From assembly GCA_015163875.1 (NCBI GenBank), contig JAAOIH010000010.1:1-42180 (forward strand): a stretch of DNA of 42,180 nt, written 5' to 3'. Source of the stretch: Bdellovibrionales bacterium. GTDB taxonomy: Bacteria; Bdellovibrionota; Bdellovibrionia; Bdellovibrionales; UBA1609. Positions 1 to 42,180 of this stretch are shown one piece after another (positions within the stretch are counted from its first letter, which is position 1; every line of letters starts with the position of its first letter). The position numbers and the translations under genes were made by a program. Below the pieces are notes generated by a model. It did not search any database. It was not told the origin of the DNA and saw only the letters and a program-made list of their open reading frames with translations.

Positions 1-428
1 AAAAGTGAAAACAGTATCTTCATAGCTTACCTACCTTTGTAATATCACTCATTTGATGGGATTTCCCCGTGAGTAATGGTTTATTTACGAGCTTTTATCA
101 TAAATTTATTGCGTTATATTTAGCACATATAGTCTGTTTAACATATTCTGCATAAATGACTATAGCTTAATCACGGAATTTTTAAATTATTTGATGATGA
201 GTTATTTTGAACACAAGCTTAGAAGGTGTGGGCCTGTTAAAATGCGTAGGTCTAGGCCTTATAAGAAAAATGATCAGTGTTATGTGGAACAAAAAAATAA
301 TACTCATGTAACCCTCAAATTGGAAATTAAATATAGATGGCTTTGTTAGTTGGACTTTTTAGGACCCCTATCCTAAAAAGTCCAGACTTATCTGGACACC
401 ACTCCTAAAAAAGACATACAGCTATATT
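1..428. other. Left-edge intergenic region, no convincing gene
   Basis: This stretch is AT-rich and holds no ORF I would call a gene. A 51-codon ORF at 194-349 (+) starts with tandem ATG codons and encodes a basic peptide, but it has no Shine-Dalgarno site and I recognise no family. The only clear structure is the pair of overlapping hairpins at 351-397, just upstream of the ATPase gene. The region may hold remnants of something that extends beyond the window. Confidence 0.6.
351..397. repeat. Two overlapping, mutually exclusive hairpins
   Basis: A perfect 14-bp inverted repeat (TGGACTTTTTAGGA at 351-364 and its complement at 371-384) encloses the 6-nt loop CCCCTA. The right arm overlaps a second perfect inverted repeat, GTCCAGA (380-386) and TCTGGAC (391-397), with loop CTTA. 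Both stems cannot form together because they share 380-384. They lie 32 nt before the ATG of the ATPase gene, so they could be an attenuator-like leader, or the remnant terminal repeat of a lost insertion sequence. There is no T-run after either stem in the forward direction. Confidence 0.7.
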
Positions 429-1535
429 ATGCAAAGAGAAATTAAAAAACAAATTCTTACAGATCTAAATAGTTTTAAAATGCTTTTTGTAGCAGGCCCC
501 AGGCAGGTGGGGAAAACTACGCTATCTAAATCTTTATTTAAAACTTCTAATTATTTAAACTGGGATATTGATAGCCACAGAACAAAAATTTTGAATCAAG
601 AGTTTAAGAAATCTCCTCTATTAATATTTGATGAAATTCATAAATTCACTAGATGGCGCAATTATTTAAAAGGTATTTATGATAAACATGGCAAGACACA
701 AAAAATTTTAGTAACAGGCAGTGCTAACTTGGACACCTTAAGAAAGGGGGGAGACAGCTTGCAGGGTAGATATTATTTTTTAAGATTAATGCCATTAACT
801 TTTTCTGAATTAAAAATGAAAACACAAAAAGACGCTCAATATTTATATAATTTATCTGGCTTTCCAGAGCCATTTTTAAAATCTTCTAAAGTTAATGCAA
901 ATAGATGGTCTCGCTTTTATAGACAAAAAACTGTTAGAGAAGAATTACAATCTAACGAACAGTTTAATAATTTGGGAACAATAGAAATCATGTACAACAG
1001 GCTTCCGTCTTGTGTTGGAGGAACTCTTTCTATTAATTCTATTGCAGAAGATATTCAAACATCTAATAAAACATTATCTAATTGGCTAAATGCCTTGGAG
1101 CGATTATATGCCTTGTTTAGAATTTCGCCTTTTTATACAAATCAAATAAAGGCTTTAAAAAAATCACAAAAAATATTTTTCTTTGACTGGAATGTTGTTA
1201 CAGAAGATGGCCCTCGTTTTGAAAATTTTGTTGCAGTACATTTATTAAAGTGGGTTTATTTTCAACAAGATGTTATGGGAAGAAATGTAGATTTACGATA
1301 TTATAGAGATAAATACAACAGAGAGGTAGATTTTGTTATTACTGAAAATTTACAGCCTATTCATTTTATAGAGGCCAAGCTATCAGACAGCAACATAACC
1401 AAAGGCTTAAAATATCTTAAAGCTAAATTTCCAAAATCTAAAGCAAGCCTTGTATATTTAAAAGGAAAAAAAGATTTTATATCAAGCGATGGCATTGAGT
1501 GCATGCCAATAAATAAATTTTTATTAAAAATGTAA
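429..1535 (+). CDS. AAA ATPase with DUF4143 C-terminal domain
   Basis: This is a 368-residue member of the AAA_14/DUF4143 family. The Walker A motif GPRQVGKTT is at residues 23-31, Walker B LLIFDEIHK at 64-72, and a sensor-like LVTGSANLD follows. The C-terminal third contains REVDFVI and, further on, FIEAKLSD, the restriction-endonuclease-like signature usual for DUF4143. The family is widespread and often found in accessory regions, and its cellular function is not well established. The gene stands alone, converges on ctaB and has no obvious Shine-Dalgarno site; upstream lie two overlapping hairpins. The family call is firm, the role unknown. Confidence 0.9.
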   Translation: MQREIKKQILTDLNSFKMLFVAGPRQVGKTTLSKSLFKTSNYLNWDIDSHRTKILNQEFKKSPLLIFDEIHKFTRWRNYLKGIYDKHGKTQKILVTGSANLDTLRKGGDSLQGRYYFLRLMPLTFSELKMKTQKDAQYLYNLSGFPEPFLKSSKVNANRWSRFYRQKTVREELQSNEQFNNLGTIEIMYNRLPSCVGGTLSINSIAEDIQTSNKTLSNWLNALERLYALFRISPFYTNQIKALKKSQKIFFFDWNVVTEDGPRFENFVAVHLLKWVYFQQDVMGRNVDLRYYRDKYNREVDFVITENLQPIHFIEAKLSDSNITKGLKYLKAKFPKSKASLVYLKGKKDFISSDGIECMPINKFLLKM

Positions 1536-1601
1536 GTGTTGGTCAGGTTTTCCAAAAAAATACAAGCTGGTTCTTAAATTAATAAAAGATCACATGTGCT
1601 T

Positions 1602-1654
1602 GCCTAACACAAAAGGCGTTCAGCCCGCAGGGATGTCAGCCTTTTGTGTTAACA
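1602..1654. terminator. Large stem-loop between convergent genes
   Basis: AACACAAAAGGC (1606-1617) pairs perfectly with GCCTTTTGTGTT (1639-1650). The 21-nt loop contains its own CCC-GCA-GGG mini-hairpin, and outer GCCT/AGGC pairing could extend the stem. It lies between the convergent ATPase and ctaB genes, and a T-run follows at 1662-1667. A bidirectional terminator is the simplest reading, although the T-run is a little distant. Confidence 0.55.
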
Positions 1655-1685
1655 GGCTCTGCCTTTTTAAAAATTAAGTCAAATT

Positions 1686-2609
1686 TTATTTAAAATAAAA
1701 TAATAATTTATCAAGCACTGGTGCAGATAAAAAAACTATTAAACTGATATTAATCCACATAAAAAATGGCGATAATTTTCGCTTGCCTGTTTCGCCATTT
1801 ACTTGCCAAGAATTTTTTACACAATCATAAAAAAAATTAAAAAATTCGTAAAGTAATTTAAATGCTACTGGTATTGTTAATAGTAAATAAAAATATCTTG
1901 ATGGAATATATACTGGGGCCGACAAAGCTAATCCAATATATATAAATGTATATATTCCCATTTGATACAAAGTTGTTTTGTCGCCGTAAACTGTTGGCAA
2001 AACTGGCACCCCTCCCTTTATATAATCATCTTTGTAATGTAGCGCTAAATACCAAAAGTGTGGCATTTGCCATAAAAACATAATTAAAAATAAATAATAT
2101 AACTCTTGTGAAAATAAACTTCCTCCGCCTGCAACATAGGCTAAACATACTGGCATTGCACCTGGTATTGCTCCTGGTACTGCGGCAAATGCCCATTTTT
2201 TTTTCCACCACATTGTGTAAAGTCCGTTGTATAATATTAAACCTATCACTGCTAATACTAAAACCTCTACATTAATAATAAAAAATAAAAAAAATGATAT
2301 GCTTGTTAATACAATAGATAAAAATAATGCAGCCGAGACAGAAATTTTTTTTAACACCAAAGGTCTTTGATTAGTGCGGGGCATTTTTGCATCTATATTT
2401 ATTTCTTGAACCTGATTTAATATAAAAATTCCAGAAGAAAATAAATACAAAGCAATAAAAAATAAAAGCATTACTCCTAAATCTATTTGTGATCCCACGG
2501 GAGTTGCACAAACATAAGCTAGTAATGCGCTAATTAAAACAAAAACAACAATACGAAATTTACTTAAAACTAAAAAATCTTTTAATAAAAACATACGCCT
2601 TAGTGACAT
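1686..2609 (-). CDS. ctaB: Protoheme IX farnesyltransferase (heme O synthase)
   Basis: This integral membrane UbiA-family prenyltransferase transfers farnesyl from farnesyl diphosphate to heme b to give heme O for terminal oxidases. Its 307 residues match the family length. The first Asp-rich motif appears as NQVQEIN..D with the typical MPRTNQRPL following (about residues 65-84). The second loop motif is YKDDYIKGGVPVLPTVYG. The rest is a series of hydrophobic helices. The gene is also called cyoE. It follows the DksA-like gene by 26 nt on the same strand and may be co-transcribed; no cytochrome oxidase genes are in the window. An in-frame ATG six codons in is an alternative start. Confidence 0.95.
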   Translation of the reverse strand: MSLRRMFLLKDFLVLSKFRIVVFVLISALLAYVCATPVGSQIDLGVMLLFFIALYLFSSGIFILNQVQEINIDAKMPRTNQRPLVLKKISVSAALFLSIVLTSISFFLFFIINVEVLVLAVIGLILYNGLYTMWWKKKWAFAAVPGAIPGAMPVCLAYVAGGGSLFSQELYYLFLIMFLWQMPHFWYLALHYKDDYIKGGVPVLPTVYGDKTTLYQMGIYTFIYIGLALSAPVYIPSRYFYLLLTIPVAFKLLYEFFNFFYDCVKNSWQVNGETGKRKLSPFFMWINISLIVFLSAPVLDKLLFYFK

Positions 2610-2635
2610 AGCTATTATTAAAAGACAATAATAAT

Positions 2636-3016
2636 TTAGTTTCCTACAGCAGCTCGTTGGCGATTTACAGACTCTCTAAGTTCTGCACCCTCTAAGCTTA
2701 ATCTTGCCCATGGAATAGCAAGTAATCTTTCTTGCTCTATAGTTTCTTCTGTTTCTTCGCATAATCCATAAATTCCAGATTCAATTCTAGCCAAAGCATA
2801 TTCAATTTCTTGTAAACGCAATCTTAATCGAGTGCTCATTCTTAAAAATTCTTCTTCCGCAAGTACTTTTACTGTTTGATCGGCAATATCTCCACCCCTA
2901 GCGTCTGCATAACCCAATTGAGTTTTAGCATTACTTACTCTGTTTAAAGATTCTGCCTTTAATACTAAAAGCTGTTTTTTACATTCAGTGACAAACTTCT
3001 TAGATAATCCAGCCAT
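2636..3016 (-). CDS. DksA/TraR-like protein lacking zinc cysteines
   Basis: This is a 126-residue coiled-coil protein with the C-terminal pattern of the DksA/TraR family: ALARIESGIYGLC, then ERLLAIPWARLSLEG. DksA-type proteins bind the RNA polymerase secondary channel and tune transcription. In this copy only the first of the four zinc-finger cysteines remains; the others are replaced (EETEE, LSLEG), so zinc binding is not expected. I start at 3016 because AAGGAGG (3022-3028) is ideally placed there. An upstream ATG at 3091 would add 25 residues and has no such site. It is the first gene of a probable pair with ctaB. Confidence 0.85.
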   Translation of the reverse strand: MAGLSKKFVTECKKQLLVLKAESLNRVSNAKTQLGYADARGGDIADQTVKVLAEEEFLRMSTRLRLRLQEIEYALARIESGIYGLCEETEETIEQERLLAIPWARLSLEGAELRESVNRQRAAVGN

Positions 3017-3300
3017 AATAGCCTCCTTGAATTTAAAGTCATTTTCTGCCTGCTTGTACATACTTAAACCCAAGATTTGTAAAAATTTCAATATAAAAAA
3101 GCAGTAATAGGCAATAAAATTAATACTAAAGTCTAGTTTTACCCAGTTTTCATAAGATTAAACATGTAGTGTCATAAGCTAAACTTATCTTACATTATCT
3201 TACACAATAATTAGTTTGGCCTGTTTTTTTTGGAGGGGCCTGCTAATAGAGCCTAAAATAAGCTTGCTGTTTATCTAGTAAAAATAGTATCTTCAACCTC

Positions 3301-4251
3301 ATGGCAGTCAGTATTTTATTACTTTTACTAGGTTTTGTTTTGTTAACACTTGGAGCAGAAAGGTTGTTGTCTGGTTCAATAAGTTTAGCTGCTAGATACA
3401 ATATTCCTAATATTATAGTGGGCCTTATAATTGTATCTTTATGCACCTCGGCACCTGAATTTTTTAGTAGTTTAAAGGCAAGTTATATTAGCCCCGACAT
3501 TTCTGTTTCAAATATTCTTGGATCTAATATTTTTAATATTCTTGGAATACTTGGTTTAATTTCTATTTTACAACCAATTAGCACTCGCCCATTTGAATAT
3601 AAAAAAGAATTAATATTATTATTTTTATCTGGAGGTTTGCTGGCATTTTTTTTAATCAGCAATCCATTTTCATCATCAACAATTAACAACAGTTACATAA
3701 TTACTAAACCAGAAGGTTTTATTTTAATTTTAGTATTAATGTTTAGTTTATTACGCTCTGTTTTAAAATCTAAAAAAATAAAAGCCGCCACTCCAAAATT
3801 AAATTCTTTAATTATAGAACTGTCTTATATTATTTTGGGAGTTGCCTTGCTTATCACAGGCTCACACTTTGCAATTACACACAGTATAGTTTTAGCTAAA
3901 TGGCTTGGCTTAAGCCAAAGTTTTATTGGCCTAACAGTTGTCGGAGTTGCAACTGGTTTGCCAGAACTAATAACATCTTTAGTTTCGGTTTATAAAAAAC
4001 AACATGACATTGCAATTACAAATATTGTTGGATCTAATTTATTTAATTTACTTGGTGTCATTGGAGTGGTTAGTTTAATAAATCCAATTAATGTTATGCA
4101 AAACACCTCTCATTTAACAGACATATTATTTTCAAGCTTGTGTGCAATTTTATTATTTTTTACTATGTTGTGGAAGGCTAATATTTCTAAAATAATTGGC
4201 ATAATATATATATGTTTATATATTTGTTTTATTTGGTGGAAGCTAATATGA
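3301..4251 (+). CDS. CaxA/YrbG-type sodium/calcium exchanger
   Basis: This 316-residue inner-membrane antiporter belongs to the cation/Ca2+ exchanger superfamily. It has the two inverted alpha-repeats that form the ion site: CTSAPEF followed by LGSNIFNILGILG at about residues 47-81, and ATGLPEL followed by VGSNLFNLLGVIG at about 218-255. The first repeat has CTS where GTS is usual. The C-terminal half ends in hydrophobic helices. No good Shine-Dalgarno site precedes the ATG, but the protein aligns from its first residues. Its TGA overlaps the ATG of phhA (ATGA), which suggests translational coupling. Confidence 0.88.
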   Translation: MAVSILLLLLGFVLLTLGAERLLSGSISLAARYNIPNIIVGLIIVSLCTSAPEFFSSLKASYISPDISVSNILGSNIFNILGILGLISILQPISTRPFEYKKELILLFLSGGLLAFFLISNPFSSSTINNSYIITKPEGFILILVLMFSLLRSVLKSKKIKAATPKLNSLIIELSYIILGVALLITGSHFAITHSIVLAKWLGLSQSFIGLTVVGVATGLPELITSLVSVYKKQHDIAITNIVGSNLFNLLGVIGVVSLINPINVMQNTSHLTDILFSSLCAILLFFTMLWKANISKIIGIIYICLYICFIWWKLI

Positions 4252-6041
4252 AAAACAATCTTCCATCTCACTTAAAACCTTATATAGTTACTCAAAAAAA
4301 TTCTGAATACACTCCAGAAGATCACGCAGTTTGGAGATTTGCATTAAGGCAGTTAACTTTTTTTTTAAAAACAAACGCGCATCCTTTTTATTTAGAGGGT
4401 TTAAAAAAAACAGGAATCACTGTTGATAAAATACCAAGTATTGATTCTATAAATACAGCTTTACAAAAAATAGGTTGGCATGCTTGCCCTGTTAGTGGAT
4501 TTATTCCGCCTTCTGTTTTTATGGAGTTGCAATCTTATTCTGTTTTGCCAATTGCTGCAGAAATTAGAAGTGTCGATCATATTCTTTATACGCCATCGCC
4601 AGATATTATTCACGAGGCAGCAGGGCATGCTCCGTTTTTAGCTCATAAAGATTATTCTGATTATTTAAAAAGTTATGCCAACATTGCAAAAAAAGCATTG
4701 TTAAGTTTTGAAGATTTAGATTTGTACGAAAAAATTAGAGACCTTAGTAATTTAAAAGAAAGTAAAAGTAGTACCGACAAACAAATACAAAATGCAGAAT
4801 CAGAATTAAAAACAGTTATTAAAAATACTAGTTTTATTTCAGAAGCTGCATACTTGGGAAGAATGAATTGGTGGACAGCAGAATATGCTTTGTTTGGAGA
4901 CATAAATAATCCAAGTATTTTAGGCGCTGGTCTTTTGTCTTCTATATTAGAGGCAGAAAGTTGTTTAAAGCCTGATGTAAAAAAAATTCCTTTAACAGTT
5001 GATTGCACTAATTATAATTATGATATTACAAAACCACAGCCGCAATTATTTGTAGCAAAAGATTTTAAAAATTTACACAATACTTTAAATGAATTTTCAA
5101 AAAATTTAGTTTGCAATATTGGTGGCGACAAAGCAGTTGATAAGGCAAAGCAATCAAAGCTGGTTAATACAGTTGAGTTAAATTCTGGATTACAAATTTC
5201 TGGAAAATTAGTAAGTAGTATTAGCTGCAACAATGCTTCGGCGGATTCTTTGGGAGGTGCTTTGGCGGATTCTTTGGGAAGCATGGGTGAAGATTTTATT
5301 AAAAATAATCATACTAATATTTTTTTAAAGTTTGATGGGCCTACTCAATTATCTTATAAAAACCAAGAGCTAAAAGGTCATGATAAAAATTATCATGTAA
5401 CTGGGTACAGCACTCCAATTGGCTTTGTTGGCAATGTAGATTTATCGCAGACCTCTAAAAAAGAATTAAAAGATTTAAATATAGAAGTTGGTAAAAAAAC
5501 TTTATTAAATTTTGACTCTAATATAAAATTAAATGGGACGGTTGTAGATCTTCTTTTTAAGGATAATAAATTATTATTAATAAGTTTTAAAAACTGCTGT
5601 GTAAAATATAAAGATAAAATATTATTTGATCCTAGTTGGGGAGCTTTTGATCTGGCCGTTGGAACAAAAGTTTTATCTGTATTTGCTGGGCCTGCCGATA
5701 CTGCTGCATATAATTCTGACATTAATGTGCAACCAAAATACATTACAAAAATACAGGCAAGCATTGATCAACAAAATTACTTTCTTTTGTATGAAGAATT
5801 ATATCAAGTGCGGCAGTCTTTTTTAAAAAAAAATAATATATCTAAAAATCTTGATAGTTTGTTTAAAAAAATAAAAAATCAAAAACTACATTGGCTTATT
5901 TTATTAGAACTTTATGAACTAAGTATTTGGAGTGACAGCCCTATAAATCCTGATGTGCTTAGCTTGTTAAATAGCTTAGACTTAGACAAGCATGATAAAT
6001 GTTGCTTAAAAAAAGGCCTAAGCATTGCAAAGCAAATTTAA
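4248..6041 (+). CDS. phhA: Phenylalanine 4-hydroxylase, long form
   Basis: The protein has 597 residues from the ATG that overlaps the exchanger stop codon; an in-frame ATG at 4212 lies inside the exchanger gene and is unlikely. The N-terminal 330 residues are a biopterin-dependent aromatic amino acid hydroxylase domain. The non-heme iron ligands are visible: H122 and H127 in HEAAGHAPFL and E212 in NWWTAEYAL; GAGLLSSILE is the typical later motif. The reaction is phenylalanine to tyrosine using tetrahydrobiopterin and O2. The C-terminal 270 residues form an extra region found in long bacterial homologues, with no function I can name. A 24-bp tandem duplication (5235-5282) lies in the linker. 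Confidence 0.93.
   Translation: MKNNLPSHLKPYIVTQKNSEYTPEDHAVWRFALRQLTFFLKTNAHPFYLEGLKKTGITVDKIPSIDSINTALQKIGWHACPVSGFIPPSVFMELQSYSVLPIAAEIRSVDHILYTPSPDIIHEAAGHAPFLAHKDYSDYLKSYANIAKKALLSFEDLDLYEKIRDLSNLKESKSSTDKQIQNAESELKTVIKNTSFISEAAYLGRMNWWTAEYALFGDINNPSILGAGLLSSILEAESCLKPDVKKIPLTVDCTNYNYDITKPQPQLFVAKDFKNLHNTLNEFSKNLVCNIGGDKAVDKAKQSKLVNTVELNSGLQISGKLVSSISCNNASADSLGGALADSLGSMGEDFIKNNHTNIFLKFDGPTQLSYKNQELKGHDKNYHVTGYSTPIGFVGNVDLSQTSKKELKDLNIEVGKKTLLNFDSNIKLNGTVVDLLFKDNKLLLISFKNCCVKYKDKILFDPSWGAFDLAVGTKVLSVFAGPADTAAYNSDINVQPKYITKIQASIDQQNYFLLYEELYQVRQSFLKKNNISKNLDSLFKKIKNQKLHWLILLELYELSIWSDSPINPDVLSLLNSLDLDKHDKCCLKKGLSIAKQI
5235..5282 (+). repeat. 24-bp tandem duplication inside phhA
   Basis: Two 24-bp units (5235-5258 and 5259-5282) share the core GGCGGATTCTTTGGGA. 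They encode ASADSLGG and ALADSLGS. The repeat is in frame and sits after the catalytic domain, so unit gain or loss would only change linker length. Confidence 0.85.
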
Positions 6042-6080
6042 TTTTGTGTTTTGACTTTGCAGAGCAAATTTAATTTTGTG
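6031..6080. repeat. 18-bp direct repeat at convergent gene ends
   Basis: AGCAAATTTAATTTTGTG occurs at 6031-6048 and 6063-6080, a period of 32 bp. The first copy contains the phhA stop codon. The second contains the stop codon of the convergent gene at 6070. This looks like a tandem duplication whose spacer has diverged. Confidence 0.9.
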
Positions 6081-6771
6081 AGTTTTTATTTTCAAAAAAA
6101 ATTAACAATTTGTTTATTAAATTTTTGTCAAAACCTTTTAAGTGAACCCAAGATTTATTTGGAATTAACTGCTCTGACCTAAGTACATTTAAATTTTGTT
6201 TTGCTGCATTTGGGCTTGCTGCATTTTCAGATTTATAAAAAGTATTGTTTTGCAATTCTACTTTTTCTGCTTGTTTTTTGTCTATGCTGTAAATAGTCGC
6301 ATACAAAACCCCTTGTTTGCCTTGGGTAATAAAGTCGCTAATCTCCAATGACAAAACCAAAGCCCCAACCACTCTTCCTACCGGATTTCTCCAAACCCAG
6401 TTTCTAATTTTTTTAATAAACGCTGCAACAAAAACTCCAATATCTAAGCCAAGATAATAATTGTCCCATTTTTCTAAATCTACAGCCGCAGACTCAATCT
6501 CTGATACAGAAAAATAAACAGGGCTAAATACTTCGCACAACTGCACAGCTGGTTTTGTTTTATTTTTTTTAAATTTTGCAGGTATTTTTTTAATTGCTTT
6601 TTTACTTAAACATTTTACTACTAAAAAATTTTGCTGATTTTTTATATTTATAGGTTGTAAATAATAGTTTATGGTGGTTGAATAAGGCTTCATTGGAGTA
6701 GTCTTAAATCCAGGGCTATAAGAGTAGCTAGGTATAGATAAAAAAAATATAAAAACAAATATTATGAACAT
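6070..6771 (-). CDS. Secreted or membrane-anchored protein of unknown function
   Basis: I do not recognise the family. From the ATG at 6771 the protein has 233 residues with an N-terminal hydrophobic segment ending SYSYSPG, which looks like a signal peptide. The body is basic and mixed, with a hydrophobic patch VVGALVLSLEI and a C-terminal Lys/Asn-rich tail. The reading frame stays open upstream to 6906, but that extension is antisense to the start of the dipeptidase gene, so I prefer 6771. No Shine-Dalgarno site is visible at either start. It is convergent with phhA and its 5' end overlaps the divergent dipeptidase gene by 8 nt. Confidence 0.6.
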   Translation of the reverse strand: MFIIFVFIFFLSIPSYSYSPGFKTTPMKPYSTTINYYLQPINIKNQQNFLVVKCLSKKAIKKIPAKFKKNKTKPAVQLCEVFSPVYFSVSEIESAAVDLEKWDNYYLGLDIGVFVAAFIKKIRNWVWRNPVGRVVGALVLSLEISDFITQGKQGVLYATIYSIDKKQAEKVELQNNTFYKSENAASPNAAKQNLNVLRSEQLIPNKSWVHLKGFDKNLINKLLIFFENKNSQN

Positions 6772-7516
6772 TAATAAAATACTATCAGAAATTAAAAAAA
6801 TTGGTCTTTTAAAGCTGGTATTTGTAATTATTTCTATTTCATTTTTGGCCCTGTTCATTACTAAATGGAGTGTGAAAACTAAATTGACAAAAAATAACAT
6901 CAGCACCGATAAATCTGAATTTTTGCTTATTAATAAACTAATACCGTCTGCAATATTTGATGTTAGATATAATTCTAATTCAAATTTTTTGGGAACAAAA
7001 GTAGATGGCTACAAAGCCTCTTACTGTTATCTAGAAAAATCTGCAGCCATGGCGCTTAAAGAAGTTCAAAAAAATGCTATAAAAAAAGGATACAGTCTTA
7101 AAATTTTTGATTGTTACAGACCTCAAAAGGCAGTTGATCATTTTGTTAGGTGGGCCAAAGATATTGGCGATACAAAAATGAAAAACATTTACTATCCTAA
7201 AATTGACAAGCTAGACATTATTCCAAAAGGATATATTGCAGATAAATCTGGGCACACTCGTGGCAGCACTGCTGATTTAACATTGGTTAATATAAAAAAT
7301 AATATCGAGCTAGACATGGGAACTCCGTTTGATTTTTTTGACACATTGTCAAACACAGCTGACAAAAGAATTACTTTGTTACAGAAAAAAAACAGAAATA
7401 TTTTGGGCTCTCTTATGAGCAATCAAGGTTTTGTTAATTATAAACTAGAGTGGTGGCACTTTACATTAAATAACGAAAAATTTCCAAACACTTATTTTAA
7501 TTTTGATGTTAAATAA
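6764..7516 (+). CDS. ddpX: D-alanyl-D-alanine dipeptidase (VanX/DdpX family)
   Basis: This 250-residue zinc dipeptidase cleaves D-Ala-D-Ala, releasing D-alanine from peptidoglycan precursors or turnover products. The signature SGHTRGSTADL gives zinc ligands H164 and D171, EWWHF supplies catalytic E229 and ligand H232, and R119 (YRP) is the transition-state arginine. An N-terminal hydrophobic segment (residues about 14-33) predicts a signal anchor, so the enzyme probably works in the periplasm. No van resistance genes are near, so peptidoglycan salvage is more likely than vancomycin resistance. Its end overlaps the following acetyltransferase gene by 11 nt. Confidence 0.9.
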   Translation: MNINKILSEIKKIGLLKLVFVIISISFLALFITKWSVKTKLTKNNISTDKSEFLLINKLIPSAIFDVRYNSNSNFLGTKVDGYKASYCYLEKSAAMALKEVQKNAIKKGYSLKIFDCYRPQKAVDHFVRWAKDIGDTKMKNIYYPKIDKLDIIPKGYIADKSGHTRGSTADLTLVNIKNNIELDMGTPFDFFDTLSNTADKRITLLQKKNRNILGSLMSNQGFVNYKLEWWHFTLNNEKFPNTYFNFDVK

Positions 7517-8138
7517 CCATAGCAGATCAACTCTTTTTTCTTTTTTTAAAACATTTCACTTACCGCAACTTTCTATAACTGCAAAAATTAAATCTCCAAA
7601 AGACTTACTTTTACTTTTAGAAAAAAAACAAATAGATCTATCACATTTTTTAATATTTCAAGTTGCAAAAACTTCATTAGATATTCCAGAATTTCGCTTA
7701 AGAGAAAAAAATTCTAAACTTGTGGAGGTGGATTCTATAACTTGTTCTTATTTAATTCAAAGTCCCTTAACAAAAATAAATTTTTGCTATATCCCCTATC
7801 AAGATAATTTAAAAACTTTTCTTTTAAACGCAAAAGATAAACAAGACAAAGCTTTAGTTGCAAAACATATTCAAACAAAAGATGACATAAGTGACAATTT
7901 AATAGACATAACTATAGCTAATAAATTAGACATCACAGCTATTTTTAATCCAATTAGCGATGTAAAAGATATATCAACTCCAGCGTTTACAATTGGCAAG
8001 GTGGGGAAAACTAAAGACTGCACATCTTTTAGTTTAACAATCCGCGCGCATCACGGTCTTGCAGATGCTCTTCATTATTCTCAATTTGTAGACAAGCTTA
8101 AAAGTAATATTGATCAGTGGGTATCTAAAAATAAATAA
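7506..8138 (+). CDS. Chloramphenicol acetyltransferase-like protein, copy 1
   Basis: This 210-residue protein has the CAT fold used by chloramphenicol acetyltransferases and related CoA-dependent acyltransferases. The C-terminal catalytic motif is HHGLADA, matching the canonical HHxxxDG with the second His as the general base and the Asp kept. The earlier ITAKI and FRLR segments also fit the family. I start at ATG 7506, which lies inside the dipeptidase gene; a TTG one codon earlier is possible. The natural acceptor cannot be inferred, and many CAT-like proteins do not act on chloramphenicol. It is followed six nt later by a paralogue. Confidence 0.75.
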   Translation: MLNNHSRSTLFSFFKTFHLPQLSITAKIKSPKDLLLLLEKKQIDLSHFLIFQVAKTSLDIPEFRLREKNSKLVEVDSITCSYLIQSPLTKINFCYIPYQDNLKTFLLNAKDKQDKALVAKHIQTKDDISDNLIDITIANKLDITAIFNPISDVKDISTPAFTIGKVGKTKDCTSFSLTIRAHHGLADALHYSQFVDKLKSNIDQWVSKNK

Positions 8139-8144
8139 TTTATA

Positions 8145-8774
8145 ATGAAAAATTGTGAACTAAAAACTAATCAGTTGTTTAACTTTGCTAATTCTTTTAA
8201 GTATCCCCAGTCTTCTTTAACTGCAGAAATTAAAATATTTAATTTTATACCAAAAGCTAAAGAAAAAAATATTAAGGTGTCTCATTTTTTTTTATATGCT
8301 TTTTCTAAAGCACAATGGGAGACTCCTAGTTTTAGATTACGCATTAAAGATGGTAAAATAACAAAATCAGATTCTTTAATTTGTGTTTGTCCTGTAAACA
8401 ATCCACACACAGTTCTTAATCATTCTGTTGTTGTGTATAAACCAGATCACGGAATTGAAGAATTTAAAAAAGACTCATTAAAAAGTGAAGAGATTGCCAG
8501 CAGTGCAAAAAAATTTATAAATCCATCAGGGTCAAATTGGTTTGTGGTTAGCATAACTCCATTTTTAGATTTTACATCATCTTATCCAACAATTAACAAG
8601 CATGATCACTGCTCTCCATTATTTCTTGTTTCTAAATTTACAATTCAAGATGATATTATTTCTTTTAAACTATGCTCAACATTTCATTCTGCTTTAGTTA
8701 GTCATTTTTGCTTACAAGAGTTCATTGATAGGTTTAAGAGCAATATACAAAATATTGATAGTCTTGCTCTATAA
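8145..8774 (+). CDS. Chloramphenicol acetyltransferase-like protein, copy 2, degenerate active site
   Basis: This 209-residue paralogue of the preceding gene shares SLTAEIK, SHFFLYAFSKA and SFRLRIKDGK-type segments at matching places. Its catalytic motif reads FHSALVS where copy 1 has HHGLADA: the catalytic His is kept but the structural Asp is replaced by Val. Activity may therefore be altered or lost. CAT enzymes are trimers with active sites at subunit interfaces, so copies 1 and 2 could form a mixed trimer; this is inference. The gene is tightly packed behind copy 1 with no room for its own promoter. Confidence 0.72.
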   Translation: MKNCELKTNQLFNFANSFKYPQSSLTAEIKIFNFIPKAKEKNIKVSHFFLYAFSKAQWETPSFRLRIKDGKITKSDSLICVCPVNNPHTVLNHSVVVYKPDHGIEEFKKDSLKSEEIASSAKKFINPSGSNWFVVSITPFLDFTSSYPTINKHDHCSPLFLVSKFTIQDDIISFKLCSTFHSALVSHFCLQEFIDRFKSNIQNIDSLAL

Positions 8775-8819
8775 CTTAATAGAAATATAATAGTTACAAT
8801 CTAATATAATTTAGTCGAT

Positions 8820-8846
8820 ACTTTCTTTAACTAAAACAAAGAAGGT
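8820..8846 (+). promoter_or_regulatory. Hairpin covering the ribosome binding site of the AhpF-like gene
   Basis: ACTTTCTTT (8820-8828) can pair with AAAGAAGGT (8838-8846) through nine base pairs, one of them G-U, across a 9-nt loop. The right arm contains the Shine-Dalgarno sequence GAAGG of the gene starting at 8852. Two TATAAT boxes lie upstream (8786-8791, 8805-8810). Together they suggest a promoter and a leader in which ribosome access could be temperature- or factor-dependent. No experiment backs this. Confidence 0.45.
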
Positions 8847-8851
8847 AAAAA

Positions 8852-10399
8852 ATGTTAGACAAACAAATGATTGCGCAATTACAAACTGTTTTTAAAAAAT
8901 TAACAAACACTGTTGAATTAGTTTACTTACAATCAGGTCATGCAAAACAACAAGAGCTAGTTTTAATGCTTACAGAAATTGCAGACACCTCTAGTAATAT
9001 AAAACTTAGTAAATCAGATAAACAAACAGACAGCCCATATTTTTTTATTAAGTATAATAAAAAACAAAATGGAATTTCTTTTTTAGGGATTCCAAGTGGT
9101 CATGAATTTACTTCATTAATTTTAGCAATTTTAAATTCTGACAATCAAGGAAAGCTTCCGGATCAGGGAATTATAAATAGAATTAAAAATCTTAATGGCC
9201 CTATTGAATTAAAAACATATATTTCTTTATCTTGTGAAAATTGCCCAGAAGTTATTCAGTCACTTAACTTAATGACAGTTTTTAATTCTAATTTTACTCA
9301 TCAAATGATTGATGGAGAATTTGCTCAAGAAGATATAAAAAAATTAAAAATACAAGGTGTGCCAAGTGTTATAGATGGCGAAGTATTAATTAGCTCCGGA
9401 AAAACTAATCTTGCAGATTTACTTACTAAGCTAGAGCAAAAATATGGAAGTAAAAAAATTAAAAATTTAGAACAACAAGATTTAGGAGAATACGATGTAG
9501 TAGTTGCAGGTGCTGGTCCTGCGGGGGCGGCAGCTGCAATATATTCTTCGCGCAAGGGGTTAAAAACAGCTTTAGTTGCAGAAAAAATGGGAGGCCAAGT
9601 TAAAGATACAAAAGGTATAGAAAATTTAATTTCTGTAACCTACACAGAGGGGCCGGCTTTGGCAGATAAATTATCTAAACATATTGCCGAATATGATATA
9701 AAACTTTTTGAACACAGAAGAATTAAATCTATAGAAAATAATAAATTAAAAAATATTATTTTAGATAGTGGAGAATTTTTAAAAACTAAATCTATTATTG
9801 TAGCAACAGGCGCTAAGTGGCGAGAGCTTGGAATCGAGGGCGAAAAAAAATACACTGGTAGAGGTGTTGCATATTGCCCCCACTGCGACGGGCCTTATTA
9901 TAAACAAAAAGATGTGGCAGTTATTGGTGGAGGAAACTCTGGAGTAGAGGCCGCAATTGATCTTGCAGGAATTGTAAAATCTGTTGTCTTGTTTGAATTT
10001 TTGCCAGAACTTAAGGCAGATAAAGTTCTTGTAAATAAATTAAAATCTTTAAAAAATGTAAAAATAATTACAAACGCACAAACTAATAAAGTTATAGGTG
10101 ACGATAGCAAAGTAACTCACCTTGAATATAAAGAAAGAGACACAGAAAAAATAAAACAAGTTTCACTAGACGGCGTGTTTGTACAAATTGGCTTGTTGCC
10201 TAATAGTAAATTTATTAAAGATATTGTAGAAACTAATTCTTTTGGAGAAATTATAATAGACAATAAATGTCGAACAAATATAAAAGGAATTTACGCAGCA
10301 GGAGATGTGACAACAGTTCCATTTAAACAAATAATTATTGCAATGGGCGAAGGCGCAAAAGCTTCATTAACGGCATTTGAAGACCAAACATTTAATTAA
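8852..10399 (+). CDS. ahpF: AhpF-like alkyl hydroperoxide reductase subunit F
   Basis: The protein has 515 residues, close to the usual 520 for AhpF. The N-terminal tandem thioredoxin-like part holds the redox pair C128/C131 (SCENCPEV). An FAD-binding motif, AGAGPAG, is at about 219-225, and the thioredoxin-reductase-like dithiol is C342/C345 in YCPHCDGP. A GGGNSG motif binds the pyridine nucleotide. AhpF passes electrons from NADH to the peroxiredoxin AhpC in the cytoplasm. No ahpC gene is in the window, so the partner must be elsewhere. It has a clear GAAGG ribosome site inside a possible hairpin. Confidence 0.92.
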   Translation: MLDKQMIAQLQTVFKKLTNTVELVYLQSGHAKQQELVLMLTEIADTSSNIKLSKSDKQTDSPYFFIKYNKKQNGISFLGIPSGHEFTSLILAILNSDNQGKLPDQGIINRIKNLNGPIELKTYISLSCENCPEVIQSLNLMTVFNSNFTHQMIDGEFAQEDIKKLKIQGVPSVIDGEVLISSGKTNLADLLTKLEQKYGSKKIKNLEQQDLGEYDVVVAGAGPAGAAAAIYSSRKGLKTALVAEKMGGQVKDTKGIENLISVTYTEGPALADKLSKHIAEYDIKLFEHRRIKSIENNKLKNIILDSGEFLKTKSIIVATGAKWRELGIEGEKKYTGRGVAYCPHCDGPYYKQKDVAVIGGGNSGVEAAIDLAGIVKSVVLFEFLPELKADKVLVNKLKSLKNVKIITNAQTNKVIGDDSKVTHLEYKERDTEKIKQVSLDGVFVQIGLLPNSKFIKDIVETNSFGEIIIDNKCRTNIKGIYAAGDVTTVPFKQIIIAMGEGAKASLTAFEDQTFN

Positions 10400-10440
10400 A
10401 TTTTGTTGATTTTAATATAAATAAAGTTTAGATTTTATTT

Positions 10441-11892
10441 ATGAAAAAAAATTTTAACAAACTTCTTATTTTCTTAAGTTTTATTGGTGTTTTAATATTA
10501 TTTTATACAAAGCCCAGCCCTGCAATATCAATGTTAGCTGTTATGGCAATCATGGCTTTGTGGTGGATTTTTGAAGTTGTTCCATTAAGCATCACATCTC
10601 TTTTGCCATTAATTTTATATCCATTGTTGGGAATAATGAGTACAAAATCAATTGCACCAGTGTATGCAAGTTCTTTAATTTTTTTATTTATAGGAAGTTT
10701 TTTTGTAGCCATTGCAATGCAAAGATGGAATTTACACAGGCGAATTGCAATATTTATTATGTCTCGCATGGGAGGTAGTCCGTATCAATTATTATTTGGT
10801 TGCATGTTAAGTACAGCAGCTTTGTCTATGTGGCTTTCTAATACAGCAACAACTTTAATGATATTCCCAATTGTTCTTAGTTTGGTTGCAAGTTTTGAAC
10901 AATTAGATTCTAAAAACTCACTTGTAAATAATGAGTCTAATTCTCTTTTTTACAAACTGCTTTTATTATCAATAGCATATTCTGCAAACATTGGAGGCAT
11001 GGGGACTCTAATAGGCACACCTCCAAATATTGTATTTTCAAGAATCTATTCAATTAGCTTTCCAAATGCACCAGAGGTTAGTTTTGCTTATTGGATGTTT
11101 GTTGCATTGCCAATTGTTATTGCACTTCTTTTATTTGTGTGGGGATTTTTTTGTTTTCTTATGAAAAAAAGTAACTTGTCCTTAAACATAAGTGACAAAA
11201 TTTTTGAAGAAGAAAAAAAATCTTTAGGAATTATGAAACCAGAAGAAAAAAAAGTAATGGCTGTGTTTTTATTAATGATAGTGTCTTGGATTTTTAGAAA
11301 AAACTTTGTTGTAGGTTCTTTTGTTATACCAGGGTGGAGCTCTTTTTTATCACAAGGCTCTTTAATTGACGACGGAACAGTGGCTATTTTTTGTGCTGTT
11401 TTATTATTTATTTTGCCATCTAAAAAAGGATCTTTGTTAAATAAAGACGCTGTTATGAAAATTCCATGGGGAATAATTCTTCTTTTTGGAGGTGGTTTTG
11501 CATTAGCAACTGGAATGAAAGAAAGCGGATTGCTTCATTCTTTAACAAGCTACCTAAGTGTTTTTCAATCATTTCAAGACTGGCAAATAGTTGCAGGACT
11601 TGTTACTTTTATGAGTTTTTTAACAGAGGTAACATCAAATACTTCTTCTACAGAAATTATATTACCAGTTTTATCTTCTTTGTCTAAAGCCACTGGAATT
11701 TCGCCACTACTACTTATGATGTCTGGTACTTTAGCTGCATCTACTGCATTTATGCTTCCCTCTGCCACAATGCCAAACGCAATTATTTTATCTTCTGGAA
11801 AAATTAGCATTAAAGAAATGATGAAGATTGGATTTTTTATCAATCTGTTTTCTATTGTAATTATTTCTGTAGTAACTTTATTTTTTATTTAA
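10441..11892 (+). CDS. SLC13/DASS-family sodium:di- or tricarboxylate symporter
   Basis: This 483-residue inner-membrane transporter has about 11-12 hydrophobic segments. Both substrate/sodium-binding SNT motifs are present: LSNTATTLM and VTSNTSSTEI. The late motif LPSATMPNAIILSSG resembles the family's SLPVATPPNAI-type sequence. Likely substrates are succinate, malate, citrate or similar, and the exact one cannot be read from sequence. It follows ahpF by 41 nt on the same strand. Its last codons and stop are included in the first unit of a three-copy 20-bp tandem repeat. Confidence 0.88.
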   Translation: MKKNFNKLLIFLSFIGVLILFYTKPSPAISMLAVMAIMALWWIFEVVPLSITSLLPLILYPLLGIMSTKSIAPVYASSLIFLFIGSFFVAIAMQRWNLHRRIAIFIMSRMGGSPYQLLFGCMLSTAALSMWLSNTATTLMIFPIVLSLVASFEQLDSKNSLVNNESNSLFYKLLLLSIAYSANIGGMGTLIGTPPNIVFSRIYSISFPNAPEVSFAYWMFVALPIVIALLLFVWGFFCFLMKKSNLSLNISDKIFEEEKKSLGIMKPEEKKVMAVFLLMIVSWIFRKNFVVGSFVIPGWSSFLSQGSLIDDGTVAIFCAVLLFILPSKKGSLLNKDAVMKIPWGIILLFGGGFALATGMKESGLLHSLTSYLSVFQSFQDWQIVAGLVTFMSFLTEVTSNTSSTEIILPVLSSLSKATGISPLLLMMSGTLAASTAFMLPSATMPNAIILSSGKISIKEMMKIGFFINLFSIVIISVVTLFFI

Positions 11893-11932
11893 TAACTTTA
11901 TTTTTTATTTAATAACTTTATTTTTTATTTAA
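11873..11932. repeat. Three perfect 20-bp tandem repeats between convergent genes
   Basis: TAACTTTATTTTTTATTTAA occurs three times without a gap (11873-11892, 11893-11912, 11913-11932). The first unit is the 3' end of the SLC13 transporter gene, including its TAA. The third contains the stop codon of the convergent M14 peptidase. The whole space between the two genes consists of the duplicated material. Confidence 0.97.
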
Positions 11933-13163
11933 TAACTTCGTAAGGATTTCCTGCTTTTTCAATTAAATATAAAATAGGCTTAATGTTTGCATTATAAACT
12001 TTGTCAATAATTCCTGCCCCTGGATAAAAACCTTTTTGTCCCGCAGATCTTGATGGCGAAAGTTCAAATGTAAAACAAAAAATACCGTAATCACCATAAG
12101 CCCAATCGCAAGTATCTCCAGAGGCAACATAAAGATCAGAGGCTTTCATTGGTTTATAGTTATTCCACTTTGCCATAGTTTGTGCCATAGTTTCAAAAAC
12201 TTTTTGATCACGGCCACCTACTTCAGAATTTTTTCCTCCCCATGGATACAAAATTAATTCAGAAAAAGTATGAAACGAAAGTAAGATGTTAATATTTTTA
12301 TGACTGTCTATAAAATTTTTAACTGCAATAGTTTCAGGCTCTGATAATGGCTTTGGTCCCATAAAAATATCACTACCCTCACTTTTAGAAGAGCCTCCAG
12401 TGCCCCAGCCAAATGGATAATTGCGATTAAGGTCAACGCCAAAACTTCCTTTTGAATTTAAACTGCGGTTTTTTCTCCAAAATTTATATTGCCTGCCTTC
12501 AATATCATACATTGCTCCATCTGCATTTAGCATTGGAACAAAATAAATATCTCTTGTATCTATTAATTGTTTAATTTTTGGATCTTTAGAATAATTTTCA
12601 ACTAACATTTTTATCATCATCATTGGAATTTCTACAGACAAATGCTCTCTGGCGTGATGTGCTCCAACAAAAAAAATTCCTGGTAATTGTTTGTTTTCTT
12701 TTAATGATTTTTTAGAGGCAATTCTAATCCCTGGAATATCTCTTCCTGTAACTGTTGTCCCCAAAGAAAAGCGAGTGGTAATATTTGAAAAATTTTTACC
12801 TATTTGATTTAATTCTTTAACCACCTCTTTATAAGTATGAAATCTTTCATCTCCCGAGGGGTACTCGTGTCCAAAATCTATTGGAGGAAAAAATTTTGTT
12901 AAATTTAAAGTTGTAGTAGAAACAATATATTTAGATAAATATTTTTGTGCCTGTTTAAAATCATACTGATTTACTGTTGAGTACACATATTTTCCGTCAA
13001 TGCTGTCTAAATGTAAAAAATTAGAAATAAAACTTCTATCTTTTTTATTTTTAGCAAAAAGTTTTAGTTGATACCTTTGTCCACTGTCAAAATAAGGATT
13101 TTGGTTTGCGCTGATAAAAACACCTGAAGCAAAAATTAAAAAAATAAACAAGATGCGAATCAT
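11925..13163 (-). CDS. Secreted M14 zinc carboxypeptidase
   Basis: The protein has 412 residues from ATG 13163, which is preceded by GGAG and gives a clean signal peptide (hydrophobic residues 3-17). An upstream open extension to 13475 is antisense to the SRP RNA and is rejected. Zinc ligands are H170 and E173 (HHAREH) and H298 (SFHTFSE); E367 (FTFELSPS) is the catalytic glutamate; FWRKNRS and VDLNRNYPFGWG are typical substrate-site motifs. The first 105 residues look like a propeptide. M14 enzymes remove C-terminal residues from peptides; an extracellular or periplasmic role in digesting protein fits a predatory or scavenging life. Confidence 0.93.
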   Translation of the reverse strand: MIRILFIFLIFASGVFISANQNPYFDSGQRYQLKLFAKNKKDRSFISNFLHLDSIDGKYVYSTVNQYDFKQAQKYLSKYIVSTTTLNLTKFFPPIDFGHEYPSGDERFHTYKEVVKELNQIGKNFSNITTRFSLGTTVTGRDIPGIRIASKKSLKENKQLPGIFFVGAHHAREHLSVEIPMMMIKMLVENYSKDPKIKQLIDTRDIYFVPMLNADGAMYDIEGRQYKFWRKNRSLNSKGSFGVDLNRNYPFGWGTGGSSKSEGSDIFMGPKPLSEPETIAVKNFIDSHKNINILLSFHTFSELILYPWGGKNSEVGGRDQKVFETMAQTMAKWNNYKPMKASDLYVASGDTCDWAYGDYGIFCFTFELSPSRSAGQKGFYPGAGIIDKVYNANIKPILYLIEKAGNPYEVIK

Positions 13164-13344
13164 TATGTACTCCGTGTGTAATAATATTATCAATAAAATA
13201 AACTCTCGCATCAAACAAACTTGGCCTTTTGTTTTGGTTTTATACAGTAGATAAATCTTTATTGCCTGTTTAAAGCAAGCAGAGGCCATTTTGTAGCTAT
13301 TAATTAATGAATAAAAAATATTTCCTGCATTGTTTGAAGGCAGT

Positions 13345-13373
13345 TTGCGAGCTATAAAAAATAATGCTATAAA
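13345..13373 (+). promoter_or_regulatory. Promoter of the SRP RNA gene
   Basis: A TTGCGA -35 box (13345-13350) and a TATAAA -10 box (13368-13373) are separated by 17 bp. TG at 13365-13366 makes an extended -10. Transcription would start near G13380, exactly where the SRP RNA helix begins. Confidence 0.65.
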
Positions 13374-13379
13374 TCCAGT

Positions 13380-13473
13380 GATCGGGTCCCATACAATGTG
13401 GAATTTGTGAATCCCCCAGGTTCGAAAGAAAGCAAGGGTAGTAAAAACTGTATGTGCTATGGGTAGCTCGATC
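13380..13473 (+). ncRNA. ffs: Signal recognition particle RNA (4.5S type)
   Basis: The conserved Ffh-binding domain is visible around 13417-13433: CAGG, a short stem TTC-GAAA-GAA, then AGCA. This matches the E. coli core CAGG-TCC-GGAA-GGA-AGCA with compensating stem changes. The ends pair as GATCG (13380-13384) with CGATC (13469-13473), and CCCAT (13388-13392) pairs with ATGGG (13459-13463). A T-run follows (13477-13484), as expected for termination. The RNA forms the signal recognition particle with Ffh and targets membrane proteins. It lies directly upstream of dnaX, a common bacterial position. The ends are estimated from the helix. Confidence 0.9.
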
Positions 13474-13514
13474 ATCTATTTTTTAATAAAAATAGCAAAA
13501 GGAATAATTTAAAT

Positions 13515-15179
13515 ATGTCGTATGAAGTTATCGCCCGTAAATGGCGGCCTCTTAATTTTGATCAACTTTTAGGTCAAGAACATATTAGTCAAACTTTAAA
13601 AAATGCAATTAATAATAAGCGTCTTTCGCATGCGTTTTTATTTACTGGACCAAGGGGGACTGGAAAAACTTCTGCATCTCGCATTTTAGCAAAAACTTTA
13701 AGATGCGAAAAAAATTCTGATCTTTTAAAATCAGAATCTTGTAATAAATGTGATGAATGTTTAAAAATTTCTTCTGCTAATTCGCTAGATGTTTTAGAAA
13801 TCGACGGAGCCTCTAATAATGGAGTGGATGCAATTAGAGAGTTAAGAGAAACTATAAAATATATGCCGTCTTCTGGAAAATATAAATTATATATTATAGA
13901 CGAAGTTCATATGTTATCTAACAGCGCATTTAATGCTTTGTTAAAAACTTTAGAAGAGCCACCTGATTATGTAATTTTTATTTTAGCAACTACAGAGGTG
14001 CAAAAAATTCCTGATACTATTTTATCTCGTTGCCAAAGATTTGATTTTCGTAGAATTTCTATTACGATAATTAGTAAGCATTTAGAAAATATATGTAAAC
14101 AAGAAAATATAACTCCAGATAAACAAAGTTTATTTTTAATTGCAAAACATGGCGAAGGCTCTATGCGAGATAGCCAAAGTTTGCTTGATCAAGTTATAAC
14201 TTTTAGCGGAAAAAAACTTTCTTTAGAAAAAAGTATTCAAGTATTAGGCCTTACGCCAAGAGAATTATTAAATTTAAGTTTAGAGGTGTTTTTATCATCT
14301 GATGAAGATAAATCTAAAAATCTTATTAAAAAATTATCACAATCAAGCATCGACCCTAAAATTTTTTTAGGCGAGTTGATAGAAGAAATTAGACATTTAC
14401 TTTTAATAAAAACTTGCCCTAATAATTTAGAAGAACTTATACCATTAAGCAGTAACGACAGACAGCATCTAAGCCAAATCGCTCAAAAATTTTCTCACAA
14501 ACAAATATATTTTCTTTTTAGAGAGGCTTTAAATGCTTATGAAGATTGCTCTAAAATGCCTGATCCTTTTATGATTTTAGAATTTTTTATACTAAAATTA
14601 TCTTATCAATTACATAACTTAGAAAATATTTTATTAGAAAACAAAACTGAAAAAACAATTAACATTCCAAGCCCTGAGGTTAATACTTTTGATACAAATA
14701 ATATTAAAAGCCCTGCTGTTAATACCGCTGATACAAATAATATTCCAAGCCCAACAAGTAGTCAGGATTCTCAGCCAGACTTTGCTTATTATTGGTCTTC
14801 GCTTGTTAAAAAAATTGCTAACATAAACCCTCCCCTTAGCAGTAAGTTATCTAATACTTTTTTAAAAACTGTTGAAAATAAAATTATTAAAATTGGTGTT
14901 CCAAAAAGTCATGAATTTTTATTAGAGGAGTTTGCTGACAAAAATTTTATACAAAAATTAAAAAATTATATTAAAACTTTTTGGAATCGTGATTACGGTA
15001 TAGAGTTTTTTTTAAGTGACGCCACAGAACATCAAAAAAGCCCTAGCGGTCAAATAAAGCAACAAGACAAAAAAGAAGCAGAAGAATTAAAAAATAAAGT
15101 TGACCAAAATGATTTAGTTCAACAAATTAAAAAAGAGCTAGGCATAAATGTTAAAAGCATAAAAAAAATAAACAATTAA
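13515..15179 (+). CDS. dnaX: DNA polymerase III subunits gamma and tau
   Basis: This 554-residue clamp-loader ATPase assembles the replicative polymerase and loads the sliding clamp. Walker A GPRGTGKT is at 45-52, zinc-binding cysteines are C64, C76, C79 and C82, and Walker B YIIDEVHM is at about 126-133; the SRC motif appears as LSRCQRF. The C-terminal part has a Ser/Thr/Asn-rich linker with 13-residue repeats, then a tau-like tail. I see no convincing frameshift site for a shorter gamma form. AAGGA lies 11 nt before the ATG. It is the first protein gene of the dnaX-ybaB-recR-mglA cluster. Its stop codon is within a 21-bp duplication. Confidence 0.97.
   Translation: MSYEVIARKWRPLNFDQLLGQEHISQTLKNAINNKRLSHAFLFTGPRGTGKTSASRILAKTLRCEKNSDLLKSESCNKCDECLKISSANSLDVLEIDGASNNGVDAIRELRETIKYMPSSGKYKLYIIDEVHMLSNSAFNALLKTLEEPPDYVIFILATTEVQKIPDTILSRCQRFDFRRISITIISKHLENICKQENITPDKQSLFLIAKHGEGSMRDSQSLLDQVITFSGKKLSLEKSIQVLGLTPRELLNLSLEVFLSSDEDKSKNLIKKLSQSSIDPKIFLGELIEEIRHLLLIKTCPNNLEELIPLSSNDRQHLSQIAQKFSHKQIYFLFREALNAYEDCSKMPDPFMILEFFILKLSYQLHNLENILLENKTEKTINIPSPEVNTFDTNNIKSPAVNTADTNNIPSPTSSQDSQPDFAYYWSSLVKKIANINPPLSSKLSNTFLKTVENKIIKIGVPKSHEFLLEEFADKNFIQKLKNYIKTFWNRDYGIEFFLSDATEHQKSPSGQIKQQDKKEAEELKNKVDQNDLVQQIKKELGINVKSIKKINN
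14661..14753 (+). repeat. 39-bp in-frame repeats in the dnaX linker
   Basis: Units at 14661-14699 and 14700-14738 encode NIPSPEVNTFDTN and NIKSPAVNTADTN. A partial third unit (14739-14753) encodes NIPSP. Period 39 bp is in frame, so copy number could vary without breaking the protein. Confidence 0.85.
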
Positions 15180-15198
15180 ATGTTAAAAGCATAAAAAA
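15146..15198. repeat. 21-bp direct repeat spanning the dnaX stop
   Basis: A 21-bp sequence beginning AAATGTTAAAAGCAT occurs at 15146-15166 and again at 15178-15198, a period of 32 bp. The first copy is in the last codons of dnaX. The second begins at the stop codon and fills the spacer before ybaB. Confidence 0.88.
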
Positions 15199-15228
15199 TA
15201 AATACATAAAGCATAACTAAGGGAAAAA

Positions 15229-15558
15229 ATGAAAGGTTCTAAAAATATGGCTGGTGGAATGCAACAAATGATAAAGCAGGCTAACCAAATGCAAAATCGC
15301 ATTAAAAAAATTCAAGAAGATTTAAATCAAAAAACTTATTCTGGAAAATCTGGCGGCGAAGCTGTTTGCGTAACTGTTTCTGGAGAGTATTTAATATCAA
15401 CAATTAGCATTAAAGACGAATTATTTAAAGATGCCGATAAAGAAATGCTGCAAGATTTAATTACAATAGCGGCAAATGATGCAATAAAATCTGCAAAAGA
15501 AGATTCAGAAACACAAATGGGCCAGGCAACTGGTGGGGCAATGCCTGGTTTATTTTAA
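15229..15558 (+). CDS. ybaB: YbaB/EbfC-family nucleoid-associated protein
   Basis: This 109-residue DNA-binding protein is typical of the family: MQQMIKQANQMQNRIKKIQ near the N-terminus, then the VCVTVSGEY-type strand region and a C-terminal helix. YbaB/EbfC dimers bind DNA and usually sit between dnaX and recR, exactly as here. An AAGGGA ribosome site precedes ATG 15229; a second ATG at 15247 is an alternative. It ends five nt before recR. Confidence 0.93.
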   Translation: MKGSKNMAGGMQQMIKQANQMQNRIKKIQEDLNQKTYSGKSGGEAVCVTVSGEYLISTISIKDELFKDADKEMLQDLITIAANDAIKSAKEDSETQMGQATGGAMPGLF

Positions 15559-15563
15559 TATTT

Positions 15564-16184
15564 ATGCAGCATATTCAATCGCTACAAAGCCTTATTAATG
15601 AACTCTGTAAATTGCCAGGCATTGGTGTTAAAACTGCACAAAGGCTGGCGTATTTTATTTTAAAAAAATCTGATCAAAATATTCCTGCATTAGTTCAATC
15701 ATTAAACGATATTCAAGCTAATGTTAAATTATGTAACAAATGTTTTGATTTTACAGAGCAAAAACAAATTTGCGACACTTGCACAAATCATAAACGAAAC
15801 GCTCAAAATATTTGTGTTGTAGAAGATCCATCTGGTATTCAAAAAATAGAATCTGCTGGTGTTTACAACGGTCTTTATCATGTTTTGCACGGCAGTTTGT
15901 CTCCGCTAGACGGCATTGGTGTAGAAGATTTAAAGATTGCAGAGTTATTTAAAAGAATAGAAGAATCACTTGTTACAGAATTACCAATTACAGAAATTAT
16001 TTTTGCCTTAGACCCCGACCTTGAAGGCGACACTAGTATTTTATATATTTCAAAACAATTAAGTAATTATAAAAATATTAAAATTACTCAATTAGCCCAC
16101 GGAGTTCCAGTAGGTGGAGACATTGAGTACATTAACTACAGAACTCTTGCAAAAGCTTTAGAAAACAGAATAGAAGTTTCTTAA
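15564..16184 (+). CDS. recR: Recombination protein RecR
   Basis: This 206-residue RecR acts with RecF and RecO to load RecA at single-strand gaps. The helix-hairpin-helix LPGIGVKTAQRLA is near residues 17-29. A four-cysteine zinc site is present (LCNKC and ICDTC). The Toprim domain starts with CVVEDPSGIQKIE and includes YHVLHGSLSPLDGIG. Length is standard. It is packed between ybaB and mglA with gaps of five and four nt. Confidence 0.97.
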   Translation: MQHIQSLQSLINELCKLPGIGVKTAQRLAYFILKKSDQNIPALVQSLNDIQANVKLCNKCFDFTEQKQICDTCTNHKRNAQNICVVEDPSGIQKIESAGVYNGLYHVLHGSLSPLDGIGVEDLKIAELFKRIEESLVTELPITEIIFALDPDLEGDTSILYISKQLSNYKNIKITQLAHGVPVGGDIEYINYRTLAKALENRIEVS

Positions 16185-16188
16185 AAAT

Positions 16189-16776
16189 ATGTCTTTCATT
16201 AATTACGCAGCAAATGAAATCACTTGTAAAATTGTATACTGCGGCCCGTCTTGTGCTGGAAAAACTACAAATATGCAGTGGATATACCATAATTTACAAA
16301 ATCAAAAATCAAATGGAATACTGCAGTTACCATTTGATATAGAAAGAACTTTATTTTTTGATTTTCTTCCTCTTGATTTAGGAAAGGTTCAGGGTATTAA
16401 TGTAAAATTTCATTTATACAGTGTCCCTGGTGAATTAAATTTAAAACAAAATAGAAAAATTATTTTAAATGCTGTTGATGGAATTGTTTTTATTGCAGAT
16501 TCATCATCAGATAAAAAACAAAATAATTTAGATTCACTAAAAGATATTAAAGAAATTCTTACAAGCCTTGGGTACGATATTAAAAAAATGCCGTTTGTTT
16601 TTCAATACAACAAAAGAGACGCTCAAGACATTATGGATGTTAGCGAAATGCGGCTTGATCTTAATCAATATCAAAATATAGATTTTCAAGCTCAATCTAT
16701 ACAAGGAGAAGGTGTTTTAAAAACTTTTAAAGGTATTTCTAAATTAATATTAGATCAAATACAATCCAAAAACTAA
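16189..16776 (+). CDS. mglA: MglA-like Ras-family GTPase with altered catalytic positions
   Basis: This 195-residue small GTPase closely follows bacterial MglA. MSFINYAANEI opens the protein, the P-loop is GPSCAGKTT (19-27), the switch region is ERTLFFDFLPL (52-62), and NKRD (141-144) gives guanine specificity. MglA sets cell polarity and controls motility in Myxococcus and affects predation in Bdellovibrio. R53 is kept, but Myxococcus G21 is Ser here and the catalytic Q82 is Glu (SVPGE). Both changes would be expected to slow GTP hydrolysis. No mglB is in the window. It ends the dnaX cluster and overlaps the convergent VWA gene by 4 nt. Confidence 0.88.
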   Translation: MSFINYAANEITCKIVYCGPSCAGKTTNMQWIYHNLQNQKSNGILQLPFDIERTLFFDFLPLDLGKVQGINVKFHLYSVPGELNLKQNRKIILNAVDGIVFIADSSSDKKQNNLDSLKDIKEILTSLGYDIKKMPFVFQYNKRDAQDIMDVSEMRLDLNQYQNIDFQAQSIQGEGVLKTFKGISKLILDQIQSKN

Positions 16777-18011
16777 ATACTTCTTAAACATTTATATTTT
16801 AGTTTTACTATTGTTCCTTTTGGCAACACTTGACTAAAAATTAATATTCTTCCAGATTTGCTGTAGGAAATATGTCTTAAACTTCGTGGAAGCTCCACTG
16901 TTATTGCATCATTTATAGGAGCGCAGTGAAGTTGTAATTTATTTTGATGAGTTTTAATCTCCCTTGCAATTCTACCAAGATGTCCGTTGTAATCTGTTGC
17001 ACCTTTGCATATATTTCCCATAACTCCAGAAACCATTCCGCTATCACCTATTATGTCATCTGATGGTGACACTAATTTTGCATAAGTATTAGCATAATTA
17101 GCACAAGTATATTTATGACATTTTTTATTAATAATTTCTTTTATTGTGCACTCGTTCCATTCTAAAGTAGATGGATTTTTTTTATAAAACTTACCACATC
17201 TTTCATTTTGTTTGTCCAGACATGCTAAATCCCCTGGCACAACTGCAATTGCATTTACGCTAAATGATTTGCTAGCTCCAAATCGTAAAAATACTTTAGA
17301 TGATAAAGTTTCTGGAAGATTATTTTCTTTTAACTTTTCTCCTCTAGAGTTTTCATCTTCGTCAGAAACAATAATAATAGAAAATCTAGAGTTACTTCTA
17401 AAAAAACTACTGTTGCCTCTGTTTAAAAAAGCATTAACTGCTGCAATACCACTTTCATATTTAGAAGTACATTTTTCTGGATCAAATCCACTAGTCTCAC
17501 ACTCTAAAGTTTCTTTACGCTTAATAGTGTTTTTAAATAATGTTACTGCATCTCTTGCGTAATATGGATTATTTGGGTCATTGCTAATAATACTTCTTCC
17601 ACTCCCCTCAAATGGCATTAATGTTCCGGCTCTGTGTTTATCTCCGCTAACATCTGCTGTTATAATTCCAATTTGATATGAAACATTAGCATCGCTATTA
17701 GTTATTTCTCTTATAAATCTATCAAAATTTCTAGCAATATTTTGTTGATCTTCATACATAGATCCAGAGTTATCTATAACAAATAATAAATCTAATCTGC
17801 GTAAAATTTTTGTTGGGTAGGTAAGATCTTCGTAACCGTCTTCGTTTCCTTCGGCATCTTTGTAAAGACATGATGTTTTTGCGTCGTTGTCGCCGCGAAA
17901 TTTAGAGCAAACTGGTCCGATTCCTTCTTCAAAATTAACTTCACTGCAGCCAATATATATTCCAAACGAAAATCCCATTAGTACTAATGCTTTAAAAAAT
18001 TTTCCCCACAT
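16773..18011 (-). CDS. VWA-domain lipoprotein
   Basis: This 412-residue protein has a lipoprotein signal with a probable lipidated C22 (IYIGC). The von Willebrand factor A domain starts near residue 73 with LLFVIDNSGSM, giving the MIDAS metal-site residues D80, S82 and S84. A further strand is FSIIIVSDEDENSRG. Several cysteines in the second half could form disulfides, in keeping with export. VWA proteins mediate metal-dependent protein binding; the partner here is unknown. The gene converges on mglA with a 4-nt overlap. No ribosome site of note precedes the ATG. Confidence 0.85.
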   Translation of the reverse strand: MWGKFFKALVLMGFSFGIYIGCSEVNFEEGIGPVCSKFRGDNDAKTSCLYKDAEGNEDGYEDLTYPTKILRRLDLLFVIDNSGSMYEDQQNIARNFDRFIREITNSDANVSYQIGIITADVSGDKHRAGTLMPFEGSGRSIISNDPNNPYYARDAVTLFKNTIKRKETLECETSGFDPEKCTSKYESGIAAVNAFLNRGNSSFFRSNSRFSIIIVSDEDENSRGEKLKENNLPETLSSKVFLRFGASKSFSVNAIAVVPGDLACLDKQNERCGKFYKKNPSTLEWNECTIKEIINKKCHKYTCANYANTYAKLVSPSDDIIGDSGMVSGVMGNICKGATDYNGHLGRIAREIKTHQNKLQLHCAPINDAITVELPRSLRHISYSKSGRILIFSQVLPKGTIVKLKYKCLRSI

Positions 18012-18099
18012 AATTCACCCATAGTTAAAGTAACTTTTATTTAATGATTTGCCTTCATTAACTAATCGGCTAACTAATTGGTAAAATAAATAAAATAAG

Positions 18100-18129
18100 A
18101 AAACCTAGACTAAGTGCTAAGGTTTTTTT
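18100..18129. terminator. Hairpin with flanking T-rich tracts downstream of tRNA-Phe
   Basis: AAACCTAG (18101-18108) pairs with CTAAGGTTT (18117-18125) with one bulged base. On the minus strand a T-rich tract follows, so it can end the tRNA-Phe transcript. On the plus strand seven T residues follow directly. Confidence 0.6.
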
Positions 18130-18165
18130 GTAAATTGAAAAGTATGATATATAAAACAAAAAAAG

Positions 18166-18241
<76 letters not shown>

Positions 18242-18286
18242 ACAACAAGATTTTAATTTACTAGCTCTAACTATTAAGGGCAAGTA

Positions 18287-19441
18287 TTATCCCAAGGCCT
18301 GATTAATATCTGCAATTAAATCTTCTTTATCTTCGACACCAATGCTTAGTCTAATTAATGTGTCATCAATTCCCAAAGATATTCTTTGCTCTTTAGGCAC
18401 TGAAGCATGAGTCATAATGCTAGGGTGTTGAGCTAAAGATTCTACCCCTCCAAGGCTTTCTGCCAATGCAAAAATTTGCAAATTTTCTAAAAATTTGCAA
18501 GCATCTTTAACTCCACCTTTTATATAAAATGAAATTACAGCACCAAAGCCGCTCATTTGTTTAACGGCTAATTCATGTTGAGGATGAGTTTTTAATCCAG
18601 GATAAATTACTTTTTTAACCTGTGGATGTTTTTCTAAAAATTGTGAAACACAAAAGGCATTTTCTTGATGCTTTTCCATTCGCACTGATAAAGTTTTTAA
18701 ACTTCTTAATGCTATGTAAGAATCAAATGCCCCAGCCACTGCTCCAATTGAGTTGCTTAAAAAAGTTATTTCGTCTGACAAGTCTTTATTTTTAACAACA
18801 ACAGCACCTCCAATAATATCACTGTGGCCATTAATAAACTTAGTAACGGAGTGTACAATAATATCTGCACCTAAGTTTAATGGTTTTTGAAAGTATGGAC
18901 TCATAAATGTATTGTCTACTGCTAATAAAATATTTTTTTTATGTGCGTGATTTGCAATTTTTTGTATATCAAAAATTTTTAACATCGGGTTTGTTGGAGT
19001 TTCTAACCAAATCATTTTTGTGTTGTCTTTAATATTAGAAGTCCAATCATCTTTTGATAAATCTACAAAAGAGAACTCTAATCCAAATTTTTTTAATACT
19101 TTGTCAAATAATCTAAAAGTTCCACCATACATATCGTCACCTGCAATAATGTGATCGCCTTTTTTTAACAAACTTAAAACAGTTGTAGTTGCTGCAGAGC
19201 CAGACGCAAATGCAAATCCTGAATGACCTTCTTCTAGACTTGCTAAACAATCTTCGTAAGCTTTTCTTGTTGGGTTAGAGGTTCTGCTGTATTCATATCC
19301 GCTATGTTTTCCGGGTGACTGTTGCACAAAAGTTGAGCTCATGTAAATGGGGGTCATAATTGCGCCAGTTTCTTTATCTGGCTTTTGTCCCGCGTGAATG
19401 GCCCTAGTTGAAAATCCTAATTTTTTTTCTTCTTTTTTCAT
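18287..19441 (-). CDS. Trans-sulfuration PLP enzyme (cystathionine gamma-lyase/synthase family)
   Basis: This 384-residue Cys/Met metabolism enzyme binds PLP through K201 in HSVTKFINGHSD. The phosphate-binding Tyr/Arg motif YEYSRTSNPTR lies at 49-59, and ASGSAA at 79-84 stacks on the cofactor. The family includes cystathionine gamma-lyase, cystathionine gamma-synthase and cystathionine beta-lyase. Sequence alone does not separate them here, though the lyase is my preference. AAGGGA is placed well before the ATG. It is the last protein gene of the minus-strand run that begins with the Tad-like genes, 44 nt after uppP. Confidence 0.9.
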   Translation of the reverse strand: MKKEEKKLGFSTRAIHAGQKPDKETGAIMTPIYMSSTFVQQSPGKHSGYEYSRTSNPTRKAYEDCLASLEEGHSGFAFASGSAATTTVLSLLKKGDHIIAGDDMYGGTFRLFDKVLKKFGLEFSFVDLSKDDWTSNIKDNTKMIWLETPTNPMLKIFDIQKIANHAHKKNILLAVDNTFMSPYFQKPLNLGADIIVHSVTKFINGHSDIIGGAVVVKNKDLSDEITFLSNSIGAVAGAFDSYIALRSLKTLSVRMEKHQENAFCVSQFLEKHPQVKKVIYPGLKTHPQHELAVKQMSGFGAVISFYIKGGVKDACKFLENLQIFALAESLGGVESLAQHPSIMTHASVPKEQRISLGIDDTLIRLSIGVEDKEDLIADINQALG

Positions 19442-19485
19442 GTTTCCCTTTTTTTAATTATGACTATTATATAATAAAAAATTAT

Positions 19486-20307
19486 TTAAATAAAATATAT
19501 ACATGCTATTAACAAAAATAAATAGTAAGAAAAATAATAAAATTTATCTTGAATCAAAATATACTGTAATAATTTTAACACAACAAGTCCTGTAAAAAAT
19601 GACAATAAAAAACCAATGCTAATTTTAATTGCAGATATTGACACATAGCTTGCAGAAAAATTTATAGATTTGGCCTCTAACAAAAAAGCTCCCAAAACTA
19701 CTGGTATCATTAACGCAAAACTAAAAAAACCTGCTACAACTGGCGGAAGTCCAAGCAATCTTCCAGAAGCAATAGTTAAACCCGATCTGCTTAGGCCAGG
19801 AAAAACAGACAGGCCTTGGGCACATCCAATAAAAAAAGCTTTTTTTACAGTTAGGCAGTTTAAACTAGACATTAAAAGATCTGGATTATTTTTTAAACTA
19901 AAATTATTATTTTTATCCGTTGTGTTATTTTTGCAAATCCAATGACTAATAAGCAAGACAGCCGCTGTTATAAAAAAGAATACAGAAATTAAAGATAAAT
20001 TAAAAATCATATTTTTTACTGTATTTTTTAACAAAATTCCAATAATGCCTGTGGGGATACATGCTATTACAATATACAATATAAAATTTTTATATTTGCT
20101 AATATTTTTTAAAAAAAGAAAAAAGATATTTTGATAAAAAACTAAAACAGAAAACACGGTGCCTAAATGCAAAACCAGCCCTATGCTCAATGCTTCGCTT
20201 TTGTTAAATTCAAAATATTTTTCTAATAAAGATAAATGTCCAGAGCTAGATACCGGAAAAAACTCAGTTAAGCCCTGCACTATTGCTAAAATAATTATGC
20301 TCCACAT
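19486..20307 (-). CDS. uppP: Undecaprenyl-diphosphatase
   Basis: This 273-residue integral membrane phosphatase (BacA family) dephosphorylates undecaprenyl diphosphate so the lipid carrier can be reused for peptidoglycan and other envelope polymers. Both active-site motifs are present: QGLTEFFPVSSSGH at about 11-24 and FPGLSRSG in the middle of the protein. The rest is a set of hydrophobic helices. It sits 39 nt after the kinase gene and 44 nt before the PLP enzyme on the same strand. Confidence 0.96.
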   Translation of the reverse strand: MWSIIILAIVQGLTEFFPVSSSGHLSLLEKYFEFNKSEALSIGLVLHLGTVFSVLVFYQNIFFLFLKNISKYKNFILYIVIACIPTGIIGILLKNTVKNMIFNLSLISVFFFITAAVLLISHWICKNNTTDKNNNFSLKNNPDLLMSSLNCLTVKKAFFIGCAQGLSVFPGLSRSGLTIASGRLLGLPPVVAGFFSFALMIPVVLGAFLLEAKSINFSASYVSISAIKISIGFLLSFFTGLVVLKLLQYILIQDKFYYFSYYLFLLIACIYFI

Positions 20308-20346
20308 TATTACAATCTACATAATGTTTACAGCAAAGGCAAAGTC

Positions 20347-21573
20347 TTACATTTTAAAAAAATTATTTTTTAACACAAGAGGTTTATCGGTAGAAATAAA
20401 AAAAGACGACTGTCCATTAGATTTGTCAGAAATCCATTTAATATAGTGTCGTCCTGGTTTTAAAGTTAAATAATTAACTGGAGTGTAGCCTATAAACACT
20501 TCATCAATAAATAATTTTTTCCAATCACTTGTAAAAATAGACAGTCTTGAATAATTGCTTTTAAAAAATATACTTTTATTAATTCGCAAAGATGCTGGTG
20601 TAAAAACTAAGCAGGATAGTACTAAAAATAAATAAATATGTGGTTTAAGTATTTTTTTAAAAATAAAAGCCATCATTGTGCTAAGCCATTGTGATAAAAA
20701 TACTTTTTTACTAAAAATTTGCCAATTAAACTCTTTTTTTGCATCATTTGCAGAAAATAAATTTAGATTTTCTATTTTTTTAGTTTTTTCTTGAGCTTTT
20801 TGTTTTTGTAGAGAAAAAATTAAAATTTTTTTACACAAGCTTTTTACTTCTTTGTCAGAATAAGCCCAATTGTTAAATATATTCTTTTTTTCTAAAAAAA
20901 CAGAGACTCTTTCTTTTGGATTAGAGCTTGTTAAAGTATTAAAAATATTTAAATCTTCTGATTTTAACTTTAAGTCAGAATTTTGTAACAAAAGCTTTCT
21001 TAATATGCCCAAACTGTAAAGGTCGCTTTCGTAAGATGCTTTTTTTTCATAAAATAGCTCTGGAGCGCAAAACTTTGGGCTTGTGTACAGAACATCTAAA
21101 TCTTTTCCCTGCACTCCAAAATCAATAAACTTTAAATCGCCCTGCAAGGTAAATAAAATATTGCGAGGATTTAAATCGCCATGTGCAACTCCAAACTTTT
21201 GCAAATCTTTTAATCCCCAATATAATTGTGTGCAAATTAAATTTATTTCTAAAACAGACAAAGACTTTAAATTTAATAAATCTTGCAAAGATGCACCGTC
21301 GATATATTCTAAAGCCAAAGCTGGCCTTCCTGATATCCACTCCCATCCTAAAATATTGACACAATAGTTAGATGAAATTTTAGACAATCGTTCAAATTCA
21401 TTTTTCCAAATATCTGCTAAAACCTTAGATTTTAAAATTTTTAAAGCCATAACTTGAGATAAATTATGATTTTTATCTGTTTTTACAACCTTATAGACTT
21501 CGCTGTGCAGGCCTTCTCCTATTTTTGCACAAATGGAGTAAGAAAAAGACTGTGGTTGAAATTGCTTTGGCAT
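20347..21573 (-). CDS. Membrane-anchored Ser/Thr protein kinase with PEGA domain
   Basis: The 408 residues start with a Hanks-type kinase domain: glycine loop GEGLHSEV at 19-26, ATP-binding K45, catalytic loop HGDLNPRN at 131-138 (HGD in place of HRD), and DFG at 151-153. A single hydrophobic helix near residues 312-332 follows. The outer C-terminal part, including LFIDEVFIGYTPVNYLTLKPG, reads as a PEGA domain, a small beta-sandwich usual for surface or periplasmic parts. It could sense the envelope and phosphorylate a cytoplasmic partner. The gene is in a run with TadB/TadC-like genes and uppP. Confidence 0.85.
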   Translation of the reverse strand: MPKQFQPQSFSYSICAKIGEGLHSEVYKVVKTDKNHNLSQVMALKILKSKVLADIWKNEFERLSKISSNYCVNILGWEWISGRPALALEYIDGASLQDLLNLKSLSVLEINLICTQLYWGLKDLQKFGVAHGDLNPRNILFTLQGDLKFIDFGVQGKDLDVLYTSPKFCAPELFYEKKASYESDLYSLGILRKLLLQNSDLKLKSEDLNIFNTLTSSNPKERVSVFLEKKNIFNNWAYSDKEVKSLCKKILIFSLQKQKAQEKTKKIENLNLFSANDAKKEFNWQIFSKKVFLSQWLSTMMAFIFKKILKPHIYLFLVLSCLVFTPASLRINKSIFFKSNYSRLSIFTSDWKKLFIDEVFIGYTPVNYLTLKPGRHYIKWISDKSNGQSSFFISTDKPLVLKNNFFKM

Positions 21574-21628
21574 AAATCTTAATATTCAATAACTTTGCCA
21601 AAATTAAAAAAAAATACAAAAAAGACTA

Positions 21629-22066
21629 TTAAATGTTTTTTCTGTAAAGTATTGTTTTTAATGTGTATTTTACATTTTTTGCACATACAGCTGGTAGTGT
21701 TTTTAAATCTATTTTTAATAAATCTTTTTCATCTTTAATCAAAGTTACATTTTTTGCACAAAGCTTGCCCAGTAAAGAAAGTATTGATTTTTTTATCTGC
21801 GATTTTGTTTTTGATTTTGTTTTTGATTTTGTCGAGGACTTTATCTTTGAGTGTTTTGTCCACTGTTTTTCTAGCTTCCAGCAACTTGTTGGAATATATT
21901 GCAATCTTATTTCTTCTTTGCACAACGAAAGCGTTAGTTTATTTTGTTTTTTTAAAAAAACATTTTTAGTATATTCTTGTTTAGTTTTTACATTTAATAA
22001 CAATAAATATTTGTTTTCAAATACAGCTTGCTCTTTTAATAGCAGTAACAGTAATATTTTTTCCAT
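21629..22066 (-). CDS. Unknown basic protein between TadC-like and kinase genes
   Basis: This 145-residue protein belongs to no family I recognise. It has a strong AAGGAG ribosome site directly before the ATG, which supports it over a 135-codon ORF on the opposite strand. The N-terminal part is Leu-rich and strand-like. The middle is a Lys/Ser/Thr-rich tract (TKSKTKSKTKS) encoded by a 12-bp tandem repeat. The C-terminal part contains two CAKNV segments. It is 22 nt after the TadC-like gene and 55 nt before the kinase gene, so it is probably in the same operon and may work with them. Confidence 0.6.
   Translation of the reverse strand: MEKILLLLLLKEQAVFENKYLLLLNVKTKQEYTKNVFLKKQNKLTLSLCKEEIRLQYIPTSCWKLEKQWTKHSKIKSSTKSKTKSKTKSQIKKSILSLLGKLCAKNVTLIKDEKDLLKIDLKTLPAVCAKNVKYTLKTILYRKNI
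21801..21832 (-). repeat. 12-bp in-frame tandem repeat
   Basis: GATTTTGTTTTT occurs at 21801-21812 and 21813-21824, with a partial third copy to 21832. On the minus strand it encodes the repeated tetrapeptide KSKT in the unknown basic protein. Confidence 0.85.
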
Positions 22067-22088
22067 ATAAGCTCCTTTTTTAATAAAA

Positions 22089-22517
22089 TTATGACAATTG
22101 TGTTAAAAAATTTTGTAATAGTGGTCCAAAAAGTAATAATAAAAAAGACGGTAGCTGAAAAAGCAACAACGGCACCAACATAATATAAGGCAATTTAGAA
22201 AGTTGCCTATGCACTTGCCTTTTGGCTTCTATAAATAATTCTTTCTCTAAAGCTTTTAATGGAATATAAATACCGCAACCTTTTAGACCCATGTAAAATA
22301 GTTCAAATAAGCTGCTTTTTAAATAAGATGTCTTTTTTTTAATTAATTTATCTAAATTAATCCCAGCCTCCCAATGTTGCAAAAATTCTCGTAGCTCTAA
22401 GGCAAAAGAATCAGAGTTATTTGATGCCCATGTATTTAAGCTTAATTTTAAATACACACCTTGTTTTAAACTTAAAGTAATATAAGAAGTGCAAGATAAA
22501 ATACCTGGTAGTTTCAT
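22089..22517 (-). CDS. TadC-like type II secretion F-domain protein (short)
   Basis: This 142-residue protein matches the C-terminal half of a T2SSF domain as found in TadC. An amphipathic helical part (LREFLQHWEAGINLDKL) leads into RQVHRQLSKLPYIMLVPLLLFQLPSFLLLLFG in two parts, like the AEKAPVKLLFPL..FPA pattern of TadC. Normal TadC proteins are about twice as long with additional N-terminal membrane helices. AAAGGAC precedes the ATG. It follows the TadB-like gene by 13 nt. Tad F-domain proteins form the inner-membrane platform for pilus assembly. Confidence 0.58.
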   Translation of the reverse strand: MKLPGILSCTSYITLSLKQGVYLKLSLNTWASNNSDSFALELREFLQHWEAGINLDKLIKKKTSYLKSSLFELFYMGLKGCGIYIPLKALEKELFIEAKRQVHRQLSKLPYIMLVPLLLFQLPSFLLLLFGPLLQNFLTQLS

Positions 22518-22530
22518 TTTAGTCCTTTGT

Positions 22531-23286
22531 TTAAAAATTCCATTTTAATCTTTTTCCGTAAATTAAAACTAATACAACTCCTGTAAAAAAGAGACTGATA
22601 GCTAATAAAATTAAAAATAAATGATCTGTAATTGTGTAATTAAGTGCTGTGTAAAATAATAAACTTACAAATAATATACCCATAATAATAGTTTGAGCGT
22701 AAATTTGATATAAAATATCTGTATATTGTTTTTTTAAATTATTAGTAAATATTAACCCAGATTGGTAGTGCTTTAGTGTTTCTAATGCCTTGTGAGGGTT
22801 TTTTTCTGCAAACTGAAGGCCTTTAATAAAGTCTAAAATATAGCCTGGATAGTTATCTTTAGATGGTTTATGCATTAAAATAATATACTGTAAAATATGC
22901 TCTAGTTGGTTTTTAATATGCCCATCAAATCTATTTGTGGCGTAAATAATACCTCCCCTAAAAGATTCTCCTAATTGTATTTTTAAAATTAAAATGTCCA
23001 AAAAAGACAGTATTATACTAAAAAACTTCTTTCTTTTATAAATAGAAAATAAGTTCTCTGTTAGGTTAATTAACAATCCAAAGCCATAAATCCACAAATA
23101 CCAAAATATAGAATTGCTAAAAAAACAATAAAAAACAACACATCCCAAAAAATATACAAATATAAAGGACATTAAAAAAAAATCAGAAAAATAAGATTTC
23201 TTTTTTAATGCGTATAAAGTCCGATATAAAATCCAATATCCGAAACATAAATGTAATATATAAATACTAAATGAAAAAAAAGTCAT
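22531..23286 (-). CDS. TadB-like type II secretion F-domain protein
   Basis: This protein has about 251 residues from ATG 23286; a TTG at 23316 could add ten more. Neither start has a good Shine-Dalgarno site. The order is typical for TadB: N-terminal hydrophobic helices, a soluble helical segment with LDILILKIQLGESF, GLQFAEKNPHKALETL and QIYAQTIIMGILF, and two C-terminal helices. Similarity is weak, so the call rests on layout and on its pairing with the TadC-like gene. No ATPase, pilin or secretin gene is in the window. It is the first gene of a six-gene minus-strand run. Confidence 0.5.
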   Translation of the reverse strand: MTFFSFSIYILHLCFGYWILYRTLYALKKKSYFSDFFLMSFIFVYFLGCVVFYCFFSNSIFWYLWIYGFGLLINLTENLFSIYKRKKFFSIILSFLDILILKIQLGESFRGGIIYATNRFDGHIKNQLEHILQYIILMHKPSKDNYPGYILDFIKGLQFAEKNPHKALETLKHYQSGLIFTNNLKKQYTDILYQIYAQTIIMGILFVSLLFYTALNYTITDHLFLILLAISLFFTGVVLVLIYGKRLKWNF

Positions 23287-23339
23287 ATTTTTATAAAAAT
23301 GCAAAAATATAACCAACTACACTAAAGTTTATTTTTTTA

Positions 23340-23368
23340 TTGACGATTAGTATTATAGGTTTCAGAAT
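23340..23368 (+). promoter_or_regulatory. Promoter of the histone-like gene
   Basis: TTGACG (23340-23345) and CAGAAT (23363-23368) are separated by 17 bp, giving good -35 and fair -10 boxes. Transcription would start near 23376, leaving a leader of about 45 nt with a strong GGGAGG ribosome site before ATG 23421. Confidence 0.45.
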
Positions 23369-23420
23369 AAATAAATAAGCCAGCACAAATGCAATTTAAA
23401 AAAACTCCCGGGAGGATGTC

Positions 23421-23750
23421 ATGGCAGTAAAAAAAAGAGCAACTAAAAGAAAAGTTGCAAAAAAGAAAGTAACTAAAAGAAGAAAGGTTGCTAAGAAAAA
23501 AGTAGTTAAAAAAAGAAAGACTACTAGAAAAAAGGCAACAAAAAGAAAAGTAGCTAAGAAAAAAACTACTAAGAGAAGAAAGGTAGCTAAGAAAAAAACT
23601 ACTAAAAAAAGAAAAGTAGCTAAGAAAAAAACTACTAAAAAAAGAAAGACTACTAAAAAAAGAAAAGTAGCTAAGAAAAAAACTACTAAGAGAAAAGCAA
23701 CTAAAAAAAGAAAAGTTGCTAAAAAGCGTACTACTCGTAAAAAAAGATAA
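23421..23750 (+). CDS. Histone H1-like lysine-rich repeat protein
   Basis: This 109-residue protein is almost wholly Lys, Arg, Thr, Ala and Val, arranged as imperfect ten-residue repeats of the type KRKVAKKKTT. It resembles the C-terminal tails of eukaryotic histone H1 and bacterial Hc1/Hc2-like or AlgP-like proteins. These bind DNA non-specifically and compact the nucleoid. A strong GGGAGG site, a plausible promoter and a perfect terminator show a separate, probably highly expressed gene. The 146-codon Ser/Phe ORF on the other strand is its shadow. Confidence 0.88.
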   Translation: MAVKKRATKRKVAKKKVTKRRKVAKKKVVKKRKTTRKKATKRKVAKKKTTKRRKVAKKKTTKKRKVAKKKTTKKRKTTKKRKVAKKKTTKRKATKKRKVAKKRTTRKKR

Positions 23751-23795
23751 ATAAATCTTTATTGACGAAACAAACACGCTGGCAATTTTTAAATC

Positions 23796-23825
23796 AAAGG
23801 ACTGTATATTTACAGTCCTTTTTTT
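23796..23825 (+). terminator. Intrinsic terminator of the histone-like gene
   Basis: AAAGGACTGTA (23796-23806) pairs perfectly with TACAGTCCTTT (23811-23821) around a TATT loop, and a run of T continues to 23825. It lies 45 nt after the stop codon of the histone-like gene. Confidence 0.95.
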
Positions 23826-23861
23826 GTTTACAGGGCTTATTTTTTATATATTATAGTAATA

Positions 23862-24233
23862 ATGAACTCAAATGCCTTGTATGACACAACAGCTATTATA
23901 TCTTGGGCGGCTGTTATAATTCTTTCTTGCAGCTATTGGTTTCAAATCTGGAAAATTCATTTACATAAAGAAGTCAGAGATTTATCAATAATTTACCATG
24001 TGTTACTTGCATTGGGATTTGGGACTCTTACTTATACAGCTTGGCAAGAGGGCTCTACTATATTTTTAGTAAAACAAATTGCCACAACAATACCTGTAGT
24101 AATTATTATAGCACAAATTATAATTCACAAAAAAGATCACTGGCATGACGAAGACGATGATTACTGTAAAAAATGCTCAAAAGAGCTAGAGCCAGATTGG
24201 TCACATTGTCCTTACTGTGGAGAAAACAATTAA
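23862..24233 (+). CDS. PQ-loop (SemiSWEET-like) membrane protein with C-terminal zinc ribbon
   Basis: The 123 residues fall in two parts. Residues about 10-90 form three hydrophobic helices with a SemiSWEET/PQ-loop pattern: SYWFQIWKIH replaces the PQ motif, followed by KEVRDLS. Residues 102-123 hold CKKC and CPYC, a four-cysteine zinc ribbon after an acidic His-rich linker (HWHDEDDD). SemiSWEET proteins carry sugars as dimers; the ribbon suggests regulation or assembly, which is inference. No ribosome site is visible. A TATAGT box ends only four nt before the ATG, so the mRNA may be leaderless. Confidence 0.75.
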   Translation: MNSNALYDTTAIISWAAVIILSCSYWFQIWKIHLHKEVRDLSIIYHVLLALGFGTLTYTAWQEGSTIFLVKQIATTIPVVIIIAQIIIHKKDHWHDEDDDYCKKCSKELEPDWSHCPYCGENN

Positions 24234-24237
24234 TTTT

Positions 24238-25080
24238 TTAATAAGAGTAAAAACCTTTTCCAGTTTTTTTTCCTAACCAGCCAGCCTCAACATATTTTAC
24301 AAGTAGTGGGCATGGAGAATATTTATTTCCACCAAATTCTTTATTTAATACTTTCATAATAGACAGACAAGTATCTAGTCCAATAAAATCTGCCAAAGCT
24401 AATGGGCCCATTGGTTGGTTTGTTCCAAGTTTCATTCCTAAATCAATGTCTTTAACGCTTGCAACACCTTCGTGAAAAGCATAGATTGCCTCGTTAATCA
24501 TTGGCATTAAAATGCGATTAATAATAAAACCTGGCATATCTTTACTAGACTCTATAAAAACTTTATCTAAACTTTCTGCTAAATTTTTTACTTTTAAAAA
24601 TGTTTCATTGGAGGTTTGCAATGCCTTAATCCCCTCCACTAATTTCATAACTGGAACAGGGTTCATAAAATGCATTCCCATAACTTTATCTGGCCTGTTA
24701 GTTTGTCCTGCAATTTTAGTAATAGATATAGACGAGGTGTTTGAACATAAAATTGTTTTTGGATTACAAATTTTGTCTAATTCTTTAAAAATTTTTAATT
24801 TTAGCTCTGTGTTTTCACTTACTGCCTCGATAACAAAATCACTATCTTTTGCATGGTTTAAATCTTTGACGCAAGTTATTAAAGATAAAATTTTATCTTT
24901 ATCTTTTGTAGAAATTTTTTCTTTTTTAATTAACCTATCACAGCTATTTGCAACAACAGCTAAAGCATTTTTTAAAACTTCGGAGTTTTGGTCAATTAAA
25001 ATAACACTGTGATTTTTTTGTGCCAAAACTTGAGCAATTCCAGCCCCCATCTGTCCAGCACCAATAATAGAAATATTCAT
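24238..25080 (-). CDS. hbd: 3-hydroxybutyryl-CoA dehydrogenase
   Basis: This 280-residue single-domain 3-hydroxyacyl-CoA dehydrogenase has the NAD-binding GAGQMGAGIAQ at 7-17. The catalytic His lies in MHFMNPVPVMKLVE, with SNTSSISI just before. The C-terminal dimer domain includes RILMPMINEAI and the ending GKKTGKGFYSY. It interconverts 3-hydroxyacyl-CoA and 3-oxoacyl-CoA in butyrate, PHB or fatty-acid pathways. No thiolase or crotonase genes are adjacent. It converges with the PQ-loop gene, with four nt between stop codons. Confidence 0.94.
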   Translation of the reverse strand: MNISIIGAGQMGAGIAQVLAQKNHSVILIDQNSEVLKNALAVVANSCDRLIKKEKISTKDKDKILSLITCVKDLNHAKDSDFVIEAVSENTELKLKIFKELDKICNPKTILCSNTSSISITKIAGQTNRPDKVMGMHFMNPVPVMKLVEGIKALQTSNETFLKVKNLAESLDKVFIESSKDMPGFIINRILMPMINEAIYAFHEGVASVKDIDLGMKLGTNQPMGPLALADFIGLDTCLSIMKVLNKEFGGNKYSPCPLLVKYVEAGWLGKKTGKGFYSY

Positions 25081-25095
25081 AATAATTTTTTTAAT

Positions 25096-25851
25096 TTATT
25101 TTAAATTATCACCTATGCAAGTATCTTTAAACAAATGTCTGTACGGTATGCTAAAACTTCCTAAAAATCCATTAGCCACTCCATCCCTATTTATTTGTTG
25201 TGAAGTTGTGCAATAATTGTTTATAGAACATCTGCTTGGGTTATCTGTGCAATAACATTTACTGTTAACATATTCTATGTTGCCAGTTATAGTGCGTGAT
25301 GATGTTCGCGCTCCGCTTAAAATAATATATCCAAAATTGTCTTTAAAATAAAGTTTAAAATTTTTAACACAACCCCTTGCTGGATTTAATGTTATATGAG
25401 GGGCCTCGCCTCTCAAAAATGGTGGGTTTCTATAATGAGTAAACACAGAAGCAAAAGATCCTGGTTTGCTATCATTTACTATTATATTAATAGACCCGTT
25501 CTGAAAATATCCAGCGTCTGTGCCATTTGCAATATCGTTTGGTCTATACTCTATGTTTCCATTAAAATTAACTACATTAATGAATCCAAAAGTACTTTGA
25601 TTGGGCTCCATAGCAGCTGACATAAATCCAACTACAGCATCTTGAAAGTTTGCAAATTGGTATTGACCAATACCTCCCCTAAATTCATTTATAGGTATCG
25701 ACACACGCTTGCCGCGGCTTGAAAAAGTTGCTCCGCCATTTCCAGGGACATTTCCAGGGACATTTCCAGGGCCAGAACCAGAGCCGCCAGGGTCACTTCC
25801 ACAAGATAATTGTGTTAATGTAATAATTGTTAAAAATATATTTTTTATCAT
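25096..25851 (-). CDS. Lipoprotein of unknown function
   Basis: I start at ATG 25851, which has GAGGTG five nt upstream and gives a lipoprotein signal with a probable lipidated Cys at residue 17 (LTQLSCGS). The mature protein begins with a Gly/Pro/Asn-rich linker (GNVPGNVPGNGG) encoded by 12-bp repeats. A mostly beta-strand-like body follows with a cluster of cysteines (CYCTDNPSRC). I do not recognise the family. It is divergent from the unknown gene at 25953 and 16 nt upstream of hbd. Confidence 0.7.
   Translation of the reverse strand: MIKNIFLTIITLTQLSCGSDPGGSGSGPGNVPGNVPGNGGATFSSRGKRVSIPINEFRGGIGQYQFANFQDAVVGFMSAAMEPNQSTFGFINVVNFNGNIEYRPNDIANGTDAGYFQNGSINIIVNDSKPGSFASVFTHYRNPPFLRGEAPHITLNPARGCVKNFKLYFKDNFGYIILSGARTSSRTITGNIEYVNSKCYCTDNPSRCSINNYCTTSQQINRDGVANGFLGSFSIPYRHLFKDTCIGDNLK
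25741..25773 (-). repeat. 12-bp tandem repeat in lipoprotein linker
   Basis: TCCAGGGACATT occurs at 25741-25752 and 25753-25764, followed by a partial copy. On the minus strand it encodes repeats of GNVP just after the lipidated Cys. It is in frame. Confidence 0.85.
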
Positions 25852-25952
25852 AAAGCACCTCATTAAATATAAAATTACATTAAGAAAAAATAAAGTCAAA
25901 ATATAAACATTTCTCTTCACATAAGTCCAAAGAAGTTCTATTCTAAAAGAGC

Positions 25953-26369
25953 ATGACAAAAAATTTTACACGACCAGAGGCTGCCATTGATGGCGATGCA
26001 TTATTTCAAGATCTTCCTCTTGCTGTAGGATTGTATGATGCAATGTTAAGTTTAAGAACTCAAGATGACATTAATCCTTCTGAATTTCAAAACTATGCAG
26101 AAAACAGAGAAGTTAGTATAGAAGAGCCCACCGAAATTTGGAGATCAATGAGTGGAGAGCAAGATATTTTAGTTAGCTTTATTAAAGATTATTCTTTAGA
26201 CAGTCCAACAAAACAATTTTGGTATATTGCTGTAACTTTAGAGGATTCTGAAACTCAATCACATACTTTGTTATTTTCTTTTCCAACTCAGGATAAAAAT
26301 CTAGTTCAAAGATATCAAAATGGCGAGCAGCTTAATGTTGAAGATGTAGAAAGAGAAGACAGTCATTAA
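25953..26369 (+). CDS. Acidic protein of unknown function
   Basis: This 138-residue soluble, strongly acidic protein has no signal peptide or membrane segment. Visible segments are DLPLAVGLYDAMLSLR and FWYIAVTLED. I know no family for it. Only a weak AGAG site precedes the ATG. It stands alone between a divergent lipoprotein gene and a convergent small gene. Confidence 0.55.
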   Translation: MTKNFTRPEAAIDGDALFQDLPLAVGLYDAMLSLRTQDDINPSEFQNYAENREVSIEEPTEIWRSMSGEQDILVSFIKDYSLDSPTKQFWYIAVTLEDSETQSHTLLFSFPTQDKNLVQRYQNGEQLNVEDVEREDSH

Positions 26370-26392
26370 CCTAATTGGTTATTATAAAAATA

Positions 26393-26644
26393 TTAAGATT
26401 TTTTTATTAAAATTAACATCTCTTCTGTTAAAAAACTTACTTGAGATTGTGAGTGTTTTAATTGATGCAAAGAGTTTCTTAAAACAAAAAGTAATTCTTC
26501 TACAGAGCATTTTTGTGGGTTAAGTGTGTCTTTAAAATAATTTAAATTATTATTTTGCTCATCTTGAGTGCTTAAAAATTTTTCCTCTTCGGAAAAATTT
26601 AAAACATTTTCTTGTGATACTACCAACGATAATTTAGACACCAT
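26393..26644 (-). CDS. Small protein of unknown function
   Basis: This 83-residue protein starts at ATG 26644, preceded closely by AGGAG; a TTG at 26656 could add four residues. It is predicted helical, with an acidic Asn/Gln-rich middle and a C-terminal LHQLKHSQSQVSFLTEEML helix. I recognise no family. It converges with the acidic-protein gene. The short length makes it less certain than its neighbours. Confidence 0.4.
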   Translation of the reverse strand: MVSKLSLVVSQENVLNFSEEEKFLSTQDEQNNNLNYFKDTLNPQKCSVEELLFVLRNSLHQLKHSQSQVSFLTEEMLILIKKS

Positions 26645-26677
26645 AACTCCTAGCAAGCCTAGCTTAGTATTAATTTA

Positions 26678-26702
26678 AAGATTATAAAACTTAAATAATC
26701 TT
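26678..26702. terminator. Possible weak stem-loop after the matrixin gene
   Basis: AAGATTAT (26678-26685) pairs with ATAATCTT (26695-26702) across a 9-nt loop. It lies 41 nt after the stop codon of the matrixin gene. The stem is AT-rich and no strong T-run follows. Confidence 0.3.
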
Positions 26703-26742
26703 ACAATTTATATATCAAGTCTTGTGCCAAAAGTTGGATCAA

Positions 26743-27387
26743 TTAGTTATACTCACATTTTAAGGATTCTTTATCAATATTTGCCAGTTTACGCCTCTGT
26801 GGCTGTGCTCCACGGCCTAGAGACTTCTTCATTGTGCTTTTTGGATCACTTGTAATATGCTGTAATCCAACAGAATGCAGTAATTCATGAATATATAATG
26901 AATGTAAGTCTAATTTATTTGAATCAGGATTGTTCAAAAAAAAGTCAAAATCAGTAGAATTGATTATAATATCCACCTCTTTTAAAGATGTCCCCCTTCT
27001 TCTGGTTCTAGTAACTGCCTGTTTTAGTGATTGTGATTTTGGCCATCCTGTAGAAATCCAGTAAATACTGGACTTATTATCTTTTGGAAAAATCCCCTTT
27101 TTTGCCCAGTTATTTTGCCATTTATTTGAGGGCTGAACTCCAGGAACAAAGTTAAAAATTTCTTTTCCATATTGTGAATGAATAGATTGTATTGCAGCTA
27201 ACACAGATTCGCGTTGAATGTCACTTGTGGAGTCGTCCATAAATAAATTTAATGGCAAAGACTCCCATGCAACTCTGTGATTTTTATATTGCAAAAAATT
27301 ACAAGGCTCCTCTGGTGATGACAGAAGTCCATCTAAACATGAGCTTAAAAAAACACTACATATTAATAGTATAAAAATATTTTTCAT
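26743..27387 (-). CDS. Matrixin-type zinc metalloprotease lipoprotein
   Basis: From ATG 27387 the protein has 214 residues with a clear lipoprotein signal (C17 in FLSSC). An upstream ATG at 27426 would bury the signal and is rejected. The zinc motif HELLHSVGLQH gives ligands H167, H171 and H177 with catalytic E168, and M186 is the Met-turn. This is the M10 metzincin pattern. Such enzymes cleave extracellular protein, and a lipid-anchored form would act at the outer membrane or periplasm. There is no visible prodomain or cysteine switch. The gene is divergent from the unknown gene at 27597. Confidence 0.88.
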   Translation of the reverse strand: MKNIFILLICSVFLSSCLDGLLSSPEEPCNFLQYKNHRVAWESLPLNLFMDDSTSDIQRESVLAAIQSIHSQYGKEIFNFVPGVQPSNKWQNNWAKKGIFPKDNKSSIYWISTGWPKSQSLKQAVTRTRRRGTSLKEVDIIINSTDFDFFLNNPDSNKLDLHSLYIHELLHSVGLQHITSDPKSTMKKSLGRGAQPQRRKLANIDKESLKCEYN

Positions 27388-27453
27388 ATTAAAAAAATTA
27401 TCGGCTATTATATGCCTTCTAAACATTGTACTTAGTCACTACTTTTATGATTT

Positions 27454-27472
27454 TTGTACAATAATTATACAA
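27454..27472. promoter_or_regulatory. Imperfect 19-bp palindrome in a divergent promoter region
   Basis: TTGTACAATAATTATACAA is symmetrical apart from one mismatched pair. It lies 7 nt from the stronger inverted repeat at 27479-27514, between the divergent matrixin and unknown genes. It could be an operator. Confidence 0.4.
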
Positions 27473-27478
27473 CAATGC

Positions 27479-27514
27479 AACTTAGTAACATATTACACAA
27501 TATATTACTAAGTT
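27479..27514. promoter_or_regulatory. Long inverted repeat in a divergent promoter region
   Basis: AACTTAGTAA (27479-27488) is the perfect complement of TTACTAAGTT (27505-27514). Inside, ATATT pairs with AATAT around an ACAC loop, with a single mismatch between the two stems. The full 36-bp element lies between the divergent matrixin gene and the unknown gene at 27597. It could be a regulator binding site or an mRNA hairpin in the leader of the latter. Confidence 0.55.
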
Positions 27515-27596
27515 ATTTGTATTGCTTTGAAACTAAAGCTTAAGAGAAGTTTATAAATGTCGATAGAATTCTCAAGGATTAATAAGGAACAAAAAT

Positions 27597-28136
27597 ATGA
27601 AAACATCAACTGCTATAAACGAAAGCTCAGAAAAAATTACAGAAAAAAACCCTGCAGAAAATAAAAATATACTACTAAACTTTGTAAGCAAAGCTGACGG
27701 GTTAAACATTAAGCAGCAAACTAGTGATTATGTTATTATAGAACAAAACGAAGATAGAAGTTTTTTAAAAGTTTTTTTTAACAATATTAGCTGCATTACT
27801 TTTTCTAAAAAAGAGCAGGGTGAGTGTTATATACAGTTAAATTTTATAAATAATACCAAGTGTATTTTAACTAATGGATTAATTGGATTTGCTCCAATAA
27901 AAAGTATTTTACTTGATAAAAACTCATTGCCAGAGATTGTTTCAAGTATTGATTTATTAAATATAATAGAGGCGTTTGAAGACAGCCTTCGTAACTCTGG
28001 CGAGTCAGAAGATTTTTTATTTTTAAGCCAAGTTTATCACTCTGTATTAAATGGAGGAAAAAATATTGGAATAGAATGGAATTTTCATATTCCACATTTT
28101 CATAGCTTGGGCCTTAGCTCTCAAGTTTTAAATTAA
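27597..28136 (+). CDS. Protein of unknown function (179 residues)
   Basis: I do not recognise this protein. It has a good AAGGA ribosome site before the ATG, no signal peptide and no membrane helix. The N-terminal 30 residues are polar and Glu/Lys/Asn-rich. The middle is strand-rich (YVIIEQNEDRSFLKVFF), and the C-terminal half is helical, ending in a His/Phe-rich stretch (WNFHIPHFHSLGL). Its last 23 nt overlap the convergent mtaD gene. The upstream leader contains two inverted repeats. Confidence 0.65.
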   Translation: MKTSTAINESSEKITEKNPAENKNILLNFVSKADGLNIKQQTSDYVIIEQNEDRSFLKVFFNNISCITFSKKEQGECYIQLNFINNTKCILTNGLIGFAPIKSILLDKNSLPEIVSSIDLLNIIEAFEDSLRNSGESEDFLFLSQVYHSVLNGGKNIGIEWNFHIPHFHSLGLSSQVLN

Positions 28137-29478
28137 CAGCGTTTTTAATTTTTGATTGCATTTGTTCGACTTTAGAAAAAATTTTATTTTTATCTATATT
28201 AAAAATTTCATTTTTATATTTAATAACTTTTGCTCCGCACATAACAAAATCAACCTCTAGTCCAGAGGCAGAATATACTAAGTGACTAATTAAATTTTCT
28301 AAAGGCCTTAAGTGTGGATAATTAATATCTAATGCAATAATGTCTGCAAATTTTCCTGGCTCTAAACTTCCCAAATTATCTTCTTGTCCAATGGCCTGTG
28401 CAGCGCCGTATGTTACCATGTTTAATAATGCCTCTGAACTTGCACTTAAGTTTTCTACATCTTGTAATTTATGTAACTTGCCTGCAGTGTCTAGCTCGCC
28501 CCACAAATTTAAATTATTATTACTTGCGGCTCCATCAGTGCCTAAGCCTACAAAAATATTAGCTTCTAATAATTTTGACAAAGGAGCTCTTCCTGAGCCT
28601 AGCTTCATATTTGATTCTGGATTATGAGACACAGAAGTTTTTGTATTTTTTAAAATTTGAATATCATTGTCAGATAAATGTACACAATGAACAAACAAAG
28701 AATTTTTTCCAGTTAAACCTAAGCTATCTAATCTTTCTACTGGGCTAAGTCCGTATTTTTTTTTAGAGTCTGCAACTTCTTGCTCTGTTTCTGATACATG
28801 AATAAACAAAGGAATATTGTTTATTTTAGAGTAGCCAGAAACTTCTGATAATAAATTATCATCACAAGTATATGGAGCGTGTGGGGCAAGGCAGGCATTA
28901 ATTCGGTTATTATTTTTATATATTTCTTTTAGCTCTTCGACTTTTTCTACCCAGCCTTCTCTGCCGTTGTTTATTGCTTCTCCTAAAAAAGCTCGCAGGC
29001 CAATTTTGTCAAAAACTTTGGCCGCTTCTTTTTGATAAAAATACATATCACAAGCTGTTGTTGTTCCGTTTTGAATTAATTCAAATAACGCAAGCTCTAC
29101 ACCTAGTGTTACAAAATCTTTGTCTACAATTTTTTCTTCTAATGGCAAAATATATTTAAACAGCCAGTCTTGAAAAGATAAGTCATTTGCAAGTCCTCTA
29201 AATAAAGACATTGCTAAATGAGTGTGGGTATTAATTAACCCTGGCATTACAACATGGTGGTTTAGCTCAATAATACTTGTATCTAGTACATTGTTTTTTT
29301 TTTTAATAACTTCAAACTCTTTGGTGGAATAAATATTTTTAATTTTGTCTTTTTCTAGTTCAACAACTTTGTCTTTTTCTAAAAAAGCTTTTCCGCCTTT
29401 CATTGATAAAAAATTAGAGCAAACTAAATATTTTGTTAAAGAAAAATTATTTTGCTCTTTGTTTTTAATGTCTGACAT
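28114..29478 (-). CDS. mtaD: 5-methylthioadenosine/S-adenosylhomocysteine deaminase
   Basis: This 454-residue amidohydrolase of the MtaD/ATZ-TRZ group has metal ligands H85 and H87 in NTHTH. Further active-site motifs are APHAPYTCDD, IHVSETEQEV and GTDGAASNNNLN. The family deaminates methylthioadenosine or S-adenosylhomocysteine to the inosine form, although some members act on other purine bases. An AGGAGA site precedes the ATG. The purine nucleoside phosphorylase gene is directly upstream on the same strand, which supports a role in salvage of methylated nucleosides. Its 3' end overlaps the convergent gene by 23 nt. Confidence 0.9.
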   Translation of the reverse strand: MSDIKNKEQNNFSLTKYLVCSNFLSMKGGKAFLEKDKVVELEKDKIKNIYSTKEFEVIKKKNNVLDTSIIELNHHVVMPGLINTHTHLAMSLFRGLANDLSFQDWLFKYILPLEEKIVDKDFVTLGVELALFELIQNGTTTACDMYFYQKEAAKVFDKIGLRAFLGEAINNGREGWVEKVEELKEIYKNNNRINACLAPHAPYTCDDNLLSEVSGYSKINNIPLFIHVSETEQEVADSKKKYGLSPVERLDSLGLTGKNSLFVHCVHLSDNDIQILKNTKTSVSHNPESNMKLGSGRAPLSKLLEANIFVGLGTDGAASNNNLNLWGELDTAGKLHKLQDVENLSASSEALLNMVTYGAAQAIGQEDNLGSLEPGKFADIIALDINYPHLRPLENLISHLVYSASGLEVDFVMCGAKVIKYKNEIFNIDKNKIFSKVEQMQSKIKNAVNLKLES

Positions 29479-29499
29479 AAAACTTCTCCTAAAGCTGCT

Positions 29500-29571
29500 T
29501 GTGTATTTTGTTGTGTATTTTGTTGTTTATTGTGTTGTTTATTGTGTTGTGTATTTTGTTGTGTATTTTGT
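29500..29571. repeat. Six-unit 12-bp tandem repeat, pattern AABBAA
   Basis: The spacer between pnp and mtaD is filled with six contiguous 12-bp units. Units 1, 2, 5 and 6 are TGTGTATTTTGT; units 3 and 4 are TGTTTATTGTGT. The array ends at 29571, inside the stop codon of the phosphorylase gene. The order A-A-B-B-A-A suggests stepwise duplication. Length changes here would alter the distance between two genes of one operon. Confidence 0.97.
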
Positions 29572-30419
29572 TACACCAAATTTACTAAGGCATTTAAAAT
29601 TTTATGTGCAGATTTTTTAGATGCCTCTATTACCATATTATGGTCTAGTGCTTTTCCGTCTCCTAAGCCGCAGCCCAAATTACTAATTAGCGAAACTCCT
29701 GCAACTTTAACTCCTATGTGATTAAGGGCTATGCTTTCCCACACAGTGGACATTCCTACTGCATGCAAGTTCCACAAAGCAAATAATTTTACCTCTGCTG
29801 GAGTTTCAAAAGTTGGCCCGCTTAATCCTAAATATATTCCGCTATTAACTTCTAAGTTTTCTTTTAAAAGTGAGTCTTTCATTTTTTTAGTTAGATCTTT
29901 GTCGTAGGCAGAGCTTAAGTCTAAAAATCTTGGCCCTAATTCTGTTCCATTTTTATCAACTGGGTTTGGTCCATACAAAGGGTTTTTTCCAGTTAAATTA
30001 ACATGATCATTAATTAACATTACAGAGCCTACAGAAAACTTTTCTGTTAATCCTCCTGCTGCATTAGTTAAAATAAATTTTTTAGTTCCAGACATTGCAG
30101 GGCCTGTAACAGTTTTAACTACAAGCTTTGGATCTAAGCCCTCGTAGCCATGAAGTCTTCCAACTTGTATACAAATGGAGGTTTTTGTTTTGCAGTTTTC
30201 AAAATAGTAATAAGACCCACCGTGCCCCTCTACAGAGGTTGCGCATAGGCCTGGAACTTTAGAAAAATCTAGTACTAGTTTTTCTTTCCACACATCAGAA
30301 AAGCTGTTTTCTTTTTTTAAGCTATTAATAGCATCGCCATAGCCTGAGCCCAGAACAAAATGAAATTCTGGAACGCTAATATTAATTTTTTTATATTCTG
30401 ATTTAAAAAATGTATCCAT
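29571..30419 (-). CDS. punA: Purine nucleoside phosphorylase (trimeric class)
   Basis: This 282-residue enzyme splits purine nucleosides with phosphate to a base and ribose 1-phosphate. Typical motifs of the trimeric PNP/MTAP family are present: GSGYGD, GHGGSYYYF, GRLHGYEG, TNAAGGLTEKF, LSGPTFETPAE, AVGMSTVWE and SLISNLGCG. Trp replaces the usual Pro in the STVPE motif. The conserved Asn (SN) in the base site suggests 6-oxopurine specificity. It starts the pair with mtaD and follows the single-TM unknown gene by 40 nt. No clear Shine-Dalgarno site. Confidence 0.93.
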   Translation of the reverse strand: MDTFFKSEYKKINISVPEFHFVLGSGYGDAINSLKKENSFSDVWKEKLVLDFSKVPGLCATSVEGHGGSYYYFENCKTKTSICIQVGRLHGYEGLDPKLVVKTVTGPAMSGTKKFILTNAAGGLTEKFSVGSVMLINDHVNLTGKNPLYGPNPVDKNGTELGPRFLDLSSAYDKDLTKKMKDSLLKENLEVNSGIYLGLSGPTFETPAEVKLFALWNLHAVGMSTVWESIALNHIGVKVAGVSLISNLGCGLGDGKALDHNMVIEASKKSAHKILNALVNLV

Positions 30420-30459
30420 AACTAAAGGTTATATAATACATTTCAAAGATTTAATCAAT

Positions 30460-31152
30460 TTATAAACGGTTTTTATCAAATTTTAAAGATTGTAGGTTTC
30501 CCTTCCAGTTTAGATAAATAATAACCTTACCCAAAATATTTTTTTTTTTATCTAACAAAGAGTAGATTTTTTTATTTTTATTACTGTAGATTAAATTTAA
30601 TGACGAAAATTTTAATTTCCATAAATTTTTATGTTTTTTTAAAAATCTAGGCGCGCTAGACACTCTAATAGCTTTTCCATTAGACGAAAATGAAGCAATA
30701 AAATTACCGTCTGTTTTTAATGTGTACCAGCCGTTTAAAGTGCCAAAATTAAAGCTCTCAATTGTATTTGGAAGTTTTGCAACACTTGCAACGCCTCGCT
30801 TTGATCCATTTAAATAAGTTTCAATGCTTGCCAAGCTTCTGCTTATAGTGCTTGCCAGTCCCCTGTTATTTTTATTGTCTGCTGAAGAAAACCACATTGA
30901 TTGTGCCGCAAGAGTTAAAACAAACATTCCTAATAAAGTAGAAATAACACGACCACCTAAAATAGATTTAAATTTTTCGTCTGCGTTTAAGGCTTTTTGA
31001 ATACTTGTTAGTTTTGGGCCCGGAAAAGAAACTATTTTTTCTGATTCTTTTTTAGAGCTAGACTTATCTTCAACTTTTAAAGTTGGGTTAGAAATATCTT
31101 TTAGTTTATTTACTTTATCTTGAAAATCTATAATATTATTTTTATTGCTCAT
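30460..31152 (-). CDS. Single-pass membrane protein of unknown function
   Basis: The 230 residues form a polar Lys/Ser-rich cytoplasmic part (1-65), one membrane helix at about 66-87 (GRVISTLLGMFVLTLAAQ), and a basic outer part with several strand-like segments (TLNGWYTLKTDGNFIASF). This is the layout of an anti-sigma-factor-like or envelope protein, but I see no zinc-binding anti-sigma motif. I recognise no family. It lies between aconitase and purine nucleoside phosphorylase on the same strand. Confidence 0.6.
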   Translation of the reverse strand: MSNKNNIIDFQDKVNKLKDISNPTLKVEDKSSSKKESEKIVSFPGPKLTSIQKALNADEKFKSILGGRVISTLLGMFVLTLAAQSMWFSSADNKNNRGLASTISRSLASIETYLNGSKRGVASVAKLPNTIESFNFGTLNGWYTLKTDGNFIASFSSNGKAIRVSSAPRFLKKHKNLWKLKFSSLNLIYSNKNKKIYSLLDKKKNILGKVIIYLNWKGNLQSLKFDKNRL

Positions 31153-31224
31153 GCAAGTTATAACGGAACAAGCAAAAATAATCTAAACTAGAATTTGGAA
31201 ATTCTAGCCTATGGCCTATACAAA

Positions 31225-31285
31225 AAATAAATTAGTTTCGAAAATAGTTTAATTTAGCAAATAAATTAGTTTCGCAAATAGTTTA
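31225..31285. repeat. 27-bp direct repeat spanning the aconitase stop
   Basis: Two 27-bp copies (31225-31251 and 31259-31285) differ at one base; the shared start is AAATAAATTAGTTTCG. The period is 34 bp. The right copy contains the last codons and stop of aconitase; the left lies just past it. Confidence 0.92.
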
Positions 31286-33602
31286 GGGCGGAGCCAGACC
31301 AAAACCATTTAATTTGTTCTTTGTTTAAAGAGTGTTTTAGTTCAATTTCTGTTTTGTTGTCGTCTTCGTCTGTGATTGACAAAATAACATTTGCCCCTTC
31401 TTTTAAATCTGCAATATTTTTAATACACAAAGTGTCTTTTTCTTTAATTTTATTATAGTCGTCTGGGTTTACAAAAGTAAAAGGAAGAACAGCTTGTTTT
31501 TTTAAATTTGTTTCATGAATTCTGGCAAAACTTTTTACAATAACTGCAACTGCGCCCAAGTGTCTTGGTGTCATTGCCGCATGCTCTCTGCTGCTTCCCT
31601 CTCCATAATTTTCGTCACCAATAATAACCCAAGGCTGATTATTTGTTTTATAAAATCTAGCAATTTGTGGTAAGGCTGCGGCCTCTTCACCATTTAATAA
31701 ATTATTTCCCTTACCTGCAGTTGCAGAATATAAATTATTAGCTCCAATTAATAAATTATCAGAAATATTATCTAAGTGTCCTCTAAATTTTAACCATGGA
31801 CCTGCTGGGCTTATGTGATCTGTTGTACACTTTCCTTTTACTTTGCATAAAATTTTAATATTTTGATACTCAACTGGTTTTCTTTCTAAAAATGGAGTTA
31901 ATAATTGCAACCTATTAGACTCTTTACTAACAACAACTTCTTCTTTTTTTTTATTTGGTTCTTGAAATAATTGCTCGTCTAAAACAAAACCATTTTCTGG
32001 TAACTCTGCAGCATTAGGTGCTGTAAATTTAAATTCTTCGCCATTGTCTTTTGTAATGCTGTCTCTTTGAGGGTCAAAATCTAATCTTCCAGACAAGCCC
32101 ATTGCCATTACTGTTTCTGGCCCAGCAATAAAAGAAAGAGTTTCTGGGTTTCCATCATTTCGTGATCTAAAGTTACGATTAAAGCTACTAACAATAGCAT
32201 TAACCTTTCCAGCTTTAATATCTTTTCTATTCCATTGACCTATGCATGGCCCGCAAGCATTAGATAAAACCAATGCACCAACTTCTTCTAAAACTTTTAA
32301 TTGTCCATCTCTAGAAATAGTTTTTTTAATTTTCGAAGATCCTGGCGAAATAAAAAATCCTGATTTCATTTTTAATCCAGCATTCAAAGCTTGTTTTGCC
32401 AAGTCAGTTGCTCTGCCTAAATCTTCGTAAGATGAATTAGTACAAGATCCAATTAAAGCTGCCGATAAATCTTGTGGCCATTTATTATCTGCAATTTCTT
32501 TTTTTAATTCACTTAATGGCCTTGCTTTGTCTGGGCTGTGTGGCCCAACAATATAAGGTTCAAGTTCTGACAAATTAATTTCTACAACTTCGTCAAAATA
32601 TTTTTCTGGATTATCTATAACTTCTTTATCTGCTTGCAATAAAAAAGAATTTTCTTCTGCTAGGTCGGCTAAGTCGCCGCGATCTGTGCTTCGTAAATAA
32701 GTAGACATTCGTTTATCAAATGGAAAAACCGAACAAGTGGCGCCAAGTTCTGCGCCCATGTTAGTAATTGTAGCTTTTCCCGTGCAGCTAATAGACTGGC
32801 AACCCTCCCCAAAATATTCTACAATTTTATTAGTGCCGCCTTTTACTGTTAGCAATCCACAAAGTTTTAAAATTACATCTTTAGCAGAAGACCATGCTTG
32901 TAATTTTCCTGTTAATTTTACTCCCAACAAGCGAGGCGCTTTTAACTCCCAATCTAAACCTGCCATAACATCTACAGCGTCTGCCCCTCCAACTCCAATT
33001 GCTAACATTCCTAATCCGCCGGCATTTGGAGTGTGCGAATCTGTTCCAATCATTAGTCCACCTGGAAAAGCGTAGTTTTCTAAAACTACTTGATGAATAA
33101 TTCCCGCACCTGGTTTCCAAAAACCAATATTATAACGAGATGAAGAAGCAGATAAAAAATCATAAACTTCTTTGTCTTCTTTAAGAGTTACTTCCATATC
33201 TTTTAACTCACCTTGCTCTGCTCTAATTAAATGATCGCAGTGAATACTTACTGGAACGGCTGCCTCTTCTTTATTTGCTAACATAAATTGCAACATTGCC
33301 ATTTGTGCTGTTGCATCTTGCATTGCAATTCTGTCTGGATTTAAAAATACAAAACTTTCGCCTCGCTTTAAAGACAATAAATCATCTTTATTTATATTGC
33401 TCCCTGCGTTGTTTTTTTTATTGGAGGTGTGCATGTCATTTGTATTAGCCATGTGTCCAAAAAGAATTTTTTCTGCATAGGTCAATGGTCTGTTTAAAAT
33501 ATTTTTAGCTTCTGTTATTTTTTTTTCAGACTGCTCATAAACAGACTTTAACATAGTAATGTGGGTTTTTATTGCTGTAACTTTAGCTTCTGTTGATTTC
33601 AT
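31266..33602 (-). CDS. acn: Aconitate hydratase, mitochondrial-type
   Basis: This 778-residue enzyme isomerises citrate to isocitrate in the TCA cycle. The [4Fe-4S] cluster ligands are C387 (GSCTNSS) and C450 and C453 (ACGPCIGQ). The swivel domain includes GEGSSREHAAMTPRHLG with the catalytic Ser. Length and motif spacing match the mitochondrial aconitase (ACO2-like) group; bacterial AcnA is about 890 residues and AcnB has a different domain order. It is divergent from the outer-membrane protein gene at 33763. Its 3' end is in a 27-bp duplication. Confidence 0.95.
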   Translation of the reverse strand: MKSTEAKVTAIKTHITMLKSVYEQSEKKITEAKNILNRPLTYAEKILFGHMANTNDMHTSNKKNNAGSNINKDDLLSLKRGESFVFLNPDRIAMQDATAQMAMLQFMLANKEEAAVPVSIHCDHLIRAEQGELKDMEVTLKEDKEVYDFLSASSSRYNIGFWKPGAGIIHQVVLENYAFPGGLMIGTDSHTPNAGGLGMLAIGVGGADAVDVMAGLDWELKAPRLLGVKLTGKLQAWSSAKDVILKLCGLLTVKGGTNKIVEYFGEGCQSISCTGKATITNMGAELGATCSVFPFDKRMSTYLRSTDRGDLADLAEENSFLLQADKEVIDNPEKYFDEVVEINLSELEPYIVGPHSPDKARPLSELKKEIADNKWPQDLSAALIGSCTNSSYEDLGRATDLAKQALNAGLKMKSGFFISPGSSKIKKTISRDGQLKVLEEVGALVLSNACGPCIGQWNRKDIKAGKVNAIVSSFNRNFRSRNDGNPETLSFIAGPETVMAMGLSGRLDFDPQRDSITKDNGEEFKFTAPNAAELPENGFVLDEQLFQEPNKKKEEVVVSKESNRLQLLTPFLERKPVEYQNIKILCKVKGKCTTDHISPAGPWLKFRGHLDNISDNLLIGANNLYSATAGKGNNLLNGEEAAALPQIARFYKTNNQPWVIIGDENYGEGSSREHAAMTPRHLGAVAVIVKSFARIHETNLKKQAVLPFTFVNPDDYNKIKEKDTLCIKNIADLKEGANVILSITDEDDNKTEIELKHSLNKEQIKWFWSGSALNYLRN

Positions 33603-33762
33603 AAGAGTGGGCCCTTTTATATTATTTTTTTAAGTTTTTTTAATTTTGACTTTAAACTTATATGGCAATAAACTTGTATCACTCTTGTAGGTTAAAGGCT
33701 ATAAATTTTCTATATAAATATATACCAGACATACAATTAAAATAAAAACAAAGGACAATTTT

Positions 33763-34308
33763 ATGTTAAAAAAAAATTTATTATTTATTTTTTTATTTGT
33801 TGGAATTAATTTAAGCTTTGTAAATAAAAGTTTTGCTAGCTGGTTTGCCGAACCTTATGTTGGTTACGAAGTTGGGGCTGCAAAGTCTGGCGAGCAAAGT
33901 ATTTTAGACCTGAGCGTAAAAAATAATAGTATTAACGGTATGTTTTTTGGAGCAAGGGCTGGTTATAGTTTTTTAAATTTTTCTGGAGGTCTTGAATATT
34001 CAATATCTAAATCACAATGGAAAAAAGAATCTGTTTCGCCAAAAGATAGTTTTATATTTGCTGGTGTTGGAATTCCTGGAGTAAGATTAATGGGCGCTAT
34101 TGGAATTAGCCATAAATTTACAGTTAAAGCAGAAGAGTTTTCTGGAAAAAGTTACAAGCTTGGTTTGGCCTTTACTGGAACTCCTTTTATTAATATTAAT
34201 GTTGAGTATTTGTGGAGAAAGTTTAGTAAAAATGGATCTGCAAAAATTGAAAGCTCAGAAAACTTTCACAAAATAGTACGGGCTAGTGTTAGCTTGCCAC
34301 TTCCTTAA
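33763..34308 (+). CDS. Small outer-membrane beta-barrel protein
   Basis: This 181-residue protein has a signal peptide (hydrophobic residues 5-18, likely cleavage after SFA or ASW near residue 26). The mature part has alternating strands rich in Gly and aromatics: WFAEPYVGYEVGAA, GMFFGARAGYSF, FSGGLEYSIS, KLGLAFTG. That is the look of an 8-stranded OmpA/OmpX-like barrel. AAAGGAC precedes the ATG. It converges on glpD with a 4-nt overlap of stop codons. Confidence 0.8.
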   Translation: MLKKNLLFIFLFVGINLSFVNKSFASWFAEPYVGYEVGAAKSGEQSILDLSVKNNSINGMFFGARAGYSFLNFSGGLEYSISKSQWKKESVSPKDSFIFAGVGIPGVRLMGAIGISHKFTVKAEEFSGKSYKLGLAFTGTPFININVEYLWRKFSKNGSAKIESSENFHKIVRASVSLPLP

Positions 34309-35993
34309 ATAATTTTTATTCCGCAGTCTTTAAAATATTTTTCTAAAGACTGTCGTTGTTTTTCTAGCTCATTTTGTGACCAAGAGTATTTATTTTTAAA
34401 TAAATTTTCAACACTTAAAAGTAAATCCTTAGTAAGATTTGTTTTCATGTTTAAGCTTGTATGATACTCAAAAAAATCTGATAAATAAAAACACATTCCT
34501 TTTTGTATTGAAAAGTTTGCGGCACTAATTAAATTATCTTCACAATCAACATTTGGCAAAATATGTGGGTTTTGGTTTTGGTTTTGGTTTTGGTTTTGGT
34601 TTTGGTTTTGGCTCAAGTTTTGGCTCAAGTTTTGGTTTGGGTTTTGGTTTTGGCTCAAGTTTTGGTTTATGTTTTTATTTACTTTAAAAATATGATTTAT
34701 AATATCTTCTGACATTTTTCTATGAGTGGTAAACTTTCCTCCAACAACTGCACTAACATTTTTTGAAACTAAATTAATTAAGTGGTCTCTACTTTTTTTT
34801 GAATCTAATTTATTTGTTGAGTTAATTAATGGGCGAACTCCAGAAAAATAAGATATGCAATCTTTGCTCTCTAAATTTAAATTTGTAAAAAATTTATTTA
34901 CTTGATCTAATAAATACTTAATATCTTCTTGTTCTGTTTTTACAAAGCTTGGGTCTTGATTAAATTTGGACTCTGTTGTTCCAATTAAAGTATTGCCCTG
35001 ACTTGGAATAATAAAAATAATTCTGCCATCTTTATCAGAGCTAATAACCATAGCCTCTTTGCAAAAAAATCTATCTTTTTTTATATATAGGTGTGAGCCT
35101 TTGCTTAAGCTTAACAAAGGCTTCCAGTTAGAAAATAATTTTTGCCCCACAATATCTGTCCATGGTCCAAGACTTAAAAGAACATGTTTTGCAGAAATAG
35201 AAAAGTTTTGATCTAATAATTTATCATAAACTTGTATTTTATTAATTTCTTTGTCTGTGTTTTGTTCTGTGTTTTGTTCTGTGTTTTGTTCTGTGTTTTG
35301 TTCTGTGTTTTGTGATTGCTCTGAATTGTGTTCTGTGTTTTGTTCTGAATTAATTTTTTTTACCTCTGAATAATTGCTTAAAATAGCTCCTTGAGTATGC
35401 GAGCTTAACAAATGTGATCTTGTGATTTTTACATCATTCATTTGTGCGTCTGTGTATACAAATGCTCCTTGTAAATTTTTAGTTTGTAAATTTGGATATT
35501 TTTTTATTGTAGTATTTTTATTTAAAAAAATATGTTTAGAATTTTTAAATAAAGACAGGCAGTCGTATATCCAAAAACCTAAAGACATTTTCCACTTAGG
35601 AACTCTGTCGTTTTTATATATCGGAAAAACAAAGTCTAATTTTTTTACAAAATGTTTATTGTGTTTTAATAATAAATTACGCTCTTTTAAAGATTCAAAA
35701 ACTAATTTAAAATCTAATTGCTCTAAATATCTAAGCCCTCCGTGAATTAACTTGCTAGATCTAGAGCTTGTACCTGACCCAAAGTGTGAGGCCTCTAAAA
35801 GTGCAACTTTTAAACCCATTTTACTGGCATGATTAGCAAGCGAAGACCCAACAATACCTCCCCCAACAACAACAATGTCAAATTCTTCTGTAGTTAATAA
35901 TTCTTTATTTAGCTTACGACGATTAAAATTAAAATCTTCTGGGCTTAAATTATATTTATTTTCTAAAGTTTGTATTTTTTTATTAAAAGACAT
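34305..35993 (-). CDS. glpD: Glycerol-3-phosphate dehydrogenase (FAD), with Asn/Gln repeat insertions
   Basis: From ATG 35993 the protein has 562 residues; an ATG four codons earlier (36005) is equally possible, and neither has a Shine-Dalgarno site. The FAD site is VVVGGGIVGSSLA, followed by GSGTSSRSSKLIHGGLRYLE typical of GlpD. It oxidises glycerol 3-phosphate to dihydroxyacetone phosphate and feeds quinones at the inner membrane. Two low-complexity insertions are unusual: EQNT repeats in the middle (35254-35347) and QN repeats near the C-terminal domain (34568-34668). Glycerol kinase is 4.4 kb away on the same strand. Confidence 0.93.
   Translation of the reverse strand: MSFNKKIQTLENKYNLSPEDFNFNRRKLNKELLTTEEFDIVVVGGGIVGSSLANHASKMGLKVALLEASHFGSGTSSRSSKLIHGGLRYLEQLDFKLVFESLKERNLLLKHNKHFVKKLDFVFPIYKNDRVPKWKMSLGFWIYDCLSLFKNSKHIFLNKNTTIKKYPNLQTKNLQGAFVYTDAQMNDVKITRSHLLSSHTQGAILSNYSEVKKINSEQNTEHNSEQSQNTEQNTEQNTEQNTEQNTDKEINKIQVYDKLLDQNFSISAKHVLLSLGPWTDIVGQKLFSNWKPLLSLSKGSHLYIKKDRFFCKEAMVISSDKDGRIIFIIPSQGNTLIGTTESKFNQDPSFVKTEQEDIKYLLDQVNKFFTNLNLESKDCISYFSGVRPLINSTNKLDSKKSRDHLINLVSKNVSAVVGGKFTTHRKMSEDIINHIFKVNKNINQNLSQNQNPNQNLSQNLSQNQNQNQNQNQNQNPHILPNVDCEDNLISAANFSIQKGMCFYLSDFFEYHTSLNMKTNLTKDLLLSVENLFKNKYSWSQNELEKQRQSLEKYFKDCGIKII
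34568..34668 (-). repeat. 6-bp and 12-bp in-frame repeats in glpD (Gln-Asn tract)
   Basis: Seven perfect GGTTTT units run from 34568 to 34609, followed by mixed GGCTCAAGTTTT and GGTTTT units to 34668. On the minus strand they encode QN dipeptides mixed with LSQN. All units are multiples of three, so slippage would change tract length without a frameshift. Confidence 0.95.
35254..35347 (-). repeat. 12-bp in-frame repeats in glpD (EQNT tract)
   Basis: Five perfect copies of TCTGTGTTTTGT run from 35254 to 35313, and decayed copies continue to about 35347. On the minus strand they encode the repeated tetrapeptide EQNT, then a degenerate NTEHNSEQ. Confidence 0.95.
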
Positions 35994-36021
35994 ATATATA
36001 AACATTAAAGGATTTTATAAA

Positions 36022-36762
36022 ATGCCTCAATTTAATTTATCAGAAATTAAAAAAAAAATAGACGCTGCCTTGGTAGAAGTAAAAAATCCAGTTGCAGTTT
36101 TTGACGCAGATGGAACTTTATGGTCTGTGGATGTGGGTTTTGGTTTTTTTTATTACCAAGTTCAGCAAAAATTACTACCTAATTTAACTAAAAAAGATGA
36201 GGCGCGGCATCAGGCAGAATATGATAACTTAAAAACTCGCCACAAAGCCCTTTTATGGTTGGCACAAATTAATAAAGGTGTTCCTCTTACAACTTTGCAT
36301 CAGTGGGCTAGGGATTATGTAAAAAGTATTACGCCAATACCCTTTATTCCAGAGCAAATAGAGTTAATTAATTATTTACAAGAAAAAAAAGTAAAAGTTT
36401 TTGTAGTTACCGCTTCTGTAAAATGGATTGTGGAGGTGGCAGTTGAGTGTTTAAATATTCCTCCCGAGCAATGCATTGGAGCAAAAACAGAAGTTCATGA
36501 TGGAATTATTACCGATATTCAATCTGGAGAAGTAACTTGGGGAGATCAAAAATTAGTGGAATTATTAAAACAAACTAATGGAGTTAATCCTTTACTTGCT
36601 TCGGGAAACAGCATGGGTGATTTGGCTTTATTAAAAAATGCTAGTGCAGTTTCTGTGGTAATTTCAAAAGCCTCTTTGGCAGATACCACTGCAGAAAATC
36701 TTCAGTCAGAATCTAAATTACTTTCTATCGCAAAAGATAAGGATTGGTTTTGGCTTCAATAA
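36022..36762 (+). CDS. HAD-superfamily phosphatase (SerB-like subfamily IB)
   Basis: The 246 residues start at ATG 36022, with AAGGA about ten nt upstream; the frame stays open to 35875 but that part is antisense to glpD. Motif I is DADGT with nucleophile D28 and acid D30; motif II is VTAS; motif IV is SGNSMGDLALL. The cap between motifs I and II is helical, as in IB members such as phosphoserine phosphatase and phosphocholine phosphatase. The substrate is not clear. The start codon is only 28 nt from that of the divergent glpD gene. Confidence 0.85.
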   Translation: MPQFNLSEIKKKIDAALVEVKNPVAVFDADGTLWSVDVGFGFFYYQVQQKLLPNLTKKDEARHQAEYDNLKTRHKALLWLAQINKGVPLTTLHQWARDYVKSITPIPFIPEQIELINYLQEKKVKVFVVTASVKWIVEVAVECLNIPPEQCIGAKTEVHDGIITDIQSGEVTWGDQKLVELLKQTNGVNPLLASGNSMGDLALLKNASAVSVVISKASLADTTAENLQSESKLLSIAKDKDWFWLQ

Positions 36763-36810
36763 AGAAAATCAGAAATTTTAGAATTTATACCAAACTGACT
36801 AATTTTTATA

Positions 36811-37776
36811 ATGAGCTTTAAAGATATTTATTACCAAGTTTATGAAAATTCTGCTGGCTCTTCTGGCCTCTCGCCAACTAAAACAAAAAATTTAGTTTTG
36901 CTGCATGGGTTTATGGGCTCGACACTTGATTGGAATTTTTTAGTTAATTTTTTATTAACACAATCCACAGAGCCTTTAAAAATTATCTCTATTTTACTCC
37001 CAGGGCATACTCAAGAAGTGTCTAATTCGTTAGAAAATAATTTGTCTAAAAATGCTTTTAGTAAAATTCAAAATCCTGTTAATAGCTCTAACAACACTCT
37101 GCAAAAATTAGCTAAACAAATTTTAGAAATTCAAAAAAAAGAAGAGGCTTTAGATTGCTGCTACCTAGGTTATTCTATGGGAGGTCGAGTGGCCATCGAG
37201 CTTGCAAGCTTAAATCATCATACGGAAACTTTAATTTTAGAATCTAGTTTTACGCATTGGAAAAATAAAGAAGATCAACAGATAAAAAAAACGGAAGACT
37301 TAAATTTGTTAAAATCTTTGTTAGAAAATAATGCAAACAACTCTAGCAGCAAAAATAATAAAAGCAACGCAAGCGAAAAAAATAAAAACAACAACTCAGA
37401 AGATTTTTTTTGCAAAAATTTTAAATCTTTTTTATTACAGTGGTATGATTTAGAGTTATTTAAAGGACTGCCACAAAACAAAAATTTTCCTTTATTATTA
37501 AAAACTCGCCTTCAACAAAATGTTAAACATCTACACGAGGCATTACAGGTTTATAGTTCTGGCACTGTAGATTCTTATTTAAATATTTTAAAAAATTTAA
37601 ATTGCCCTATTTTTTATATTTATGGTGAGCACGATACTAAGTACAAAGCTATTGGATTAAATTTAAAAAAAATAATTTCTTTTGTTAATTTGCAGGAAGT
37701 TAAAAATGCCAGCCATAACACCCACTTTCAACAAACTTTAAACTTTGGCCAAACAATATTAAAAATACTAAGCTAA
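36811..37776 (+). CDS. Alpha/beta hydrolase (MenH-like)
   Basis: This 321-residue hydrolase has LLHGFMGSTLDW (about 30-41) as oxyanion-hole region and nucleophile S122 in GYSMGG. The acid is probably D in GEHDTKY and the base H in ASHNTHFQ near the C-terminus. The pattern is close to MenH (SHCHC synthase) of menaquinone synthesis, but no other men genes are nearby, so the substrate is open. A low-complexity Asn/Ser/Lys insertion (around residues 172-195) is unusual. It follows the HAD gene by 48 nt. Confidence 0.8.
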   Translation: MSFKDIYYQVYENSAGSSGLSPTKTKNLVLLHGFMGSTLDWNFLVNFLLTQSTEPLKIISILLPGHTQEVSNSLENNLSKNAFSKIQNPVNSSNNTLQKLAKQILEIQKKEEALDCCYLGYSMGGRVAIELASLNHHTETLILESSFTHWKNKEDQQIKKTEDLNLLKSLLENNANNSSSKNNKSNASEKNKNNNSEDFFCKNFKSFLLQWYDLELFKGLPQNKNFPLLLKTRLQQNVKHLHEALQVYSSGTVDSYLNILKNLNCPIFYIYGEHDTKYKAIGLNLKKIISFVNLQEVKNASHNTHFQQTLNFGQTILKILS

Positions 37777-37788
37777 ACTTGCAAGGCC

Positions 37789-39066
37789 TTACTTTTGCAT
37801 TAAAGATTCAATCTCTGCTATTTCTTTAGGAGCTTTGGCACTTAATACTAAAGCTTCTCCACCTGTAATAACAACATCGTCTTCAATTCTTAAACCCATA
37901 CCTCTTAATTCTTTAGAGGCGCAGGTGTCAGACAAGGGGATATATATTCCGGGCTCCACAGTTATGCACATATTTTTTTGAAATTTATATTCAGTATCTG
38001 GTCCGTCATCGTGAACATCGCTTCCAAGCCAATGACTTACTCCGTGAGGATAATATTTTTTATATAATTTTTTTTCTATAATTTCTGATTTTGACTGTTT
38101 AAATAATTTTAAATTAATCATCATGTCTGATAATTTGTCTACAGCTTTATTTTGCATTTCTTTTAAAGATTTATTAATTTTTGCAAAACCAATTAATTCT
38201 TTTTGAATTTTTAGTAACTCGCTATAAACTTCTTTTTGAATATTACTAAACTTTCCACTAATAGGCATTACTCGAGTAACATCGCCTGCATAATATTTAT
38301 ATTCTGCCCCAGCGTCTACAGTTAATAAGTCTCCATTTTTGCAAACACTATTATTAGAGGTGTAATGTAAACAAGTGGCGTTACTTCCGCCGGCAACAAT
38401 AGCTCGGTAAGCTTCTCTGTCAGAGCCGTGCTTCATAATTTCATTTAAAAAAATACCATAAAGCTCTCTTTCGTTAATTTCAGGTTTGCATGACTTCATA
38501 ATTGCTATATGCCCTAACGCACTAATGTCTGCAGCTTTTTGTAAATAACTAATTTCTGTTTCTGATTTTATACTTCTTAATTTATTAAACAAAACTTTAG
38601 CATCTAATAAATTATTTTTTTCTTTATCAGTTTTAGATTCTAAAATTTTTTCACTAATTGTTTTTATTTTTTTATCTAGCTCTGTGTTTTTTCCAAAACT
38701 ATAATACATTAAATTTGTCTGGCTTAATAAAGATGGCATTAATTTGCAAAAATCTTCTATGTCGTAAACTTCATCGGCTAAACCTTGTGATTTAGCTTTT
38801 TGTATTCCGCAAAGCTCCCCCTCCCAAAGCTCTTTAGTAGGATTTTTTTTCTGTAAAAATAAAATACTTTCTGGTTTTTTTCCTGGTCTTAAAACAAGTG
38901 CAGATTTTTCTTCGTTAAATTGTGTTAAATAATAAAAACAACTATCTTGTCTAAAGGGATGTGAAACATCTTTATTGCGAATATGGCTTTGAGCAGAGCC
39001 CACAATTAAGCAAGAGTTTTCTTCCATTAGCTGATTAATTTTTTTTAATCTATTTTTAATTTCCAT
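37789..39066 (-). CDS. pepP: Xaa-Pro aminopeptidase (M24B)
   Basis: This 425-residue metallopeptidase removes N-terminal residues next to proline. The N-terminal domain has the RQDSCFYYLTQF motif. The catalytic pita-bread domain shows the two-metal ligands in TVDAGAEY and AGDVTRV, then HGVSHWLG, VEPGIYIP and RIEDDVV. The start codon lies inside the 34-bp direct repeat at 39044-39077, 13 nt after the antitoxin stop. Before the cassette arrived, this gene would have overlapped glpK by 11 nt. Confidence 0.95.
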   Translation of the reverse strand: MEIKNRLKKINQLMEENSCLIVGSAQSHIRNKDVSHPFRQDSCFYYLTQFNEEKSALVLRPGKKPESILFLQKKNPTKELWEGELCGIQKAKSQGLADEVYDIEDFCKLMPSLLSQTNLMYYSFGKNTELDKKIKTISEKILESKTDKEKNNLLDAKVLFNKLRSIKSETEISYLQKAADISALGHIAIMKSCKPEINERELYGIFLNEIMKHGSDREAYRAIVAGGSNATCLHYTSNNSVCKNGDLLTVDAGAEYKYYAGDVTRVMPISGKFSNIQKEVYSELLKIQKELIGFAKINKSLKEMQNKAVDKLSDMMINLKLFKQSKSEIIEKKLYKKYYPHGVSHWLGSDVHDDGPDTEYKFQKNMCITVEPGIYIPLSDTCASKELRGMGLRIEDDVVITGGEALVLSAKAPKEIAEIESLMQK

Positions 39067-39077
39067 GGTAGACTTTA
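39044..39077. repeat. 34-bp direct repeat, copy A (pepP start)
   Basis: This copy is identical over all 34 bp to 40417-40450, and the flanking bases differ at once on both sides. It contains the first codons of pepP, including its ATG, and ends two nt from the antitoxin stop codon. Confidence 0.99.
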
Positions 39078-39079
39078 TT

Positions 39080-40003
39080 TCACATTTCTGAATTTTGAAA
39101 AAAAGTAATTATTTTTTTTTCTTCAATAACTTTATTCTGCTCTGTTTCAAGCCACGGGCTTTCATTATGAGTTTTTTCTGCTAACGCATAAGCAGTTAGC
39201 CCTCCATAATATGAAATGGTTTTCTCTAAAATCAACATACTGTCTTTGCAGGCCTCAAGCTTAGATGTATTTATTCCTAATATTGGAAGGTTTGCATTGC
39301 TTTTGTAGTCTAAATTTTTTTTGTATTCATAATAAACTTTCTCAACTACTGGCCCCAACTTCCATGCCAATATAGGATCTTCAAATAATTTAAAATTATA
39401 ATGGCTTAGTCCTACCCCTTGCGCATAATATAATAATTTTTGTAATTTCAAAGCTGTGGTTTCTTCATTTTTATTTTTAAAAAATTTTACAAAATATTCA
39501 GCAATACTTATGGCTTTATTATGTAGTGGTTTAATTAATAGTTTTTTTTTATTAATTGCTTTTAACAAATTTTTAGAATGCCCAGGTTTATTTAATTCTT
39601 GTTTTATTATATTCATAATTGAAATTGCCATATTTTTTTCTATCTTAATTTCTCCCATTAGCATTCTTGTTACAGAAGATTTATTTTTTCCAAGTAATTT
39701 TGAAAAATCACTTTGATTCAAATGTAAAAAAATTAATACTTGGTATAGCTGTTCCTTAGAAAAAGATATTTCACCTGTTCTTAGTTTTTTAGAATTTTTA
39801 TTTAAAAACCTTTCAACAGAATCTTTTTCCATTTTTTCTATCATTTTATCAGATAAAAAATATTCATGTCTGCCTAGATCACAGCTATCATCTGTAATTA
39901 TTGTGTTATTTTTATCAACTTCAATTTCAATATCTTTAAAGTAGTATTCACCAAAAATATTTTTATATGTAAATTTTTTAATACATATTTTTTTTAATTC
40001 CAT
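39080..40003 (-). CDS. Panacea/SocA-domain antitoxin with helix-turn-helix
   Basis: This 307-residue protein has an N-terminal part without known motif (1-75), a helix-turn-helix at about 82-125 (LNQSDFSKLLGKNKSSVTRM), and a C-terminal Panacea (DUF4065, SocA-like) domain at about 162-300. The Panacea signature is clear: LKLQKLLYYAQG, then AWKLGPVVEKVY. Such proteins act as antitoxins that neutralise many unrelated toxins, and the HTH would repress the operon. MqsA-like relatives carry N-terminal zinc cysteines, which are absent here. The start follows the toxin stop by one nt, and AGAGG in the toxin end is the ribosome site. Confidence 0.88.
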   Translation of the reverse strand: MELKKICIKKFTYKNIFGEYYFKDIEIEVDKNNTIITDDSCDLGRHEYFLSDKMIEKMEKDSVERFLNKNSKKLRTGEISFSKEQLYQVLIFLHLNQSDFSKLLGKNKSSVTRMLMGEIKIEKNMAISIMNIIKQELNKPGHSKNLLKAINKKKLLIKPLHNKAISIAEYFVKFFKNKNEETTALKLQKLLYYAQGVGLSHYNFKLFEDPILAWKLGPVVEKVYYEYKKNLDYKSNANLPILGINTSKLEACKDSMLILEKTISYYGGLTAYALAEKTHNESPWLETEQNKVIEEKKIITFFQNSEM

Positions 40004-40004
40004 T

Positions 40005-40301
40005 TCAAACCTCTCTATATGCGCTACAACATCTAATTTTTTTATTTTCCTCTTCTATCAGTAAAACTAATTTACATTTTCTATCCAAACTGTCTTTGAC
40101 AAAATATAAAACAGATTCTTCAATAGCATCTGATGATTTATTGTCGGTAATTTTCCATTTTGTACAATTCTTTATTAACCTTAATATTTCTTGTGATGAG
40201 AAGCCTCGCTTTGGATAATCTATATAGGCGTGATTTGTTACACAAATTTCCCACTTATCCCTGTTCTTAGAAAATAGGTCTTTTTTATCCTTTAAACCCA
40301 T
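40005..40301 (-). CDS. Small putative toxin of the Panacea module
   Basis: This 98-residue protein is encoded directly before the antitoxin, with one nt between them, which is the usual toxin-antitoxin layout. The pattern NHAYIDYPKRGFSSQEILRL, followed by a strand pair (VLYFVKDS, LVLLIEEE) and a short C-terminal strand, resembles DUF4258/BrnT-like RNase-fold proteins. The similarity is weak and the catalytic residues are unclear. GAAGGA lies just before the ATG. A 45-codon leader ORF ends with TAG directly against this ATG. The activity could be RNA cleavage but is not shown by sequence. Confidence 0.68.
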   Translation of the reverse strand: MGLKDKKDLFSKNRDKWEICVTNHAYIDYPKRGFSSQEILRLIKNCTKWKITDNKSSDAIEESVLYFVKDSLDRKCKLVLLIEEENKKIRCCSAYREV

Positions 40302-40439
40302 CTATCCTTCTTGTACACTATAACGGTTGCGTGACGCAACTACTTTAGAAAAAAATATACTTTTTTCTATAAAATTTATAAAAACACTACTTAAAATATT
40401 GTAAATATCTGTAAACTTTAATCTATTTTTAATTTCCAT
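40302..40439 (-). CDS. Chimeric 45-codon leader ORF made by the duplication
   Basis: Copy B of the 34-bp repeat carries a second pepP start codon (40437-40439) inside the end of glpK. From there the frame stays open through the cassette leader for 45 codons and stops with TAG at 40302-40304, immediately before the toxin ATG. The first eight residues equal those of PepP (MEIKNRLK). It has no known function. If translated it would couple glpK translation to the toxin gene. The open frame could be chance, although AT-rich non-coding DNA seldom stays open this long. Confidence 0.35.
   Translation of the reverse strand: MEIKNRLKFTDIYNILSSVFINFIEKSIFFSKVVASRNRYSVQEG
40326..40340. promoter_or_regulatory. 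Perfect palindrome upstream of the toxin gene, candidate operator
   Basis: GTTGCG-TGA-CGCAAC is a perfect 6-bp inverted repeat with a 3-nt centre, unusually GC-rich for this DNA. On the minus strand a TATAGT -10-like box lies 4 nt downstream, so the palindrome would sit in the promoter spacer. That is a normal place for repression by the antitoxin's HTH. Confidence 0.55.
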
Positions 40440-40450
40440 GGTAGACTTTA
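40417..40450. repeat. 34-bp direct repeat, copy B (glpK end)
   Basis: This copy contains the last seven codons of glpK with its TAA, plus a silent duplicate of the pepP start codon. It is identical to copy A at 39044-39077. Confidence 0.99.
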
Positions 40451-41928
40451 GCACACTTAATTGCTTTTTTCCAACGGTCTAGGGTGGTCTTTCTTGTAGA
40501 GGGGGGCATTTTGCTTACAAATACTTTGTCGAGTTTGCAAAACTTTTTAATTTCTGACAAGTTTTTCCAGTAGCCTGATCCTAAGCCTGATAAAAATGCC
40601 GCGCCTTTAATGGTGCTTTCTACATTTTTTAAGCGAATGATTTTTTTATTTAAATAGTTGGCTTGCATTTGTAGTAATAAATTATTTTTACTAGCCCCTC
40701 CATCTACTTTTAAAAATTTTAATGACAAGCCCAAGTCTTCTTCCATTGCATTTAATATATCTACATTTTGTAAGGCCAAGGCTTCAAGGCAGGCATAAGC
40801 AATATTGCTTTTGCTTGTTCCTCTTGTTAGGCCTAAAAATATTCCTCGAACATTTGATTGCCAATAAGGGGCGCTTAGTCCGTTAAAGGCTGGAACAAAA
40901 ACTACTCCGTCAGAGCTTTTAGATTTTTTTGCCAAAGCTTCTATTTTATCGCTGCTTTTAAAAAAATTTAATTCATCTCTTAGCCATTGAACACTTGCTC
41001 CGCAAATAAAAGCCCCGCCTTCTAAAGCATATACTGCTTTTTTTTCGTCTTTAAGTTTCCATGCTACAGTTGTTAGTAATTTATTTTTAGATTCTACTTT
41101 TTTACTTCCTGTGTTTAATAAAATAAAACTTCCTGTTCCATAAGTGCATTTTGCTTCGCCTTTTAAAAAAGCGCCTTGCCCAAATAAAGCTGCCTGTTGA
41201 TCGCCTGCCACCCCCGTAATCGGGATACCACTGGGTAATACTTTTAAGCCTTTAGTAACTCCAAACAAACTTGTACTTTCTGTAATTTTTGGTAAAACTT
41301 TTTTTGAAACTTTAAATATTTTTAATAAATCTTTATCCCATTTTAAAGTATCAATATTCATTAACTGAGTTCTTGACGCATTAGACACATCGGTTTTAAA
41401 ACTTTCGCCTGCTGTTAATTTATAAATTAAAAAAGAATCTATTGTTCCTATTTTTAAATTTTTATTTTTTTTTACTTTGGAGGAGTTTTTTAAAAGCCAA
41501 TTTATTTTAGATGAAGAAAAATAAGGATCTATTGTAAGACCTGTTTTTTTATAAATTAATTGCTCTAATTTCTTTTTTTTTAAATTGTCACAAAATTTTT
41601 CTGTTCTTCGGCATTGCCAAACAATGGCATTATTTAACGACCTTCCTGTTTTTCCATCAAAGGCCACCGCCGTTTCTCTTTGATTAGTAATTCCAATAGA
41701 TGCAATTTGTTGAGGCAAAATTCCGGATTTTTTTAAAACTTGTTTTATTCCCCACACCACACTTAACCAAATTTCTTCTGGATTATGCTCTACCCAACCA
41801 GGTTTAGGAAAAATTTGTGAAAATTCTTTATTAACTTGTAAAACAACACTGCCTTTATGATTAACTAAAGCCACAGTAGTCCCAGTTGTGCCTTGATCAA
41901 TTGCTAAAATATATTTTTGTGCACCCAT
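40429..41928 (-). CDS. glpK: Glycerol kinase
   Basis: This 499-residue FGGY-family kinase phosphorylates glycerol to glycerol 3-phosphate in the cytoplasm, the substrate of GlpD. The N-terminal phosphate loop is AIDQGTTGTT. Further FGGY motifs are GITNQRETAV, WQCRRTEKFC, GVAGDQQAALFGQGAF and KVDGGASKNN. Length is standard. The last codons and stop are inside copy B of the 34-bp repeat. Its coding end is intact despite the cassette. No glpF transporter gene is in the window. No clear ribosome site; REP-like repeats lie upstream. Confidence 0.97.
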   Translation of the reverse strand: MGAQKYILAIDQGTTGTTVALVNHKGSVVLQVNKEFSQIFPKPGWVEHNPEEIWLSVVWGIKQVLKKSGILPQQIASIGITNQRETAVAFDGKTGRSLNNAIVWQCRRTEKFCDNLKKKKLEQLIYKKTGLTIDPYFSSSKINWLLKNSSKVKKNKNLKIGTIDSFLIYKLTAGESFKTDVSNASRTQLMNIDTLKWDKDLLKIFKVSKKVLPKITESTSLFGVTKGLKVLPSGIPITGVAGDQQAALFGQGAFLKGEAKCTYGTGSFILLNTGSKKVESKNKLLTTVAWKLKDEKKAVYALEGGAFICGASVQWLRDELNFFKSSDKIEALAKKSKSSDGVVFVPAFNGLSAPYWQSNVRGIFLGLTRGTSKSNIAYACLEALALQNVDILNAMEEDLGLSLKFLKVDGGASKNNLLLQMQANYLNKKIIRLKNVESTIKGAAFLSGLGSGYWKNLSEIKKFCKLDKVFVSKMPPSTRKTTLDRWKKAIKCAKVYHGN

Positions 41929-42024
41929 GCAAGTATTTTAATCTTGGTATTCTGGTTTTACAATCTCTATTAAGACCTCATGTACGACTTGAGAGTCACA
42001 GGATCGACTAGGGATCGACTTGAG

Positions 42025-42180
42025 CGACTTGAGGGTCAGGTACACCTTGGGGTCAGGAGCGACTTGAGGGTCAGGTACACCCTTGAGGGTCAGGTACACC
42101 CCATTTTAGGGGGTGTACCTGACCCTCAAGTCGTTCCTTGACTCCTCACATTTTAGGGGGTGTACCTGACCCTCAAGTCG
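42025..42180. repeat. REP-like repeat cluster at right edge
   Basis: A 22-bp unit beginning CGACTTGAGGGTCAGG and ending TACACC occurs at 42025-42046 and 42060-42081. A copy lacking three bases is at 42082-42100. Exact inverted copies lie at 42112-42133 and 42159-42180. The pair 42082-42102 and 42110-42130 forms a perfect 21-bp stem with a 7-nt loop (ATTTTAG). Degenerate pieces begin near 41983. The cluster is much richer in GC than its surroundings and runs off the window. It resembles REP elements mobilised by RAYT transposases, though none is visible here. Confidence 0.9.

Follow-up and report, generated by a model that had tools for sequence, protein, structure and literature searches.

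MglA of a small-genome Bdellovibrionales lineage: glutamate at the catalytic glutamine position of a GAP-less GTPase with a possibly dispensable off-step

The analysed window (i.e. the whole stretch of 42,180 nucleotides from a Bdellovibrionales bacterium related to the predator Bdellovibrio) encodes an MglA in which the catalytic glutamine, Gln82, is replaced by glutamate. Judged from the sequence, the best reading, for which the chances seem roughly even, is that of an MglA that has no further need of its off-step and is putatively locked in the GTP state. In this reading MglA would have been inherited vertically in a small-genome lineage of the Bdellovibrionales, with MglB absent order-wide and position 21 already occupied by serine, after which Gln82 became Glu in genus g1 (the genus of the window), GTP hydrolysis as an off-step most likely being no longer under selection. 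Such a protein would still bind GTP (the P-loop, T54 and NKRD are kept), would be permanently or nearly permanently GTP-loaded for lack of hydrolysis, and in this loaded form would support a type IV pilus at a single pole via a Bd2492-type TPR protein, with polarity being set by the location of the partners rather than by nucleotide cycling.

The idea that a GAP-less MglA may be stuck in its GTP state goes back to 2014, when it was based on a single residue. The family described here offers natural single and multiple active-site variants, all of them orthologs and graded from slight to extreme, which makes the idea directly testable. It may provide a bacterial parallel to the GTPase-deficient Rho proteins, of which atypical RhoH and Rnd have a changed catalytic Gln position and are GTP-locked, as well as an example of a switch that gives up its off-step once polarity is set at a single pole.

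The protein and its locus

Residues 1-192 of the protein align without gaps to residues 1-192 of Myxococcus xanthus MglA (E=3.8e-57 to 6hjh, phmmer), so that the original prediction, which had claimed gap-free numbering up to residue 90, was if anything modest. The best PDB matches, both by sequence and by model, are M. xanthus MglA (6izw, 6h17, 6hjo), and the top 14 PDB matches of the AlphaFold2 model are all MglA, although the model is of modest quality (mean pLDDT 76, below 50 in switch I) and silent on catalysis. The features of Group 1 are largely present, namely the sequence and fold match to MglA, the P-loop GxxxxGKT (here GPSCAGKT), NKxD (here NKRD) and the Arg finger next to the Thr of switch I (R53-T54, as also in a second species of the genus), which is intrinsic and reported to be conserved in all Group 1 MglA (PMC4316618). 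Only the G3 motif TVPGQ deviates, reading SVPGE, and the departure is Q82E; T78S is tolerated in M. xanthus MglA (PMC3000849). By sequence, predicted fold, Arg finger, P-loop and NKRD the protein is classed as an MglA of Group 1, without the Gln of TVPGQ.

Table 1. Positions of mglA, its motifs and its upstream neighbours in the window
Feature	Position	Strand	Remarks
mglA	16189..16776	+	195 aa; MglA Group 1 small GTPase; S21/R53/T54/E82
P-loop codons 19-27, GPSCAGKTT	16243..16269	+	codon 21 TCT (Ser) = 16249-16251
R53-T54	16345..16350	+	intrinsic Arg finger and switch I Thr; both present
G3/switch II motif SVPGE	16420..16434	+	codon 82 GAA (Glu) = 16432-16434, elsewhere-conserved Gln
G4 motif NKRD (141-144)	16609..16620	+	intact
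recR	15564..16184	+	conserved upstream neighbour; orthology anchor
ybaB/ebfC	15229..15558	+	absent at this locus in more decayed sister genera
dnaX	13515..15179	+	neighbour of recR-mglA locus

The codons (TCT, GAA) confirm the predicted changes of Gly21 to Ser and Gln82 to Glu, and R53 is retained. The second species of genus g1 (G001) has an MglA that is 78% identical and likewise carries S21, R53 and E82, which rules out a sequencing error at codon 82. The protein thus shares with M. xanthus MglA its fold, numbering, R53, T54 and NKRD, whereas the latter has G21, Q82, MglB as a GAP and bipolar switching with Frz. Thermus thermophilus MglA (3t12, 3t1q) has the same Group 1 fold and intrinsic Arg finger, but a canonical Gln and a cognate MglB GAP.

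As predicted, the window contains no mglB, the end of recR being separated from mglA by 4 nt. At every locus with enough flank read, mglA lies downstream of recR, from which it follows that the altered MglA loci of the sister genera are orthologs; the same synteny rules out horizontal gain of mglA. On the other side, a convergent 412-aa gene (window 16773-18011, minus strand) that weakly matches von Willebrand A shares 4 nt with mglA at the stop of the latter, and the 53% identity of this convergent gene to its ortholog in G001 is the lowest among the neighbours compared. The window has ybaB between dnaX and recR, while ybaB is missing from the locus in g2, g14 and g15 (L147-L154); in G014, dnaX lies downstream of the locus on the opposite strand.

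MglB and position 21 in the order

The source genome (1,294,250 bases in 50 contigs) is 93% complete, and a search of this assembly yielded no second, canonical MglA, the sole other match (E=0.05) lying within a large ORF. No MglB/Roadblock protein was found in the source genome with the Robl_LC7 profile (PF03259), nor did the profile exceed its cut-off in any of the 59 genomes of the order (source and 58 relatives). Of 14 control genomes, however, no more than 3 scored over this cut-off, and a highly divergent MglB, e.g. that reported for Bacteriovorax marinus, could escape the profile. Within these bounds MglA stands alone and without MglB, as the original prediction would have it, and the MglB Roadblock GAP of an MglA/MglB switch module was not found in the source genome. 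In one relative (G003), about 1.5 kb separates recR and mglA (L156:3928-5414), which is mglB's place in other bacteria; the PF03259 search of that genome found nothing. A canonical relative has an extra C-terminal MglA fragment at a contig end (G032:C115:7062-7439, 42% identity), perhaps from a strain mixture or a duplicate.

MglA was found in all 59 genomes searched, and Ser21 is the rule among the canonical relatives, with Ala as the single exception. Going by this comparison, Ser21 is ancestral in the order and no peculiarity of the window MglA. Of the 80 MglA loci taken from other genomes, Ser21 occurs in 14, none of them with mglB nearby, and Gly21 in 66, of which 57 have it nearby. For Bdellovibrio bacteriovorus Bd3734, Milner et al. 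reported in 2014 that position 21 is Ser, that mglB is lost and that the gene order dnaX-DUF149-recR-mglA is conserved, and a permanently GTP-bound, GAP-less MglA was already inferred (PMC3983030); no biochemistry on any S21 MglA was found in the literature. Thus, of the two positions originally presented as changes of this protein, only the one at 82 is particular to its genus, whereas S21 is order-wide and already published.

The likeness to Bd3734 (PMC3983030) extends to Ser21, the missing MglB, the order dnaX-DUF149-recR-mglA, the encoded Bd2492 TPR protein and, tentatively, RomR, and the proposed permanent GTP state. Unlike the window protein with its E82, the Bdellovibrio-family genomes read keep Q82 and R53, and unlike that of B. 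bacteriovorus, the putative RomR of the source genome is short, with a C-terminus lacking Trp and Pro. By residues and partners, the window MglA resembles the GAP-less MglA of Bdellovibrio, GTP locking being putative.

Position 82 and the sister genera

None of the 80 MglA loci of other genomes and none of the 52 canonical relatives departs from Q82 or R53, whereas Q82E is restricted to the two species of genus g1 (the window genome and G001). Q82E is therefore the new one of the two substitutions. What Glu at this position would do is less clear, since the precedents are opposed. Deamidation of Gln to Glu in Rho/Rac abolishes both intrinsic and GAP-stimulated hydrolysis (PMC12607883), whereas Q61E in Ras raises intrinsic GTPase activity (PMC10515638, PMC2987813). 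Rac and Rho deamidated by CNF1 (PMC12607883) share with the window MglA the change of the catalytic Gln and, putatively, the GTP-locked state, but they are eukaryotic Rho-family proteins in which the change is made by a toxin and not encoded. In M. xanthus MglA, Q82A and Q82R left the protein undetectable, whereas Q82L was stable (in a different study), and G21V gave partial motility (PMC3000849). The statement in the original prediction that changes at G21 or Q82 lock the GTP state is therefore too strong for Q82. Its further suggestion of a slowly cycling or constitutively GTP-bound protein is favoured by the lone, GAP-less MglA with altered positions 21 and 82, but not by the opposed Glu precedents; by analogy, no single outcome is predicted for Glu at the catalytic Gln, and sequence alone is indecisive. 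As to its suggested control by exchange factors, the source genome does encode a short RomR-like protein.

In fact, position 82 is altered in 4 of the 26 genera of the family. Genus g1 has S21, R53, T54 and E82; g2 has P21, P53, T54 and D82; g14 has V or T21, P53, S54 and N82; and in g15 position 21 is K or E, switch I is shortened or absent, VPGQ is missing and T26 is replaced. R53 is thus lost in g2, g14 and g15, and the mglA of g15 still adjoins recR with both switches gone. Lost conserved positions are concentrated at switch and catalytic sites in g2 (p=0.020), g14 (p=0.013) and g15 (p=0.0008; Fisher), but not in g1 (4/19 vs 15/54, p=0.76; Fisher). The clade of g2, g14 and g15 has a support of 100 in both the RpoB and the DnaX+RecR tree, whereas g1 joins it with a support of 66 (RpoB) or stands apart with 33 (DnaX+RecR), having a long RpoB branch and evolving fast in every gene examined.

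It is as if lineages without the need to switch MglA off dismantle the active site while retaining the protein. The family may, with a probability that we place a little short of one half, represent a stepwise series from S21/Q82/R53 to E82, then to P/V21-P53-D/N82 and finally to the absence of switches I and II, i.e. from a GAP-less GTPase to a non-hydrolysing and then a switch-less protein, with pilus output and the TPR partner being kept. The lack of switch enrichment in g1 is, however, a real weakness for Q82E as a targeted change, since this genus evolves fast and Q82E, taken by itself, could be just one among numerous changes that are tolerated.

Alternatively, E82 could keep or even speed up intrinsic hydrolysis, with Glu acting as a general base next to R53 in a GAP-independent, self-timed switch. 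The raised intrinsic GTPase of Ras Q61E (PMC10515638, PMC2987813) speaks for this and, by analogy, against a GTP lock; likewise, R53, T54, switch I and the P-loop Lys and Thr are intact in g1, where R53 and switch I would be needless without hydrolysis, which counts against loss of the off-step. We nevertheless consider a self-timed switch unlikely, because hydrolysis looks dispensable in a family whose sister genera have D or N at position 82 and lost R53, a pattern that it fits less well than does a dispensable off-step, and because the same Gln-to-Glu change blocks hydrolysis in Rho/Rac (PMC12607883). A pseudo-GTPase whose nucleotide state is irrelevant, and which merely holds RomR and TPR partners at the pole, would suit g15, where the gene remains at its locus with intact reading frames in spite of lacking switch I, VPGQ and the P-loop Thr. 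For g1 it seems improbable, as all G1-G4 binding residues are present and M. xanthus mutants unable to bind GTP lose the MglA protein (PMC3000849).

Selection, pilus motors and partners

Between the two g1 species, dN and dS are 0.127 and 1.21 for mglA, compared to 0.110 and 1.07 for recR and 0.121 and 1.08 for dnaX. With a dN/dS of about 0.1, like that of recR, mglA is still under purifying selection. In the other genera synonymous sites are near saturation, which leaves low dN as the sole informative measure, and the MglA of g15 has a faster rate of evolution than RecR. The mglA reading frames are intact in the altered genomes.

Every one of the 59 genomes has PilT-family ATPases, and the family cut-off is exceeded in 58, among them the seven altered genomes searched. 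In the source genome the genes for PilB, PilT and PilC precede those for a histidine kinase and a regulator with a receiver domain (PilS/PilR-like), and there is a second PilT. The TPR protein Bd2492, which co-purifies with MglA in B. bacteriovorus (PMC3983030), was located on the basis of its size (353 aa vs 40.5 kDa in PMC3983030) and of the gene order TPR-efp-Bd2492-TamB-TamA. Its ortholog (Bd2492/SgmX1) in the source genome is intact, has 340 aa and lies beside efp; orthologs by position were also found in G001, G002, G014 and G015, those outside genus g1 resting on synteny and weak similarity (21-31%). TamB (PF04357) was not found in the source genome, while the sister species has it; this may be a contig gap, as the preceding Bd2492 ortholog is near the end of contig C23. 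The source genome thereby has Ser21, no MglB found and a Bd2492-type TPR protein, the combination of a Bdellovibrio-type GAP-less hub.

Neutral drift in a shrinking genome, with MglA on its way out and E82 a decay step without functional meaning, appears doubtful: the four altered genera do have the four smallest genome sizes among the 26 (p=0.002, overstated as they represent one or two independent events), g1 is fast-evolving in all genes examined and RomR is shortened, but the dN/dS of mglA equals that of recR and dnaX, its reading frames are intact in the altered genomes, and both the pilus motors and the TPR partner persist. The loss of Q82, then of R53 and then of the switches, while gene, pilus motors and TPR protein stay, is consistent with an off-step made dispensable by a fixed piliated pole, as proposed for Bdellovibrio.

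RomR was identified in the Bdellovibrio-family genome G048 via the landmarks of B. bacteriovorus RomR (Asp-Glu, MQLAL, phospho-Asp and Lys) at a constant offset of two (PMC6428892), as well as via the Trp and Pro of RomR-C (PMC3441718). Across the order, romR adjoins lptF. The lptF-linked RomR-like protein of the source genome (L202:860-1585, G000:C44) is shortened to 241 aa and keeps its receiver domain, and its RomR-C-like tail lacks the otherwise invariant Trp and Pro. In g14 (L231-L233), RomR-C is intact (WQVVP) and the receiver domain degenerate, reminiscent of the receiver truncation that has been reported in RomR of B. bacteriovorus.
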